Source: Nioella sp. MMSF_3534
GTDB lineage: Bacteria > Pseudomonadota > Alphaproteobacteria > Rhodobacterales > Rhodobacteraceae
Length of the DNA stretch: 64,000 nt
Reading direction: 5' to 3'
Assembly (NCBI RefSeq): GCF_030732985.1
Contig: NZ_JASHJX010000009.1
Span: 1-64,000, forward strand
In this document: positions 1 through 64,000 of the stretch, piece by piece
Layout of the letters: every line of letters begins with the position of its first letter
How positions within the stretch are numbered: the first letter of the stretch is position 1
Made by a program: the position numbers and the translations under genes
The notes under the pieces: generated by a model
The model's database searches: none
What the model saw: the letters and a program-made list of their open reading frames with translations, nothing else
Told to the model about the DNA's origin: nothing

Positions 1-1
1 G

Positions 2-36
2 GGCGGGGGGGCCTAGTAGGCGGGGGGGGGCCTAGT
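2..36. repeat. Imperfect tandem repeat with long G runs
   Basis: Two tandem copies of GGC-Gn-CCTAGT lie at 2-17 (seven G) and 19-36 (nine G). The second copy contains the TAG stop codon of mnmA on the minus strand. The copies differ in G-run length, as expected from replication slippage or from homopolymer miscounting in sequencing. Function unknown. Confidence 0.6.
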
Positions 37-1174
37 TGCCGCGCCAGATCCAGCCGCCGCCGAAGATGCGGCTGCCCTCCGGGTCATAGAACACGCAGGC
101 CTGGCCGGGGCTGACGCCTTCTTCGGCCACGATCAGTTCCACCTCCGCCTCGGTGTCCGAGATCGGGCGGATCACCGCCTCACGCGGGGGGCGGGTGGAG
201 CGGATCTTGACCGACAGATGCCATTCGGGCCGCGAGGTGAAGGGCTCGTCCCCCAGCCAGTTGATCTCGCGCACCGGGACGATCCGTTTGGACAGCGCCT
301 CTTTCGGGCCCACCACGACCTGCCGCGACTCCGGGTCCAGCTTGACCACATAAAGCGGCGTATCAAGCCCGCCAATTCCCAATCCGCGGCGCTGGCCAAT
401 CGTGTAATGGATGACGCCGCGATGTTGTCCCAGAACCGCGCCATTCATATCGACGATATCGCCGGGATCGGCCGCACCGGGGCGCAGTTTCTCGATCACC
501 GAGGCGTAGTTTCCATCAGGTACAAAACAGATATCCTGACTGTCGGGTTTATCAGCCACCGGCAGCCCGTATCGCGCCGCCAGTTTCCGCGTTTCGTCCT
601 TCGAGGGCAAATGGCCCAGGGGAAAGCGCAGGAATTCCAGCTGTTCCTTTGTGGTCGAGAACAGGAAATAGCTTTGGTCGCGGGACGAATCGGCGGCGCA
701 ATGCAATTCGGCCCCGTTGGTGCCGTCCATTCGTTGAATGTAGTGCCCGGTGGCCATGCAATCCGCGTCGAGTTCTCGGGCGGTTTCCAGCAGATCCTTG
801 AACTTCACGCGCTCGTTGCAGCGGATGCAGGGCACAGGCGTGGCCCCGGCAAGGTAGCTTTCCGCGAACTCGTCGATCACCGCGTCCTTGAAGATGTTTT
901 CGTAGTCCAGCACGTAATGGGGGAATCCCATTTCCTCGGCCACTCGGCGCGCATCGTGGATATCGCGGCCCGCGCAGCAGGCGCCTTTCTTGGCCAAAGC
1001 GGCCCCATGATCATAAAGCTGCAAGGTCACGCCGATGACGTCATAGCCTTGTTCTGCAAGCTCTGCCGCCACGACAGAGCTGTCGACACCGCCCGACATC
1101 GCCACCACGACCCGGGTCTCGGAGGGCGGTTTGGCAAAGCCAAGAGAGTTCACGGGATGTGGATCGAGGGGCAT
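32..1174 (-). CDS. mnmA: tRNA-specific 2-thiouridylase MnmA
   Basis: MnmA thiolates the wobble uridine (s2U34) of tRNAs for Lys, Glu and Gln in the cytoplasm, using ATP and a persulfide sulfur. The PP-loop SGGVDSS is near residue 27. The nucleophile cysteine is in PVPCIRCN and the second catalytic cysteine in [11 protein letters not shown]. The C-terminal [12 protein letters not shown] and beta-barrel region are intact. I chose the ATG at 1174 (380 aa) with GGAG upstream; an in-frame TTG at 1201 would add nine residues but overlaps a likely -10 box. The stop lies in a G-run repeat at the window edge. Confidence 0.95.
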
Positions 1175-1199
1175 GGGCGTCTCCGGGGGTTTGAGGCGC

Positions 1200-1227
1200 A
1201 ATATAGGAAAATGCCACCTATCCTCAA
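1200..1227 (-). promoter_or_regulatory. Candidate mnmA promoter
   Basis: Reading the minus strand, TTGAGG (1222-1227) and TATATT (1200-1205) are 16 bases apart and sit about 25 bases upstream of the chosen mnmA ATG. They resemble sigma-70 -35 and -10 hexamers. This is pattern matching only. Confidence 0.4.
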
Positions 1228-1298
1228 GGGACGTGCTTACCGGCTGTTAAACTTATTGCGACAGGGTGGCCCGAAACCCGAGCGGTGAGAGGAGCGCC

Positions 1299-1574
1299 AT
1301 GTATATCAGACGTGTCAAAGGGGTCCAATCCGTCACGCTTCCCGATGGCAGTGTGATGACCCGCGCCGATCTGCCCAGTGCCTCGACCAGACGGTGGGTT
1401 GCCAGCCGAAAGGCGGCGGTTGCGAACGCGGTGTCATATGGCCTTCTGGACCGGGAAGAAGCCTGCCGCATTTACGCCCTGTCCGAAGAAGAATTGGACA
1501 GCTGGACGCGCGCCGTTTCCGAACATGGGGCACAGGCATTAAAGGCAACAGCCCTGCAGAGATTTCGCGCTTAA
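1299..1574 (+). CDS. sciP: SciP-like inhibitor of CtrA (DUF1153)
   Basis: A 91-residue protein starting MYIRRVKG, with the DUF1153 core LPDGSVMTRADLP, a basic helix RRWVASRKAAVA and a C-terminal LKATALQRFR. In Caulobacter, SciP is a small helix-turn-helix protein that binds CtrA and blocks activation of CtrA-dependent promoters in early G1. The ATG at 1299 has GAGAGGAG just upstream and matches the usual N-terminus; a longer in-frame ORF starting at 1266 is rejected. It lies 116 bases upstream of ctrA in the same direction, so inhibitor and target are neighbours. Confidence 0.9.
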   Translation: MYIRRVKGVQSVTLPDGSVMTRADLPSASTRRWVASRKAAVANAVSYGLLDREEACRIYALSEEELDSWTRAVSEHGAQALKATALQRFRA

Positions 1575-1625
1575 TGCAATTTTGGGATTGCAATAATGGA
1601 TTTTTTCGGAAGACTATCTAAAAAG

Positions 1626-1678
1626 ATAACTTGAAATTAACGAAGTGTACCCAAGGTCGTAACCAGTTCGAAAGATTC
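1626..1678 (+). promoter_or_regulatory. ctrA upstream region with CtrA-like and GANTC sites
   Basis: The sciP-ctrA gap is AT-rich. It contains ATAA-N7-TTAA at 1626-1640, one mismatch from the CtrA full site TTAA-N7-TTAA, and GATTC at 1674-1678, which fits the CcrM methylation target GANTC. In Caulobacter ctrA is autoregulated and methylation-sensitive. Both motifs are short, so the same control here is inferred. Confidence 0.4.
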
Positions 1679-1690
1679 GGAGAGTTCGTG

Positions 1691-2404
1691 ATGCGTGTCT
1701 TGCTTGTAGAAGATGATCCCACCACCTCGAAAAGCATAGAGATGATGCTCAGTCATGCCAATCTCAATGTCTATTCGACCGATCTGGGGGAAGAGGGCGT
1801 CGATCTTGCCAAGCTCTACGATTACGATCTCATTCTTCTCGATCTGAACCTTCCCGACATGAACGGGCACGAGGTGCTGCGCCAGTTGCGCCTGGCCCGT
1901 GTCGATACGCCGATCCTGATCCTGTCAGGGTCAGATGATACCGAAAGCAAGATCAAGGGATTTGGCTTCGGGGCCGATGACTACCTGACAAAGCCCTTCC
2001 ATCGCGATGAACTGGTGGCGCGCATCCATGCCATCATCCGCCGGTCCAAGGGTCATGCCCAATCCGTGATTCGGACGGGGCGGATCAACGTCAATCTCGA
2101 CGCCAAGACCGTCGACGTGGATGGCCGCGCGGTGCATCTGACCGGCAAGGAATACCAGATGCTCGAACTGCTCAGCCTGCGCAAGGGCACCACGCTGACG
2201 AAAGAGATGTTCCTCAACCATCTCTACGGCGGCATGGATGAGCCGGAACTGAAGATTATCGACGTGTTTATCTGCAAGTTGCGGAAAAAGCTGTCTCAGG
2301 CCACAGGCGGCGATAACCATATCGAAACGATCTGGGGCCGGGGGTATGTCCTGCGGGATCCGATAGAAGAGGCGCAGCCTCAGGGCTTTGCCGCCTCGGC
2401 CTGA
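1691..2404 (+). CDS. ctrA: Cell-cycle response regulator CtrA
   Basis: A 237-residue OmpR-family response regulator. The receiver domain (about 1-118) has VLLVEDDP, the phosphoacceptor Asp51 in [11 protein letters not shown] and Lys in YLTKPFHR. The C-terminal winged helix has [17 protein letters not shown] and [10 protein letters not shown], both CtrA-typical. CtrA controls cell cycle, motility and often gene transfer agents in Alphaproteobacteria by binding TTAA-N7-TTAA. The ATG at 1691 has GGAGAG eight bases upstream; an in-frame upstream TTG is not needed. sciP precedes it and ligA follows after 76 bases. Confidence 0.96.
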
Positions 2405-2434
2405 TCTCTTCTCCTGACTGGACCTCCCGGTTGC

Positions 2435-2458
2435 GGCCTCCTATCACTTCGGGAGGCC
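2435..2458 (+). terminator. Hairpin between ctrA and ligA
   Basis: GGCCTCC (2435-2441) pairs with GGAGGCC (2452-2458) around a 10-base loop, 31 bases after the ctrA stop. There is no U tract after the stem, so it may be a weak terminator or a 3' end stabiliser. Confidence 0.35.
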
Positions 2459-2462
2459 GTGA

Positions 2463-6858
<4,396 letters not shown>

Positions 6859-6864
6859 CGAAGG

Positions 6865-6893
6865 TTAATAACCCATTAACCATCGTTAACCAT
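6865..6893 (+). promoter_or_regulatory. CtrA-binding site cluster
   Basis: TTAATAACCCATTAA (6865-6879) is an exact TTAA-N7-TTAA CtrA full site. It runs into two copies of the half-site TTAACCAT at 6876-6883 and 6886-6893, one helical turn apart. It begins seven bases after the recG stop and lies upstream of the 40-codon ORF at 6999. CtrA binding is inferred from the consensus. Confidence 0.6.
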
Positions 6894-6915
6894 TGGACCG
6901 GCTTTGTTCTCAAAT

Positions 6916-6930
6916 GTTCTCATAAAGTTC
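6916..6930 (+). promoter_or_regulatory. LexA (SOS) box
   Basis: GTTCTCATAAAGTTC is an exact match to the alphaproteobacterial LexA operator GTTC-N7-GTTC. A third GTTC at 6906-6909 and a GAAC at 6954-6957 flank it. The box ends 68 bases before the ATG at 6999, a usual operator position. It is about 60 bases past the recG stop, so it cannot be recG's own operator. Confidence 0.7.
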
Positions 6931-6998
6931 TTGCATCCTGTGGGTAAATATGAGAACAAAGCGTTAACACGCCACAAGTTGTTCAGGAATTGGAAACC

Positions 6999-7121
6999 AT
7001 GATCACCCAGATCCGCCAGATTCTCGAAACCTCCCGCGACTCGCTGCTTTATGATTTTGCCGGTGTTCTCGCGATCGGCGTGATGACCTTGGGTGCCCTG
7101 CATCTGCCCGGCGCGCTCTGA
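6999..7121 (+). CDS. Candidate 40-residue SOS/CtrA-controlled membrane microprotein
   Basis: A 40-codon ORF starts at an ATG with AGGA ten bases upstream and ends TGA at 7121. The N-terminal half (MITQIRQILETSRDSLLYD) is an amphipathic charged helix. The C-terminal half (FAGVLAIGVMTLGALHLPG) is a single hydrophobic span ending two residues later. It lies behind CtrA sites and a LexA box and ahead of an intrinsic terminator, so it seems to be its own gene. Single-span SOS peptides such as SidA of Caulobacter inhibit cell division; that role is a hypothesis, as I recognise no family. Confidence 0.6.
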   Translation: MITQIRQILETSRDSLLYDFAGVLAIGVMTLGALHLPGAL

Positions 7122-7269
7122 CCTTTTGCCTCTGCCTGCGGTCGTATCTCCGGATGGCTTTTCAATAGCTGCGGGTCTGTCCCCCAACCCCCGCGCTGCC
7201 TCTGCCTCAGGGTCTTTGGAACTGCCTGTCCAAAACCCGGCCTGACGGATCCCCCGACACGCATACCTG

Positions 7270-7307
7270 CCGCCGCCTCCGTGCCCCGGATTGCGGCGGT
7301 TTTTTTT
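7270..7307 (+). terminator. Intrinsic terminator after the microprotein ORF
   Basis: CCGCCGC (7270-7276) pairs with GCGGCGG (7293-7299) and is followed by eight T at 7300-7307. It ends a plus-strand transcript that would carry only the 40-codon ORF and a 148-base 3' region. The convergent iscU-like gene ends 15 bases further on. Confidence 0.8.
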
Positions 7308-7322
7308 GTTCAGAGGTGAAGG

Positions 7323-7775
7323 TCAGGCGCAGGCGGCGGCTTCCGCGTCCGCCATGGCCTGGGCGGTGGCCTCGAAGGCCAGCATGATCGAGGCATGGCG
7401 GTTCTTGTACTCGCGGGCGGGCTCCAGCACTTCGTAGCCGGAAAACGGTGCCTCGGGCGGGGGGGCACCGTCCTTCAGCATGGCGCGCAGCTGATCGCGG
7501 CCCTGTTCTACCTCGGCACGGGTGCGCCCAATGATGTTGGCCGCCATCAGCGCGGCAGAGGCCTGACCGAGCGCGCAGGCCTTCACATCCTGACCAAACC
7601 GAACAATGCGACCATCCTCGATATCGAGATCGACCGTCACGGTCGAGCCGCAGAGCGGCGCGCGTTTGCGCACGGTTGCCTGGGGGGTCTCCAGCCGGTC
7701 GGTCAGCGGAATATCCGCCGCCAAGGCAAGGATACGCTGCGAATAGAGTTTGATCAGGTCGCTTTCGGTGCTCAT
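7323..7775 (-). CDS. IscU/SufU-like iron-sulfur scaffold protein
   Basis: A 150-residue protein of the NifU N-terminal (IscU-like) family, with the strand pattern TVTVDLDIEDGRIVRFGQDVKAC. Two of the three scaffold cysteines are visible, in PLCGS and KACALGQAS. The third, in the HCS motif of E. coli IscU, is replaced by Ala here (RHASIML), and the Asp after the first Cys is Ser. It may therefore be a carrier or regulator rather than a full assembly scaffold. It is divergent from hisI, with the start ATG at 7775. Confidence 0.8.
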   Translation of the reverse strand: MSTESDLIKLYSQRILALAADIPLTDRLETPQATVRKRAPLCGSTVTVDLDIEDGRIVRFGQDVKACALGQASAALMAANIIGRTRAEVEQGRDQLRAMLKDGAPPPEAPFSGYEVLEPAREYKNRHASIMLAFEATAQAMADAEAAACA

Positions 7776-7842
7776 GGGCTTTTCCCCCGCGCTGGTACTC
7801 TATAGGTAGCGACCAATCACAGGATTGCAAAGGGTGCTGGTC

Positions 7843-8202
7843 ATGAGCTTCGATCCCGCAACGCTGACATATACCGCCGACGGGCTGATCCCCTGCATCG
7901 CACAGGAAGAGGGGACGGGCGAGGTGCTGATGATGGCGTGGATGAACGCCGAGGCGGTGGCCCGCACGCTGGAGACGGGCCGGGTGACCTATTGGTCGCG
8001 GTCGCGGCAGAGCTTTTGGGTGAAGGGCGAAAGCTCCGGCCATGTGCAGAAGCTGGTGGAGCTGCGCGTCGATTGCGACCGGGATTGCCTGCTGGCTGTG
8101 GTGCGTCAGACCGGGCCTGCCTGCCACACCAACCGGCGGAGCTGTTTCTATATGGCGGTGCAGGAGGGGGACGAGGTGGAGATCATGTCGCCCCTGGTCT
8201 GA
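7843..8202 (+). CDS. hisI: Phosphoribosyl-AMP cyclohydrolase HisI
   Basis: Third step of histidine synthesis: opens the purine ring of phosphoribosyl-AMP. The 119-residue protein has MMAWMNAEA, YWSRSRQSFWVKGE, the metal-binding DCDRDC motif and the zinc cysteine in GPACHTNRRSCFY. It is the stand-alone HisI type without a fused HisE domain, usual in Alphaproteobacteria. I chose the ATG at 7843 with AAAGGG upstream; an in-frame TTG at 7825 is less likely. No other his genes are nearby. Confidence 0.95.
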   Translation: MSFDPATLTYTADGLIPCIAQEEGTGEVLMMAWMNAEAVARTLETGRVTYWSRSRQSFWVKGESSGHVQKLVELRVDCDRDCLLAVVRQTGPACHTNRRSCFYMAVQEGDEVEIMSPLV

Positions 8203-8240
8203 GGCCAGTGCCCTGCGGCTTATGTTGGACGCCTCCGGCG

Positions 8241-8262
8241 GGAGTATTTGGACCAAGAAGAA
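8241..8262 (+). repeat. 22-bp intergenic repeat, copy 1
   Basis: GGAGTATTTGGACCAAGAAG plus two A lies 38 bases after the hisI stop. It is preceded by CCTCCGGCGGGAG, which can fold as a short CTCC/GGAG hairpin. An exact inverted copy is at 18074-18095, after usg. Such motifs are, to my memory, common at gene ends in Rhodobacterales. Confidence 0.7.
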
Positions 8263-8276
8263 GGGCAGGGCGCGCG

Positions 8277-8305
8277 TTAAGGTTAATGGGGGCGGTTAAC
8301 CTTAA
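8277..8305. terminator. Inverted repeat between hisI and gluQ
   Basis: TTAAGGTTAA (8277-8286) and TTAACCTTAA (8296-8305) are perfect 10-bp arms around a 9-base loop. The right arm covers the stop codon of gluQ. It lies between converging genes, so a bidirectional 3' end structure is the simplest reading. It is AT-rich and lacks a long U run. Confidence 0.45.
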
Positions 8306-9207
8306 TATGAGAGGCCCACCAGGGCGCGAATGTCAGATGGGGTCAGGCCCTCTTCGCGATAGGTGCGGATTGCGCGGGCGTCATCGCGTTTGGCCAGGCG
8401 CTTGCCCTTCTCGTCACGGATCAGCCGGTGGTGGTGGTAAACCGGTGTCGGGAGCCCAAGCAGACGTTGCAGGATCACGTGAATCCGCGTGGCGTCAAAC
8501 AGGTCTGCGCCACGAACAACGTCCGTAATGCCCTGTGCCGCGTCGTCCAGCACAACGGACAGATGGTAAGACCCGCCCATATCGCGGCGCGCGAGAACCA
8601 CGTCGCCGATGTCGTGGGCCACATCCTCGGGGGTGAATTCGATCAGCCCGCGTGGGATGCCTTCCCCATTTCCCTTTTCCTCAAACGCGGCCACGCCTGC
8701 TGTGCCAAGCCGAGGGACAAAGACATCGTCGGCCAATGCCGCTTGCGCCATATTCAGGCGGAGCGCTGTGTGTTCGGGGCGCGCGCACATGTGGTTCGGC
8801 ATTCGTGGTTTGCTTCGGCAGGTGCCGGGATAAATGATCCCGTCCGGGCCGCGAAGCGGTGCCCCTTCCTGCGGGGCCGAAGCGGCCTGGGCAATATCAC
8901 GTCGATTGCACGTGCAGGGATAGAGCAGGTCTCGGTCCCAAAGCTTGTCCAGGGCAGCTGCGTAAATGTCCATCCGTTCGGATTGGCGCATGACCGGCTC
9001 ATCCCATGTCAGGCCGAGCCAGGAAAGATCGTCATAGATCAGATCCTCCCATTCCGGCTTTGCGCGGGTCTGGTCGATATCCTCAATCCGCAGCAGAAAC
9101 GCGCCGCCCTTTGCCCGCGCCATGTCATGGGCGAGGATCGCCGAATAAGCATGGCCCAGATGCAGAGGTCCGGTTGGCGATGGGGCAAATCGGGTGCGAA
9201 AGGTCAC
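8302..9207 (-). CDS. gluQ: Glutamyl-Q tRNA(Asp) synthetase
   Basis: A paralogue of the glutamyl-tRNA synthetase catalytic domain that attaches Glu to queuosine-34 of tRNA-Asp. It has TRFAPSPTGPLHLGH (HIGH motif), zinc-binding CTC with a downstream YPGTC, and the KMSKS equivalent EKGKRLAKRD; the anticodon-binding domain is absent, as expected. I prefer the GTG at 9207 (MTFRTRFAPSP), giving 301 aa and no overlap with trmFO. A GTG at 9240 would add 11 residues and overlap trmFO by 26 bases. Confidence 0.92.
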   Translation of the reverse strand: MTFRTRFAPSPTGPLHLGHAYSAILAHDMARAKGGAFLLRIEDIDQTRAKPEWEDLIYDDLSWLGLTWDEPVMRQSERMDIYAAALDKLWDRDLLYPCTCNRRDIAQAASAPQEGAPLRGPDGIIYPGTCRSKPRMPNHMCARPEHTALRLNMAQAALADDVFVPRLGTAGVAAFEEKGNGEGIPRGLIEFTPEDVAHDIGDVVLARRDMGGSYHLSVVLDDAAQGITDVVRGADLFDATRIHVILQRLLGLPTPVYHHHRLIRDEKGKRLAKRDDARAIRTYREEGLTPSDIRALVGLSY

Positions 9208-9214
9208 TTCGATT

Positions 9215-10573
9215 TCAAATGGTTGCGGGGTGGTCTTCACCCTGGTTCAGCCAGTCTTGCCAGGCCGCTTTGGCCCGGTCCGTATAGCCCTTGTAGCGCG
9301 CTTTGCGGTTCTTGCGTCCGCCTTTCAGATCAACCGGAGGGAAGAGGCCGAAATTCACGTTCATCGGCTGGAAGGTCTTGGCTTCGGCCCCGCCGGTGAT
9401 GTGATGGATCAGCGCACCCATGGCGGTTTCCTGCGGGACGGGCGGCAGCGTCTGGCCCAGCACCTCGGCTGCGGCAAGGCGGCCCGCCAGCAGGCCCATG
9501 GCCGCCGATTCCACATAGCCCTCGACCCCGGTGATCTGGCCCGCGAAGCGGATATGCGGGCGCGTGCGCAGGCGCATCTCGTGATCCAGCAGGGTGGGCG
9601 AATTGATGAATGTGTTGCGGTGGATGCCACCAAGCCGCGCGAAACGGGCGTTTTCCAGACCGGGGATCATGCGGAAAACCTCGGTCTGGGCCCCGTATTT
9701 CATCTTGGTCTGGAAACCCACGATGTTGAACAGCGTGCCGAGCTTGTTGTCGCGACGCAGCTGCACGACGGCATGGGCCTTGACGTCAGGCTGGTGCGGG
9801 TTGGTCAGGCCCACGGGTTTCATCGGCCCATGGCGCAGCGTTTCGCGGCCGCGTTCGGCCATGACCTCGATGGGCAGGCAGCCGTCGAAATATTTTGCCG
9901 TCTCGCCTTCGTGAAACTCGGTCTTGTCGGCGGCGAGCAGCGCGTCGATGAAGGCCTCGTAGGTGTCGCGGTCCATCGGGCAGTTGAGATAGGCGGTGCG
10001 CTCTTCCTCGGTTTCGCCCTTGTCATAGCGCGACTGCATCCACGCCTTGGACATGTCGATGCTGTCGGCATGGACGATGGGGGCGATGGCGTCGAAGAAG
10101 GCGAGGCTGTCCTGTCCGGCTTCCTGCGCGATAGCCTCGGCCAGTGCGCCGGAGGTCAGGGGGCCGGTTGCGATGATCACGGGGCCTTGGTCGGGCAGGG
10201 CGGTCACCTCGTCCTCGACCACGGTGACCAGAGGATGGGTGCGCAGCCGGTCGGTGACGGATTGCGCGAAAGGCTCCCTGTCCACGGCCAGCGCACCGCC
10301 TGCGGGCAGGCGATGGCGGTCGGCCATTTCCATGATGAGGCCGCCGGCCGCGCGCATTTCCCAATGCAGCAGGCCGACGGCATTCTGTTCGTCATCGTCG
10401 GAGCGGAACGAATTGGAACAGACCATTTCCGCCAGGTTGCCGGTCTGGTGCGCAAAGGTGCCCACATGCGGACGCATTTCGTGGATGACCACGGGAACGC
10501 CAAGATTGATCGCTTGCCAGGCGGCTTCGGACCCGGCCATGCCGCCGCCGATGATGTGGATCGCTTTTGTCAT
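9215..10573 (-). CDS. trmFO: tRNA (uracil-54-C5)-methyltransferase TrmFO
   Basis: A folate- and FAD-dependent enzyme that makes m5U54 in the T loop of tRNA. The FAD-binding [16 protein letters not shown] is at the N-terminus. [27 protein letters not shown] and [13 protein letters not shown] are TrmFO signatures. It is 452 aa from the ATG at 10573; a further upstream in-frame start adds 12 residues of no family likeness. It is followed by gluQ on the same strand, pairing two tRNA-modification genes. Confidence 0.95.
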
Positions 10574-10624
10574 GACCGGGGATGTAGGCCAGGGGATCCG
10601 ATTTGCCAAGCCACGCAGTGGCGC

Positions 10625-11017
10625 TCATGCGAGGCGCTTCCACCCCCTGCGATAGAGCGCAAACTGCCCGCCGCCGCGCAAGACCAGCGGAATAGCGGTT
10701 GCGGTGGCTGCAATGGCCAGCCATGGGCCATACACCGTCCGGATTTCCATGGCATCGAACCAGAGGGTGAGCCCACAGAGAAGGGCGACCCCAAGCACGG
10801 CAACCACCCGGCTGCGGATGCCGACGAGAAGCCAAACCGCCGTAGATAGAATAAGAGCGCAGAGTACAATGATGGCGGTCCATTCCACACCGTGGATCCC
10901 GCGCGTGCCCACGGTCCAGTGCAGGTCGATAACCGCAAGCGCCTCGATCGAGGCTGTTGTCAGCAGGAATGCAGTCAGCATCCTGCACAATAGATGTAGC
11001 ACCTGCCCGAATGTCAT
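10625..11017 (-). CDS. DoxX-like four-helix membrane protein
   Basis: A 130-residue hydrophobic protein with four predicted helices (about 8-30, 43-65, 67-87, 95-113) and a short basic C-terminus RRGWKRLA. The ending GGGQFALY resembles GGGRYTLY of the protein at 12114-12542, and the helix layout also matches, so the two are paralogues. The function of the DoxX-like fold is not settled. It lies 51 bases upstream of trmFO, in an AT-richer block than its neighbours. Confidence 0.7.
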   Translation of the reverse strand: MTFGQVLHLLCRMLTAFLLTTASIEALAVIDLHWTVGTRGIHGVEWTAIIVLCALILSTAVWLLVGIRSRVVAVLGVALLCGLTLWFDAMEIRTVYGPWLAIAATATAIPLVLRGGGQFALYRRGWKRLA

Positions 11018-11123
11018 GCCGGTTCTGCCTGTAAGCTCGTTATTGTTTTATTTCACATTAACCTTTGTCCAAAATTATTAAAGCTGAAAGCTTGCAAAAG
11101 CATCTTTGCGAGAATTAAGGGTA

Positions 11124-11978
11124 CTAATCTATATTCAAAAGGATAGTTTGAGACTGTTCGAAAGAAGATACGATCCAGTTCATGGCGTCTATTGCGGCCT
11201 GGTCTTTTTTTCTGGAGCTGTGGAATGCAGCCCAAAAATCCACGTTGATTGGCTCGATGTCGTCAAAAGCAGGTTGAAAGTCCGAATCCCGTTTTGCCAA
11301 AAAGGTTGGAAGCAAGACAGGCAGACCGGTCGATTTGGAGATTCGGAATGCATCGAAGAAGTTTGCCGCGCGAAGTGACGGGGGACGCCGGAACAAGGCT
11401 CGTGCGCGGCGCATCGGCTCGAAGTCATCGTGCTTGTCGACCAGCCCGACCCACTCGTCGTCGAGACCAGAGGGCGCCCTTCTGTAGGTGTTGAATTCCA
11501 TGTTTCCCACACGGCGGGTGATAAGGCTACCGCGATCCGGCGGGGTGTCCATGATCATAACGTCGACATCACCAAGGCCAGAGCGGGATGTGCGATTGTG
11601 AAGTTCAATCGTGTAGCCTTTGTTTTTAGACAAAAAATCACCAACATTCGCAGACAGGACGCCGCCCAGAACAATCGGTGGAGCCCCGACCCGGATCATG
11701 ACGGGGTTTGCGCCTTCGGATTTCAACGAGATCTGATTTCGTTCCGCGCTCAGCTTTCCCTCGAACTCTTCGATCAGGAACAGCAGGCTTTCCAGGTCCG
11801 GATTCGGCTTCCAATCACCTGATGTCTTGATGAAAGCCGGTGCGCCCAGTGTCTGGCCAAGGCGTTCGATTCGGCGCGATACAGTCGCCACATTCGCACC
11901 AAGATGGCGGGCAGCCGCAACCATCGTGCCGCTTTTGTGTACAGCGAGAAAAAATTTCAGATCGTCCCAGTTGTCCAT
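11124..11978 (-). CDS. Unusual LysR-type transcriptional regulator
   Basis: A 284-residue protein whose N-terminus (DNWDDLKFFLAVHKSGTMV, then an ATVSRRIERL recognition helix) is a LysR winged helix. The effector half is divergent and I see no standard LysR substrate signature. The gene is less GC-rich than its surroundings, with short AT-rich flanks at 11018-11123, which could mean recent transfer. It sits between two paralogous DoxX-like genes, all on the minus strand, and may regulate them. Confidence 0.8.
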   Translation of the reverse strand: MDNWDDLKFFLAVHKSGTMVAAARHLGANVATVSRRIERLGQTLGAPAFIKTSGDWKPNPDLESLLFLIEEFEGKLSAERNQISLKSEGANPVMIRVGAPPIVLGGVLSANVGDFLSKNKGYTIELHNRTSRSGLGDVDVMIMDTPPDRGSLITRRVGNMEFNTYRRAPSGLDDEWVGLVDKHDDFEPMRRARALFRRPPSLRAANFFDAFRISKSTGLPVLLPTFLAKRDSDFQPAFDDIEPINVDFWAAFHSSRKKDQAAIDAMNWIVSSFEQSQTILLNID

Positions 11979-12057
11979 TTTGAGGAACTTCCATTTGTCT
12001 CAGCTGCTCCAGCCGTCCGCTGGCCATTCCCTTTACTAGGGGAAATGACAATGGAAA

Positions 12058-12084
12058 ACAGGCAATTGATGATCAATTGCCTGT
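12058..12084. terminator. 27-bp near-perfect palindrome between a DoxX-like gene and LysR
   Basis: ACAGGCAATTGAT (12058-12070) and ATCAATTGCCTGT (12072-12084) are perfect 13-bp arms around one base. On the minus strand the hairpin (11-bp stem, ATCAT loop) is followed by TTTTCC, so it can end transcription of the gene that stops at 12114. It could equally be an operator for the LysR protein whose start is about 80 bases downstream. Confidence 0.55.
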
Positions 12085-12113
12085 ATTAAATAAAGTGCGA
12101 TCTGGACGGTTTG

Positions 12114-12542
12114 TCAAGCGGATTGCGTTTCGCTGTCCTGCGTTCCGCGGTTGATATTGAGCGCTTCGTGAACTTCGTAAAGCGTGTAGCGCCCGCCGCC
12201 ATACAAGATCAACGGAACCGAGAAGACCGACACCAGGGTTATCTTGACGGCCAATGCAGGATCCCCGTCGGGGTTGGTCATGATCGCGGGCAGGACGAGC
12301 AGCGCCATCGACATGGCGGCAACCATCGACGTGCGAATGCCCAGGATCAACCAGAAGCTCAGGACAAAGAAGAGCGCGGCCAGTGCGGCAGAGTGGTACT
12401 CCAGCCCCTCCATGCCGCCGACGACCGTCGGGACGTTGCAATCCCTGAGCTGCGGAATCAGGCCGATGGCGGCCTCGATCATGAGAGTCGCCGAGAGGCA
12501 GACCCGGAAGTTCAGGCGGAGCCATTCGGTAAGGTTGTTCAT
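12114..12542 (-). CDS. DoxX-like four-helix membrane protein
   Basis: A 142-residue protein with four hydrophobic segments and a cytoplasmic tail. Its ending LILYGGGRYTLYEVHEALN parallels the paralogue at 10625-11017. I chose the ATG at 12542 (MNNLTEWLRL) with GGGACAGAG upstream; a longer ORF start at 12686 gives an implausible N-terminus. Function unknown. It precedes the LysR gene on the same strand, separated by a strong palindrome. Confidence 0.7.
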   Translation of the reverse strand: MNNLTEWLRLNFRVCLSATLMIEAAIGLIPQLRDCNVPTVVGGMEGLEYHSAALAALFFVLSFWLILGIRTSMVAAMSMALLVLPAIMTNPDGDPALAVKITLVSVFSVPLILYGGGRYTLYEVHEALNINRGTQDSETQSA

Positions 12543-12810
12543 CGTCTCTGTCCCGTTAAGGTTAATTGCTCGATAGTGACAGTCTCTTCGCCAATTGGGG
12601 CAGGACAAGGCCGCTGGAGGGGAACCTTCGGGGAGATTTATACTCAGCCTATGCTGCAATGGCTTGGTTGGGTCGGTATTGTTCACAAAGTGGAAACCGG
12701 ACCTGAACTTTTAGGCAGGTGTCTGCCTTAATTCCAGGTGAAGTCGCAGCGAAACATCGGCATTGTTTATCGGTCTTGAAGGACGGACCGGGATGGCGTC
12801 GTGCCATGAT
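12543..12810. other. Non-coding interval
   Basis: I see no convincing gene here. TTAAGGTTAA occurs just upstream of the 12542 start. A small hairpin AGGCAG-GTGT-CTGCCT lies at 12713-12728. The interval probably carries the promoter of the minus-strand gene at 12114-12542. Confidence 0.4.
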
Positions 12811-12844
12811 AAAACGCCGCGCCCCCATGTCGGAGAGCGCGGCG
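12811..12844 (-). terminator. Intrinsic terminator after the 12872 gene
   Basis: CGCCGCGC (12815-12822) pairs with GCGCGGCG (12837-12844). On the minus strand the stem is followed by TTTTAT. It lies 28 bases after the stop of the DoxX-like gene ending at 12872. Confidence 0.75.
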
Positions 12845-12871
12845 CCCGGGCACACCCGCTGGAGCAGGGCG

Positions 12872-13471
12872 TTAACCTGTTGCTGTGAGGTCCGTAAAGA
12901 TGTTGTCAACCGGGTCGGGTAGATTCGCGGCCAGCTTGCGACGGCTGACGAAGGCCGCGACCGGCGCGATTGTGGGCAGGCTGGACTGCGGCGCCGCGGG
13001 CGTCACGGCCGCCGGACGCGGCCGGTGCGGATGATCGACCGGAGCCACACGGCGCGGCGTCACCTTGCGGCGAATGGCGCTGCGCATCCGGTGATCGCGC
13101 GGGGCGTTTTCCGCATAGGTCAGCATCAGGGCTGCGATCAGCACGAGATCGCGCCAGAAGGTGCCCAGTTCGTCCGCGACGCCCAGTTCGATCATCTGCA
13201 GGTAGCTGGCAAAGAGCGTCATCAACCCAAGCACCAGAGCGGCAGGGCGCATGTAGAGGCCGATCATGACGAGGAAGGCGAGGGCAAAGACCATCATGGC
13301 CGCCAATGGCTCGGCCACATGGGATGGCAACACTTGCGCGGCAAGAATGGTCAGATTGGTGCCGGGGATAAGGTTCAGCCCGACGGCGACAAAGTAAGAG
13401 GCGATGACGATCCGCAGCAGGTTCTGGGCGGTGGCATTCAGCGTGATGCGTTCGGCACTCGGGTTGGTCAT
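12872..13471 (-). CDS. DoxX-like membrane protein with proline-rich tail
   Basis: A 199-residue protein with four hydrophobic helices (about 16-125) and a long cytoplasmic basic and Ala/Pro-rich tail (VTPRRVAPVDHPHRPRPAAV). The core LLRIVIASYFVAVGLNLIPG and WRDLVLIAALMLTY fit the DoxX superfamily. The start is the ATG at 13471 (MTNPSAERITL). A much longer ORF reading through from 14194 crosses a terminator and the doxX gene in another frame, and is rejected. Function not known. Confidence 0.75.
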   Translation of the reverse strand: MTNPSAERITLNATAQNLLRIVIASYFVAVGLNLIPGTNLTILAAQVLPSHVAEPLAAMMVFALAFLVMIGLYMRPAALVLGLMTLFASYLQMIELGVADELGTFWRDLVLIAALMLTYAENAPRDHRMRSAIRRKVTPRRVAPVDHPHRPRPAAVTPAAPQSSLPTIAPVAAFVSRRKLAANLPDPVDNIFTDLTATG

Positions 13472-13660
13472 GACCAATGTCTTCTCTGCTTGGCAGCCTT
13501 GCAGACTGGTAGTCGCCCCCCGGCGTGTCGCCCCAGTAAGACCAATCTGGGTCCGAAATCTGGCGGATTTATTATGGATTTGCGGAAAAGCCGGTGCATT
13601 CACGGGGCAGGGCGGGGGCGGAAAGATGGCCAGACTGTGTTCAGGCCCCGAAAAACACAA

Positions 13661-13688
13661 CCGCCGCTTGCAATCGGGCAAGCGGCGG
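13661..13688 (-). terminator. Intrinsic terminator after doxX
   Basis: CCGCCGCTTG (13661-13670) and CAAGCGGCGG (13679-13688) form a perfect 10-bp stem with an 8-base loop. On the minus strand it is followed by TTGTGTTTTTC. It lies 26 bases after the doxX stop. Confidence 0.8.
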
Positions 13689-13713
13689 GCGGTGTTAACC
13701 TTTGTGGCGGGTG

Positions 13714-14112
13714 TCAGGCCGCTGCGGGCCGACCAAGGCGATTGTCCAGAGACAGCGCCCCGGCCCCATGGGCTGCGATCACCAGATAGCCGCCAGCCAT
13801 GGCGAGGTTTTTCAGGAACATGATCTGCTGCATCTGGTTGCCCATATCGAAGTGATAAAGAAAGGCTGTGACGATCGAGAATGCGGCGAGGGTCAGGGCG
13901 ACGGGCCGGGTCATGAAGCCCACAAGCAGGGCCAGACCGGCGAGGATTTCGAACAGAACGGCAGGCCAGGCCAGGATGGCGGGGATGCCGCCAGAGGCCA
14001 TGTAACCGGCAAAGCCCTGAACATCGCCCAGTTTGCCGAAGCCGGCGACGACAAAGATCAGGGCCATCAGAATGCGGCCAGCGGGGAGGGCGTAGGTTTG
14101 AAGCGTGGACAT
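13714..14112 (-). CDS. DoxX family membrane protein
   Basis: A 132-residue canonical DoxX protein: AGRILMALIFVVAGFGKL opening, FAGYMASGGIP, EILAGLALLVGFMTR and FLKNLAMAGGYLVIAAHG, with four transmembrane helices. Relatives are linked to thiosulfate oxidation or redox stress, but most are unassigned. I chose the ATG at 14112 with AAAGGAG upstream; the longer start at 14169 adds a basic stretch without family likeness. It is the best-conserved member of a four-gene DoxX-like cluster. Confidence 0.85.
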   Translation of the reverse strand: MSTLQTYALPAGRILMALIFVVAGFGKLGDVQGFAGYMASGGIPAILAWPAVLFEILAGLALLVGFMTRPVALTLAAFSIVTAFLYHFDMGNQMQQIMFLKNLAMAGGYLVIAAHGAGALSLDNRLGRPAAA

Positions 14113-14240
14113 GCGGGAACTCCTTTGAGGGACGGGTTTGCGCTGCGGCGCAGCAACTGCTGATGTCATGCCTCAGAGAGAGCCTGTTTCTCAATGCACC
14201 AAACTGCGCGAATGCGCGCTTGTTCTGTGTGGAATTGCAC

Positions 14241-14627
14241 TTACTTGGGTTCGATCAGATCCCACCGGTTGCCATAGAGATCCTGAAAGACGGCGACAGT
14301 CCCGTAAGGTTCATGTCGTGGCTCTTCCTCAAACCTCACACCAGCGGCCAGCATCCGCGCGCGGCTGGCGTCTAAATCATCCGTGTGCAGAAAATAGCCG
14401 ACTCGCCCGCCCGCATGGTTGCCGATTGCATCGGCTTGGCCGTCCACCGCACGCGCGATCAGGAACTGGGTTGCGGAATCGGCATCCGGGGCCATACGCA
14501 CCCATCTCTTGCCGCCGCCCATATCGGTATCTTCCAGCAACTGCCAGTCCAGCGCCGTCTGGAACCAGTCGATCGCCTCGTCATAATCCCGGGCCAGAAA
14601 GGCCACCAGCGCCAGCCGGTTGGTCAC
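14241..14627 (-). CDS. VOC (glyoxalase/bleomycin-resistance) family protein
   Basis: A 128-residue single VOC module: FLARDYDEAIDWFQTALDWQLLEDTD, then GRVGYFLHTDDLDASRARMLAAGVRF and VAVFQDLYGNRWDLIEPK. These proteins are small metalloenzymes or binders for dioxygenase, isomerase or resistance reactions; the substrate cannot be read here. The start is GTG at 14627, overlapping the previous gene's TGA by four bases, so the pair is translationally coupled. Confidence 0.85.
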   Translation of the reverse strand: MTNRLALVAFLARDYDEAIDWFQTALDWQLLEDTDMGGGKRWVRMAPDADSATQFLIARAVDGQADAIGNHAGGRVGYFLHTDDLDASRARMLAAGVRFEEEPRHEPYGTVAVFQDLYGNRWDLIEPK

Positions 14628-14869
14628 GCCTTGCGTTCCAGCGCAGTCGCGATGCGATCCAGAAGGGCGTTCTGCTCGCGCAGAAGGGCGTTATGCGCCT
14701 CCTGCTGTTCGATCTGCCGGTTCTGGTTGGTGGTCACCTTCTCGGTTTCCGCCGTGTGACGCGCCAGATAGTCCTGATACCGGCCCGACTGATAGCGGGC
14801 CAGCAACGCCATGGCCAGAATGACCGCCCCCCCGAACAGGAAGAGCGGGATCCAATCATTCATCGGCAT
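14624..14869 (-). CDS. Small membrane-anchored coiled-coil protein
   Basis: An 81-residue protein with an N-terminal transmembrane helix ([21 protein letters not shown]) and a charged, Gln/Glu-rich coiled coil ([20 protein letters not shown]) to the end. No family recognised. It overlaps the gyrA stop by 14 bases (8 if the second ATG at 14863 is used) and the following VOC gene by 4, so gyrA, this gene and the VOC gene form one transcript. Confidence 0.7.
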
Positions 14870-17597
14870 CGGCAGACTCGTCCTCGGTTTGCTCGGCGAT
14901 CCAGGCGACCGAGACGACCTCTTCGCCCTTGGCGGTGTTGAACACCTTCACCCCACCGGCAGAGCGCGAGCGGAACGAGATCCCGTCAACCGGGCAACGG
15001 ATCGACTGCCCCTTGGAGGTGGCCAGCATGATCTGGTCGCTCATCTCGACCGGGAAGCAGGCCACCAGGGCCCCGCCACGCATCGCCTTGTCCATGGCCG
15101 CCACACCTTGCCCGCCACGGCCCCGCACCGGGTAGTCATGGGACGAGGACAGCTTGCCCGATCCCTTGGCGGTGATCGTCAGGATCAGGTCCTCTGCCGC
15201 CGACATCTCCGCATATTGTTCGGGGCTGAGCGCGGTGTCGGCCACGGCCTCCTCGTCGCTGTCTTCGGCCTCTTCGGTCACACCGGCCACGGCGCGGCGC
15301 ATCTTGAGATAGGCGGCACGGTCTTCGGCGCTGGCCTCGAAATGGCGGATCACGGCCATGGAAACCACGGCTGCACCATCCGACAGGCGAATGCCTCGGA
15401 CACCGGTGGAATCGCGGCCCTTGAAGACGCGAACATCGGTGGTACGGAAGCGGATCGCGCGGCCAGCATCGGTGACGAGCATGACATCGTCATCCTCGGT
15501 ACAGATGCGGGCATTCACCATGCTGACGGAGCCGTCCTCGGGCAGTTTCATGGCAATCTTGCCATTCGCGCGCACATTGGCGAAGTCCGAGAGCTGATTG
15601 CGCCGGACATCGCCTGCCGAGGTGGCGAAGACGATCTGCAATTCGTCCCAGTGGTCCTCATCCCGGTCAATGGGCAGCACGGCGGCCACGGACACGCCGG
15701 TCGGGATGGGCAGGATGTTGACGATTGCCTTGCCCTTGGAGGTGCGTCCGCCTTGGGGCAGGCGCCATGTCTTCAGCTTGTAGACCATCCCGTCAGTGGT
15801 GAAGAACAACAGGGGCGTGTGGGTGTTGGCGACGAAGAGGGTGGTGACGACGTCGTCTTCCTTCAACTCGCCCCCCGACAGCCCCTTGCCCCCGCGCTTC
15901 TGCGCCCGGAAATCGGCCAGCGGGGTGCGCTTGATATAGCCGCCCGAGGTGACGGTCACGACCATGTCTTCGCGCTCGATCAGATCCTCGTCATCCATGT
16001 CGCCGGACCAGTCGACGATTTCCGTGCGGCGCGGCACGGCAAACTGTTCGCGTACTTCTGCCAACTCGTCCGAGATGATCGACATGATCCGTTCGCGGCT
16101 GGCAAGGATGGCGAGGTAGTCCTTTATCTTCTCTGCCAGTTCCTGCAGCTCGTCCGTGACTTCCTTGACCCCGATCTGTGTCAGGCGCTGCAAACGCAGC
16201 TCCAGGATCGCGCGGGCCTGCGTTTCCGACAGGTTATACGTCCCGTCGTCGTTCATCGTATGGGTCGGGTCGTCGATCAGCCGGATGTAATCTGCGATCT
16301 CGCCAGCGGGCCAGCGTCGCGTCATCAGTTTTTCACGCGCTTCGGCGGCGTCGGCGGATTGGCGGATGGTGGCCACGACCTCATCGACATTGCTGACAGC
16401 GACGGCCAGACCGCACAGGATATGTGACCGTTCGCGCGCCTTGCGCAACTCGTAGGCGGTGCGCCGGGCAACCACGTCTTCGCGGAAATCCAGGAACGAG
16501 GTCAGGAACCGCCGCAAGGTCAGCTGTTCCGGCCGTCCGCCATTCAGCGCCAGCATGTTGCAGCCAAAGCTCGTCTGCATCTGGGTGAAGCGGAAGAGCT
16601 GGTTCAGCACCACCTCGGGCGTCGCGTCGCGCTTCAGCTCGATCACCACACGCACGCCGACCCGGTCGGATTCGTCCTGAACGGCGGAAATGCCCTCCAG
16701 CTTCTTCTCGCGCACCAGATCGGCGATCTTCTCGATCATCGAGGCCTTGTTGACCTGATAGGGAATCTCATCCAGCACGATGGCGTAACGATCCTTGCGG
16801 ATCTCCTCGACCCGCGTCTTCGCGCGAATGACGACGCTGCCGCGCCCCTCAAGATAGGCTTTGCGCGCGCCGGAGCGGCCAAGGATGATGCCGCCGGTGG
16901 GGAAATCCGGGGCAGGGACATACTCCATCAGCTCTTCGCTGGAAAGGTCGGGGTTCACGATCAGCGCCTGGCAGGCGTCGATGACTTCGCCCAGGTTGTG
17001 CGGCGGGATGTTCGTGGCCATGCCGACCGCGATACCGCCCGCGCCATTGACCAGCATGTTGGGGAAGCGCGACGGCAGGACCGACGGTTCCCGATCCTTG
17101 CCGTCGTAATTGTCCTGAAAATCGACCGTGTCCTTGTCGATATCGGCCAGCATGAAGGCGGCGGGCTTGTCCATCCGCACTTCGGTGTAGCGCATGGCCG
17201 CCGGGTTATCCCCGTCCATCGAGCCGAAGTTGCCCTGACCATCCAGAAGCGGCAGCGACATCGAGAAATCCTGCGCCATCCGCACCAGCGCGTCATAGAT
17301 CGCGCTGTCGCCATGGGGGTGGTATTTCCCCATCACGTCGCCCACGGGGCGGGCCGATTTCCGGTAGGCCTTGTCGTGGCTGTTGCCGGTCTCGTGCATC
17401 GCGTAGAGGATGCGCCGGTGAACCGGTTTCAGCCCGTCGCGCAGGTCGGGGATTGCGCGGGAAATGATCACGCTCATCGCATAGTCGATGAAGCTGGTCT
17501 TCATCTCTTCGGCGATGGAGATTTGGGGGCCATGGGGTGCCGGCGCTTCGGGGCCGGTTTCTTCCATGTTTTCAGGGGGTTCTGGGGTGTCGGTCAC
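14856..17597 (-). CDS. gyrA: DNA gyrase subunit A
   Basis: Breakage-reunion subunit of gyrase. 913 aa from a GTG start (17597). The active-site Tyr is Tyr137 in [11 protein letters not shown]. The quinolone-determining region [12 protein letters not shown] has the wild-type Ser98 and Asp102, so no classic resistance change is seen. The C-terminal beta-pinwheel has the GyrA box QKRGGKG. An acidic insertion around [16 protein letters not shown] is typical of alphaproteobacterial GyrA. It heads an apparent operon with two small genes. Confidence 0.97.
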
Positions 17598-17643
17598 GCC
17601 TGATGCTCGCTTCTGTCCGCGCGTCTATATTTAGTTGTCGAGC

Positions 17644-17672
17644 AGTATAGAGGGCCGGGATATGGGGTGCAA
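17644..17672 (-). promoter_or_regulatory. Candidate gyrA promoter
   Basis: On the minus strand TTGCAC (17667-17672) and TATACT (17644-17649) are 17 bases apart, 47 bases upstream of the gyrA start. Both hexamers are close to the sigma-70 consensus. Confidence 0.5.
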
Positions 17673-17791
17673 TGGCAATGGTCCGCGCGGCTTGTCACTC
17701 AGGGCGCAGGATGGATAACAATTTGTTTTATTTGATTTTTAATATGTCGATGGCATGATTTTCACATGAGCAGCCGAACAGGAGGCAAAAT

Positions 17792-18061
17792 ATGCCCGAA
17801 ACACCGACCGAGCTTATGCTCAAGGGCTATGGGCTGACCGTGGCCGAGATGTTCTATCACATGCCCGATTATCCGCATGTGCTGAACAGTTTCATCTGGC
17901 AGGATTACGACCTTGCGCCGGATCACCCGAAACTCTTTTCCTTCATCGAGTTCTGGAAGGAAGAGATCGAGGGTCCGCTCCACTCCGTGCGCTTCACGCA
18001 TCGCAAGCTGATAGGGCCCGGTGAATGGCGCAACGTGGTGGGGGAATTGACCCTCCACTGA
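17792..18061 (+). CDS. Usg family protein
   Basis: An 89-residue protein matching the Usg family: ELMLKGYGLTVAEMFYHMPD, SFIWQDYDLAPDHPKL, WKEEIEGPLHSVRF and an ending GELTLH. The family is widespread in Alphaproteobacteria; database names linking it to tryptophan synthesis are not backed by clear evidence. It has a good AGGAGG ribosome site. It is divergent from gyrA, with an AT-rich promoter region (TTGTTTTATTTGATTTTTAA) between them. Confidence 0.85.
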   Translation: MPETPTELMLKGYGLTVAEMFYHMPDYPHVLNSFIWQDYDLAPDHPKLFSFIEFWKEEIEGPLHSVRFTHRKLIGPGEWRNVVGELTLH

Positions 18062-18073
18062 CGCGTGTTGCGT

Positions 18074-18095
18074 TTCTTCTTGGTCCAAATACTCC
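18074..18095 (-). repeat. 22-bp intergenic repeat, copy 2
   Basis: This is the exact reverse complement of the 22-bp repeat at 8241-8262. It begins 12 bases after the usg stop. Both copies follow the 3' end of a small plus-strand gene, but in opposite orientations. Confidence 0.7.
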
Positions 18096-18100
18096 AGGGG

Positions 18101-18156
18101 GTCGCCATTGGATGCGCCATTGGTTCAAGCCCAATGGCGACGGGGGCAGCGCCCCC
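18101..18156. terminator. Tandem hairpins between usg and the cyclodeaminase gene
   Basis: GTCGCCATTGG (18101-18111) and CGCCATTGG (18115-18123) can both pair with CCAATGGCG(AC) at 18131-18141, giving two alternative stems. GGGGGC-AGC-GCCCCC follows at 18142-18156. The region separates converging genes and probably acts as a 3' end barrier for both. Confidence 0.5.
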
Positions 18157-18189
18157 GGCGGGTCGACGCCGTCAGGCGGCGAAACTCCC

Positions 18190-19245
18190 TTACCCCTTGG
18201 CGCGCTGCACCATCCCGAACAGGTCTCGCGGGTCATCGGGATCGGCCAGCATGTCGAGCTGATCGAACAGATCCGTCCCCTCAAGCCGGTCGCGTACATA
18301 GCGCAGGGCCGAGAAATCCTCGATGGCAAAGCCAACGGAGTCAAACAGGGTGATTTGCTGCGGTGAGACGCGGCCCGCTGCGTCCCCCAGTATGACCTGC
18401 CACAGCTCCGTCACCGGATGATCCTCATCCAGTTGCTGAATCTCGCCTTCCACCCGTGTTTGCGGTGGGTATTCCACAAAGATCGAAGACCGGTGCAGGA
18501 TCGCGGGGGCCAGTTCCGTCTTGCCCGGGCAATCGCCGCCGATCGCGTTGATATGCACGCCTTCGCCGACCATGTTGTCGTTCAGGATCGTCGCGTATTG
18601 CTTGTCGGCGGTGCAGGTGGTGATGATCTCGGCCCCCTCCATCGCCTCCTCGGGCGTGGCGCATGTCACGACGGTCAGCCCCTGACCGGCAAGGTTGCGC
18701 GCGGCCTTCGCGGTCGCGGCACGGTCGATATCGTAGAGCCGAACGGTGTCGATGCCGACGACCGCTTTCATTGCCAGCGACTGGAATTCGGATTGCGCGC
18801 CATTGCCGATCATCGCCATGGTCTTTGCGCCTTTCGGTGCCAGGTGTTTGGCCACCATAGCCGAGGTCGCGGCGGTGCGGATCGCGGTCAGCACGGTCAT
18901 TTCACTGAGCAATGTCGGATAGCCCGTGGCCACATCTGCCAACAGCCCGAAGGCCGTGACCGTCTGCAACCCCGCCTTGGTATTGGTCGGGTGGCCGTTC
19001 ACATATTTGAACGCATATTGTTCGCCGTCCGAGGTCGGCATCAGCTCGATGACGCCCACGGGGCTATGCGCTGCCACGCGCGGGGTCTTGTCGAAAAGCG
19101 GCCAGCGGCGGAAATCCTCCTCGATATATCCGGCCAGTTCCACCAGCATCTTTTCCAGCCCGATGGTGTGGACCAGCTTCATCATGTTCTCGACCGACAC
19201 GAAGGGAACGTAAGCGCGATCAGAGGGTTGAGGCAGTTTGGTCAT
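18190..19245 (-). CDS. Ornithine cyclodeaminase
   Basis: Converts ornithine to proline and ammonia with bound NAD+. A 351-residue protein of the OCD/mu-crystallin family: FKYVNGHPTNTKAGLQTV substrate region, LTAIRTAATSAMVAKHLAP, the Rossmann AMIGNGAQSEFQ, and INAIGGDCPGKTEL with the proton-relay Asp. It follows arginase with an ATGA overlap, so together they turn arginine into proline via ornithine. AAGGAG precedes the ATG. The divergent Lrp regulator is the likely controller. Confidence 0.93.
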   Translation of the reverse strand: MTKLPQPSDRAYVPFVSVENMMKLVHTIGLEKMLVELAGYIEEDFRRWPLFDKTPRVAAHSPVGVIELMPTSDGEQYAFKYVNGHPTNTKAGLQTVTAFGLLADVATGYPTLLSEMTVLTAIRTAATSAMVAKHLAPKGAKTMAMIGNGAQSEFQSLAMKAVVGIDTVRLYDIDRAATAKAARNLAGQGLTVVTCATPEEAMEGAEIITTCTADKQYATILNDNMVGEGVHINAIGGDCPGKTELAPAILHRSSIFVEYPPQTRVEGEIQQLDEDHPVTELWQVILGDAAGRVSPQQITLFDSVGFAIEDFSALRYVRDRLEGTDLFDQLDMLADPDDPRDLFGMVQRAKG

Positions 19246-20171
19246 GCAGCGAAACTCCTTGTGGGGCGGTCGAAGACGCGGCGGCCCATCAGCGATGCGG
19301 TGAGGTCGACCATCAGCGACGCGGTGCGCCCGCGCTCGTCGAGGAAGGGGTTCAGTTCTACAAGGTCGAGCGAGGTCACCAACTCGCTGTCATGCAGGAT
19401 CTCCATGACCAGATGCGCCTCGCGGAAGGTGGCGCCACCCGGAACGGTGGTGCCCACGGCGGGGGCGATGGAAGGATCGAGGAAATCAACATCCAGCGAG
19501 ACATGCAGCAGGCCATTGGCGGCCTCGACCCGCGCCAGAAACTCACGCAGGGGGGCTGCGATGCCGTGCTCGTCGATGGCGCGCATGTCATGCACGTCGA
19601 TCTCGGTCTCCGCCAGTGCCTGCTTTTCCTCCAGATCGACGGACCGCAGCCCGATCATGCAGACATTGGCCTGTGGGACGGGGGCGGTCAGCGCCGGGAA
19701 GTGGTCGAAGCCGGGCAGGCCGGTGACATAACCCACTGGCGTGCCGTGCAGGTTGCCCGAGCCGCTGGTCGCGGGGGTGTGGAAATCGGAATGCGTATCG
19801 AGCCACAGGACGAACAGGGGCCGCCCTTTCGCCTGAGCATATTCCGCCACGCCCGCCACGGTGCCAAGCGACAGGCTGTGATCGCCGCCCAGGAAGATCG
19901 GGAAGCCCTCGGCCATTGCTTCACGGGCGGCGGGGATCAGCGCCTCGGTCCAGGCGACGGTTTCGGCGAGGGCGTGGACTTTGCCGGTCGTGGGCAGGTC
20001 CCTCAGGGGGGCTTGGGCCACATCGCCAAGGTCGCGGGTGTCGATCCCGAGGCTGCTCAGATGCTCGGCAAGGCCAGCGGTGCGAAAGGCGTCGGGGCCC
20101 ATCAGGCAACCACGGGTGCGTTTGCCGCTATCCACCGGGGCGCCGATCAGAAGGCAGGGTTTTGAAGTCAT
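19242..20171 (-). CDS. Arginase
   Basis: Hydrolyses arginine to ornithine and urea. 309 aa from the ATG at 20171. The manganese ligands are visible in FLGGDHSLSLG, WLDTHSDFHTP and SLDVDFLDPSIAP. The C-terminal SLDLVELNPFLDERGRTA is also typical. A longer ORF from 20465 would run antisense through the lrp gene and is rejected. It is first in a two-gene operon with ornithine cyclodeaminase, transcribed away from an Lrp-type regulator. Confidence 0.93.
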   Translation of the reverse strand: MTSKPCLLIGAPVDSGKRTRGCLMGPDAFRTAGLAEHLSSLGIDTRDLGDVAQAPLRDLPTTGKVHALAETVAWTEALIPAAREAMAEGFPIFLGGDHSLSLGTVAGVAEYAQAKGRPLFVLWLDTHSDFHTPATSGSGNLHGTPVGYVTGLPGFDHFPALTAPVPQANVCMIGLRSVDLEEKQALAETEIDVHDMRAIDEHGIAAPLREFLARVEAANGLLHVSLDVDFLDPSIAPAVGTTVPGGATFREAHLVMEILHDSELVTSLDLVELNPFLDERGRTASLMVDLTASLMGRRVFDRPTRSFAA

Positions 20172-20245
20172 GTCGAAATGGTCCTGAATGCGCGTTTTCC
20201 AAGGAATAGCGCCCGGATCGGATTGGACAGAAGCGCTCAGAGTGG

Positions 20246-20274
20246 TCATATTGGGGATCAATTGAGCAATATGA
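20246..20274. promoter_or_regulatory. Dyad operator between arginase and lrp
   Basis: TCATATTG (20246-20253) and CAATATGA (20267-20274) are perfect 8-bp arms with a 13-base AT-rich centre, 10 bases upstream of the lrp ATG and 75 bases from the arginase start. Size and position suit binding by the divergent Lrp protein. Confidence 0.6.
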
Positions 20275-20283
20275 GCATCTACC

Positions 20284-20724
20284 ATGACCGAAATGGATGA
20301 TACGGATCGCGCGCTGCTGGCCGCGTTGCGCCGCGACGGGCGGGCCTCGGTCTCTGACCTCGCGATTGACCTCGGCGTCACCCGCGCCACGGTTCGCGCA
20401 CGGATGGAGCGGTTGTCAAAGGCGGGCGAGATTCGGGGGTTTACCGTTGTCACCCGCAGCGACATCGCGCAAAGCCCGGTGCGGGCGCTGACAATGCTGG
20501 GGATCGAGGGGCCGGGGATGGACCGTATCCGGCGGCAGCTGTCGGGACGGAGAGAGGTTCAGGCGGTGCATTCCACCAATGGCAAATGGGATCTGATCGT
20601 AGAACTGGGGACGGAGACGTTGGAGGCGCTGGATGCCGCGCTGCGGGATATCCGGCGGTTGGAGGGCGTCAGCACCTCGGAAACCAGCCTATTGCTGTCC
20701 ACCAGTCGCTACAGTCGGATCTGA
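20284..20724 (+). CDS. Lrp/AsnC family regulator of arginine catabolism
   Basis: A 146-residue Lrp/AsnC protein: winged helix (DDTDRALLAALRRDGRASVS, then LGVTRATVRARMERL) followed by the RAM ligand-binding domain (QAVHSTNGKWDLIVELGT). Divergent transcription from the arginase/cyclodeaminase operon and a dyad between them suggest local control in response to arginine or ornithine. Its 3' end overlaps the convergent LysR gene by 36 bases. Confidence 0.9.
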   Translation: MTEMDDTDRALLAALRRDGRASVSDLAIDLGVTRATVRARMERLSKAGEIRGFTVVTRSDIAQSPVRALTMLGIEGPGMDRIRRQLSGRREVQAVHSTNGKWDLIVELGTETLEALDAALRDIRRLEGVSTSETSLLLSTSRYSRI

Positions 20725-21531
20725 GGGCCTGAGGAACCCGAAGCTCTCCGCACTGGCCTTGCGCCAGGACAGCACCAGACGCCGGTCAAAGCTGACTGCG
20801 TCAGGAACACGGTGCAGGTGGCCTGCGGCCATCGCCTCCTGAATGATCCTTTCCGGCAGATAGGCCGCGCCGCCGTCGCGGCGCATGTGATCGAGCGCCC
20901 AATCGGGGGTGGAAAAGGCCAGCGCTGCGGTTTCATCCGTTGGCCAGGCTTCGGCATGCTGTGCACGGAAAAGGGGGCCGTAATCGACATAGATGTAATG
21001 GTTCTGCCAGGGCAGATCGGGCGCGGTCGTAACAAGGATCAGCCGGTCGCGGGCAAAGTCCCGATGGTCGATTCCCGCACCAATCACCGGTTCCGGCAGC
21101 AGCGCCGCGTCGCTCATCCCGCTTTGCAGCCAGGATTCCGCATCGCGGGCCAGCCCGGCCCAGATTTCGATAGCCGTTTCAGGATGGGCGCTGCGGATGC
21201 CGTCGATCCAGCGCTGTCCCAGCCCTGTCCAAAGCCCCGGATCGCAGACGAAGCTGAATAGCCGCGTGACGCCGCGTGGCAGGTTCGCACGGGCGCGGGC
21301 ATTGTCCCAGGTGCGGGCGATGACCTCGGCCTGTTCCAGAAAGGCAAAGCCGGCCTTGGTCAGCGTCGCCCCCTTGCGGGATCGCACCAACAATTGCGCC
21401 CCAAGCGCCTGTTCCAGCGTGTCGAGACGCGCCGTGACGGCGGATTGCGTGACATTCAGCTGCTCCGCCGCACGGTTGAGATTGCGACAGCGGACAACGG
21501 CCAGAAAGGTCTGGATGGCGGCAATGTTCAT
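20689..21531 (-). CDS. LysR-type regulator of the LLM/tautomerase/hydrolase operon
   Basis: A 280-residue LysR protein from the ATG at 21531 (MNIAAIQTFLAVVRCRNLNR). The helix-turn-helix AAEQLNVTQSAVTARLDTLE is followed by RSRKGATLTKAG and a substrate-binding domain. A longer start at 21591 would run through the probable operator. It is divergent from the operon at 21632-23677. Its 3' end overlaps lrp by 36 bases in convergent arrangement. Confidence 0.9.
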   Translation of the reverse strand: MNIAAIQTFLAVVRCRNLNRAAEQLNVTQSAVTARLDTLEQALGAQLLVRSRKGATLTKAGFAFLEQAEVIARTWDNARARANLPRGVTRLFSFVCDPGLWTGLGQRWIDGIRSAHPETAIEIWAGLARDAESWLQSGMSDAALLPEPVIGAGIDHRDFARDRLILVTTAPDLPWQNHYIYVDYGPLFRAQHAEAWPTDETAALAFSTPDWALDHMRRDGGAAYLPERIIQEAMAAGHLHRVPDAVSFDRRLVLSWRKASAESFGFLRPSDPTVATGGQQ

Positions 21532-21540
21532 GCGTAGATA

Positions 21541-21565
21541 ATGCAAGAATTCCGAATTACTGCAT
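21541..21565. promoter_or_regulatory. Candidate LysR operator
   Basis: ATGCA (21541-21545) and TGCAT (21561-21565) form an inverted repeat with a 15-base AT-rich spacer, in the 100-base gap between the LysR gene and the LLM oxidoreductase. It sits where an activator site would be expected. The arms are short. Confidence 0.4.
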
Positions 21566-21631
21566 AGATAAAATCCGTTTTCCAGATTCAACGCCTCGTG
21601 CCACTCTGATCCCGTAACAGGGAGGTGCGCG

Positions 21632-22675
21632 ATGGAGTTTTCGGCTCAACTGTCTTCGGACTACCCCGACAAATCCTATGGCGGGGACAGGGTTTACGGC
21701 GACATGCTCAACCAGGCGGTGCTGGCCGACCGAATGGGGTTCGACGCGGTGTCGATCACCGAACATCACCTGATGAATTGCCTGATGATGCCCGCACCGC
21801 TGCAATTTGCCGTCAAGATCGCTGCGATGACCAAATCGGTGAAGATCATGACCTCGATCGTGGTGCTGCCGCTGCATGACATGCGGGTCTATGCGGGCGA
21901 GGTCGTGGTTGCCGATATCTTTACCGAAGGCCGCTTGCTGCTTGGTGTCGGGCGCGGGGCGTTCAAATACGAGATGGAGCGGCTTGGCGTCCCGATGGAG
22001 GAAACACAGGCGCGGTTCAATGAATCGCTTGCCGTCCTTCAGGCGCTGCTGAGTGAGGAGGAGGTCAGTTGGGACGGCGACTATTACAAGTTCGATCCCC
22101 TCACCATCATGCCCCGCCCCGTGCGCCCCGGTGGCCCGCCGATGATGATGGCGGTGATGAACCCGGAAGGCATCTACCATTGCACCAAGTGCGGCTTTCA
22201 CATCCAGACGACGCCACTATCGGGCAATCACCAGTTGCTTCTGGATCAGGTGGGCGCGTTCAACCGGGCCAAGGCGGATATGGAGGGGGCAGGAGATGGG
22301 TTGACCCTGACACTGTCACGTGTGGCCCATATCGCGCAGAGCGCGACGGAGAGGCAGCGCAAGGTGGAGGCGGCACATCGCTACTACGGGCGGTTCGACA
22401 ATGTCTTCACCGGGCCGGGACTGGTGGATAATGGCATGGTGCGGGAACTGCCCTGCGCGACACCGGTGGACGAGCTTGGGGAAAGCCTGCTGATTTGCAC
22501 GCCGCAGGAAATGATCGACAAGCTGGGGCCCTATGCGGAACTTGGCATCGACCGGGTCATTCTGAATTTCAATTTCGGGCTGGACCCGTCCGAAACGCTC
22601 GACGCAATGCAGTGCTTCGCGGAAGAGGTCATGCCCCATTTCACCGGCAGGCCCGCCACCGTGGCCGCCGAGTAA
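21632..22675 (+). CDS. LLM-class flavin-dependent oxidoreductase
   Basis: A 347-residue luciferase-like monooxygenase fold: MEFSAQLSSDYPDKSYGGDR, DAVSITEHHLMNCLMMPAP, LLLGVGRGAFKYEMERLG and a PRPVRPGGPPMMMAV segment. Such enzymes use reduced FMN to oxygenate small organic substrates; the substrate is unknown. GGGAGG precedes the ATG. It is first in an operon with a tautomerase and an alpha/beta hydrolase, a set fitting degradation of a ring or ketone: oxygenation, tautomerisation, hydrolysis. Confidence 0.88.
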   Translation: MEFSAQLSSDYPDKSYGGDRVYGDMLNQAVLADRMGFDAVSITEHHLMNCLMMPAPLQFAVKIAAMTKSVKIMTSIVVLPLHDMRVYAGEVVVADIFTEGRLLLGVGRGAFKYEMERLGVPMEETQARFNESLAVLQALLSEEEVSWDGDYYKFDPLTIMPRPVRPGGPPMMMAVMNPEGIYHCTKCGFHIQTTPLSGNHQLLLDQVGAFNRAKADMEGAGDGLTLTLSRVAHIAQSATERQRKVEAAHRYYGRFDNVFTGPGLVDNGMVRELPCATPVDELGESLLICTPQEMIDKLGPYAELGIDRVILNFNFGLDPSETLDAMQCFAEEVMPHFTGRPATVAAE

Positions 22676-22696
22676 CTTTTTGAAAGGACAGCAAGA

Positions 22697-22891
22697 ATGC
22701 CGATTATCCGAGTGGAGATGTTCCCCGGTCGCACCACCGACCAGAAACGCGACATGGTAAAGGCTCTGACCGATGCGTTTGTCGCCACGGCAGGCGGCAA
22801 CCCGGCCAGCGTCCATGTGATCATCACCGATATCGAGAAATCAGACTGGGGCACGGGCGGGGAGCTGAACTCCGACCGGTTCCCGGACTAG
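22697..22891 (+). CDS. 4-oxalocrotonate tautomerase family protein
   Basis: A 64-residue tautomerase: MPIIRVEMFPGRT opening, where Pro1 would be the catalytic base after Met removal, then VKALTDAFVATAGGNP and VHVIITDIEKSDWGTGG. The family interconverts enol and keto acids in aromatic degradation. It lies between the LLM oxidoreductase (21 bases) and the hydrolase (9 bases) on the same strand. Confidence 0.9.
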   Translation: MPIIRVEMFPGRTTDQKRDMVKALTDAFVATAGGNPASVHVIITDIEKSDWGTGGELNSDRFPD

Positions 22892-22900
22892 GGGGCGGAT

Positions 22901-23677
22901 ATGACCCAAGCGATGGATTGCGAATACACCGTGCAGGGCGAGGGGCCGCCGCTGTTCCTGATCCACGGGATCGGCGCAGCGCGCAACACATGGGCGCGGG
23001 CGCTGCCAGTGCTGACCCCGTATTTCACCTTGGTCACTTACGACTTGCGCGGGCATGGGGCGTCGCCGATGCCGTCAGGGGAGTTCGGCCTCGATGAACT
23101 GGTGGCTGATCTGGAACGGGTGCGGGAACGCACAGGGTATGAGACCGCCCATTTCGCGGGCCATTCTCTGGGCGGCATGATCGGCCCGGCCTATGCGCTG
23201 AAATACCCCGACAGGGTGCTGTCGCTGGGCCTGCTCTCCACCGCCGCCTTCCGCACGGAAGATGACAGCGCCAAGGTCTGGGGCGTGGTGCGCGCGATGG
23301 AGGAGAAGGGCATTCCGCAGGTGCTGGAAACGCTGTCGGATCGCTGGTTCACCGACGGGTTCATCGCCGCCCACCCGGACGTGGTGCGCAACCGGCTGAA
23401 ACAGGTGGTGGACACCGATCCTGACGTGTTCCTCAACGTCTTCCGCATCTACGCAGGGACCGAAATGGCCCCCTGGCTGCACGAGGTCACGGCGCCCTCG
23501 CTGGTGCTGACGGGCGAGTTTGACGGCGGCTGCAACCCGCGCCTCAACCGGTTGATTGATGAGGCGCTACCCAATTCGGAACTGGTGATCCTGCCCGACC
23601 TCAAGCATTCGCTTCTGCTGGAGGCAGGCGAGGTCGTGGCCGAAAACCTGGTGCGGTTCATCTCGGCGCTGGATTAA
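22901..23677 (+). CDS. Alpha/beta hydrolase
   Basis: A 258-residue alpha/beta hydrolase resembling 3-oxoadipate enol-lactonases: oxyanion segment FLIHGIGAARNTW, DLRGHGASP, the nucleophile serine in FAGHSLGGMIGP, the acid in LTGEFDGGCNP and the histidine in LPDLKHSLLLEAG. It closes the LLM/tautomerase operon and may hydrolyse an ester, lactone or C-C bond made upstream. The stop codon overlaps that of the convergent helicase gene. Confidence 0.88.
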   Translation: MTQAMDCEYTVQGEGPPLFLIHGIGAARNTWARALPVLTPYFTLVTYDLRGHGASPMPSGEFGLDELVADLERVRERTGYETAHFAGHSLGGMIGPAYALKYPDRVLSLGLLSTAAFRTEDDSAKVWGVVRAMEEKGIPQVLETLSDRWFTDGFIAAHPDVVRNRLKQVVDTDPDVFLNVFRIYAGTEMAPWLHEVTAPSLVLTGEFDGGCNPRLNRLIDEALPNSELVILPDLKHSLLLEAGEVVAENLVRFISALD

Positions 23678-25833
23678 CCCCTGGGCCGGCGCGGCGGCTG
23701 ATCGCCGCCCTTGCGCGGCTTCGAGCCGGGTTTATTCAAGCCCGCCTTGCCCGCGCGTGCCGGTTTGGGCTTGGCGCCCGGACGTTCAAAGCGCTTGGAG
23801 GGATCGGCGGCAGAGCTGCGCGCGGCAGGGGCGGCAGCAGGCGCATCGCGGCGCGGCTTGCCCCCGTCAGGTCTGGGGCCCTTTGGTTTGTCAGATCTTG
23901 GCTTGTCAGAGCGCGGCTTGTCCGAGCGTGGTTTATCGGACCAGGGCTTGTCCCCGCGCGGTTTGCCGCCATCGCTCTTGGGTTTGCGGGGCTTGTCGAA
24001 GGTTTTGCCTTTGGGGCCATCAGCGGATTTGCCACGCGGCTTGCCCTTGGGGGCATCACCGTCGCGGCGGGGTTTGCCGAGCGGCTTGACGGCGTCCTTG
24101 AGGTAAGCGTCACGCTCCGCCCGGTCCTCTCGCGCGCGGCGAGGTTTTGCTTCGCGTTCGGGCCGGTCTTCTCGCGGGACGCGACGTGGCTTGTCCCCAC
24201 GCGGGCCAGAGGGGCGCGGGCCGGTTCCGGGTTTTGCAGGGCGGGGCAGGGAGGACAGATCCGGGGCCGCTTCCAGCACCTTCACGGTAATGCCCTCGTC
24301 AAGTTCCTTATTGTCGCCGAGCGTTGCGATGAAGCTCTCCGCACTCGACTCGGTCAGTTCCACATAGCTTTCCGACGCGCCGACCCGGATCGCGCCGATG
24401 GCGGATTTGTCCAGATTGCCCGCGCGGCAGAGAAGCGGCAGCAGCCAGCGGGCTTCGGCCCGGTCATTCGCGCCGACCGACAGGGCGAACCAGCGGCTCG
24501 GGCCGAAGGGTTTGCGCTCTTTCGGGGCGGGGCGCGCATCGGGGGGGCTCAGCTCCTCGGGCGCGGAATGGCGGCTGCGGTAGAGCCGCAGATAGGCGGC
24601 CGCGATGGCCTCGGGGCTGTGGGCCTCCAGCAGCCGGGCGGCGAAAGTGGCCTGATCCTCGGTGATCTCATCTTCCCAGGCGGGATCGGTCAGCAGCCGC
24701 TCCTCATCCTGACGCAGAATGTCATCGGCAGAGGGCGGCACGGTCCATTCCGCCGTGATCTTCGCCCATTTCAGCAGGCGCTCGGCCTTCTTGGTGATCT
24801 TGGGCGGCACGATCAGGGCAGAGATGCCCTTGCGCCCGGCGCGGCCCGTGCGGCCGGAGCGGTGCAACAGGGTCTCTGAATTCGAGGGCAGATCGGCATG
24901 GATCACCAGTTCCAGATTGGGCAGGTCGATGCCGCGCGCGGCCACATCGGTCGCCACGCAAACCCGTGCGCGCCCGTCGCGCATGGCCTGCAGCGCATGG
25001 GTGCGTTCGCTCTGGCTAAGCTCGCCCGACAGGCTGACCACCGAAAAGCCCCGGTTGGCAAAGCGCGCGGTCAGGCGGGCCACCGTGGCGCGGGTATTGG
25101 CAAAGACGATGGCGTTTTCCGCCTCGTGATAGCGCAGAAGGTTGATGATGGCGTTCTCCGCATCCACCTCGGCCACGCGCAGGGCCTGATAGGTGATGTC
25201 GGCATGCTGGCGGCCCGCATCCTGGGTGCTGACGCGCACCGCATCACGCTGGTAATGCTGTGCAAGCGTCACGATCATCGGCGGCACGGTGGCCGAGAAC
25301 ATCAGCGTGCGCCGATCCTCGGGGGCCTCGCCAAGCATGAATTCGAGGTCTTCGCGGAAGCCAAGGTCGAGCATTTCGTCGGCCTCATCGAGCACGATGG
25401 CGCGCAGGCCCGTCATGTCGAGCGTGCCACGCTGGATATGGTCGCGCAGACGCCCCGGCGTGCCCACGACGATATGGGCACCGCGTTCCAGCGCCCGGCG
25501 TTCGTCGCGGAAATCCATGCCCCCCACGCAGGAGGTCACGCGCGCACCCGCCTTGGCATAAAGCCAGCTCAGCTCTCGCATCACCTGAAAGGCCAGTTCA
25601 CGGGTAGGCGCGACGACCAGCGCCAGCGGCGCCTCTGCCGGGCCCATCACCTCGGCCTCTCCCAACAGTGTCTGCGCGATGGCCAGGCCAAAGCCCACGG
25701 TTTTGCCCGATCCGGTCTGCGCCGACACCAGCAGGTCGGCATCCTGAAGCTCCGGGTTGGTCACGGCCTCCTGCACGGAGGTCAGGGTGTCGTAGCCGCG
25801 TTCCGCAAGGGCGTCGGAAAGTGTCTTGATCAT
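23674..25833 (-). CDS. DEAD-box RNA helicase with basic repeat tail
   Basis: A 719-residue DEAD-box helicase: SAQTGSGKT (Walker A), PTRELAFQ, VLDEADEML, SAT and HRSGRTGRAGRKG, followed by a DbpA/CsdA-type RNA-binding domain (RWFALSVGANDRAEARWLLP). The last roughly 180 residues are a Lys/Arg/Pro/Gly-rich disordered tail containing a run of KPRSDKPRSDKPRSDKPRSD units. It likely works in ribosome assembly or RNA turnover, especially in the cold. The DNA for the tail is repetitive and prone to copy-number change. Confidence 0.93.
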   Translation of the reverse strand: MIKTLSDALAERGYDTLTSVQEAVTNPELQDADLLVSAQTGSGKTVGFGLAIAQTLLGEAEVMGPAEAPLALVVAPTRELAFQVMRELSWLYAKAGARVTSCVGGMDFRDERRALERGAHIVVGTPGRLRDHIQRGTLDMTGLRAIVLDEADEMLDLGFREDLEFMLGEAPEDRRTLMFSATVPPMIVTLAQHYQRDAVRVSTQDAGRQHADITYQALRVAEVDAENAIINLLRYHEAENAIVFANTRATVARLTARFANRGFSVVSLSGELSQSERTHALQAMRDGRARVCVATDVAARGIDLPNLELVIHADLPSNSETLLHRSGRTGRAGRKGISALIVPPKITKKAERLLKWAKITAEWTVPPSADDILRQDEERLLTDPAWEDEITEDQATFAARLLEAHSPEAIAAAYLRLYRSRHSAPEELSPPDARPAPKERKPFGPSRWFALSVGANDRAEARWLLPLLCRAGNLDKSAIGAIRVGASESYVELTESSAESFIATLGDNKELDEGITVKVLEAAPDLSSLPRPAKPGTGPRPSGPRGDKPRRVPREDRPEREAKPRRAREDRAERDAYLKDAVKPLGKPRRDGDAPKGKPRGKSADGPKGKTFDKPRKPKSDGGKPRGDKPWSDKPRSDKPRSDKPRSDKPKGPRPDGGKPRRDAPAAAPAARSSAADPSKRFERPGAKPKPARAGKAGLNKPGSKPRKGGDQPPRRPRG

Positions 25834-25973
25834 GGGGAGGGTCTATCCGTCAGGGTCAGGCGTGGTCGCGGCGGTGTGGTCCGGCGTCGCGGTCACGGGA
25901 AAAACGGACGTCTAACGCCTGATCCGACGAATGTATACAGGGAAAGCGTGGCGCGGTGATGATTATCCCACGC

Positions 25974-26453
25974 TCATGCGCGGCGTGCTGCCATGATCCA
26001 GACGCCCAGAAGGATCACGGAGATGATGGCATTGTAATTGGCCATCGACAGGCCGAAGAGCTGCCACGAAATCTCGTCGCACAGGACAATCCCTGTGCCG
26101 CAATCGGGGTCCAGCAACCCGCATTCCGAATTCAGCAGGTCCAGGCCGCTTGAAGTGCAGGAGGCAGGCCCCTCCCACCATGCCCGCTCCACGCCGGAAT
26201 GGTAAACGGCAAGCCCGGTGGATACGGCCATGTTCAGCGCCCCTGCCCAGGCAATCAGCGCCTTGGGAATGGCCAGACCGATGATGCCTAACAGGATGCC
26301 GATCCGATGCGGCCAGCGTTGCCAGTAGCACATCTTGCACGGCAGAACGCCCAGAACGAACTGAAAGAACAGCGCCCCGAAGAACAGCCCGGCAGAGCCA
26401 AGAGCCGCCAGAAGGATCAGATTGCGCCGGGTCAGGGTGCTGAGGAAGCTCAT
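25974..26453 (-). CDS. dsbB: Disulfide bond formation protein DsbB
   Basis: A 159-residue inner-membrane quinone reductase that re-oxidises DsbA. It has four transmembrane helices, the first periplasmic redox pair in VLPCKMCYWQRWPHR, and a second loop with several cysteines (ASCTSSG, SECGLLDPDCGTG, LCDEISW), more than the two of E. coli. The extra cysteines resemble DsbB variants of marine Alphaproteobacteria. It overlaps the DedA-type gene by four bases (ATGA). Confidence 0.9.
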   Translation of the reverse strand: MSFLSTLTRRNLILLAALGSAGLFFGALFFQFVLGVLPCKMCYWQRWPHRIGILLGIIGLAIPKALIAWAGALNMAVSTGLAVYHSGVERAWWEGPASCTSSGLDLLNSECGLLDPDCGTGIVLCDEISWQLFGLSMANYNAIISVILLGVWIMAARRA

Positions 26454-27028
26454 AGGAATTTCACCACATAGAAACCGCCCGCCAGCAGTATCACGAACAG
26501 GATGAACATCAAGCCAAGGCGACGTTCGATGAAATCACGAATAGGTGCGCCGAATTTCCACAAGAGCGCCGCCACGACGAAAAAGCGCAGACCGCGCGCG
26601 ACGATGCTGGCCACGATGAAAACCCCGAGGTTCAACTGCGTGACCCCCGACATGATGGTGATGACCTTGTAGGGGAAGGGCGTCACGCCCGCGATCAGCA
26701 CCGCCCAGGCCCCGTATTCGTTGTAGCGGGTGGCGAAATCGTCGAAATAGGCATCCTTGCCATAGAATTCGAGCACCGGGCGACCGACGCTCTCGAACAG
26801 GCCATAGCCGATATAATAGCCCAGAAGCCCGCCAAGCACCGAGGAGACGAGGCAGACGCCCGCAATCAGGAACGCACGGCGCGGGGCTGCGATGATCATC
26901 GGGATCATCAGGATATCGGGCGGAATCGGAAAGACCGAGCTTTCCAGAAACGACACGATGGCCAGCGCCACCAGCGCATAGCGATGTTCGGCCAGGCTGA
27001 TCGTCCAGTCGTATAATCCGCGGATCAT
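26450..27028 (-). CDS. DedA/YqaA family membrane protein
   Basis: A 192-residue SNARE-associated (DedA/VTT) protein: FLESSVFPIPPDILMIPMI opening, GGLLGYYIGYGLFE, then the re-entrant FPYKVITIMSGVTQ and GLRFFVVAALLWKFG. Relatives act in lipid flipping and membrane homeostasis. The start is the ATG at 27028; a longer reading from 27082 is rejected because it lacks a family match and enters the promoter region. Coupled to dsbB by a four-base overlap. Confidence 0.88.
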   Translation of the reverse strand: MIRGLYDWTISLAEHRYALVALAIVSFLESSVFPIPPDILMIPMIIAAPRRAFLIAGVCLVSSVLGGLLGYYIGYGLFESVGRPVLEFYGKDAYFDDFATRYNEYGAWAVLIAGVTPFPYKVITIMSGVTQLNLGVFIVASIVARGLRFFVVAALLWKFGAPIRDFIERRLGLMFILFVILLAGGFYVVKFL

Positions 27029-27172
27029 ATGTGTCTCCTGAAAATGCCCGCTTGCGATGCCCGATCTCGGCGCGGTGGTCAAGCGCGCTGCGTCAGTGGG
27101 CGGGCTATGCGAGGCGGACGGGACGCGCTATGCCAAGACAATAGGCAGCAGGTGCAGAAGGGGAGGCAGGCC

Positions 27173-28426
27173 ATGACGGTCATCATCGCGGGTGCAGGGA
27201 TTGGTGGGCTCAGCCTGGGGCTGTCGCTGCATCAGGCGGGCATTCATTTTCATATCGTCGAAGCGGTGGAGGTGATCAAACCCCTGGGCGTAGGAATCAA
27301 CTTGCAGCCGCATGCGGTGAGAGAGCTGTTCGAGCTGGGGCTTGAGGCACAGCTGGACCAGATCGGGTTGCGCACCGCCGAGGTCGCCTATTTCTCGCAA
27401 CAGGGCGGGTTGATCTGGTCGGAACCGCGCGGCCTCGATGCAGGATATCACTGGCCGCAATATTCGATCCATCGCGGCGAGCTGCAGTTCCTGCTCTACC
27501 GGGAGCTGCTGTCGCGCTGCGGGGCTCAGGCGATCACCTTGGGGGCCGCGCTGTCCGGATGGGACGAGGACAGACATGGCGTCGTGGCGCATCTGGTCAA
27601 CCGCCGGACGGGCGCGCGCCTGCCGGACCTGCACGGGCTGGTTCTGGTGGGCGCGGACGGGATCAACTCGACCCTCCGCGCGGCGCTTTATCCCGATGAA
27701 GGCCCGGCGCATTGGCGCGGCACGATGATGTGGCGCGGCGTGACGCGGGCCAGAAGCTTCCTGACCGGGCGGAGCATGGCGATGGCGGGCACGGCGGATC
27801 GCAAATTCGTCTGCTACCCGATCCAGGACTTCGAGGACGGGGATCTTCGGATCAACTGGATCGCCGATCTTGCCAAGCCCGCCGACTACCAATGGAACCG
27901 GCAGGACTGGAACCGCGAGGGGCATCTGCATGATTTCGCGGATCATTTCGCGGATTGGCGCTTCGACTGGCTGGACATTCCGGCCCTGATCCGTGACGCG
28001 GAAGGCATCTGGGAATACCCGATGGTCGACCGCAATCCGCTGCCCCGCTGGAGCCATGGGCGCGTGACGCTTCTGGGCGATGCGGCCCATGCGATGTATC
28101 CCATTGGCTCGAACGGGGCGACGCAGGCGATACTCGATGGCCGGGTTCTGGCGCGGGAGCTGCTGAAGCATGGGCAGGGGGCAGAGGCGCTTCAGGCCTA
28201 TGATGACGACCGCCGCGAGGCGGTGAATGCGCTTGTGCTGGCCAATCGCGGCGACGGGCCGGATGTTGTGCTGGACAAGGTTGCCGAACGTGCCCCTGAA
28301 GGGTTTGGCGACATCTCGGAGGTGATGAGCCGCGAGGAGCTGGCCGAGATCGCCGGCGCTTACAAGAAGATCGCAGGCTTCGATGTGGATCGGCTGAATG
28401 CGCGGCCGGGGGTGATGGAGCTTTAG
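27173..28426 (+). CDS. PhzS-like FAD-dependent monooxygenase
   Basis: A 417-residue class A flavoprotein hydroxylase: VIIAGAGIGGLSLGLSLHQ (FAD), LGVGINLQPHAV, WSEPRGLDAGYHWPQYSIHR, GADGINS and GDAAHAMYPIGSNGATQAIL. The GVGINLQP and PQYSIHRGELQ features resemble the phenazine hydroxylase PhzS. No other phenazine genes are present, so an aromatic substrate is likely but unknown. The start is the ATG at 27173 with GGGGAGG upstream; a longer in-frame reading from 27029 is rejected. Confidence 0.88.
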   Translation: MTVIIAGAGIGGLSLGLSLHQAGIHFHIVEAVEVIKPLGVGINLQPHAVRELFELGLEAQLDQIGLRTAEVAYFSQQGGLIWSEPRGLDAGYHWPQYSIHRGELQFLLYRELLSRCGAQAITLGAALSGWDEDRHGVVAHLVNRRTGARLPDLHGLVLVGADGINSTLRAALYPDEGPAHWRGTMMWRGVTRARSFLTGRSMAMAGTADRKFVCYPIQDFEDGDLRINWIADLAKPADYQWNRQDWNREGHLHDFADHFADWRFDWLDIPALIRDAEGIWEYPMVDRNPLPRWSHGRVTLLGDAAHAMYPIGSNGATQAILDGRVLARELLKHGQGAEALQAYDDDRREAVNALVLANRGDGPDVVLDKVAERAPEGFGDISEVMSREELAEIAGAYKKIAGFDVDRLNARPGVMEL

Positions 28427-28864
28427 CGGACTGGGACGCGCCCGGGCAGGAACCTGACGGAAGACGGGCTTTCGAAAGCCCGTGGCAAGGCGCTTCGAAG
28501 CGCCTTTCAGCTCTCGGTCGACCTGCCGTGCCAATTCTGGTCCGACGCAAGGGATCGAGCGAAATGCGGGTCTGCCGTGATGCGATCCGTTTGCATTTTG
28601 TCGGAGATGGGCATTCGAATGCCCATGAAAGGCGCTTCGAAGCGCCTTGCGCAGCGCTTGGCTCCTGCGATCGGACCGTGTCGGAAACGCTCCGCTCATA
28701 AGCCGTGATCGCGGGGAAGGGTCCATCAGCGGTACAGGCCGCGCCACCGATTGCGACCATGTGCAAGAACGCACGGCACAGCTTCTCAGCCGGGGGGATG
28801 TCGCCTATGTTGATGTCAGATCGGCCCCCAACAACTGTTTCCAGACAAGGATCGCCGCTGCGCC
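28427..28864. repeat. Gene-free interval with two pairs of 20-bp palindromes
   Basis: No gene seen. Four perfect 20-bp palindromes centred on TTCGAA lie at 28464-28483 (ACGGGCTTTCGAAAGCCCGT), 28487-28506 (AAGGCGCTTCGAAGCGCCTT), 28607-28626 (ATGGGCATTCGAATGCCCAT) and 28629-28648 (the second again). They form two pairs, 3 and 2 bases apart. The second and fourth share longer flanks as an inverted repeat: a 25-bp block at 28485-28509 reappears inverted at 28626-28650. This suggests a small mobile or REP-like element. A similar pair lies at 41583-41624. Confidence 0.8.
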
Positions 28865-29848
28865 ATGACACCGAATTACGACCGCATCCCCGAACTCGCG
28901 CTGGACTGGCATCGCCAGGGCAACGGCGCAGCGCTGGCCACTGTCATTGAAACATGGGGCAGCGCGCCCCGGCCCGTGGGCAGCCAGTTGGTCGTGTCGG
29001 GCGAGGGCGAGATGGAAGGGTCCGTGTCAGGCGGCTGCGTCGAAGGGGCGGTGGTGATCGAGTCCATCGACTGCCTTGAGAAGGGGGAGGCCACGGTTCT
29101 GGAGTTCGGTGTGGCCGACGAACAGGCCTTTGCCGTGGGTCTGGCCTGCGGCGGGCGCATCCGGGTGCTGGTGGAACCCGTGGGGCGCGTCATCCCGGTC
29201 GAGATGCTGGAGGCGCTGGTCGATGCCCGTGCCGCGCGTGAGCAAGTGGCCTATGTGGTCAACCCCGAAACCGGCGCGCGGCGGCTTGTGACGGGGCAGG
29301 GCGATGCGCTGGAGGCCGAGATTGCCGAGCGGTTCCGCACCGACAAATCCGGCTTCGAGGGCGACTGGTTCATCGGCATTCACAACCCGCCCCTGCGCAT
29401 GGCCATCGTGGGGGCTGTTCATATCGCTCAGGCGTTGGTGCCGATGGCGCGGCTTGCGGGCTATGACCCGGTGGTGATCGACCCGCGCCCCGCCTTCGGG
29501 GCCGAGGCGCGGTTTCCGGGGGAGACTCTGATGGAAGACTGGCCGGACGAGGCGCTGGCGGCCTACGGGCTCGACCCGCGCACCGCGGTCGTGACGCTGA
29601 CCCATGATCCCAAGCTGGATGACCCGGCCATACGGGCGGCGCTTGGTTCCGACTGTTTCTACCTTGGCTGTCTTGGCTCTACCCGGACCCATGCCAAGCG
29701 GGTGGAGCGGTTGCGTGAGGCTGGGTTTTCTGAGGCCCAGATCGCCCGCATCCATGGCCCCGTTGGCCTCGATATCGGTGCGCAGGGACCGGCGGAGATC
29801 GCCATTTCGATCATGGCGGAAATCACCAGCCGGTTGCGCAAGGTATGA
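28865..29848 (+). CDS. XdhC/CoxI family molybdenum-enzyme maturation protein
   Basis: A 327-residue XdhC-type protein. The N-terminal domain has ALATVIETWGSAPRPVGSQL and GSVSGGCVEGAVV; the C-terminal Rossmann part has AIVGAVHIAQALVPMARLAGYDP and FYLGCLGSTRTHAKR. XdhC/CoxI proteins bind molybdenum cofactor and help insert a sulfido ligand into molybdenum hydroxylases. It overlaps the next gene by four bases and lies just upstream of the CoxSLM-type genes, so it probably matures that enzyme. Confidence 0.9.
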   Translation: MTPNYDRIPELALDWHRQGNGAALATVIETWGSAPRPVGSQLVVSGEGEMEGSVSGGCVEGAVVIESIDCLEKGEATVLEFGVADEQAFAVGLACGGRIRVLVEPVGRVIPVEMLEALVDARAAREQVAYVVNPETGARRLVTGQGDALEAEIAERFRTDKSGFEGDWFIGIHNPPLRMAIVGAVHIAQALVPMARLAGYDPVVIDPRPAFGAEARFPGETLMEDWPDEALAAYGLDPRTAVVTLTHDPKLDDPAIRAALGSDCFYLGCLGSTRTHAKRVERLREAGFSEAQIARIHGPVGLDIGAQGPAEIAISIMAEITSRLRKV

Positions 29849-30858
29849 GGTTCGGGCCGGTTCCCCTGCATGAAGCTGAAGGGACAGTCCTGGCCCATTC
29901 GGTGCAGTTGGACAAAGGGCGGCTGCGCAAGGGCCGGGTCCTGAGCCGTGACGACATCGCGCGGCTCGCAGCCAATGGTCTGACCCGCGTGACGGTGGCG
30001 CGGCTGGACCCCTCCGACATAGAGGAAAACGACGCCGCCCGCCGCTTGGCCGCCGCTCTGGTCCCCGATCCGGCGGTGGCGGGGCTGGAGGTGCAGGAGG
30101 CCTTTACAGGCCGTGTCAACATCCGCGCCACGCGGCCCGGAGTGGTCGGGATCGACGTGGCGGCGGTCGAGGCGCTGAACGCCGTCGATCCGATGATCAC
30201 GCTGGCCACCGTGCCGCGCTGGCAGCGGGCCTGGCCGGGTATGATGGTGGGGACGGTCAAGATCATCGCCTATGGCGTGGGCGAGGATGCGCTGACACGG
30301 GCCGAGAATGCCGCCCGCAACGCGCTCTCTGTCCGGCCCGTGGAACTCCAGAGCGCCGGGTTGATCGTGACAGAGGTGCCCGGCGATCCCGTTTCCCCCG
30401 AGGACAAGGGCATTCGCGCCGTGGCCGGGCGATTGGAGGCGCTCGGCATATCGCTGGAGACCGTGCGGATTGTGGCCCATGAGACCGGCGCAATCACCGA
30501 AGCGCTGACGGATCTGCCGGGCGCGCTGAAACTGATCCTCACGGCCTCGGCCACCTCTGACATCCACGACGTTGCGCCCTCGGCCGTGGTTGCCGCAGGC
30601 GGAAGGATTACCCGCTTCGGCATGCCGGTCGATCCCGGTAACCTGCTGTTTTTAGGCCAGATTGGGGCGGCGCCGGTGATCGGATTGCCGGGCTGCGCCC
30701 GCTCGCCGGCGCTGAACGGGGCCGATTGGGTGCTGGAGCGGGTTGCCTGTGGGGTGCCTGTCAGCGCAGCCGATATCTCGGCCATGGGGGTAGGGGGATT
30801 GCTGAAGGAAATCCCGACCCGGCCACAACCCCGCGCCGGACGCAACCCGAACGGGTAG
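29845..30858 (+). CDS. Molybdopterin-binding protein of the Cox operon
   Basis: A 337-residue protein with a MoaB/MogA-like molybdopterin-binding core: GLIVTEVPGDPVSPEDKGIRAV, VRIVAHETGAITEAL and FGMPVDPGNLLFLGQIG, ending VIGLPGCARSPALNGADWVLERV. The N-terminal part (MRFGPVPLHEAEGTVLAHSV) is typical of molybdopterin-binding proteins adjoining XdhC. It probably serves cofactor assembly or editing for the CoxL-type enzyme. It is coupled to xdhC by ATGA. 100 bases of AT-rich DNA separate it from coxS. Confidence 0.85.
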   Translation: MRFGPVPLHEAEGTVLAHSVQLDKGRLRKGRVLSRDDIARLAANGLTRVTVARLDPSDIEENDAARRLAAALVPDPAVAGLEVQEAFTGRVNIRATRPGVVGIDVAAVEALNAVDPMITLATVPRWQRAWPGMMVGTVKIIAYGVGEDALTRAENAARNALSVRPVELQSAGLIVTEVPGDPVSPEDKGIRAVAGRLEALGISLETVRIVAHETGAITEALTDLPGALKLILTASATSDIHDVAPSAVVAAGGRITRFGMPVDPGNLLFLGQIGAAPVIGLPGCARSPALNGADWVLERVACGVPVSAADISAMGVGGLLKEIPTRPQPRAGRNPNG

Positions 30859-30958
30859 CGCCAGCGGAAACGATCAAATTTTGACCATTCAAAAAATTTT
30901 TCATTTGTCCTTCAACGATTCCGTGCTTGGATAATTCCATAACCAAGGGAGGAATTTC

Positions 30959-31440
<482 letters not shown>

Positions 31441-31444
<4 letters not shown>

Positions 31445-31812
31445 GGGGCGCGGCGCTTGCGATTGCGGCGACCGTTCTGGTTCCTGCAATGGCCCAGGCC
31501 GAGGGCTTTTCCTCGGGCTATGTCACCGGATTCAACTCCGACACGGAATGCATGGATCTGGCCCGTACCTCGATGGATGCCCATTTCCGCAACCATGGTG
31601 GAACGCCCGATACGGGCGAGGCCAGCTTCTCGGTCTTCGGCTTCGATGTGCCGCCCGGGCGCACTCAGGTCGCCATCATCTGCACCGAGGATCAGGGCCG
31701 CTATACCGCGACCGTGACCGGTTACAGCCTGCAGGAAGACGGCACCCGATTGGAAACGGTCGAGGCCATGCTGGACCTTCTGGAAGGTGTGACGCCGACC
31801 GGCAGCAAGTGA
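31441..31812 (+). CDS. Secreted two-cysteine protein, paralogue A
   Basis: A 123-residue protein with a clear signal peptide ([20 protein letters not shown], cleavage before EG). The mature part has Cys in [11 protein letters not shown] and in [11 protein letters not shown], and a central [11 protein letters not shown]. It is a tandem paralogue of the next gene, with both cysteines and the F-G-x-D-x-PP motif shared. Overlap with coxS (ATGA) shows co-translation. No function is recognised; a periplasmic location and a disulfide are inferred. Confidence 0.8.
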
Positions 31813-31850
31813 GGATCGGGCGGGCCGTGTCCCGCCGGACAGGAGGATGG

Positions 31851-32207
31851 ATGCCGAGATCCGCTTTTCTTGCCGCAGTGCTGGTGCTGGCTACCGGCGC
31901 GGCCAAGGCTGACAATTTTGCCAATATCGACCTGCATTCGGTCGATAGCCAGCAGGCCTGCATGGCGCAGGCCCGTCAGGCGCTTGTCATCCTCGCGGCG
32001 GAAAACGGGTCGGACAATCCCGACATCACCCAAGGCAGCTGGAGCACGTTTGGCTGGGATTTCCCGCCGCGCGCGGCGGATATCTCGATCATCTGCCCGG
32101 ATATCGACGGGGTCACATACCCCTTCGCCACCGGTCACACGACGGGCGACGGAAACGAACCGGGCGACATGATCGAACGGCTGGCCGAGATCTTCAACAA
32201 ACTATGA
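31851..32207 (+). CDS. Secreted two-cysteine protein, paralogue B
   Basis: A 118-residue protein with signal peptide [20 protein letters not shown]. The mature part has Cys in [12 protein letters not shown] and [11 protein letters not shown], plus [11 protein letters not shown], matching paralogue A. AGGAGG lies four bases before the ATG at 31851; an in-frame GTG at 31827 would add an RR-containing stretch. It is 58 bases upstream of coxL. Duplication inside the operon suggests a role tied to the enzyme's substrate or growth condition. Confidence 0.8.
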
Positions 32208-32265
32208 CAAGCCGGTTCCCGCGGGAGGCGGGCACAGGGCGCAAAGAACAATAAGGGAGGATACC

Positions 32266-34629
32266 ATGCCAAAGGATAGTGGCATCGGCGCAAGTTCGAA
32301 GCGCCGTGAAGACGTCCGGTTTCTGACTGGTACCGGCAATTACACGGATGACATCAACCTCAATGGTCAGGCCTATGTGCATTTCCTGCGCTCTGACGTG
32401 GCCCATGGGCGGCTGAACAAGGTCGATACCTCGGTCGCGGCGGAAATGCCCGGCGTGGTGCGCATCTTTACCGGTGCGGATTTCGAAGGCGTCGGCGGTC
32501 TGCCCTGCGGATGGCAGGTGACCGACAAGCACGGCAATCCGATGCAGGAACCGGCCCACCCGGTTCTGGCGCAAGGCAAGGTCCGCCATGTGGGCGACCC
32601 GATTGCCGCCGTGGTGGCGGAAACCGCCGCGCAGGCAAGGAATGCGGCTGAGGCGATCGAGCTCGATATCGAGGAACTGCCCGCCGTCATCGACATGAAG
32701 GAAGCGGTCAAGGAGGGCGCGACCAAGGTCCATGACGATCTGGAATCGAACCTCTGCTATGACTGGGGTTTCGTCGAGGAAAACAAGGCCGCCGTGGATG
32801 AGGCGTTTGAAAAGGCCGCCCATGTCACCACGCTGGAACTTGTGAACCAGCGGCTGGTTGCCAACCCGATGGAACCGCGCGTGGCCGTGGGCGATTACAA
32901 CCGCGCAACGGGCGATTCCACGCTCTACACCACCAGCCAGAACCCGCATGTGATCCGGCTTCTGATGGGCGCTTTCGTTCTGGGTATCCCGGAACACAAA
33001 CTGCGTGTCGTGGCCCCCGATGTGGGCGGCGGCTTTGGTTCCAAGATCTTCCATTATGCCGAAGAGGCATTCTGCACCTTCGCCGCCAAGGCACTGGCGC
33101 GGCCCGTCAAATGGACCTCCAGCCGGTCGGAGGCGTTCATCTCGGACGCCCATGGCCGGGACCATGTGACCAAGATCGAACTGGCGCTGGATGCCGACAA
33201 CAACTTCACCGCGCTTCGCACTGATACCTATGCGAATATGGGGGCGTATCTGTCGACCTTCGCGCCCTCGGTGCCCACCTGGCTGCACGGCACGCTGATG
33301 GCGGGGAACTACAAGACGCCGCTCATCTATGTGAACGTGAAGGCGGTCTTCACCAACACCGTGGCCGTCGATGCCTATCGCGGGGCCGGGCGGCCCGAGG
33401 CGACCTTCCAGCTGGAGCGTGTCATCGACAAGGCGGCGCGCGAATTGGGCGTCGATCCGGTGGCGCTGCGGCGGCAGAACTTCATCACCGAGTTTCCCTA
33501 TGCCACCCCCGTGGCGGTGGAATACGATACCGGTGACTACAACGCCACGATGGACAAGCTGCTGGAAATGGTGGACCGCGACGGGTTCGAGGCCCGCGCG
33601 GCGGAAAGCGCCAAATCGGGCAAGCTGCGTGGTTTCGGCGTTAACACCTATATCGAGGCCTGCGGGATCGCTCCGTCTGCCCTTGTGGGCCAGTTGGGCG
33701 CGCGTGCCGGGCTTTATGAAAGCGCCACGGTGCGGGTGAACGCCACCGGCGGACTGGTGGTCATGACCGGCAGCCACAGCCACGGGCAGGGCCATGAAAC
33801 CGCCTTCCCGCAGGTGGTCGCCGACATGATCGGCATCTCCGAGGATATGGTCGAGGTTGTCCATGGCGACACCGCCAACACGCCCATGGGCATGGGCACC
33901 TATGGCTCTCGCTCGCTGGCCGTGGGTGGCTCTGCCATCGTGCGGGCGACCGAGAAGATCATCAACAAGGCCAAGAAGATCGCGGCCCATCTGATGGAGG
34001 CGTCCGAGGGGGATATTGAGCTTAAGGACGGCCAGTTCACCGTTGCGGGCACCGACAAATCGGTGGCTTGGGGCGATGTCACGCTGGCGGCCTATGTGCC
34101 CCATAACTACCCGCTGGAAGAGATCGAACCGGGGTTGGAGGAAACCGCCTTCTATGACCCGGCCAACTTCACCTATCCCGCGGGCGCCTATGCCTGCGAG
34201 GTGGAGGTCGATCCCGATACCGGCAAGGTGACCATCTGTTCCTTTGCCGCCGCCGATGACTTCGGCAACGTGGTCAACCCGATGATCGTCGAGGGCCAGG
34301 TCCATGGCGGTCTGGCACAAGGCATCGGTCAGGCGCTGCTGGAAGGGGCTGTTTATGACGACAATGGCCAGCTTCTGTCCGCCTCCTACATGGACTACGC
34401 CATGCCGCGCGCCGATGATCTGCCAAGCTTCCAGGTGGATCACAGCTGCGCCACGCCCTGCACGCATAACCCGCTTGGCGTAAAAGGTTGTGGTGAGGCC
34501 GGGGCCATCGGCAGCCCGCCCGCCGTGGTCAATGCCGTGGTGGACGCCCTGCAGCGCGGGGGCCACAACGTCACCCATATCGACATGCCGCTCAGCCCCG
34601 GTCGGGTCTGGCAGGCGATGAACGGCTGA
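32266..34629 (+). CDS. coxL: Form II CoxL-like molybdenum hydroxylase large subunit
   Basis: A 787-residue molybdopterin cytosine dinucleotide subunit of the xanthine oxidase family. [18 protein letters not shown] opens it, [11 protein letters not shown] binds cofactor, and [16 protein letters not shown] carries the catalytic Glu. The active-site loop is AYRGAGR (residues about 370-376). True form I CO dehydrogenases have AYRCSFR with the Cu-binding Cys; the GAGR type marks form II, whose physiological substrate is debated. It assembles with CoxS and CoxM in the cytoplasm. Confidence 0.95.
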
Positions 34630-34651
34630 TCCCGGAACAAGGAGAAAACCC

Positions 34652-35440
34652 ATGTATGAGTTTGAATTCAAACGTCCGGGCACCATCGCCGATGCGGTCG
34701 CCGCCCTTGGCGCGGAAGAGGCACAACTGCTTGGGGGCGGGCAGACCCTGCTGCCCACGATGAAGCAACGCCTTGCCGCGCCTGCGGTGCTGGTCAGTCT
34801 TGGCGGCATTGCCGAGATGCAGGGCGTCTGCACCGATGACGCGGGCCGCATCTGCGTCGGCGGCGGCACCACCCATGCGGCGGTGTCGGCGGCGACGGCA
34901 GAAAGCTATCCGGCACTGTCGCATCTGGCGGGCCATATCGGTGACCCGGCAGTGCGCAATCGCGGCACCATCGGCGGCAGCCTTGCCAATAACGACCCGG
35001 CGGCGTGCTACCCGGCGGCGGTGTTGGCCTCTGGCGCCAATGTGGTCACCAATACGCGAGAGATTGCGGCGGATGATTTCTTCGAGGGCATGTTCACCAC
35101 GGCGCTCAATGATGGCGAGATCATCACCGAGGTGAAATTCCCGGTGCCGGCGGCTGCAAGCTATCAGAAGTTCCTGCAACCGGCGTCCCGCTTTGCCCTG
35201 ACCGGGGTGTTCGTGGCCAAGTTCGCGGGCGCGGTGCGTGTGGCCGTGACCGGCGCGTCGGAAGATGGCGTGTTCCGCTGGTCCGAGGCCGAGGCGGCGC
35301 TGTCCGGCAACTTCTCGCCCGAGGCGGTGGATGGCTTGTCGGTGTCTGCCGATGGCATGATCGCCGATTTGCACGGGTCCGCTGCCTATCGTGCGAACCT
35401 GGTGAAAGTGTTGACCAAGCGGGCCGTTGCCGCCTGCTGA
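34652..35440 (+). CDS. coxM: FAD subunit of CoxM type
   Basis: A 262-residue FAD-binding subunit. EAQLLGGGQTLLPTMKQRL and GDPAVRNRGTIGGSLANND are the two FAD-contact motifs; the C-terminal domain starts near FALTGVFVAKF. It takes electrons from CoxS and hands them on to an acceptor. AAGGAG precedes the ATG. It ends the operon and is followed by a strong bidirectional terminator. Confidence 0.93.
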   Translation: MYEFEFKRPGTIADAVAALGAEEAQLLGGGQTLLPTMKQRLAAPAVLVSLGGIAEMQGVCTDDAGRICVGGGTTHAAVSAATAESYPALSHLAGHIGDPAVRNRGTIGGSLANNDPAACYPAAVLASGANVVTNTREIAADDFFEGMFTTALNDGEIITEVKFPVPAAASYQKFLQPASRFALTGVFVAKFAGAVRVAVTGASEDGVFRWSEAEAALSGNFSPEAVDGLSVSADGMIADLHGSAAYRANLVKVLTKRAVAAC

Positions 35441-35463
35441 CACATGCGCATGCGTTGAAACAA

Positions 35464-35491
35464 AAAACCCCGCGCCGAGGCGCGGGGTTTT
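35464..35491. terminator. Bidirectional terminator after coxM
   Basis: AAAACCCCGCGCC (35464-35476) and GGCGCGGGGTTTT (35479-35491) pair almost completely, with T runs on both strands. It serves coxM on the plus strand and the converging repetitive-protein gene on the minus strand. Confidence 0.9.
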
Positions 35492-35511
35492 CTTTTCGTC
35501 TTGTCGTGAAA

Positions 35512-36330
35512 TCAGAGCCCGAGCGCGTTGCGCAGGCGGGTCGTCACTTCGGGGACAAGCGCCGGGTTGTTGCGCGCCTGCTCGATGGCCGCGGACAGCG
35601 AGGCACGGGCGACGGCCGAAAGATCGGCCTCCGCCACGGCCGCGAGGGCGGCATCGGCGTCGAACCCTTCGACGGAGAACAGGGTCGACAGGTCCGTGGC
35701 CCCTTCGATCGCATCGACCGCTTCGGTGGTCTCTTCAGCGGCAGCCTCGGTTTCTTCGGTCACGGCCTCGGTGGTCTCTTCGGCGGCAGCCTCGGTTTCC
35801 TCGGTCACGGCTTCGGTGGTTTCCTCGACGGCTTCCTCCGTGGCTTCGACCGCCTCTGCGGCGTCTGAAGTGCCCTCCTCGACAGCGTCTTCGACCGTTT
35901 CGGTCACGGCCTCGGTGGTCTCTTCCGCCATATCGGACGCCGCATCCGCAGCGTCTGCCGTGGCGTCGGCGGCCTCGTCTGCCGTGCCGGTCACCTGGTC
36001 GAGCAGCCCTTCGGCCTCTTCCATCACCCCTTCAACCGCTTCGGTTGCGGCGTCGGTCACTGTGTCCACCGCGTCCTGTGCGGCGTCCTCGACGGCTTCC
36101 ACGACCTCAGCAGCCGTGTCAGCCGCGTCTTCGGCCATCTCTTCGACAGCGTCAGCTGCGTCCTCAGCGGTCTCTTCAGCGGCCTCTGCCGCCTCTTCCA
36201 TAGCTTCGGTCGTTTCTTCCACGGCCGCCGCAGGGGTGGTTTCGGGTTCTGGCTGGCCAAGCGGGCTCAGGTAATAGGCGACGGCGCCGACGACGACCAG
36301 CGCGGCAACAATTGCGATAATACGGGACAT
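35512..36330 (-). CDS. Membrane-anchored Ala/Glu/Thr-rich repeat protein
   Basis: A 272-residue protein from the ATG at 36330 with GGAG upstream. An N-terminal transmembrane anchor (IIAIVAALVVVGAVAYYL) is followed by about 180 residues almost solely of Ala, Glu, Asp, Thr and Val, with short repeats such as TEAVTEETEAAAEET twice in a row. A small C-terminal domain (LSTLFSVEGFDADAALAAVA to the end) is different and non-repetitive. The repeat should form a long acidic helix in the periplasm. No family recognised; a longer ORF from 36837 is antisense to infC and rejected. Confidence 0.75.
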   Translation of the reverse strand: MSRIIAIVAALVVVGAVAYYLSPLGQPEPETTPAAAVEETTEAMEEAAEAAEETAEDAADAVEEMAEDAADTAAEVVEAVEDAAQDAVDTVTDAATEAVEGVMEEAEGLLDQVTGTADEAADATADAADAASDMAEETTEAVTETVEDAVEEGTSDAAEAVEATEEAVEETTEAVTEETEAAAEETTEAVTEETEAAAEETTEAVDAIEGATDLSTLFSVEGFDADAALAAVAEADLSAVARASLSAAIEQARNNPALVPEVTTRLRNALGL

Positions 36331-36450
36331 GGGGAAAACTCCGATGCTCAGAGAGGACGATTCCGGCGATTCCATACGCCCCCTGATGCCGCAGCGCAAC
36401 GAGAACGGGGGCTTTGACCGGATTCCTGCGGCATTCAGCCGGGATTCGCC

Positions 36451-36479
36451 TTGAAACGCCCGTTGGCTAAGGCTAGTTT
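36451..36479 (+). promoter_or_regulatory. Candidate infC promoter
   Basis: TTGAAA (36451-36456) and TAGTTT (36474-36479) are 17 bases apart, ending 39 bases before the infC start. The -35 matches five of six consensus bases; the -10 is weaker. Confidence 0.4.
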
Positions 36480-36517
36480 CGGGCACCGCATATCGTGGCA
36501 ATAGAAGGATTTTACCG

Positions 36518-37060
36518 ATAGCCCGCAGACCGCATAACGCGCCCCCGCAGCGCGACACAGGCCCCCGCGTCAATGACCGCATCCGGGCCCCCGAGATCCG
36601 CCTTATCGGCGCAGATGGAGAGAATATCGGCGTGGTCAGTCCGGCCCGCGCCATGGATCTGGCGGCAGAGGCCGGTCTGGACCTGGTGGAGATTTCGCCG
36701 AATGCGGCTCCTCCGGTCTGCAAGATCATGGATTTCGGCAAGTTCAAATACGAACAGCAGAAACGCGAATCCGAGGCTCGGAAAAAGCAGAAGATCATCG
36801 AGGTCAAAGAGGTCAAGTTCCGCCCGAACACCGACACCCATGACTACGAGGTCAAGATGCGCAACGTCTTCCGCTTTCTCGAAGGCGGCGACAAGGTGAA
36901 GATTACCCTGCGCTTCCGGGGCAGGGAAATGGCGCACCAGAACCTTGGCCGAGAGCTGCTGGAACGCGTGGCGGAGGATGTCAAGGAAATCGGCAAGGTC
37001 GAGAACATGCCGAAGATGGAAGGCCGCCAGATGGTCATGATGATCGGTCCCGCGAAGTAA
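36518..37060 (+). CDS. infC: Translation initiation factor IF-3, ATA start
   Basis: A 180-residue IF-3 that prevents premature subunit joining and proofreads the start codon. The sequence runs [33 protein letters not shown], of which [15 protein letters not shown] is the IF-3 N-domain signature, through [20 protein letters not shown] to [12 protein letters not shown]. No ATG, GTG or TTG precedes this conserved part in frame. ATA at 36518 sits nine bases after AAGG, so it is the probable start. Rare start codons let IF-3 limit its own synthesis. Confidence 0.93.
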
Positions 37061-37084
37061 GCGGACCGAATGAAGACAAGGATG

Positions 37085-37118
37085 GGGCGCGCCAGAGATG
37101 GTCGCGCCCTTTTCTTTT
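37085..37118 (+). terminator. Intrinsic terminator after infC
   Basis: GGGCGCG (37085-37091) pairs with CGCGCCC (37103-37109) and is followed by TTTTCTTTT. It lies 24 bases after the infC stop. Confidence 0.8.
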
Positions 37119-37169
37119 GGGACCAATGCCTTACATCTTCCCGAACCAGAAAAATGGAAAGGGCCGGTC

Positions 37170-37748
37170 ATGGACAGGGTCGAGAATGCCCGCCCCGATG
37201 TGGCGGATCTGAAAGAGGCGGACCGCCCCAAGGCGCCGCCAATCGAGGGCGCAACGGAGCTGCAGAGGCGGCAGGGACGGCAGTTGGCGGCCATCCACCG
37301 GATGCATTTGCAGCAGATGGGGCAGGTGCGCCGGATGATGGAGGGCATCGCTGCGGGCAGCACTGCACCCGCCGCATTGACCAAGGCCCTGCCCGAGATG
37401 GAGATGACCCGAAACTACCGCCAGTTCGGCAATCTCTGCGGTCAGGAATGCCAGTTTCTCGACTATCATCACGGTGCCGAGGAGCACCGGGTCTTTCCGC
37501 ATCTGGAGGCGCGGGCCAGCGAGGGTCTGCGCGCGGTCATCGCCAAGCTGCGCGAGGAACACGAAGTGGTGCATGCGCTGCTGGAGCGGCTCTATGCCGA
37601 TGCGGTGCGGCTGGAGCAGAACCCGGGCGAAGACGCCTTCGACGAAGCGCGCCAGACCTTCGATGCGCTGGAGCGCGTGGTCCGATCGCATTTCGGTTAC
37701 GAGGAAGAGGAACTGGAAGAGGCGCTTGGCGTCTATGGCGGGCTCTGA
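37170..37748 (+). CDS. Hemerythrin-like domain protein
   Basis: A 192-residue helical protein. Iron-ligand positions are visible in IHRMHLQQM, LDYHHGAEEHRVFPHLE, LREEHEVVHALLE and SHFGYEEEELEEALG, matching the hemerythrin HHE pattern. Such proteins bind O2 or NO or act in iron and redox sensing. The ATG at 37170 has GGAAAGGG upstream; a start at 37098 would overlap the infC terminator. It is a single gene between two terminators. Confidence 0.85.
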   Translation: MDRVENARPDVADLKEADRPKAPPIEGATELQRRQGRQLAAIHRMHLQQMGQVRRMMEGIAAGSTAPAALTKALPEMEMTRNYRQFGNLCGQECQFLDYHHGAEEHRVFPHLEARASEGLRAVIAKLREEHEVVHALLERLYADAVRLEQNPGEDAFDEARQTFDALERVVRSHFGYEEEELEEALGVYGGL

Positions 37749-37757
37749 CCCCGCATG

Positions 37758-37784
37758 AAAAAGCCGCCTCGGAGGGCGGCTTTT
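37758..37784. terminator. Bidirectional terminator between hemerythrin and fpr
   Basis: AAAAGCCGCC (37759-37768) pairs with GGCGGCTTTT (37775-37784) around a six-base loop. It serves both converging genes. Confidence 0.88.
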
Positions 37785-37799
37785 CGGTTTGGCGGTACG

Positions 37800-38654
37800 T
37801 CAGTCCAGGAACGCCTTTTCGACCACGTAGGTCTTGGGGTCGGAATTCGCGCCTTCCTCCAGACCGTATTCCTCCAGCATTTCTTTCAGTTCGAGATTGA
37901 AGGCCAGGTTGCCGCAGATCATCGCGCGGTCGTTTTCCGGGCAGATCGGCGCAACGCCCAGATCCGCGAAGGCCTCGCCCGAGCGCATCAGGTCGGTGAT
38001 GCGGCCCATCTTGGGGCTCTCTTCGCGGGTGGTGGTGGGGTAATACTTGATCTTCTTCCAGAAGCCCTCGCCGATCACTTCATTCAGCAGCTCATCGGTC
38101 TTGAGGCTTTCGATGATCTCGCGCCCATAGGTCAGTTCGCCCGCCTCACGGCAGGTATGGGTGATGATGACCTCGTCGTAATCCTCATAGGTCTGCGGCT
38201 CACGCAGGAGGCTTGCGAAGGGCGCAAACCCGGTGCCGGTGGCGAAGAACCAGATCCGCTTGCCGGGCAGCAGCGCGTCATGGACCAACGTGCCCACGGG
38301 CTTGGGGCGCAGGATGACCTGATCGCCGGGCTGGATATGCTGCAAGCGGCTGGTCAGGGGGCCATCGGGCACCTTGATCGAGTAGAACTCCAGCTCTTCG
38401 TCCCAGGAGGGCGAAGCGATGGAATAGGCCCGCAGCAGCGGTTTCTGCTTGCCGGTCTTGGGGTCCGGGTCGCCCATCAGGCCGATCATTACGAATTCAC
38501 CCGAGCGGAAGCGCAGGGACGCGGGCCGTGTACAGCGGAAGGAAAACAGGCGGTCGGTGTAATGCTTCACCTCCGTCACGGTTTGCGCGTCGGGCAGGGT
38601 GGGCACTCTTACAGGCGATGCGGTGGCTTCGGTCACGGGTTTTTGCTCGGTCAT
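37800..38654 (-). CDS. fpr: Ferredoxin/flavodoxin-NADP+ reductase
   Basis: A 284-residue FAD enzyme that moves electrons between NADP(H) and ferredoxin or flavodoxin. FAD contact RAYSIASPSW, phosphate loop LTSRLQHIQPGD, NADP-binding FFATGTGFAPFASLLREP, and a C-terminal TYVVEKAFLD typical of the bacterial subclass. Family length is about 258; the extra is at the N-terminus (TEATASPVRVPTLPDAQ). It lies after the sulfate assimilation genes on the same strand and could feed electrons to CysI. Confidence 0.93.
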   Translation of the reverse strand: MTEQKPVTEATASPVRVPTLPDAQTVTEVKHYTDRLFSFRCTRPASLRFRSGEFVMIGLMGDPDPKTGKQKPLLRAYSIASPSWDEELEFYSIKVPDGPLTSRLQHIQPGDQVILRPKPVGTLVHDALLPGKRIWFFATGTGFAPFASLLREPQTYEDYDEVIITHTCREAGELTYGREIIESLKTDELLNEVIGEGFWKKIKYYPTTTREESPKMGRITDLMRSGEAFADLGVAPICPENDRAMICGNLAFNLELKEMLEEYGLEEGANSDPKTYVVEKAFLD

Positions 38655-38727
38655 GTCTTCGGTTGCGGCCTGAGTAAAGCCGACTCCTTCATTAAGCTTT
38701 GATCTAGGTCAGGAAAAGGGGGCGCTT

Positions 38728-39132
38728 TTACGCAGCCCGCAGCCGCGATCTGTGGTCATGATCGCGCCAGTTGGCGCGGGCGAGCCACTGATCCTCGGGC
38801 TGGCGGGCGGCCAATGCGCGGTCGATCTCAACATCGTCGAAACCAGATCGGCGGGCCATGGCGTATTGATCGGCCAGCACATGCCCCTTCGCGCGCAGAT
38901 GCCCGGCAAAGCCCATCTGCCGCAACCTGCGGGCCAGGGTAAAGCCGCGCCCGTCGGCGAAGCTGGGGAAGTCGATGCGGATGGTGGCGTTCGTCTGAAG
39001 CGCCTCGGTCAATGCCTCAGCATCCGCGTCACTGGGCAGGTCCAGCACCTCGGCCCCGTCCACGGGGGCAAAGCCGGTATCGGTCACAAGCAGGGTTTCT
39101 GTCAGGGCCTCAAGGGCTGCCAGGTCTTTCAT
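38728..39132 (-). CDS. DUF934 protein of the sulfite reductase operon
   Basis: A 134-residue protein with the DUF934 core: IRIDFPSFADGRGFTLARRLR, GHLRAKGHVLADQYAMARRSGFDDVEI. The family is almost always next to cysI/cysH and is thought to aid assimilatory sulfite reduction, but its biochemistry is not established to my knowledge. It follows cysH by 12 bases. Confidence 0.88.
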   Translation of the reverse strand: MKDLAALEALTETLLVTDTGFAPVDGAEVLDLPSDADAEALTEALQTNATIRIDFPSFADGRGFTLARRLRQMGFAGHLRAKGHVLADQYAMARRSGFDDVEIDRALAARQPEDQWLARANWRDHDHRSRLRAA

Positions 39133-39144
39133 GTCTTTCGCTCC

Positions 39145-39894
39145 TTATGAGGCGGTTTTCAGGGGGCCGCGGACAATGCGCCCGTCGATGAAATGGATGC
39201 CGCATTCTTCCTTCTGCTCGCCCCGCCAGCGGCCCGCGCGCGGGTCTTCGCCGGGTTTGACGGGGCTGGTGCAGGGGGCGCAGCCGATGGAGGGGTAGCC
39301 CTTGGCCACCAGCGGATGCCGGGGCAGGCGGTTGTTGACCATGTAGTCCTGCACATCCTCGGGCGCCCAATGGGCCAAGGGGTTGATCTTGATGCGGATA
39401 TCGCCCTCGGTCTCGAAGAAGTCGAGTGCCGCGCGCGTGCCCGACTGGAACCGTTTGCGCCCAGTGATCCAGCTGTCGAAGGGAGCAAGCGCCGCCTCCA
39501 TCGGGCGCACCTTGCGCAGATCACAACAGGCATCGGTGTCGCGCTGATTGAGCGTGCCATCGGGATCGCCCGCCAGAAGCGAGATCTTGCTGGCGTGGAT
39601 GGTGCGCACGTCCCTCAGGCCCAATTGGCTGGCCACCTCCTGCTGATAGCTCAGCGTCTCGGGGAACAGCATCTGCGTGTCGATGAAGAGCACCGGCGTG
39701 GCGGGGTCGATGACCGAGACCATGTGCAAGAGCACGACAGATTCCGCTCCGAAGGAGCTGACCAGCGCGATCCGGCCAAGGTCGGGGTCCTTGAGCGCGC
39801 GCTCCATCACCGCCGTGGCGGAATGGTACTTGTAGCGCGCGTTCAGCCCCTCGACCCAGGTCGTCAGAGATCCTATGGGCGCATCAAGCGGCAC
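39145..39894 (-). CDS. cysH: Adenylylsulfate reductase CysH
   Basis: Reduces activated sulfate to sulfite. Conserved LVSSFGAESVVLLHMV PP-loop and GRKRFQS. The Cys pair in DACCDLRKVRP and the later IGCAPCTSPV are the four ligands of a [4Fe-4S] cluster, and EECGIH carries the catalytic cysteine; the cluster marks the APS-reducing type. I chose GTG at 39894 (249 aa), which has GGAG upstream and overlaps cysI by 11 bases; an ATG at 39945 would add a basic stretch inside cysI. Confidence 0.92.
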   Translation of the reverse strand: MPLDAPIGSLTTWVEGLNARYKYHSATAVMERALKDPDLGRIALVSSFGAESVVLLHMVSVIDPATPVLFIDTQMLFPETLSYQQEVASQLGLRDVRTIHASKISLLAGDPDGTLNQRDTDACCDLRKVRPMEAALAPFDSWITGRKRFQSGTRAALDFFETEGDIRIKINPLAHWAPEDVQDYMVNNRLPRHPLVAKGYPSIGCAPCTSPVKPGEDPRAGRWRGEQKEECGIHFIDGRIVRGPLKTAS

Positions 39895-41551
39895 GGGTTT
39901 TCGTCTCCGGATAGAGCGCCGCCTTGAAGGGCTCGATGCCGACACGGGCGTAGGCTTGCAGGAAGGTTTCCTCGGCGCTTTCCCGCAGGCCCAGATAGGT
40001 TTTCACGATGGTTTCCACCGCGCCCACGATCTCGTCATAGGCAAAACCCGGCCCGGTGCGGGTGCCGATCACCGCGTCCTCGGTGCCGTCGCCGCCAAGG
40101 GTGATCTGGTAGTTTTCAACGCCTGCGCGGTCGAGACCCAGAATGCCGATATGGCCCACATGGTGGTGCCCGCAGGCATTGATGCAGCCCGAAATCTTGA
40201 TCTTGAGCGGCCCGACCTCGTGTTCCAGTTTCAGCTCCTCGAAGCGCGTCGCGATTTCCTGTGCGACGGGGATGGAGCGGGCGGTCGCCAGCGCGCAGTA
40301 ATCCATGCCGGGGCAGGCGATGATGTCGGAGATCAGCCCGATATTGGCCGTGGCAAGCCCGGCTGCGCGCAGTTCCGCATGGATCTGCGGCAGGTGGCGC
40401 TTGTGGACATGGGGCAGGATCACGTTCTGTTCATGGCTGATGCGCAGCTCGTCATGGCCGTAGCGCTGCGCCAGATCGGCCATCACGCGCATCTGGTCGG
40501 CGGTGGCGTCACCCGGCGTATCGCCCTGTTTTTTCAGGGAAATCGTGACGATGGCGTAGCCCTCGGCACGATGCTCAGAGAGGTTCGTATCGGCCCAGGA
40601 GCGGAAGATCGGGTCAGCCGCATAGAACGCATCGAAAGCGTCGGTCGGGGCAGCGTCAAAGGCCGGCGCTGCGAAATGGGTCTTGATCTCCTCCAGCAGG
40701 GCAACGTCCTTGCCGCCCGCATAGAGCGGTTTACGCAGGGCAAACTCCTTCTCGACCTCCGCCTTCAGGTTCTCCAGCCCGAATTCATGGACGAGGATCT
40801 TGATCCGCGCCTTGTACTTATTGTCGCGCCGCCCGATGACGTTCCAGACGGCGACGGTGGCCTCCAGATAGGGCAGCAGGTCATCGGCCGGAATGAACTC
40901 CGCCAGAACCTTGCCAATCATCGGCGTGCGGCCAAGCCCACCACCCACCAGCACCTGATATCCGATCTCGCCGTCCTTCCGCACGATCCGCAGCCCGATG
41001 TCATGGGCCGCCGTCACCGCGCGGTCATTGGGCGCGCCAGTGATGGCGATCTTGAACTTGCGCGGCATGAACTGGAATTCCGGGTGGTCGGTGGACCATT
41101 GCCGCAGCAATTCCGCCACCGGGCGCGGATCGGCCACCTCATCGGCGGCGGCCCCTGCGAAATGGTCGGCGGTTACGTTGCGGATGGTGTTGCCGCTGGT
41201 CTGGATGGCGTGCAGCCCCACCTCGGCCAGAGCATCGAGCATATCCGGCACATCGCGCAGGCGCGGCCAGTTATACTGGATGTTCTGGCGGGTGGTGAAA
41301 TGGCCATAGCCCTTGTCCCAGGTCTCGGCCAGGTAGGCGAGCTGGCGCATCTGCGCGCTGTTCAGCGTGCCATAGGGAATGGCGACCCGCAGCATGTAGG
41401 CATGCAGTTGCAGGTAGAGCCCGTTCATCAGGCGCAGCGGCTTGAACTCGTCTTCGGTGAGGCTGCCATCAATGCGGCGCTCCACCTGCGCGCGGAACTG
41501 GCGGTTGCGTTCTGCGAGGAAGTCGCGGTCGAAGTCAGAGTAACGGTACAT
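39884..41551 (-). CDS. cysI: Assimilatory sulfite reductase, siroheme subunit
   Basis: Six-electron reduction of sulfite to sulfide. 555 aa from the ATG at 41551 (MYRYSDFDRDFL). The siroheme-[4Fe-4S] ligands are in ACPGMDYCALATARS and SGCINACGHHHVGHIG. Both repeats of the sulfite/nitrite reductase fold are present (TRQNIQYNWPRLRD; ISHEQNVILPHV). No separate flavoprotein CysJ is present; fpr downstream may supply electrons. A longer ORF from 41809 would overlap the DUF2849 gene and is rejected. Confidence 0.94.
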   Translation of the reverse strand: MYRYSDFDRDFLAERNRQFRAQVERRIDGSLTEDEFKPLRLMNGLYLQLHAYMLRVAIPYGTLNSAQMRQLAYLAETWDKGYGHFTTRQNIQYNWPRLRDVPDMLDALAEVGLHAIQTSGNTIRNVTADHFAGAAADEVADPRPVAELLRQWSTDHPEFQFMPRKFKIAITGAPNDRAVTAAHDIGLRIVRKDGEIGYQVLVGGGLGRTPMIGKVLAEFIPADDLLPYLEATVAVWNVIGRRDNKYKARIKILVHEFGLENLKAEVEKEFALRKPLYAGGKDVALLEEIKTHFAAPAFDAAPTDAFDAFYAADPIFRSWADTNLSEHRAEGYAIVTISLKKQGDTPGDATADQMRVMADLAQRYGHDELRISHEQNVILPHVHKRHLPQIHAELRAAGLATANIGLISDIIACPGMDYCALATARSIPVAQEIATRFEELKLEHEVGPLKIKISGCINACGHHHVGHIGILGLDRAGVENYQITLGGDGTEDAVIGTRTGPGFAYDEIVGAVETIVKTYLGLRESAEETFLQAYARVGIEPFKAALYPETKTRAA

Positions 41552-41582
41552 TTGGGCGTATCCTTGGTCATGGGCGCTGGCG

Positions 41583-41624
41583 AAAATCCTTGGAAGGATT
41601 TTTAAAAGCTCTTCGAAGAGCTTT
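41583..41624. repeat. Pair of 20-bp palindromes upstream of cysI
   Basis: AAAATCCTTGGAAGGATTTT (41583-41602, perfect but for its central GG) and AAAGCTCTTCGAAGAGCTTT (41605-41624, perfect) lie two bases apart in the 79-base gap between the DUF2849 gene and cysI. Size, spacing and TTCGAA centre match the pairs at 28464-28648, though arm sequences differ. In RNA they give two adjacent hairpins, which could shape processing within the cys operon. Confidence 0.75.
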
Positions 41625-41630
41625 CCCCGC

Positions 41631-41930
41631 TTAGAGCTCCACCTGTTTTCCATGGGCATAGTTGGACGGGCCGCGGGTGCGAAAGACCTCGCGGAAATGG
41701 GTGGGTTCGGGGCCTTTCGGGCCGTCCTGTGCATCTGCCAGATAGGCACCAACGATGGTGTCCACCTGCCGTTCCGCATCCAGCAGACGGATCTGGGCAT
41801 GGGCCTCATCGGTGATCAGCTCGGCCTCGGCATGATACCGGGTCCAGCGGTCATCGGCTGTCTGGTAGACAACATCGCCCTCCAGCAGGTGATTGGCGGT
41901 GATGACCTTGGGGGTGAAGTCACGGGGCAT
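41631..41930 (-). CDS. DUF2849 protein of the cys operon
   Basis: A 99-residue protein: KVITANHLLEGDVVYQTADD, IRLLDAERQVDTIVGAYLAD, ending THFREVFRTRGPSNYAHGK. It matches DUF2849, found between cysG and cysI in many Alphaproteobacteria; its role is unknown. The start is the ATG at 41930. It overlaps the 3' end of cysG by 11 bases. Confidence 0.85.
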   Translation of the reverse strand: MPRDFTPKVITANHLLEGDVVYQTADDRWTRYHAEAELITDEAHAQIRLLDAERQVDTIVGAYLADAQDGPKGPEPTHFREVFRTRGPSNYAHGKQVEL

Positions 41931-43320
41931 TTGCAAGCTCCTGCAAGTCTGGCAACCGGGCCTCCGCCGCGCGGGGCGCGAGACCATAAAGAAGGATGGC
42001 GGGGCCGGTCAGCTCGGCGGCATCAAGATCGCTTGCCAGCGTGGCCAGGGTGCTGGCGACGGTGCGCTGGTTGGGGCGAGAGGCGTTTTCCACGATACTG
42101 ACGGGCGTCGCCGCCGGGGCACCATGCATCAGCAAACGGCCTTGCAGGAAGCGCGCGCCTTTCTTGGCCATGTAGATTGCGGCCACGGTACCGGGGCGGG
42201 CCAGCGCGGCCCAGTCCTGCTCGGCAAACCCTTCGGTGTCATGGCCGGTCAGCACCCGCAGCGCTGAATTGCGGCCCCGGCGCGTGAGGCTCTGGCCGAT
42301 CCCGGCGGCGGCGGCAGAGGCCGAGGTGATGCCGGGCACGATGGACCAGCTGATCCCCGCCGCGTCGAGCGCCTCGATTTCCTCGTCAAGACGGCCATAG
42401 ATCACGGGATCACCGGATTTCAAACGCACCACTTGCAGGCCCTGCGACGCGTGGTCCACCATCAGCCGGGCGATTTCCGCTTGCGGGGTGTGGCGGCCAA
42501 AGCCCTGTTTGCCCACATCGAGAAGCGTGGCTTCACGGCGGGCGAGTTCGAGGATTTCCGGCGCAACCAGCCGGTCATGAATGATCACATCGGCCTCGTC
42601 CAGCGTCTTGCGGGCCTTCAATGTCAGCAGTTCCGGGTCGCCAGGACCTGCGCCAACAAGCGCCACATGTCCCTCGCGCGGCGCGGCGGTCAGATGCTCG
42701 GCCAGAAGCGCGCGCAGACCATCCTGCACGCCTTGTTCACCGCGCTCGGCCAGCGCCTTGGGGCCGGTGTCGAAATAATACTCCGCCCAGAAGTCGCGCC
42801 GCTTTCGCCCGAAGGGCAGGGCCTCCACCGCGCCGCGAAACGCCTTGCCGATGCGCGCCAGCGTGCCGAGCGTGACGGGCAGTTTCTCCTCCAGGTCGCG
42901 CTTGATGGCGCGGGCGAGAACGGGGGCCGCCCCTTCGGTGCCGATGGCCACAGTCACCGGATCACGGTCGACGATGGCAGGAGTGATGAAGGCGCTGTCA
43001 TGCAGGTTGTCGACGATATTGACCAGCAGGCCGGCCCCTTCGGCAATGGCCTTGATCCGGGCATCCTGTGCCTCATCCTCATCGGCGGCATAGACCAGCA
43101 CCGCGCCGGGCAGATCGGCGGGCGCAAGCGCGCGGCGGTGCAGGGTCAGGCGGCCCTCATCGGACCAGGCGGCAATCTCTGGCGCGGGGCTGTCGGAATA
43201 GACCTCGACCCGCGCTTCGGTCTTGAGCAGAAGCCGCAGCTTCGCCAATGCGGCCTCGCCGCCGCCAGACAGCAGGATGCGCCGGTTTTCGACCGAGAGG
43301 AAGATCGGAAAATGTTTCAT
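41920..43320 (-). CDS. cysG: Siroheme synthase CysG (fused dehydrogenase/ferrochelatase and methyltransferase)
   Basis: Makes siroheme for sulfite reductase. 466 aa from the ATG at 43320. The N-terminal NAD-dependent dehydrogenase/ferrochelatase has ILLSGGGEAALAKLRLLL and FITPAIVDRDPVTVAIGTEG. The C-terminal uroporphyrinogen III methyltransferase has VALVGAGPGDPELLTLKA, VRLKSGDPVIYGRLDEE and VPGITSASAAAAGIG. It heads the operon and is divergent from an Lrp-type regulator. Confidence 0.95.
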   Translation of the reverse strand: MKHFPIFLSVENRRILLSGGGEAALAKLRLLLKTEARVEVYSDSPAPEIAAWSDEGRLTLHRRALAPADLPGAVLVYAADEDEAQDARIKAIAEGAGLLVNIVDNLHDSAFITPAIVDRDPVTVAIGTEGAAPVLARAIKRDLEEKLPVTLGTLARIGKAFRGAVEALPFGRKRRDFWAEYYFDTGPKALAERGEQGVQDGLRALLAEHLTAAPREGHVALVGAGPGDPELLTLKARKTLDEADVIIHDRLVAPEILELARREATLLDVGKQGFGRHTPQAEIARLMVDHASQGLQVVRLKSGDPVIYGRLDEEIEALDAAGISWSIVPGITSASAAAAGIGQSLTRRGRNSALRVLTGHDTEGFAEQDWAALARPGTVAAIYMAKKGARFLQGRLLMHGAPAATPVSIVENASRPNQRTVASTLATLASDLDAAELTGPAILLYGLAPRAAEARLPDLQELANAP

Positions 43321-43402
43321 TCGGGCTGATCCTGTCATTCCAGTTTCCGCCCCCAATGTAGGACAATTTTCCAATTATGCGCCAGATGGGCTTGTGAATA
43401 AG

Positions 43403-43412
43403 AACATATGTT
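43403..43412. promoter_or_regulatory. Palindrome in the cysG-lrp divergent promoter region
   Basis: AACATATGTT is a 10-bp perfect palindrome in an AT-rich stretch midway between divergent cysG and the Lrp gene. It may be part of the regulator's site. The motif is short, so support is weak. Confidence 0.3.
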
Positions 43413-43465
43413 TGCTATTGGGCTGCTTGAGTTGCTCGGTGTTCTTGAACGGAAAGGGGGCGCGA

Positions 43466-43939
43466 ATGTCTGCCCAAATCGACGCGTTGGATCGGAAAAT
43501 CCTCGCTGCACTGCAGGAAGATGCCAGCCAGTCGCTGGATGACATCGCCAGGAAAGTCGGGTCGTCCAAGACGCCTGTCTGGTCCCGAATCCGCAAGATG
43601 CGAGAGGCGGGGATCATAGGGAGGCAGACGGTTCTGCTGGATGCAGAGGCGCTTGGGCTGGAGGCCTGTTTCTTCGTGCTGATCCGCACGTCGGAACATG
43701 AATCGGACTGGCAGCAACGGTTCCTGCACGCGCTGCAAAGCCGCCCTGAAGTGCTGGAGGCACACAGGCTGGCGGGCGATATCGACTATATTCTCAAGGT
43801 GCGCGTGGCCAATGCGCGGGCCTATGACCGGTTCTATCAGGCGCTGATTTCAGAGGTGCGCATTCACAACGTCACGGCGCTGCTCAGCATGGAGGAGATC
43901 AAGTCCACCACGCTGTTGCCGATCCAGACCGAGACCTGA
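43466..43939 (+). CDS. Lrp/AsnC family regulator of sulfate assimilation
   Basis: A 157-residue Lrp/AsnC protein: IDALDRKILAALQEDASQSL, helix-turn-helix ARKVGSSKTPVWSRIRKM, then the RAM domain ending VTALLSMEEIKSTTLLPI. The KSTTLLPI ending is common to Lrp proteins divergent from cys operons in Rhodobacterales. The ATG at 43466 has AAAGGGGG upstream. It probably senses a sulfur amino acid and controls the cysG operon. Confidence 0.9.
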   Translation: MSAQIDALDRKILAALQEDASQSLDDIARKVGSSKTPVWSRIRKMREAGIIGRQTVLLDAEALGLEACFFVLIRTSEHESDWQQRFLHALQSRPEVLEAHRLAGDIDYILKVRVANARAYDRFYQALISEVRIHNVTALLSMEEIKSTTLLPIQTET

Positions 43940-43945
43940 GCCCCC

Positions 43946-44194
43946 TCAGGCGCGGTGCATCACATCGCGGTTGCGGCAATAGGACGGTGCGTCCTCCAGC
44001 TTGGCGTTGTTGTCCAGCAGGCGACGGCAATCCTCGTGTTGCTTGCAAGCGGTACAGGACAACACCATGGATCGATAGGCCAAGGCAGAGCTTTCCACGT
44101 CCAGACCGCCAATATGGGTCAGGTCCACATCCAACCGGTCGGCCATATCGTCCACCAGACCGGCACTGTCGCTGAGAGTCTTGAAAATGCCCAT
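43946..44194 (-). CDS. Small DUF6455-like protein with four cysteines
   Basis: An 82-residue protein with SMVLSCTACKQHEDCRRLL and APSYCRNRDVM. The C-x2-C-x5-C plus a later Cys could bind a metal or an iron-sulfur cluster. The DLTHIGGLDVESSALAYRSM stretch and cysteine layout recall DUF6455 of Rhodobacterales, whose role is unknown. GGAGG precedes the ATG. It converges on the Lrp gene, six bases apart. Confidence 0.75.
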   Translation of the reverse strand: MGIFKTLSDSAGLVDDMADRLDVDLTHIGGLDVESSALAYRSMVLSCTACKQHEDCRRLLDNNAKLEDAPSYCRNRDVMHRA

Positions 44195-44261
44195 CGGGGC
44201 CTCCTGTCTTCCTGTTCGGGGTCAGAAGGCACGGATCTCGTTGCAAATGCATTGATTTGGA

Positions 44262-45482
44262 TCAAGCCGGGACCGGCATAAGCTCTGTCTCAACCGTCGC
44301 GCCATGTTCCAAAGTGCGATGGACCGGGCATTTGTCGGCGATCTCGAGCAGCCGTTCGCGTTGCGCGTCGTCCAAACTGCCCACAAGCGTGATCCGACGC
44401 ATGAACCGGTCGATCCGCGCGTCCTGCCCGCCCGCGTCCTGCGCGTGCACCTTGTCATGTGTCACATCGACAGACACATGATCGAGCGGCCAGCCCTTGC
44501 GGCGGGCATACATGCGGATCGTCATCGAGGTGCAGGCGCCCAGACCGGCAGCAAGGAACTGGTAAGGCGTGAACCCCTGATTTGTGCCGCCATAGGCAAT
44601 GGGTTCGTCCGCCACCGCGTGGTGGATCAGTCCCGCCTGAACGTCCTGCCGAAAGCCCTTCGGATCAGCCTCCGACACGCGGGTCACACCCTCGGGCGCG
44701 CCAATGGGCGGGGCGGGGCTGCGCAAGGGCAGGTAGCGCCCCGCCCATGCGGTGATGACCTCGGCGGCGTATTCCGCGTCCTCGGGGCGGCTGATCAGGT
44801 GATCGGCATCATCGAGCGTGACGAAGCTTTTGGGATGTTTCGCGGCCAGGAAGATCTCGGTCGCGTTCTCGATCCCCACAACGTTGTCGCGCGGGGCGTG
44901 CAGCACCAGTAGCGCCTTCTTCATGCTGGCAATCGCGGGCCCGAGCGCCTCGGCCCGCACATCCTCCACGAACCCCTTGCCGATGCGCACGGGACGCCCG
45001 CCCAGATGCACCTCGGCCACGCCGTCGCTGTCGATCCGTTCCAATGCATTGCCGAAATTCTGGGTGACATGGCCGGGATCGAAGGGCGCACCGATGGTCA
45101 CCACGGCGCTGACGCTGTCGATCCGTCCCGCCGCCTTCAACACCGCAGCCCCGCCAAGCGAATGGCCGATCAGCATCGCAGGGGCCATGCCGCGGGCGGT
45201 TAACGCCTCGGCCGCGGCCAGAAGGTCATCCACGTTGGAGCTGAACGAAGTGTTCTCGAACTCGCCGCCCGAATGCCCCAACCCGGTGAAATCGAAGCGC
45301 AACACCGCGATGCCCATTCCCGCCAGTCGCGCTGCAATCCGGCGCGACGCTGCAATGTCTTTCCCGCATGTAAAGCAATGGGCGAGGATGGCCGTGGCCA
45401 GATGCGGGCCTTCCGGCATGTCCAGCCGGGCAGAAAGGTCGTGCCCGGCATGGCCGGGAAATGTGAAGCGATCAGTGGGCAT
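44262..45482 (-). CDS. Alpha/beta hydrolase-OsmC fusion protein
   Basis: A 406-residue two-domain protein. Residues about 1-250 are an alpha/beta hydrolase (LAHCFTCGKDIAASRRIA, nucleophile in LIGHSLGGAAVL, histidine in LDDADHLIS). Residues about 265-406 are an OsmC-type peroxidase domain with its two redox cysteines in GLGACTSMTIRMYA and ADKCPVHRTLEHG. The fusion is seen in many Proteobacteria and may clear an ester hydroperoxide in two steps, but the substrate is unknown. The start is the ATG at 45482. Confidence 0.88.
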   Translation of the reverse strand: MPTDRFTFPGHAGHDLSARLDMPEGPHLATAILAHCFTCGKDIAASRRIAARLAGMGIAVLRFDFTGLGHSGGEFENTSFSSNVDDLLAAAEALTARGMAPAMLIGHSLGGAAVLKAAGRIDSVSAVVTIGAPFDPGHVTQNFGNALERIDSDGVAEVHLGGRPVRIGKGFVEDVRAEALGPAIASMKKALLVLHAPRDNVVGIENATEIFLAAKHPKSFVTLDDADHLISRPEDAEYAAEVITAWAGRYLPLRSPAPPIGAPEGVTRVSEADPKGFRQDVQAGLIHHAVADEPIAYGGTNQGFTPYQFLAAGLGACTSMTIRMYARRKGWPLDHVSVDVTHDKVHAQDAGGQDARIDRFMRRITLVGSLDDAQRERLLEIADKCPVHRTLEHGATVETELMPVPA

Positions 45483-45664
45483 GTGGGGCGTCCTTCGGGT
45501 GCGTGCCCTAGAAGACTGACGATGCCCCGCCGGTTTCGCAACCCGCCTCACGGGGGCGTGTTGGCCCGTGTGACGCAGTGACCGCCCATGGCCGTCTGTT
45601 CACAGTCTTGAAAGCTTCGTCCGATAGGTTTGCCGCGATCGAGGAAGGGATCGGTAGATTGCGC

Positions 45665-46054
45665 ATGTTTGTCCTGTTCCTCCTGTCCACCGCGTTCCTT
45701 GTTTTGAACGGGGGCGTTGCGCGGGCGCAGACCGGGACCGCGCTGTCGCTGGAGGAAATGGCGCTGGCGGATTGTGCGGGGCGGGCTCTGGCCGTGGAAC
45801 AGGCAATGCAGGAGGGGGCCTCGCCCAGGGAACACCGGGCGGCCATGGCCCGCGCCGATGCGTTGCTGCAGGTTGCCATCAATCGCTATGTCGCGATCAG
45901 CCGGGTGGAGGCTTTTCGGCGCCGCGCTGCATTGGCCTTGGCGGCTGAAAACATGCGGATGGGCCTTGCGATACAGATCACCGGCGCTGCGGATCGGGCG
46001 ATTGACCGGGCCAACAGCGCCTTGGAGGAGGCGTGCCAACACTACCTCGACTGA
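45665..46054 (+). CDS. Secreted hypothetical protein
   Basis: A 129-residue protein from the ATG at 45665, with a signal peptide (MFVLFLLSTAFLVLNGGVAR, cleavage near ARA-QT) and a helical mature part with two Cys (ADCAGRAL and EEACQHYLD). No family recognised. The start is uncertain: a longer in-frame ORF begins at 45578, but its extra residues would bury the signal peptide. Confidence 0.6.
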   Translation: MFVLFLLSTAFLVLNGGVARAQTGTALSLEEMALADCAGRALAVEQAMQEGASPREHRAAMARADALLQVAINRYVAISRVEAFRRRAALALAAENMRMGLAIQITGAADRAIDRANSALEEACQHYLD

Positions 46055-46166
46055 CCTCGGACGGGCGTTTTACCGCGTGTATCGCCAGCATTCTGGCGCG
46101 GGGCTGGACGGGCAGGGCAAAACCTGATGCCTTTCCAGCCATGCCAAGCGCCATGCCGGAGGCCCG

Positions 46167-47060
46167 ATGAAGCAAAGCGCCCACTGGATCAGCCGTATCC
46201 TTCGCGGATCGGGGTGGGTCGCGGCAATCGCATGCTCAGCCCTGCTGCTGGCGGGATTTGCCGGGGCGCTTCATCCGGCGCTCGATTCGCTGGCATTGCT
46301 GCGCATTCCGGCAGCGGCAGGGTGCTTGGTCCTGGTGCTGCTTCTGGCACGACCGCGGGCGCTGGTCTGGTCCGGGGCCGGGGTATCGGCATCGGTCCTG
46401 ATCGTGCTGTGTGCTGCAAGGATAGTGGCGGGACCGGACGGGCAGGGGATCACGGTCTACCAAAAGAACCTCTGGGCCGGGAACGTCGCCAGCCGGGCGC
46501 TGGTCGCCGATATCCGCGACAGCGGCGCCGATCTGGTGATGTTGCAGGAGGTCTCGGATCGCAACGTCCCGTTGCTGGCCCTGCTGGAAGACGACTATCC
46601 CCACCAGCAATTCTGCCGCTTCTCGGCCTGGAGCGGGATGGCCGTGCTGTCACGGTTTCCCGCCATCGGCGACGGCATCTGTTCGGACAGGCGCGGCATG
46701 GCGGGGCTGCGGGTCGAGGGGCCGAACGGCCCGGTCTGGGCGCTGTCCATCCACTTGCACTGGCCCTGGCCGCATGGTCAGGCACGGCAGGTGGCACGGC
46801 TGTTGCCGCAACTGGACGCGCTGGAAGGGCCGGTTATCATCGGTGGCGATTTCAACATGGTGCCTTGGGGGCATTCCGTGCGCTCCATCGCGGCGGCGAC
46901 GGGTACGCATAGGGTGGGTCAGCGGCTGCCCACGATCTTCCCCTACGGCGCGCCGCTTCCCATCGACATGGTCTTCGCCCCGACGCCCGGCCGCAATGAA
47001 CGCCGCCCTCTGTTCGGGTCCGACCACTATGGCCTTGTCGCGCGTGTTGCCGCCCCCTAG
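46167..47060 (+). CDS. Membrane-anchored endonuclease/exonuclease/phosphatase family protein
   Basis: A 297-residue protein with three hydrophobic N-terminal helices (to about residue 90) and a C-terminal EEP domain: VYQKNLWAGN, DLVMLQEVSD (catalytic Glu), WALSIHLHWPWPHG, IIGGDFNMVPWG and FGSDHYGLVARV (catalytic His). The active site would face the periplasm. EEP proteins of this layout may cleave phosphodiesters or phospholipids. Its stop overlaps that of the convergent dddP (shared CTAG). Confidence 0.87.
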   Translation: MKQSAHWISRILRGSGWVAAIACSALLLAGFAGALHPALDSLALLRIPAAAGCLVLVLLLARPRALVWSGAGVSASVLIVLCAARIVAGPDGQGITVYQKNLWAGNVASRALVADIRDSGADLVMLQEVSDRNVPLLALLEDDYPHQQFCRFSAWSGMAVLSRFPAIGDGICSDRRGMAGLRVEGPNGPVWALSIHLHWPWPHGQARQVARLLPQLDALEGPVIIGGDFNMVPWGHSVRSIAAATGTHRVGQRLPTIFPYGAPLPIDMVFAPTPGRNERRPLFGSDHYGLVARVAAP

Positions 47061-48391
47061 TCCCGCCAGCCCAGAAGCCGTTCGTCGAACGGATAGCTGG
47101 TCAGGTTCTCATACCCGTCTTCGGTGATCAGAACCTGATCCTCCAGCTTGATCGAGAAATCGCCGCCCTCGGGGCTGACCAGCGCCTCGACACAGAGCGT
47201 CATGCCCGGTTCCAGCACATAGTCGAACGCCCCCTCGACCGCGTGATCGGGATAGGCAATCAGGGGCCATTCATCGCACAGCCCCACACCATGCATCAGG
47301 CAGCCGTATTTCTGCTTCTGATACTGCGGTTCCAGCACATGGGTGTTCTTGGTCAACTCGCTGAAGTGAACGCCGGGTTTCAGCATTTCCATATTGGTCA
47401 TGATGTGATCATAGGCCACGCGCATGGCGTGGATCATGTCGGGGCGCGGGTCGTCATCGCCGATCCACCAGGTGCGCGACAGGTCCGAGCAGATGCCGTA
47501 GCAGCCAATGAGGTCGGTATCGAAGGCCAGGATTTCGTTATTTTGCAGCACGCGGGGGCCGCATTCCTGGAACCACGGGTTGGTGCGCGGGCCGGTGGCC
47601 AGCAGTCGTGTTTCAATCCACTCGCCGCCACGCCGGATATTGGCCTTGTGCAGTTCCGCCCAGATGTCGTCTTCGGTCATGCCGGGTTCGGTCGCGGCCT
47701 CCATCTCGGCCATCGAGGCCTCACAGGCCAGCATCGCGCAGCGCATGGCGAGGATCTCGTCCGGGCCCTTGATCGAGCGGGCCTTTTCGGTAACCTCTTC
47801 GCCTTCCACGACGTCGAAGCCCCGCGCCTCCAATGCGCGCAGCCCGTGCAGCATGATCTTGTCCACCGCCAGCCGCTTGTTGCCGCCGGCATGTTCGCGG
47901 ATCAGTTCTTCCACCTCGCCGGTCACCGCCTGCGCCTGTTGGTCAAGCTTGTCGCCTCGGTCGAAATAGAACAGGTCAAAGCCGGACCGAACCTCGCGCA
48001 CCAGCGGGTTGTGATCGGCCAGGAAGGGCGAATTCTTGTAGTCCCACAGCACCATGTAGCCATCGGCGCAGACCAGGCAGGCGCGGAACGGGTTATGGGT
48101 GTTCCACAGCTGCATGTTGGTTGAGTCGGTGGCGTAGCGAATGTTGAGCGGATCGAACATCAAAAGACCGCCAAGCCCACGCTCGTTGATCTTGTCGACC
48201 AGCCGGGTCAGCCGGTACTGGCGCATGGCGGGCAGATTGGGCAGGATCAGCCCCGCCGCCTCGAATTCTGCATAGGCCAAAGGGGTCGGGCCGATCTCGA
48301 TCCGGTCATTGTCGTTTAACGTGCCGTCAGGCAGGGACACGCCCTTGGTCGGGTCGATCTTGCGCGCGGGCAGGCGATAGGCTTCATTCAT
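47057..48391 (-). CDS. dddP: DMSP lyase DddP
   Basis: Cleaves dimethylsulfoniopropionate to dimethyl sulfide and acrylate. 444 aa, M24 peptidase fold. LLMFDPLNIRYATDSTNMQL and the rest match DddP closely. Metal ligands Asp291, Asp293, Asp303, His367, Glu402 and Glu417 and catalytic Asp373 (HGVGLCDEW) are all present, each offset by four from the residues I recall for Ruegeria lacuscaerulea DddP. The ATG is at 48391; a longer ORF from 48943 is antisense to the next gene. No dddA/C or acu genes are adjacent. Confidence 0.95.
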   Translation of the reverse strand: MNEAYRLPARKIDPTKGVSLPDGTLNDNDRIEIGPTPLAYAEFEAAGLILPNLPAMRQYRLTRLVDKINERGLGGLLMFDPLNIRYATDSTNMQLWNTHNPFRACLVCADGYMVLWDYKNSPFLADHNPLVREVRSGFDLFYFDRGDKLDQQAQAVTGEVEELIREHAGGNKRLAVDKIMLHGLRALEARGFDVVEGEEVTEKARSIKGPDEILAMRCAMLACEASMAEMEAATEPGMTEDDIWAELHKANIRRGGEWIETRLLATGPRTNPWFQECGPRVLQNNEILAFDTDLIGCYGICSDLSRTWWIGDDDPRPDMIHAMRVAYDHIMTNMEMLKPGVHFSELTKNTHVLEPQYQKQKYGCLMHGVGLCDEWPLIAYPDHAVEGAFDYVLEPGMTLCVEALVSPEGGDFSIKLEDQVLITEDGYENLTSYPFDERLLGWRD

Positions 48392-48476
48392 GACGAAAGC
48401 TCCCAAGGTCTTTGCGTCAGAGTGGCGGCGAACGCCCCGGGCGGCGCGCCGTTTTGCGGCATGAGAGAGGTCGAAA

Positions 48477-49280
48477 ATGGAAGAAATCTGCCAAAACAGC
48501 CTGCCCTTCGCGCCCTGGCTGCATCCCGCCACGCGGCGGCTGCCCGGAATCCAGCCGCTCGATATGGGCGAGTGGCTGGTCCGGGACGAGGCGTTCGCCG
48601 CCCAGATGGCCCTGCGCGACCGGTTGCTGGCAGATCGGCGGGAAGATGTATTCCGTGCCTTGCCAGAAGCGATGGCAGCAGCAGAGGAGCTGTTGGCGCT
48701 GGTGCTGTCGCGGCTGGATGACGGGTATAGGCGGGCTGGAAATGTGGTGACGCGCCCTGATGGGGTGACAATTGACGTGACGGCCGACCACCCTCTGATA
48801 GGGGCCGCGCGGTTGGTGCAGGAGGACCTGTGCCTGCTGGACCAGAACGGGGGCGAGGGTGAGCACATCCTGACCGCAGCAGCCCTGTGCTTTCCCGCAA
48901 GCTGGACCCTGGCCCAGAAGATCGGCCACCCCATGACGCGCATTCACGTCCCGGTGGAGGAGTATACGGACAACATGGCCGCCCGCGTTCAGCGGCTGTT
49001 CGATGCGCTGCATGTGGACCGGCCGCTGTGGCGCGCCAATGCGTTGCTGTATCACGATCCGTCGCTCTACCAGCCACGCCGGGAGGATGACCGGCGTGAC
49101 CCGCCGCAGGGCCGGGCGGAATACCTGCGGTCCGAACGCCAAAGCCTTTTGCGCCTGCCGGAAACCCGCGCGGTGGTGTTTTCCATTCACACCTGGGTGG
49201 TCCCGTGGACAAAGCTGAGCGAGGAACAGCGCGCGGGCCTTGACATCCACCCTGTCGAGACCGCAGGGCAGGGCGCATGA
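48477..49280 (+). CDS. Heme-dependent oxidative N-demethylase-like protein (DUF3445)
   Basis: A 267-residue DUF3445 protein: LPFAPWLHPATRRLPGIQPL, ILTAAALCFPASWTLAQKIG, IHVPVEEYTDNMAARVQRLF, LRLPETRAVVFSIHTWVVP. The family includes the heme subunit of oxidative demethylases acting on methylated amines. Only this subunit is visible; the partner reductase genes are absent. It is divergent from dddP, 85 bases apart, and overlaps the next gene by four bases. Confidence 0.85.
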   Translation: MEEICQNSLPFAPWLHPATRRLPGIQPLDMGEWLVRDEAFAAQMALRDRLLADRREDVFRALPEAMAAAEELLALVLSRLDDGYRRAGNVVTRPDGVTIDVTADHPLIGAARLVQEDLCLLDQNGGEGEHILTAAALCFPASWTLAQKIGHPMTRIHVPVEEYTDNMAARVQRLFDALHVDRPLWRANALLYHDPSLYQPRREDDRRDPPQGRAEYLRSERQSLLRLPETRAVVFSIHTWVVPWTKLSEEQRAGLDIHPVETAGQGA

Positions 49281-50476
49281 GCCAGATCGAAGACCAGTAC
49301 AACGCCTATCCCTACCCGGAACGTGACCCGGCGGACGAAAAGAGACGTCTGATCACCGGGTCGCCTTCGCACCCGGTGGAGCTGGATCATTTCCTGTTCG
49401 CAGGCAAACGCGACTGGTCGCGGCCCCTGCGGGTGCTGGTGGCGGGCGGTGGAACGGGTGACGCGCTGATCCAGCTGGCGCAGGTGATGACCACGGCCGG
49501 AAAACCCTATGAGATCACCTATCTGGACCTGTCACGCTCTGCCCGGAAAGTAGCCGAGGAACGGGCCAAGGTGCGCGGGCTAACAGGCATCCGCTTTGAA
49601 ACCGGGTCGCTGCTCAATGCCGCGCAATACGGGCCGTTCGACTATATCGACTGCTGCGGTGTGCTGCATCACCTGCCCCATCCGCAGGAGGGGTTCAACG
49701 CGCTGTCCGGGGCGCTGGCCCCCGATGGCGGCATCGGCCTGATGGTCTATGCGCCCTATGGCCGGTCCGGCGTCTACCCGCTGCAGGAGGCGTTCGGTGC
49801 GCTGCTGCAAGGCAGCCCCAAGGAACGGCTGAAGGCGGCGAAGGCCATCTATGCGCGCCTGCCGGAGGGCCACCCGTTCAAGCGCAACACGGTTCTGGTC
49901 GACCATGAACAGGGCGATGCGGGGTTTTATGACCTGCTTTTGCACAGTCAGGACCGGCCCTACACGATCCGGCAATTGCACGAGGCGCTGACTGCCGCCG
50001 GGCTGGAATCGGTGGGCTCGCCGCAGGCTTTTGCCTATGATCCCGCGCCTTACATCGGTGATCCGGGGCTTCTGGTCGGGATTGATCCGCTGACCCGGAT
50101 GGAAATCGCCGAAAAGCTGCGCGGGACGATCAAGACCCATGTGCTCTACGCGGTTCCAGCAGGCAAAGCCGAGGGCCGCGTGGCGCAGCCGACGCCGCAA
50201 TCGGTGCCGCATTTCAAGGGGGGGAATGCCGCAAAGGTCGTGCAGGCGATTGCCAAGAAGGGGGTGCTGCCCCTGAACCTTGGCGGCGAAAAGGTCGAGA
50301 TCCCGGTGTCTGGCGCTGTTGTGGGCCTGCTGCGCCATGTGGACGGACGTAAATCTCTGTCTGAAATCGCGGCGGCTGAGCGGTTGGACCCGGTGGCGTT
50401 CTCGGCTCTCTGGAACGGGTTTTCCAAGGATCTGGCGCGCTACGGGCTGCTCTATTATTCCGCTATCCTGAGATGA
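49277..50476 (+). CDS. SAM-dependent methyltransferase with C-terminal extension
   Basis: A 399-residue protein. A class I methyltransferase domain spans about 50-200 with LRVLVAGGGTGDALIQLA (SAM-binding glycine loop), ITYLDLSRSARKVAEER and FDYIDCCGVLHHLPHP. The C-terminal region (about 310-399) has VGLLRHVDGRKSLSEIAAAE, resembling small PqqD-like or winged modules. The N-terminal YNAYPYPERDP is common in tetratricopeptide-linked methyltransferases. The substrate is unknown. Coupled to the DUF3445 gene by ATGA. Confidence 0.85.
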   Translation: MSQIEDQYNAYPYPERDPADEKRRLITGSPSHPVELDHFLFAGKRDWSRPLRVLVAGGGTGDALIQLAQVMTTAGKPYEITYLDLSRSARKVAEERAKVRGLTGIRFETGSLLNAAQYGPFDYIDCCGVLHHLPHPQEGFNALSGALAPDGGIGLMVYAPYGRSGVYPLQEAFGALLQGSPKERLKAAKAIYARLPEGHPFKRNTVLVDHEQGDAGFYDLLLHSQDRPYTIRQLHEALTAAGLESVGSPQAFAYDPAPYIGDPGLLVGIDPLTRMEIAEKLRGTIKTHVLYAVPAGKAEGRVAQPTPQSVPHFKGGNAAKVVQAIAKKGVLPLNLGGEKVEIPVSGAVVGLLRHVDGRKSLSEIAAAERLDPVAFSALWNGFSKDLARYGLLYYSAILR

Positions 50477-50487
50477 ACGTCGCCACG

Positions 50488-51579
50488 TTACATCTTGAAA
50501 TGCTTGGATAGTTTCAGGCCCTGACCCTGGTAGTTCGAGGCCAGATCGGACCCGTACAAAACCTCCGGCAGCGCCGCCATGCGCTCATAGACCAGCCGCC
50601 CCACGACCTGACCGTGTTCCAGCACGAAGGGCGCTTCGTGGCAGCGCACCTCCAGCACCCCGCGCGCGCCCGCGCCACCTGCAGGGCCATAGCCGAAACC
50701 GGGGTCGAAGAAGCCCGCATAGTGCACCCGAAACTCGCCCACCATGGCCAGGTAGGGGGCCATTTCGGCGGCGCAATCGGGCGGGATTGTCACCGCCTCC
50801 TGGCTGACCAGAATATAGAAGGCACCGGGGTCGAGGATGATGCGGCCCTCGTCTGTTTCGATCTTTTCCCAGAACTCCGCCGGATCATAGTGGCCGATCA
50901 GATCGAGGTCGATCACCCCCGTATGCGGCTTTGCGCGGTAGCCCACCAGATTTCCCGCAGCAGGGCGCAGATCGACGGAAAAGCCAAGCCCGTCGTCAAT
51001 GACCGCCTTGCCCGAGACAAGCGGTGCCTCGGCATGGCGCGCGCGCAGGTCGGCATCCGACAGCACCGCCTGACCGGACCGGAACCGGATCTGATTGAGC
51101 CGCATGCCCGGACGCACCAGAACCGAGAAGCTGCGCGGGCAGATCTCGGCATAAAGCGGGCCTTTGTACCCTTCCGCAATCCGGTCGAACTCCACCCCGT
51201 TATCGGTGATCGCGCGGGTCAGCAGGTCGAGCCGCCCGGTGGAGCTTTTGGCATTGGCCACGGCGGTGATTCCCGGCGGCAGCGCCAGCGATTCCATCAG
51301 CGGCACCACGTAGACGCAGCCCTTTTCCAGCACCGCACCCTTTGTCAGATCGACCTCATGCATGGTGAATTCTTCCAGCCGGTCCGCCACGCTGCGCCCT
51401 TCGCCGGACAGGAACGAGGCGCGCACGCGATAGGCCACGGTCCCAAGCCGCAGATCGAGACTGGCAGGCTGCACCTGCGTATCGGCAAAGGGCAGATCGG
51501 TCAGGATTTCGCCGCGCGCCGCCATGGCGTGGATCGCGTGATCGGGCAGAACGCCGGGCTGGGTCTGATCGGCTGGCAT
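50488..51579 (-). CDS. dcd: 2'-deoxycytidine 5'-triphosphate deaminase, two-domain type
   Basis: Deaminates dCTP to dUTP for dTTP synthesis. At 363 aa it is about twice the E. coli length, with two dUTPase-fold halves. The N-terminal half has VQPASLDLRLGTVAYRVRAS and AVANAKSSTGRLDLLTR; the second half has GAFYILVSQEAVTIPPDCAAEM, HYAGFFDPGFGYGPAG and HEAPFVLEHGQVVGRLVYER. This long form is usual in Alphaproteobacteria. It lies downstream of tRNA-Pro on the same strand. Confidence 0.93.
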   Translation of the reverse strand: MPADQTQPGVLPDHAIHAMAARGEILTDLPFADTQVQPASLDLRLGTVAYRVRASFLSGEGRSVADRLEEFTMHEVDLTKGAVLEKGCVYVVPLMESLALPPGITAVANAKSSTGRLDLLTRAITDNGVEFDRIAEGYKGPLYAEICPRSFSVLVRPGMRLNQIRFRSGQAVLSDADLRARHAEAPLVSGKAVIDDGLGFSVDLRPAAGNLVGYRAKPHTGVIDLDLIGHYDPAEFWEKIETDEGRIILDPGAFYILVSQEAVTIPPDCAAEMAPYLAMVGEFRVHYAGFFDPGFGYGPAGGAGARGVLEVRCHEAPFVLEHGQVVGRLVYERMAALPEVLYGSDLASNYQGQGLKLSKHFKM

Positions 51580-51597
51580 CGCGTCCTCCTGATACGG

Positions 51598-51632
51598 AAA
51601 ACCGCCCCGCCCGGATGGGCAAGAGCGGTTTT
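51598..51632 (-). terminator. Terminator after tRNA-Pro
   Basis: AAAACCGC (51598-51605) pairs with GCGGTTTT (51625-51632), with an inner GCCC/GGGC stem at 51609-51620. On the minus strand it ends GCGGTTTTCC. It lies seven bases past the tRNA. Confidence 0.75.
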
Positions 51633-51638
51633 AGGTGT

Positions 51639-51715
51639 TGGTCGGGCTAGCAGGACTCGAACCTGCGACCTTCCGTCCCCCAGACGGACGCGCTACCAGG
51701 CTGCGCCATAGCCCG
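51639..51715 (-). tRNA. tRNA-Pro(GGG)
   Basis: A 77-base tRNA with CCA encoded at 51639-51641. The acceptor stem is CGGGCTA/TAGCCCG with discriminator A. The anticodon stem TCCGT/ACGGA encloses loop CTGGGGG, giving anticodon GGG. The T arm GCAGGTTCGAATCCTGC is canonical. Confidence 0.95.
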
Positions 51716-51792
51716 ACGTTCGGCTGTTCTAGCGATTTTGCTGCGGGGTGCAAGCGGGAATAGGCCGGAAAATCGCACATCTTCAAATTAGA

Positions 51793-52572
51793 TCAGGCCG
51801 AATGTCCGCGACCGTCCAGCCGGTTTGCCAAGGCTTCCAGCCGGGCGACCATCGGGGCCAGTTGCTGCTGCTGCGAAAGCGAGAAGGGGACCGCGCCGTG
51901 GATCAGCGCCCGTAGCTCTGACAGAGGGGTCGGTGGGGCGTCCTCGTCCAGTTCTTCCGACAGGTCCACCTCCGCGCTTGCCATGGCAGCGATGGCGGTG
52001 TCCGCCGGTTCGGGTTCGGGTTCGGGTTCGGGTTCGGGTTCGGGTTCGGGTTCGCTTGCTTCTGACGAAGCGGCTTCGGCGATAACCTCGGGTTCAGGGG
52101 CAGGGGGCTCCTCCGCAGGCGCTTCCGGCTCGGATCGGTCCTCGTGCAGCTGTGCAACGAGTGGTTCCGCATCCGCCGGGGCATCTTCCCCCGCCAGCGC
52201 CTCGATATCTATGAACCCGGCCGTTCGCGGCGCCGTGTCTTCGACGGCAATGGCCTCAACCACCTGATCCTCTGCGCCGCTGTCCAGATCCTCGTCGAGC
52301 GGCGGCGAGAGCGCAGCCACATGGGTCACGCCTTCCTCGCGGATCAGCTTCTGGACGCCGCGAATCGTCAGGCCCTGATCGTGGAGCAGCGTCTTGATGC
52401 CGCCAATCAGCCGCATGTCAGCGGGGCGGTAGTAACGACGCCCGCCAGCGCGTTTCACCGGCTTGATCTGGCTGAACTTGCTTTCCCAGAAGCGCAGGGC
52501 ATGGGCCTCGACCTCCAGCCAATCGGCCACCTCGCGGATGGTGCGGAAGGCCTGAGGCGACTTGTCGGCCAT
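51793..52572 (-). CDS. MerR-family regulator with Glu-Pro repeat
   Basis: A 259-residue protein. The N-terminal MerR winged helix is [41 protein letters not shown], then [20 protein letters not shown]. The rest is acidic and low in complexity, with eight Glu-Pro dipeptides, before a short C-terminal helical domain ([20 protein letters not shown]). This MerR protein is typically found after ihfA in Alphaproteobacteria; its targets are unknown. It is the last gene of the yceD-rpmF-plsX-fabH-ihfA strand run. Confidence 0.88.
52007..52054. repeat. Eight-copy GGTTCG hexanucleotide repeat inside the MerR gene
   Basis: Eight perfect tandem copies of GGTTCG lie at 52007-52054. Read on the minus strand they encode eight Glu-Pro dipeptides. 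As the unit is six bases, copy changes alter linker length without frameshift. Confidence 0.95.
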
Positions 52573-52578
52573 GCGGTC

Positions 52579-52881
52579 TTACCCCTTGTTGCCAGCGGCA
52601 ACCCGGTCCTTCATCAGATGCGAGGGCCGGAAGGTCAGCACCCGGCGGGGCGGGATCGGGGCCTCTTCGCCGGTCTTGGGGTTGCGGCCGACGCGGGCCG
52701 TCTTGGAGCGGACCGAGAAGGTCCCGAACGAGGAAATCTTGACCTGCTCGCCGTCCACAAGGCTGTCGGACATCAGTTCAAGCACCCGCTCGACAAGGCC
52801 GGCGCTTTCATTGCGCGACAATCCTACTTCTCGGAACACGGCTTCGCTCAGGTCCATGCGTGTCAGGGTCTTGCCGGTCAT
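52579..52881 (-). CDS. ihfA: Integration host factor subunit alpha
   Basis: A 100-residue DNA-bending protein that pairs with Ihf[21 protein letters not shown], then [40 protein letters not shown] (the beta-arm with the intercalating proline region). It lies between fabH (100 bases) and the MerR gene (6 bases). Confidence 0.95.
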
Positions 52882-52981
52882 GACTGTCCTCCCAGGGTGG
52901 CTGCACCATCCTGCGCCTTCACGGATAGCAAGTCAATATCAAGGGCTTGGGCGCAAACCTTACAAGCGGGGCCTTGCCGCC

Positions 52982-53977
52982 TTACCAGCGCAGAACCGCC
53001 GAACCCCAGGCCAGGCCGCCGCCGATGGCCTCTGCGACCAGCAGATCGCCCGGTTTGATATGGCCCTCTGCCACCCCCACCGACAGCGCCAGCGGGATCG
53101 ACGCGGCAGAGGTATTGCCGTGATCCTGCACCGTGACGATGACCCGATCCATGCCGACACCCATCTTCTGGGCGGTGCGGGTGATGATGCGCAGATTGGC
53201 CTGATGGGGGACGATCCAGTCCACATCATCGGCCCCAAGCCCGGCGCGATCCAGCGCTGTATGCGCGGTTTGTGCAAGCTTTTCAACGGCGTGGCGGAAG
53301 ACCTCTTTGCCTTCCATCTTCAACACGCCGCTGGATTGCGTGCGCGACACGCCGCCATCCACATAGAGCAGGTCGCGGAACTGTCCGTCGGAATGCAGAT
53401 CGACCGACAGGATGCCACGATCGGCACTGGACCCGTCGCCTTCCCGCGCCTCCAGGATCAGCGCACCCGCGCCATCGCCGAACAGCACGCAGGTGGTGCG
53501 GTCTGTCCAATCCATGATGCGGCTGAAGGTTTCGGCGCCGATCACCAGCACGCGCTTGGCCTGGCCCGCCAGAACATAGGCGTTGGCGGTCGAAAGCGCG
53601 TAGATGAAGCCCGCGCAGACCGCCTGCACATCGAAGGCAAAGCCGTGGCGCATGCCAAGGCCCGCCTGGATCATCGTGGCGACGGAGGGGAAGGTCAGGT
53701 CGGGGGTCGATGTGGCGACGATGATGGCGTCGATATCGTCCGGCGTCAGCCCGGCATTGTCCAACGCGGCGCGGGCGGCCTTGATGCCCAGATCGGAGGT
53801 GGTTTCGCCTTCGTCCGCAAAGTGGCGGCGTTCGATGCCGGAGCGGGCGCGAATCCATTCGTCGGACGTGTCGACCATGGCCTCGAACTCGGAATTCGGG
53901 ACAACGCGCTCGGGCAGGTAGTGGCCAATGCCGACCGCGACGGCTCGACGGGTCTTTGCGCCGGTTTCTCCGGTCAT
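52982..53977 (-). CDS. fabH: 3-oxoacyl-ACP synthase III FabH
   Basis: Starts fatty acid synthesis by condensing acetyl-CoA with malonyl-ACP. 331 aa. The catalytic triad is Cys121 (DVQAVCAGF), His258 (IVPHQANLR) and Asn288 (DHGNTSAASIP). The start ATG overlaps the plsX stop by four bases, so the two are translated together. Confidence 0.96.
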   Translation of the reverse strand: MTGETGAKTRRAVAVGIGHYLPERVVPNSEFEAMVDTSDEWIRARSGIERRHFADEGETTSDLGIKAARAALDNAGLTPDDIDAIIVATSTPDLTFPSVATMIQAGLGMRHGFAFDVQAVCAGFIYALSTANAYVLAGQAKRVLVIGAETFSRIMDWTDRTTCVLFGDGAGALILEAREGDGSSADRGILSVDLHSDGQFRDLLYVDGGVSRTQSSGVLKMEGKEVFRHAVEKLAQTAHTALDRAGLGADDVDWIVPHQANLRIITRTAQKMGVGMDRVIVTVQDHGNTSAASIPLALSVGVAEGHIKPGDLLVAEAIGGGLAWGSAVLRW

Positions 53978-55065
53978 TCTTCGGAACCTCCGTTCACCTG
54001 GGCAATCGCCCGTTCGGATGCCGCGATACGCGCGGCCAGACGGTCACTGAACCCGGCTGCCGACAGTTCTGCCGCCAGTTTGATCGCCGCCGACACCCCG
54101 GTTCCGTCCGAGGAGCCATGGGATTTGACCACCGTCCCGTTCAGGCCCAGGAAGACCCCGCCATTCACCCGGCGCGGGTCGATCCGCCGCGACAGGCGCT
54201 GCAACGAGGTATAGGCCAGCACGGCGGCCAGTTTCGACAGGATGGAATAGCGGAAGGCTTCGCCCAGAAAGTCGCGGATCAGCCCGGCCGTGCCTTCGCC
54301 GGTTTTCAAGGCGACATTGCCGGTGAAGCCATCGGTCACGATCACGTCGACCCGATCAGACGGGATGTCACCGCCCTCGACAAAGCCCACATACTCGAAA
54401 TTCGCGGCATTCGCGGCCGCGGCGATATTCTGCGAGGCGAGCTTCAATTCTGCCCGGCCCTTGAATTCCTCGGTGCCGACATTCAGCAGCCCGACCCGCG
54501 GGCGCCGAAGCCCAAGCCCGTTGCGCGCATAGGAGGCCCCCATGAGGGCATAATGCAGAAGCTCGGTTTCATCGGCGCGGATATCGGCCCCGACATCAAG
54601 CATGATGTTGAACCCGTGCGGATTGCGCGATGGCCAGAGGCAGGCGATGGCGGGGCGGTTCACGCCCTCGATCTTGCGCAGGCGCACCATGCTGATGGCC
54701 ATGAGCGCGCCGGTATTGCCGCAGCTGATGGCCACGGTCGCCTCGCGGTTGCGCACCGATTCGATGGCCGACCACATGGAGGTGTCCTTGCCAGACCGCA
54801 TGACCTGGCTTGGCTTGTCCTCCATGGTGACGACATCTGCGGCGTGGCGAATGTCACAACGCCCGGCAAGTTCGGACTTGCGGGCGATGAGGCTTTCCAG
54901 CTCGGACTTGTTGCCGTGAACGATGAAGCTCAGACTTGGGTTCTTGGCGGCGGATTTCGCCATGCCGTCGACAACGGCCGACGGCCCGCGATCCCCGCCC
55001 ATGGCGTCGATTGACAGCACGATCTCAGACGTTGAAACGTCGCTTGCTCGTGCTGTGTCTGCCAT
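53974..55065 (-). CDS. plsX: Phosphate acyltransferase PlsX
   Basis: Makes acyl-phosphate from acyl-ACP for membrane phospholipid synthesis. 363 aa: VLSIDAMGGDRGPSAVVDGM, IHGNKSELESLI-like start, AISCGNTGALMAISMVRLR, GLLNVGTEEFKGRAEL, VDVIVTDGFTGNVALKTGEG. It lies in the conserved rpmF-plsX-fabH order. Confidence 0.96.
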   Translation of the reverse strand: MADTARASDVSTSEIVLSIDAMGGDRGPSAVVDGMAKSAAKNPSLSFIVHGNKSELESLIARKSELAGRCDIRHAADVVTMEDKPSQVMRSGKDTSMWSAIESVRNREATVAISCGNTGALMAISMVRLRKIEGVNRPAIACLWPSRNPHGFNIMLDVGADIRADETELLHYALMGASYARNGLGLRRPRVGLLNVGTEEFKGRAELKLASQNIAAAANAANFEYVGFVEGGDIPSDRVDVIVTDGFTGNVALKTGEGTAGLIRDFLGEAFRYSILSKLAAVLAYTSLQRLSRRIDPRRVNGGVFLGLNGTVVKSHGSSDGTGVSAAIKLAAELSAAGFSDRLAARIAASERAIAQVNGGSEE

Positions 55066-55095
55066 GTTGGACCTGCCTTGGACGAACCCGCTGCG

Positions 55096-55302
55096 TTACG
55101 CTGCGTCGTCGTCCAGGTCGATCTCGTCCGCCTGCGCGATCACTTCGCGATCTGCATAGGTGCCGCAGGACGGGCAGATGTGGTGCGGGCGCTTGAGTTC
55201 GCCGCAAGAGGGGCACTCGTTCGGATTGCCTGCGGTCAGCGAATCGTGTGCACGACGCATATTCCGGCGCGAACGGGTGACTTTATTCTGGGGGACAGCC
55301 AT
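55096..55302 (-). CDS. rpmF: 50S ribosomal protein L32
   Basis: A 68-residue protein, [20 protein letters not shown] opening, with a zinc-ribbon-like [18 protein letters not shown]. It carries the zinc-binding cysteine form rather than the zinc-free paralogue. It precedes plsX by 30 bases. The 223 bases upstream (55303-55525) show no gene and may hold a promoter. Confidence 0.97.
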
Positions 55303-55525
55303 GTCTCAACCTCGGTGTTTTTGCAGGGTGGGCTGTGGCAGCTTTGCCCCGCTTGCGTCTTTCAAATCGTTCTGTCTCGTATCCGCCTTGCATGCGTCGT
55401 TCCGGCTGGTCCGGACCGGCCGGGAGCGCCCGAACGGCGCGTCAGTCCTACGCGGCGAATGAGGCCGGGAACATACTCGGATTCCCCCGTCATGCAAGCC
55501 CTAATCACCACCCCGGTATCCCGCG

Positions 55526-56101
55526 TCAATCCGTGCTGTCATCGGCATCCGGCTTGCCAAGCTTATCGCGCAATTCCGCAAGCGCCGCAAAGGGTTTCGC
55601 GGCCTCGTCGGTCAGCGGCACGACGCCCGGTTCGGCAACGCTGACAGAGCCGAGCTCGGCCCCGTCGGCGCGGGGATAGAGAGGCAGGTTCAACGCCAGC
55701 GCCTCGGCCATGACCGTCGCGGGGTCGATATGGGACCCGAGCGGCTCGATCGTGTCATCCTCGGGCATCTCGGCCTCGCCATCCTCATCCAGAGCCAGAT
55801 CGGGCATCCTGGCAAGGAAGCGTCGCGTCACCTCCACGTCGATCCGGGTCGTGACCGGGGCCAGCGTCACCACGCAGGGCTGCACCACCGTCGCCCCTAG
55901 CTTGCCGTCGAGCCGCCAGTCACGCTTGCCGTCGGCCCGGATTTCCCCGGCGAAGCGCAGTTTGCGAATCCCGTCAATGCCCAGATCCGCCGCCAGGTCC
56001 GCGCGGGCCGGGGCATCGGGCACGATCTCGAACCGGGTCGGGGTCTTGGTGGACAGATCCGACAGCGCGTATCCGGGCTCGGCAGGCTTGGATTGGGTCA
56101 T
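55526..56101 (-). CDS. YceD family (DUF177) protein
   Basis: A 191-residue DUF177 protein: SDLSTKTPTRFEIVPDAPAR, VVQPCVVTLAPVTTRIDVEV (the conserved C-x-V-T-L), then an acidic stretch and IDPATVMAEALALNLPLYPR. YceD is linked to 23S rRNA maturation in E. coli and plants and usually precedes rpmF. The ATG at 56101 has AGGAG upstream; a start at 56206 adds residues of no likeness. Confidence 0.92.
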   Translation of the reverse strand: MTQSKPAEPGYALSDLSTKTPTRFEIVPDAPARADLAADLGIDGIRKLRFAGEIRADGKRDWRLDGKLGATVVQPCVVTLAPVTTRIDVEVTRRFLARMPDLALDEDGEAEMPEDDTIEPLGSHIDPATVMAEALALNLPLYPRADGAELGSVSVAEPGVVPLTDEAAKPFAALAELRDKLGKPDADDSTD

Positions 56102-56245
56102 CGGCTGCTCCTGTTCGATGCGGCGCGGCGTCGGGCAGCTTACGCGGAACTTGCCCTGTGCGCCATGGTCGGTTAAGCCGATAGAAAGCTTTGCCGGGCC
56201 TTGCAAGAGCCCGGTGCGATTGGGCGTGCAGGAGGATCAGGGCAG

Positions 56246-56707
56246 ATGATCAGACAGCTTCGAGGCGGACGGCTGATTCTCGCGGGTCTTCTGGCCCTTG
56301 GTGTGAGCGCCTGTGCGGCGACCTACACAAATCACGGCTACATCCCGCCCGCCGAAGACCTGGAGATGATCCTGCCCGGCGTCGATACCCGTGACAGCGT
56401 GGCGGAAACCATCGGTCGCCCTGCGGCCTCCGGCGTCGTGTCGGAAAGCACCTGGTTCTATGTCGCCTCGCGTCACCGCCATTTCACCTACAACGCCCCC
56501 GAAGTGGTGGAGCGGGATATCGTGGCGATCAGCTTCGACAGTCGCGGGACGGTGGAAAACATCCGGGAACTTGGACTGGAGGACGGGGAAATCGTACGCT
56601 TTTCGCGTCGTGTGACCGAATCCAACATTCAGGAAGTCACCTTCCTGCGGCAACTGATCGGCAGCGTCGGTCGGGTGAACATCGCCGAAGCGCTGAACGG
56701 CAACTGA
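56246..56707 (+). CDS. bamE: Outer-membrane assembly lipoprotein BamE
   Basis: A 153-residue SmpA/OmlA protein with a lipobox (LAGLLALGVSAC), then EMILPGVDTRDSVAETIGRP and VSESTWFYVASRHRHFTYNA, the BamE fold. The C-terminal ESNIQEVTFLRQLIGSVGRV segment is usual in Alphaproteobacteria. It is a BAM complex accessory in the outer membrane. The start is the ATG at 56246 with AGGAGG upstream. It is divergent from yceD. Confidence 0.92.
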   Translation: MIRQLRGGRLILAGLLALGVSACAATYTNHGYIPPAEDLEMILPGVDTRDSVAETIGRPAASGVVSESTWFYVASRHRHFTYNAPEVVERDIVAISFDSRGTVENIRELGLEDGEIVRFSRRVTESNIQEVTFLRQLIGSVGRVNIAEALNGN

Positions 56708-56853
56708 CCGGCTGTTCAGGCATGGGCGCCCCCCCGATGATCATTTCGGCAGGTTGAGGCTTGTCGTCTTGATGTCATGCCCCCACAGTACCAGTGTATG
56801 AGCAATGGTAAGCGCCGTCTGCCCGATGGCGCCGGAGTATAGAGGTTCAGCGC

Positions 56854-57606
56854 ATGAACCGACCGCTGACGCTGACACGGGGCCGATTCACGGCCCGATT
56901 TGCCCGCTCCGAGGGCGATCTCCACGCGGCCCAGAGACTGCGATTCCGATGTTTTCGGGGCGGGCGGCAGGATCGGGCTGCGCGTGATCACGACAGGTTC
57001 GACAGGCTGTGTCGCCATGTCCTGATAGAGGAGAGCGCGACCGGTCGGCTTGTCTGCTGCTACAGGCTTTTGTTTCTGGAAAGCGGTGCAGAGATCGCGC
57101 GCAGCTACTCTGCCCAGTATTACGAGCTCTCCGGTCTTGCGGGTTTCGCGCGCCCGATGGTCGAAATGGGCCGGTTCTGCATGGATCCGCTGAAGCACGA
57201 TCCTGACATCCTGCGTCTGGCGTGGGGAACCATGACCGCTTTGGTGGACCGCGACGGGGTCGAGATGCTGTTTGGCTGTTCGTCCTTCCGGGGAACCGAT
57301 GCCGCGCCCTATGCCGATGCCTTCGCGCTGTTGCGGCAACGTCATGTCGCGCCGGACTGCTGGCGGCCCGGGATCAAGGCGGGCCGGGTGATCGAGTTCC
57401 CGACCCTGACCGGCACCGCCCCGGACCCGCGGCTCGCGCAATCCGGTATGCCGCCGCTGTTGCGGACCTATCTGCTGATGGGGGGCTGGGTCAGCGATCA
57501 TGCGGTGGTCGACCCGGATCTCGATACGCTGCATGTGTTCACCGGGCTGGAAATCCGCGCAGTACCGGCAGGCCGTGCCCGCTTGCTGCGCGCCCTATCG
57601 AAATGA
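56854..57606 (+). CDS. olsB: Ornithine-acyl-ACP N-acyltransferase OlsB
   Basis: First step of ornithine lipid synthesis: attaches a 3-hydroxyacyl chain to ornithine. A 250-residue GNAT-fold protein: ARFARSEGDLHAAQRLRFRC, FDRLCRHVLIEESATGRLV, EMGRFCMDPLKHDPDILRLA, GCSSFRGTD and YLLMGGWVSDHAVVDPDLDT. The partner olsA is not nearby. Ornithine lipids are common phosphorus-free membrane lipids of Rhodobacterales. AGAGG precedes the ATG. The 146 bases between bamE and olsB hold no visible gene. Confidence 0.9.
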   Translation: MNRPLTLTRGRFTARFARSEGDLHAAQRLRFRCFRGGRQDRAARDHDRFDRLCRHVLIEESATGRLVCCYRLLFLESGAEIARSYSAQYYELSGLAGFARPMVEMGRFCMDPLKHDPDILRLAWGTMTALVDRDGVEMLFGCSSFRGTDAAPYADAFALLRQRHVAPDCWRPGIKAGRVIEFPTLTGTAPDPRLAQSGMPPLLRTYLLMGGWVSDHAVVDPDLDTLHVFTGLEIRAVPAGRARLLRALSK

Positions 57607-57762
57607 CTACCGCGTGATGCGGGAGGAGGGGCAGGGCCGCGATCCGGGCGCGGGAGGCGCAGGTCGGGCGGGCAACAGGGCAGGGGGGCGAAAACGGCGC
57701 ATGCCAATCGCGCAATATGCCCCGAACCGGTGCCGGGAGTGTCCTGCAAACCCCGGCACAGC

Positions 57763-58263
57763 TCAGTAGATATAGCGGATCTGGTCGGTCCAGAACCGTT
57801 CCATGCGCTTCAGCGAATGGTTCACCTGGTCGATGCCATCGGGCCCGAGCACACCTTTTTCCTGAAGCGTGTCCGCATGGCGGCGAAACAGCCCGGTCAC
57901 CACATCGCGCACTTCGCGGCCGCGATCGGTCAGCCGCACCCGCACCGACCGGCGGTCGATCTCGCAGCGCTGGTGGTGCATATAGCCCATCTCGACCAGT
58001 TTCTTGAGGTTATAAGAGACATTCGACCCCTGGTAATAGCCGCGCGATTTCAACTCGCCTGCCGTCACCTCGTGATCGCCGATATTGAACAGCAGGAGCG
58101 CCTGAACGGCGTTGATGTCCAGCACCCCCACGCGCTCGAATTCGTCCTTGATGACGTCGAGCAAGAGCCTGTGCAGCCGTTCCACCAGCGACAGGGATTC
58201 CAGATATCCCGGCATGACACCGTGCCGGGAGGTTTCGCCAAGGGGGCTGTGCAAACTCATCAT
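57763..58263 (-). CDS. MarR-family regulator, LdtR/PetP-like
   Basis: A 166-residue winged-helix protein: LYNIGD-type segment LLLFNIGDHEVTAGELKSRG, YYQGSNVSYNLKKLVEMGYM, RCEIDRRSVRVRLTDRGREV. The YYxGSNVSYNLKKL recognition helix is the hallmark of the LdtR/PetP subgroup, which controls cell-wall transpeptidase or cytochrome genes elsewhere. Targets here are unknown. Start choice between ATGs at 58263 and 58260 is open. Confidence 0.88.
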   Translation of the reverse strand: MMSLHSPLGETSRHGVMPGYLESLSLVERLHRLLLDVIKDEFERVGVLDINAVQALLLFNIGDHEVTAGELKSRGYYQGSNVSYNLKKLVEMGYMHHQRCEIDRRSVRVRLTDRGREVRDVVTGLFRRHADTLQEKGVLGPDGIDQVNHSLKRMERFWTDQIRYIY

Positions 58264-58336
58264 GATCTCCGCATATCTGCTTGCCCCGCAGACTTGCCGA
58301 TATTTCCAAATAATGAGTTAAACGCGCCCCAGTTTT

Positions 58337-58609
58337 TCAGGAGCTTTGTTTCGATGCCGCGCCATCTGCCAGAACCCGCGCGAATTCCGACATGTATTCA
58401 GGAGCTTGGCGCTGACCGGATATCCACTGGTAAAGATCCTGGTCTTCCTCTTCCAGCACCCGTTCAAAGAGATCGAGCGCCGCGTCATCGGCCGATTTCA
58501 GATGCGCGTCAGCCCATCCGCCCAGGATCAGGTCCATTTCCTTGGTGCCCCTGTGCCAGGCCCGCATATGCAGGCGCTTGAGGCGAATCTCGCGCGGCTC
58601 GGTGCTCAT
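58337..58609 (-). CDS. sdhE: FAD assembly factor SdhE
   Basis: A 90-residue succinate dehydrogenase flavinylation factor. It helps attach FAD covalently to SdhA. It has RLKRLHMRAWHRGTKEMDLI, with the key RGxxEMD motif, and LYQWISGQ. It overlaps the upstream XRE gene by four bases. sdhA itself is not in the window. Confidence 0.92.
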   Translation of the reverse strand: MSTEPREIRLKRLHMRAWHRGTKEMDLILGGWADAHLKSADDAALDLFERVLEEEDQDLYQWISGQRQAPEYMSEFARVLADGAASKQSS

Positions 58610-59016
58610 GTGCGGCCTTCTTCCTTGGAGAGGGTCTTGCGCAGCCGCTTTTCAAGGCGGCCCATCTGCTCGCCAAGCCGGGCGTGCTCCTGCCGGATCT
58701 GTCGCAGGTCGAGGATGATCTGATTGAGGTCACCTTCCACATCCACCAGATCGGGGTCTTCGGGGCCGCTGCCTTCCCCGGTCAGCAGCCAGCGGATCGA
58801 CACGTTCAGCAGCCCCGCCACCATCTGAAGCTTGTTGGCACGCGGTTCGCTCCAGTCGTTTTCCCAGGCCACAACGGTCTTGAGTTTCACACCCAATCGC
58901 CGCGCCATGTCTTCCTGACTTACTCCCGCCGCCTCGCGCGCACCGGCAAGCCGATCTCCGAACGTGGCGATCTCTTCGCTGAACCAATCCGCTTGGCCTG
59001 GGGTCGTGTCGGTCAT
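58606..59016 (-). CDS. XRE-family regulator with C-terminal coiled coil
   Basis: A 136-residue protein. The helix-turn-helix is FGDRLAGAREAAGVSQEDMA, RRLGVKLKTVVAWENDWSEP; a coiled coil follows (LNQIILDLRQIRQEHARLGE). The SEPRANKLQMVAGLLNVSIRW stretch is typical of Cro/C1-type regulators. The ATG at 59016 has GGAAGGAG upstream. It is co-transcribed with sdhE and divergent from aspC. Confidence 0.88.
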   Translation of the reverse strand: MTDTTPGQADWFSEEIATFGDRLAGAREAAGVSQEDMARRLGVKLKTVVAWENDWSEPRANKLQMVAGLLNVSIRWLLTGEGSGPEDPDLVDVEGDLNQIILDLRQIRQEHARLGEQMGRLEKRLRKTLSKEEGRT

Positions 59017-59108
59017 TCCATCTCCTTCCACGGGGCATTTTGGCCCCTTGATCGTTAAGCATCGCGACCCTAAGCAGGGCAAGAGCCGATGTAAACCGGA
59101 CCGATTGA

Positions 59109-60341
<1,233 letters not shown>

Positions 60342-60367
60342 GCGTCCACGCTCTGCGATCATCAATC

Positions 60368-60404
60368 AGGCCCCGTCATGACCCATGGCGGGGCCTGTCT
60401 TTTG
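60368..60404 (+). terminator. Intrinsic terminator after aspC
   Basis: AGGCCCCG (60368-60375) pairs with CGGGGCCT (60389-60396), followed by GTCTTTTG. It lies 26 bases after the aspC stop. Confidence 0.8.
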
Positions 60405-60492
60405 AACGGGTGATCATTTGGGCTTTTGGGCGGGCGTGCCGCTCGATATCCTTCTGCAAGATCCGGGCACGGGGATGCGAAGGAGCCAAGAC

Positions 60493-62142
60493 TTGAACAT
60501 CCTGTTCATCATGTATGACCAACTGAGGTTCGACTATCTCAGCTGCGCAGGGCACCCGCATCTGCACACGCCCAATTTCGACCGGGTGGCGGCAAAGGGC
60601 CTGCGTTTTACCAATGCCTATTGCCAGTCGCCCATCTGTGGCGCCAGCCGGATGAGCTTTTACACCGGGCGCTATGCGTCCTCGCACGGGGCGCAATGGA
60701 ACGGCTACCCCCTGCGCGTGGGCGAACAGACCATGGGCGATCACCTGCGCAAGGTGGGGATGGACTGCTGGCTCATTGGCAAGACACACATGAAGGCGGA
60801 TGCAGAGGGCATGGCGCGGCTCGGGCTGGAGCCTGACAGCCTGATCGGTGCGCGGCAGGCGGAATGCGGGTTTGACGCATGGGTGCGCGATGACGGGCTG
60901 TGGGCCGAAGGGCCGGACGGGTTCTATGACGAGAAACGCTCGCCTTATAATGAGTACCTGAAATCAAGGGGATATGACGGGGATAACCCCTGGTCGCAGA
61001 ATGCGAATGCCGGGGTCAGGGACGGCCAGATCGCCTCTGCCTGGATGTTCGACAATTGCGACCTCCCTGCCAATATCCGCGAGGAAGACAGTGAAACCCC
61101 GTGGCTGACCCAGAAAACCATCGAGTTCATGGAGGCGCAGACCGGCCCCTGGTGCGCCCATGTCTCCTATATCAAGCCGCATTGGCCCTATATCGTGCCT
61201 GCGCCCTACCATGACATGTACGGCGCCAATCACGTGCCCGCGCCAACGCGATCCGACGACGAATGGCGTGACGTCCACCCGGTTTTCGGGGCCTTCCTGA
61301 AGGGCAAGGTGGCCGAGGCCTTCCAGCGGGACGAGGTGCGCCAGAAGGTCATCCCCGCCTATATGGGCCTGATCAAGCAATGTGACGACCAGTTGGGGGT
61401 GATCCTCGACTATCTCGACCGGACCGGGAAGGCGGATGATACGATGATCGTGCTGACCTCGGACCATGGCGATTATCTGGGTGATCACTGGATGGGGGAA
61501 AAGGACCTGTTCCATGACCCCTCGGTCAAGATCCCAATGATCGTCTATGACCCGCGGGCAGAGGCGGATGCCACCCGTGGCACGACCTGCGACGCACTGG
61601 TGGAATCGCTCGATCTGGCCGCCACCTTCGTGGAGGTCGCGGGAGGCGAGGTGCCGGGCCATATCATCGAGGGCCGCTCGCTCTTGCCATGGCTGCGCGG
61701 CGAAACACCGGACTGGCGTGACTTCGTCATCAGCGAATACGACTATTCCGCCCGCCCCTTCGGTGAAACGCTGGTCAGCCGCAGCGCCGATGCGCGGCTT
61801 TTCATGGTGTTTGACGGGCGCTGGAAGCTCATCCATGCCGAGGGCGGGTTCCGCCCGATGCTGTTCGATCTGGAAACTGACCCCGATGAGTTGAACGACC
61901 TCGCCCGAGACCCCGGCCATGAGGACCAGATCGCGCGGATGCGGGGCCTGCTGGCCGGGTGGGGTCTGCGCCTGTCGCAGCGGGTGACGAAATCGGACGC
62001 CGATATCGCCGCCATGCGGGGCCGGTCTCTCCGGCGGGGGATTTTGCCGTTTCTCTATGACGGCAGCGAAGTGCCTGCCGAACTGGTCGAGAAATACCAC
62101 GGCCCTGCCGGGACGGATTACACCCCGCCCGACAAGGGCTGA
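60493..62142 (+). CDS. Sulfatase-family / phosphonate monoester hydrolase-like enzyme
   Basis: A 549-residue alkaline phosphatase superfamily enzyme: ILFIMYDQLRFDYLSCAGHP (metal Asp), SPICGASRMSFYTGRY with the C-x-A-x-R motif whose Cys becomes formylglycine, TSDHGDYLGDHWMGEKD (metal site), and HVSYIKPHWPYIVP. The closest class is phosphonate monoester hydrolases; sulfate or choline sulfate esters are alternatives. I chose TTG at 60493 because AGGAG lies seven bases upstream; ATG at 60475 would add six residues but has no such site. Confidence 0.87.
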   Translation: MNILFIMYDQLRFDYLSCAGHPHLHTPNFDRVAAKGLRFTNAYCQSPICGASRMSFYTGRYASSHGAQWNGYPLRVGEQTMGDHLRKVGMDCWLIGKTHMKADAEGMARLGLEPDSLIGARQAECGFDAWVRDDGLWAEGPDGFYDEKRSPYNEYLKSRGYDGDNPWSQNANAGVRDGQIASAWMFDNCDLPANIREEDSETPWLTQKTIEFMEAQTGPWCAHVSYIKPHWPYIVPAPYHDMYGANHVPAPTRSDDEWRDVHPVFGAFLKGKVAEAFQRDEVRQKVIPAYMGLIKQCDDQLGVILDYLDRTGKADDTMIVLTSDHGDYLGDHWMGEKDLFHDPSVKIPMIVYDPRAEADATRGTTCDALVESLDLAATFVEVAGGEVPGHIIEGRSLLPWLRGETPDWRDFVISEYDYSARPFGETLVSRSADARLFMVFDGRWKLIHAEGGFRPMLFDLETDPDELNDLARDPGHEDQIARMRGLLAGWGLRLSQRVTKSDADIAAMRGRSLRRGILPFLYDGSEVPAELVEKYHGPAGTDYTPPDKG

Positions 62143-62146
62143 TCGG

Positions 62147-63313
62147 TCAGCGGCCCTTGGTCACGGCCTCCTCGATCACCGGCACGATCTCCTCCACCGT
62201 CAGCGTCCTGGGGTTGGTTCCGGCGGCGCTGTCCTGAATGGCCTTGGCGGCGATGCGGGGGGCGCAGTCGGCGGGGACGCCGATATCGGCCAGCGTTTTG
62301 GGAATGCCGATCTGGTCCAGCAGCCCACAGATATGGGCGTGGAAGGCGTCAAAACCGGTGTCCTCCAGCCCCATGGCCTGCGCCATCACGGGCACCTTGT
62401 CGGCAATATCGGGGGCGTTGAAGCGCAGAACGGCGGGCAGCAGCACCGCGTTGGTCAACCCGTGCTGCGTGTCATATTCCGCGCCGACCATGTGCGAAAT
62501 CGCATGAACCAGCCCAAGCCCCTTCAGGAAGGCCACCCCGGCCAGGCAGGACCCGGCCAGCATGCCGCCCCGTGCCTCCAGATTGCCCGGTTCTGCCACC
62601 GCAACGGGCAGCCAGCGGGCGACCAGCCGCAACCCTTCCAGCGCCAGACCGTCGCAAAGCGGATGGAAGCCGGGGACAGAGTAGGCCTCGATCGCATGCA
62701 CCATCGCATCGGCCCCGGTCCAGACGGTCAGATGCGGGGGCAGGCCGAGCGTGATTTCCGGGTCCAGCAGCGCCAGCGCCGGTTTCAGATCGGCATGCCA
62801 GATGCACCATTTCATACCCTTGGCGGTGTCGGTGATCATCGCCGTGCTTTCCGTTTCCGCCCCGGTCCCGGCGGTGGTCGGGATGGTGATCAGCGGCGGG
62901 AAGGGGGCGTGGGCGGTCATGTCGGGCGGGGTCTGCTCGAACTCGAACGCCCAGAGGTCGATGTCATTCGTGGCCGTCAGCGCAATGGCCTTGCCGCCAT
63001 CCATACCGCTGCCGCCGCCAATGGCGATGATCCCGTCATGACCGCCATCGCGGAACATCGCCTTGCCACCGGCGATCTCGTCATCACGCGGGTTGGGCGA
63101 AATCTCAGCATAGAGCGCGGCGTGCAGACCGCCCTCCGACAGCAAGCGCATGAGGTCGCCCAGAAAGGGAAGCCCGGCGCTGCCCCGGTCGGTCACCACA
63201 AGGGGCCGCGACATGCCCGCATCCCGGCACATGCCCGCGATCTCTTTCAGGCGGCCGGGGCCATAGGCGATCGGGACGGGAAAGCTCCAATCCTGCGGGT
63301 CGAGTAGGCTCAT
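62147..63313 (-). CDS. Iron-containing alcohol dehydrogenase
   Basis: A 388-residue group III alcohol dehydrogenase: NAD-binding IAIGGGSGMDGGKAIAL, PTTAGTGAETESTAMI, and the iron-ligand stretch TGADAMVHAIEAYS, HAISHMVGAEYDTQHGLTNAV. The substrate alcohol is unknown; relatives include 3-hydroxypropionate dehydrogenase DddB and 1,3-propanediol dehydrogenases. It converges on the hydrolase gene four bases away. Confidence 0.92.
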   Translation of the reverse strand: MSLLDPQDWSFPVPIAYGPGRLKEIAGMCRDAGMSRPLVVTDRGSAGLPFLGDLMRLLSEGGLHAALYAEISPNPRDDEIAGGKAMFRDGGHDGIIAIGGGSGMDGGKAIALTATNDIDLWAFEFEQTPPDMTAHAPFPPLITIPTTAGTGAETESTAMITDTAKGMKWCIWHADLKPALALLDPEITLGLPPHLTVWTGADAMVHAIEAYSVPGFHPLCDGLALEGLRLVARWLPVAVAEPGNLEARGGMLAGSCLAGVAFLKGLGLVHAISHMVGAEYDTQHGLTNAVLLPAVLRFNAPDIADKVPVMAQAMGLEDTGFDAFHAHICGLLDQIGIPKTLADIGVPADCAPRIAAKAIQDSAAGTNPRTLTVEEIVPVIEEAVTKGR

Positions 63314-63382
63314 CGCGGCGCTCCTGTCTGTTTGTCAGGCGTCACCATCATGGGCGGGGGAAGGGGCGTCAAGCCCGCGCGG

Positions 63383-64000
63383 TCACTGATCCGGGTCGAT
63401 CAGCCCAAGGCCCCGCAGGTAGATGCCAATCCCGGCCTCCAGCAGTTCCTCGGGCGGGAAGGGGGCATTGCCGCCGGGCTTGCCACGGGCGAAGAGCTCC
63501 ACCACCCCGTGGCTCATCGCCCAGATATGGGCGGAGAACATGCTGGCGGGCGGGCGTTTTTCCGGCGGGATATGCTGCGACAGTGCTTCAGCGGCCTTTT
63601 CGAGGATGGCGCGCGACCGGGCGGCGGCGCTGGCCAGACCCGGGGTGGCATTCATCGGAATGCCGCTTTCGAACATCGCCATGTAATGACCGGGATATTT
63701 CTTGGCAAAGGCCAGGTAGGCGCGACCCGTGGCCTCGAACGCAGCCAGGGCCGAGGGGCCGCCGGTTTCGAACGCATAATCCATCAGGTCGGCGAAAATC
63801 TCGTGCCCCTGCCGCGCGCCTTCCGCGATCAGCGCCTCGCGCCCTTCGAAATGGCGGTAGACGGCGGCGGGCGTTACGCCAGCGGTCTTGGCGGCCTCGG
63901 ACAGGGTAAACCCCGTCGGGCCTTTCTGCTCGATCAGCACAAGGGCCGCATCGACCAGAGCCTGGCGCAGATTGCCGTGATGGTAGCCGCGTTTACCCAT
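63383..64000 (-). CDS. TetR-family regulator
   Basis: A 205-residue TetR protein: GKRGYHHGNLRQALVDAALV, LIEQKGPTGFTLSEAAKTAG, VTPAAVYRHFEGREALIAEG (helix-turn-helix), then a C-terminal WHG-like domain (HIWAMSHGVVELFARGKPGG). The ATG is the last codon of the window, so an upstream start cannot be excluded. It sits just upstream of the alcohol dehydrogenase on the same strand and may control it. Confidence 0.88.
   Translation of the reverse strand: MGKRGYHHGNLRQALVDAALVLIEQKGPTGFTLSEAAKTAGVTPAAVYRHFEGREALIAEGARQGHEIFADLMDYAFETGGPSALAAFEATGRAYLAFAKKYPGHYMAMFESGIPMNATPGLASAAARSRAILEKAAEALSQHIPPEKRPPASMFSAHIWAMSHGVVELFARGKPGGNAPFPPEELLEAGIGIYLRGLGLIDPDQ

Follow-up and report, generated by a model that had tools for sequence, protein, structure and literature searches.

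A conserved 40-residue membrane microprotein gene behind recG, with LexA operators and a motif-rich 3'UTR, is a candidate SOS division inhibitor in the Rhodobacteraceae

SOS-induced single-span inhibitors of cell division are already known, and the locus described here is set beside them. SidA of Caulobacter crescentus, a protein of 29 residues in the inner membrane, is induced in the SOS response and acts on FtsW (PMC4211646). YneA of Bacillus subtilis, SosA of Staphylococcus aureus and ChiZ of Mycobacterium are damage-induced single-span proteins that inhibit late division; the membrane span of YneA binds FtsW, while SosA, ChiZ and SidA have been modelled on FtsW, not with high confidence (PMC13396833). 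At the RNA level, the DinR sRNA from the dinI 3'UTR of Klebsiella pneumoniae is driven by a LexA promoter and blocks translation of ftsZ; according to its authors, no other directly LexA-regulated sRNAs are known and the pairing region is specific to Klebsiella (PMC10907235). In Rhodobacter sphaeroides, CcsR1-4 derive from the 3'UTR of ccaF1, an example of a small-protein mRNA with a regulatory 3'UTR (PMC8625941).

The microprotein resembles SidA by description, being very short, SOS-controlled (here by conserved operators), single-span (here by prediction) and alphaproteobacterial. It differs in its length of 40 rather than 29 residues, its fixed place after recG, its presence across a family and its motif-rich 3'UTR. 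The role that we propose for it is like that of YneA, SosA and ChiZ, but YneA and ChiZ carry LysM and SosA has an extended outside part, whereas the predicted topology leaves only a few residues of the microprotein outside. With DinR the locus shares a LexA-driven small-protein mRNA with a 3' part, here in an unrelated host gene and with a candidate RNA role; features of this type are the conserved LexA operators, the predicted structured 3' part and the predicted intrinsic terminator. The CcsR RNAs respond to oxidative stress, unlike the unit with LexA boxes described here. The CcsR motif, CCUCCUCCC, differs from CUGCCUG and CUGUCCC, the motifs of this locus. TisB of Escherichia coli is a short hydrophobic peptide under LexA control with an antisense antitoxin; unlike TisB, the microprotein has strongly constrained residues and a constrained chromosomal position.

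The window, that is the whole stretch of 64,000 nucleotides analysed (G000:C105:1-64000), contains recG, an intergenic unit, a convergent SufU-like gene and then hisI, in this order. A first-pass annotation had placed in the intergenic unit a 40-codon ORF with CtrA sites and a LexA box in front and a terminator behind, and all of these sequence elements are present at the positions given below. A third GTTC, an inverted second box and the motif-rich 3'UTR were absent from that annotation. On the sequence comparisons that follow, the locus is best read as an SOS transcription unit with a single gene, belonging to the window's GTDB family, which by its named members is Rhodobacteraceae sensu lato. 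Its features are as follows.

4756..6858, + strand: recG (NCBIfam NF008164 RecG, 1092 bits).
6865..6879, no strand: TTAA-N7-TTAA, a CtrA-like full site, TTAATAACCCATTAA, lineage-specific (4 of 104 loci).
6876-6883 and 6886-6893, + strand: two TTAACCAT half-sites 10 bp apart, read from the sequence.
6906..6909, + strand: extra GTTC half-site, 10 bp before the first GTTC of box 1 (GTTC in 89 of 103 aligned loci).
6916..6930, + strand: LexA box 1, GTTC-N7-GTTC, GTTCTCATAAAGTTC (103 of 104 loci).
6931..6936, + strand: putative -35 region, TTGCAT here and TTTACA in most relatives, conserved in position.
6954..6968, - strand: LexA-like box 2, inverted, GAAC-N7-TAAC (GAAC-N7-YAAC in 100 of 104 loci).
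6985-6988, + strand: AGGA, ribosome-binding site, 10 nt ahead of the ATG at 6999.
6999..7121, + strand: 40-codon microprotein gene MITQIRQILETSRDSLLYDFAGVLAIGVMTLGALHLPGAL, 40 amino acids plus stop (profile matches, dN/dS, hydropathy).
7122..7267, + strand: 3'UTR with CUGCCUG at 7132-7138 and 7222-7228, CUGUCCC at 7177-7183 and two CUGCCUC at 7196-7208.
7268..7307, + strand: intrinsic terminator with T8 at 7300-7307 and a conserved CCGCCGCC stem (fold, conservation).
7323..7775, - strand: SufU/NifU-like gene, convergent and outside the unit (TIGR01994, 56 bits, below the cut-off of 92.5).

This layout recurs in relatives. In 110 of 113 loci the neighbour upstream on the same strand is recG, whose end is 83-623 nt (median 125) from the ORF; the SufU/NifU-like gene often adjoins the downstream side, and 98 of 104 loci have a tetramer resembling a ribosome-binding site no more than 20 nt from the start. 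The nearest named relative met was Nioella ostreopsis, whose locus clusters beside the window in a small, 15-row tree and encodes a microprotein identical to that of G003, a genome of the same genus. The window protein had no match at E 1 in either Pfam or NCBIfam; for 46 members, Pfam returned three families, each hit by a single member (lowest E 0.0077), none above the cut-off. Nothing in Rfam 15 exceeded its gathering score, the best being sX13 at 16.4 bits against 50. Among the matches listed in a search of the open-licence literature, titles and abstract openings held no description of the gene or the RNA, and the binding-site section of a Dinoroseobacter LexA paper does not name the gene (PMC6473078). 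We found no description of this deeply conserved family, whose members have a pair of LexA operators and a 3'UTR rich in motifs.

The ORF proposed in the first-pass annotation proved to be a real and conserved gene for a single-span membrane microprotein. A search with the single sequence found it in 21 of 101 relatives, and profile A1, built from 20 members, matched 346 of the 394 genomes sampled from the GTDB family. The better-scoring matches supplied a working set of 113 loci, 104 of them unique; with the start assigned as the start codon closest to the first residue of the profile, all 104 begin with ATG and 91 encode exactly 40 residues. A lack of in-frame conservation and of synonymous-site bias had been set beforehand as refuting, and both features are present. 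Over 47 independent close pairs (3-36 differences) drawn from 158 unique 40-codon genes, dN/dS was 0.21, which indicates purifying selection; pN/pS was 0.295 when read in the coding frame, the two remaining forward frames gave 1.14 and 2.32, and the three antisense frames gave 0.96, 0.47 and 2.42. Across 156 unique proteins of 40 residues G22 is invariant, and D19, L34 and P37 are each kept in 99%.

The position of the gene is almost as constant. A 45-bp promoter pattern was scanned across named GTDB contigs and matched at least 118 of them; among the matches listed, all 118 patterns lay downstream of recG and 117 were followed by the microprotein, the sole exception (L232) being truncated by the end of the locus. 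Named hosts among these listed matches include Ruegeria, Roseovarius, Rhodovulum, Paracoccus and Sulfitobacter. One unit, L288 (G332:C2:104000-115000), has no adjoining recG and lies near gluQRS-like and trmFO-like ORFs, a further relocation. In a second class sample of 115 genomes recG was found in 109. Among the best 30 of these 109 recG loci, both family loci have the LexA box, and the 28 non-family loci, which have full flanks, have neither GTTC-N7-GTTC nor GAAC-N7-GAAC in the 500 bp that follow recG; this suggests that the arrangement of recG, LexA box and microprotein is a family trait. Presence outside the family was considered and rejected: profile A1 gave nine matches in the 385 genomes of the class sample, five of them in the family, and the other four (E 1e-4 to 0.009) lie inside open frames of 290-547 codons and were taken for chance. 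A phage or plasmid origin was also rejected, as tblastn of both collections gave no match at E 1.

We followed 20 of the 48 family genomes that had no profile match. The promoter pattern, with up to three mismatches, was present in two. A helicase match was obtained in 19, comprising recG in 15 and weaker helicase matches alone in four; G167 had none. Within 600 bp after recG, 11 of the 15 recG-bearing genomes have a hydrophobic ORF of 36-42 residues together with LexA boxes, and the other four have nothing comparable. True absence was therefore rejected for most of these genomes, which by position alone look like carriers of divergent copies, the weakest case being G135. In G019, G034, G104 and G140, all at least 97% complete, the RecG query gave weaker helicase matches only; recG and the microprotein may have been lost together there, or both may fall in assembly gaps.

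Control by LexA, also put forward in the first-pass annotation, is strongly supported at the level of sequence: of 104 unique loci, 103 have GTTC-N7-GTTC in the 300 bp upstream, where mononucleotide shuffles would give 0.32. The spacer from box 1 to GAAC-N7-YAAC is exactly 23 nt in 91 of the 98 loci counted. In several divergent copies this second element is a perfect GAAC-N7-GAAC, which favours our reading of it as a LexA box. The promoter consensus is GTTC-n-CaaAT-GTTC-TcAaAAA-GTTC-TTTACa, about 11 variable bases, then aAtaTGAGAACAAAg-n-ggcAACA, and its -35 and -10 elements would lie under the two LexA boxes. A simple sigma-70 scan found no sigma-70 promoter at the locus. Throughout the genome GTTC-N7-GTTC occurs 140 times against 123 in the control. 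Motifs in a single genome prove little; conservation across genomes makes the case. The genome has a lexA match at G000:C21:32825-33508 (- strand) with two overlapping GTTC-N7-GTTC boxes just upstream. In the lexA promoter (G000:C21:33542-33567) three GTTC stand at 11-bp spacing, an array resembling that at 6906-6930. Comparison of the loci thus establishes the gene, selection on its reading frame, the LexA operators, the terminator and the motif-rich 3'UTR.

Hydropathy predicts one membrane span in the microprotein at about residues 20-36, and AlphaFold, run with 46 sequences, gives a single helix over residues 2-39 (mean pLDDT 86, pTM 0.45). The first 18 residues hold on average 2.5 K/R and 1.4 D/E, and the last five are uncharged. 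Conservation at residues 14-38 follows the helix periodicity of 100 degrees, a pattern equalled in strength by 11 of 5000 shuffles and suggestive of a single binding face.

A possible partner for this face comes from two genomes of the same genus. In G002 (L286, G002:C81) and G005 (L287, G005:C143) the cassette has left recG, keeping its LexA block, 3'UTR and terminator, and lies 333 and 313 bp upstream of ftsW on the same strand. The FtsW proteins pass TIGR02614 with 347.4 and 340.1, respectively, against a cut-off of 337.5. Following ftsW in G002 are murG (248.2 bits, just below the cut-off of 250.25) and murC (526.8 bits, above its cut-off), and in G005 ORFs that start similarly. Four other genomes of the genus have different ORFs upstream of ftsW, and the LexA box was not found there; in G287, of another genus, a long candidate murD ORF precedes ftsW. 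Since the region upstream of ftsW is prone to rearrangement, the link to ftsW is suggestive only; it comprises two genomes of one genus, probably reflects one event, and the neighbourhood may be accidental. At L349, L350, L351 and L353 (in G000, G003, G001 and G004, respectively), where other ORFs stand upstream of ftsW, the dcw cluster is seemingly broken.

The likeliest function, we infer, is inhibition of division in the SOS response through the septal synthase. In the undamaged cell, LexA would silence the gene by binding both of the opposed boxes, which cover the probable -35 region and the -10 region and start, respectively. Upon damage, RecA-triggered cleavage of LexA would free it, and the product of 40 residues would insert as a single helix with its N-terminus inside. 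The conserved face, formed by T15, D19, G22, L26, L30, L34 and P37, would then dock on a partner in the membrane, for which FtsW, the septal peptidoglycan synthase, or the partners of FtsW are the most probable candidates, and division would be paused until repair is complete. Binding and induction by LexA, the topology, the partner and the division arrest are all deduced steps. Arrest through the septal synthase is preferred because of the ftsW adjacency, the conserved helix face and the SidA and YneA precedents. The possible division brake of the first-pass annotation is thus plausible and is strengthened, in terms of gene order, by the two genomes with the cassette directly upstream of ftsW. 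Two further points weigh against this reading: 110 of 113 copies are beside recG, and a short hydrophobic peptide controlled by LexA could equally be a depolarising toxin. We hold the full proposal, a LexA-switched helix that brakes division through FtsW or its partners, tentatively, at a little under even chances.

It is also possible, though less likely than not, that the transcript acts as a bifunctional SOS RNA whose C-rich, looped 3'UTR base-pairs with G-rich translation starts, much like DinR, or else binds an RNA-binding protein. The five motifs at 7132-7228 are the only dense cluster in the 64 kb (5 per 200 nt; next best 2), and the UTR is the densest motif cluster of its own locus, ties included, in 97 of 107 named loci. 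Counted over the 215 nt after the stop in 194 nonredundant UTRs and compared with dinucleotide shuffles, CTGCCTG occurs 247 times against 6.7 and CTGTCC 249 times against 19.5. We also asked how often a motif is flanked by a stem of at least 6 bp, taking as control the exchange of right flanks among sequences in 200 trials. CTGTCCC has such a stem in 43.7% of 199 cases against 14.4% (highest 20.1%), inner CTGCCTG in 28.5% of 130 against 10.0% (highest 17.7%) and TGCCTC in 44.6% of 83 against 22.4% (highest 32.5%). For the CTGCCTG beside the stop codon the stem is found in 0 of 22, and the control is low as well at 4.2%, so this case is little informative. By this test against exchanged flanks, the CUGUCCC loop is kept while the stem changes in a large minority of sequences; the remaining 56% of CTGTCCC have no such stem, which argues against the RNA reading. 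The transcript may be bifunctional, given the family-wide motif cluster and the frequent placement of CUGUCCC in hairpin loops.

The overall fold speaks less clearly for an RNA function. In the window the predicted closing stem of the 3'UTR pairs 7137-7144 with 7255-7263. When 24 UTRs were folded singly, inspection by eye showed most to have a long closing stem with hairpins inside it. The terminator region (7262-7310) folds at -21.1 kcal/mol with a z of -3.7. An alignment of seven near relatives contains 41 pairs, nine of them with double changes, but its covariation term is unfavourable (+0.69). A covariance model from these seven, with the terminator included, reached E 0.01 or better in 74 of 80 named loci; 64 of these matches begin no more than 40 nt from the stop codon and 10 further away. 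Ten non-family loci had no match at E 1 or better. Of the six loci without a match, L216 is a genuine miss and the other five (L169, L176, L215, L222, L232) are truncated at the end of the locus; one extra match at the E 0.01 level, in L184, is out of place on the other strand. Without the terminator, the model matched 11 of 75 named loci at E 0.1 or better and had no such match among 11 divergent copies or 9 non-family loci; because it is so weak in this form, we conclude that the terminator drives most of its signal. The motif cluster and the loop tendency are proved, and a common fold of the family beyond the terminator is not.

In Rhodobacteraceae the dcw cluster is known for an unusual leader that includes the sRNA UpsM (PMC5089854), and for this reason its first gene, mraZ, was examined as a target. 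GGGACAG, the complement of the CUGUCCC loop, precedes the mraZ match by no more than about 60 nt in five of the six genomes of the window's genus and likewise in G287, G007, G010, G014 and G015, that is in 6 of the 12 genera examined; as background, it occurs in 0.9% of 1134 start regions of 40 nt each. The mraZ start regions of L377 (G000:C51) and L379 (G287) carry GGGACAG twice. Duplex energy does not single out mraZ, 490 of the 1134 background starts being equally good; by longest perfect duplex, background fractions ranged from 0.0009 to 0.72 over 15 genomes. Pairing with mraZ, the sole target tried and one whose start is generally G-rich, is put forward as a lead from sequence complementarity. 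The two activities might be combined in a bifunctional checkpoint ancestral to the family, in which the microprotein brakes the septal synthase and the CUGUCCC and CUGCCUG loops silence division or cell-wall mRNAs, with mraZ the first candidate. This is rather unlikely; if true, the division machinery would be stopped and its supply cut off as well.

A toxin in the manner of TisB, depolarising the inner membrane and slowing growth instead of inhibiting division specifically, is unlikely. The LexA operators, the size and the hydrophobicity all agree with it, but a specific partner better suits the near-constant chromosomal site, the near-invariant D19, G22, L34 and P37, the conserved helix face and the ftsW adjacency.

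The first-pass annotation had further proposed gating by CtrA and named conservation of both operators as a check. The LexA operator is conserved (103 of 104 loci); the full TTAA-N7-TTAA site occurs in 4 of 104 loci (0.22 expected), and gating by CtrA as a general feature is not supported. Three of the four loci belong to closely related genomes of the window's genus and the fourth, L142, to G287 of another genus; since the full site is so restricted, a part for CtrA is at most lineage-specific. Within the genus there is some pattern, as TTAACC stands 30-31 bp before the LexA box in all six genomes, including the two relocated copies, in which the shared sequence starts, by eye, about at TTAACC. 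A lineage-specific CtrA input in this genus is therefore possible. A cell-cycle switch gated by both CtrA and LexA would agree with this fixed TTAACC and with the full site and two TTAACCAT of the window, but given the 4 of 104 loci and the lack of genome-wide enrichment of TTAA-N7-TTAA (15 places against 19 in the control) we consider it decidedly unlikely. That the microprotein is a helper of RecG or of another membrane-side repair protein, held beside recG for its function, is very improbable: recG is directly upstream in 110 of 113 loci and four of the 20 profile-negative genomes also have no strong recG match, only weaker helicase matches, but the gene has its own LexA promoter block and terminator, both kept away from recG in L005 and L006, and L133, also without recG, retains the LexA box.

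The preferred reading, an SOS inhibitor of the septal synthase, makes the microprotein a good candidate for a damage-induced halt of division in a large family that includes Ruegeria, Roseovarius, Rhodovulum, Paracoccus and others. Set beside SidA and YneA, it offers a comparison for FtsW as a common target of SOS inhibitors. If the 3'UTR is active as well, it would join DinR, with motifs that extend across the whole family.
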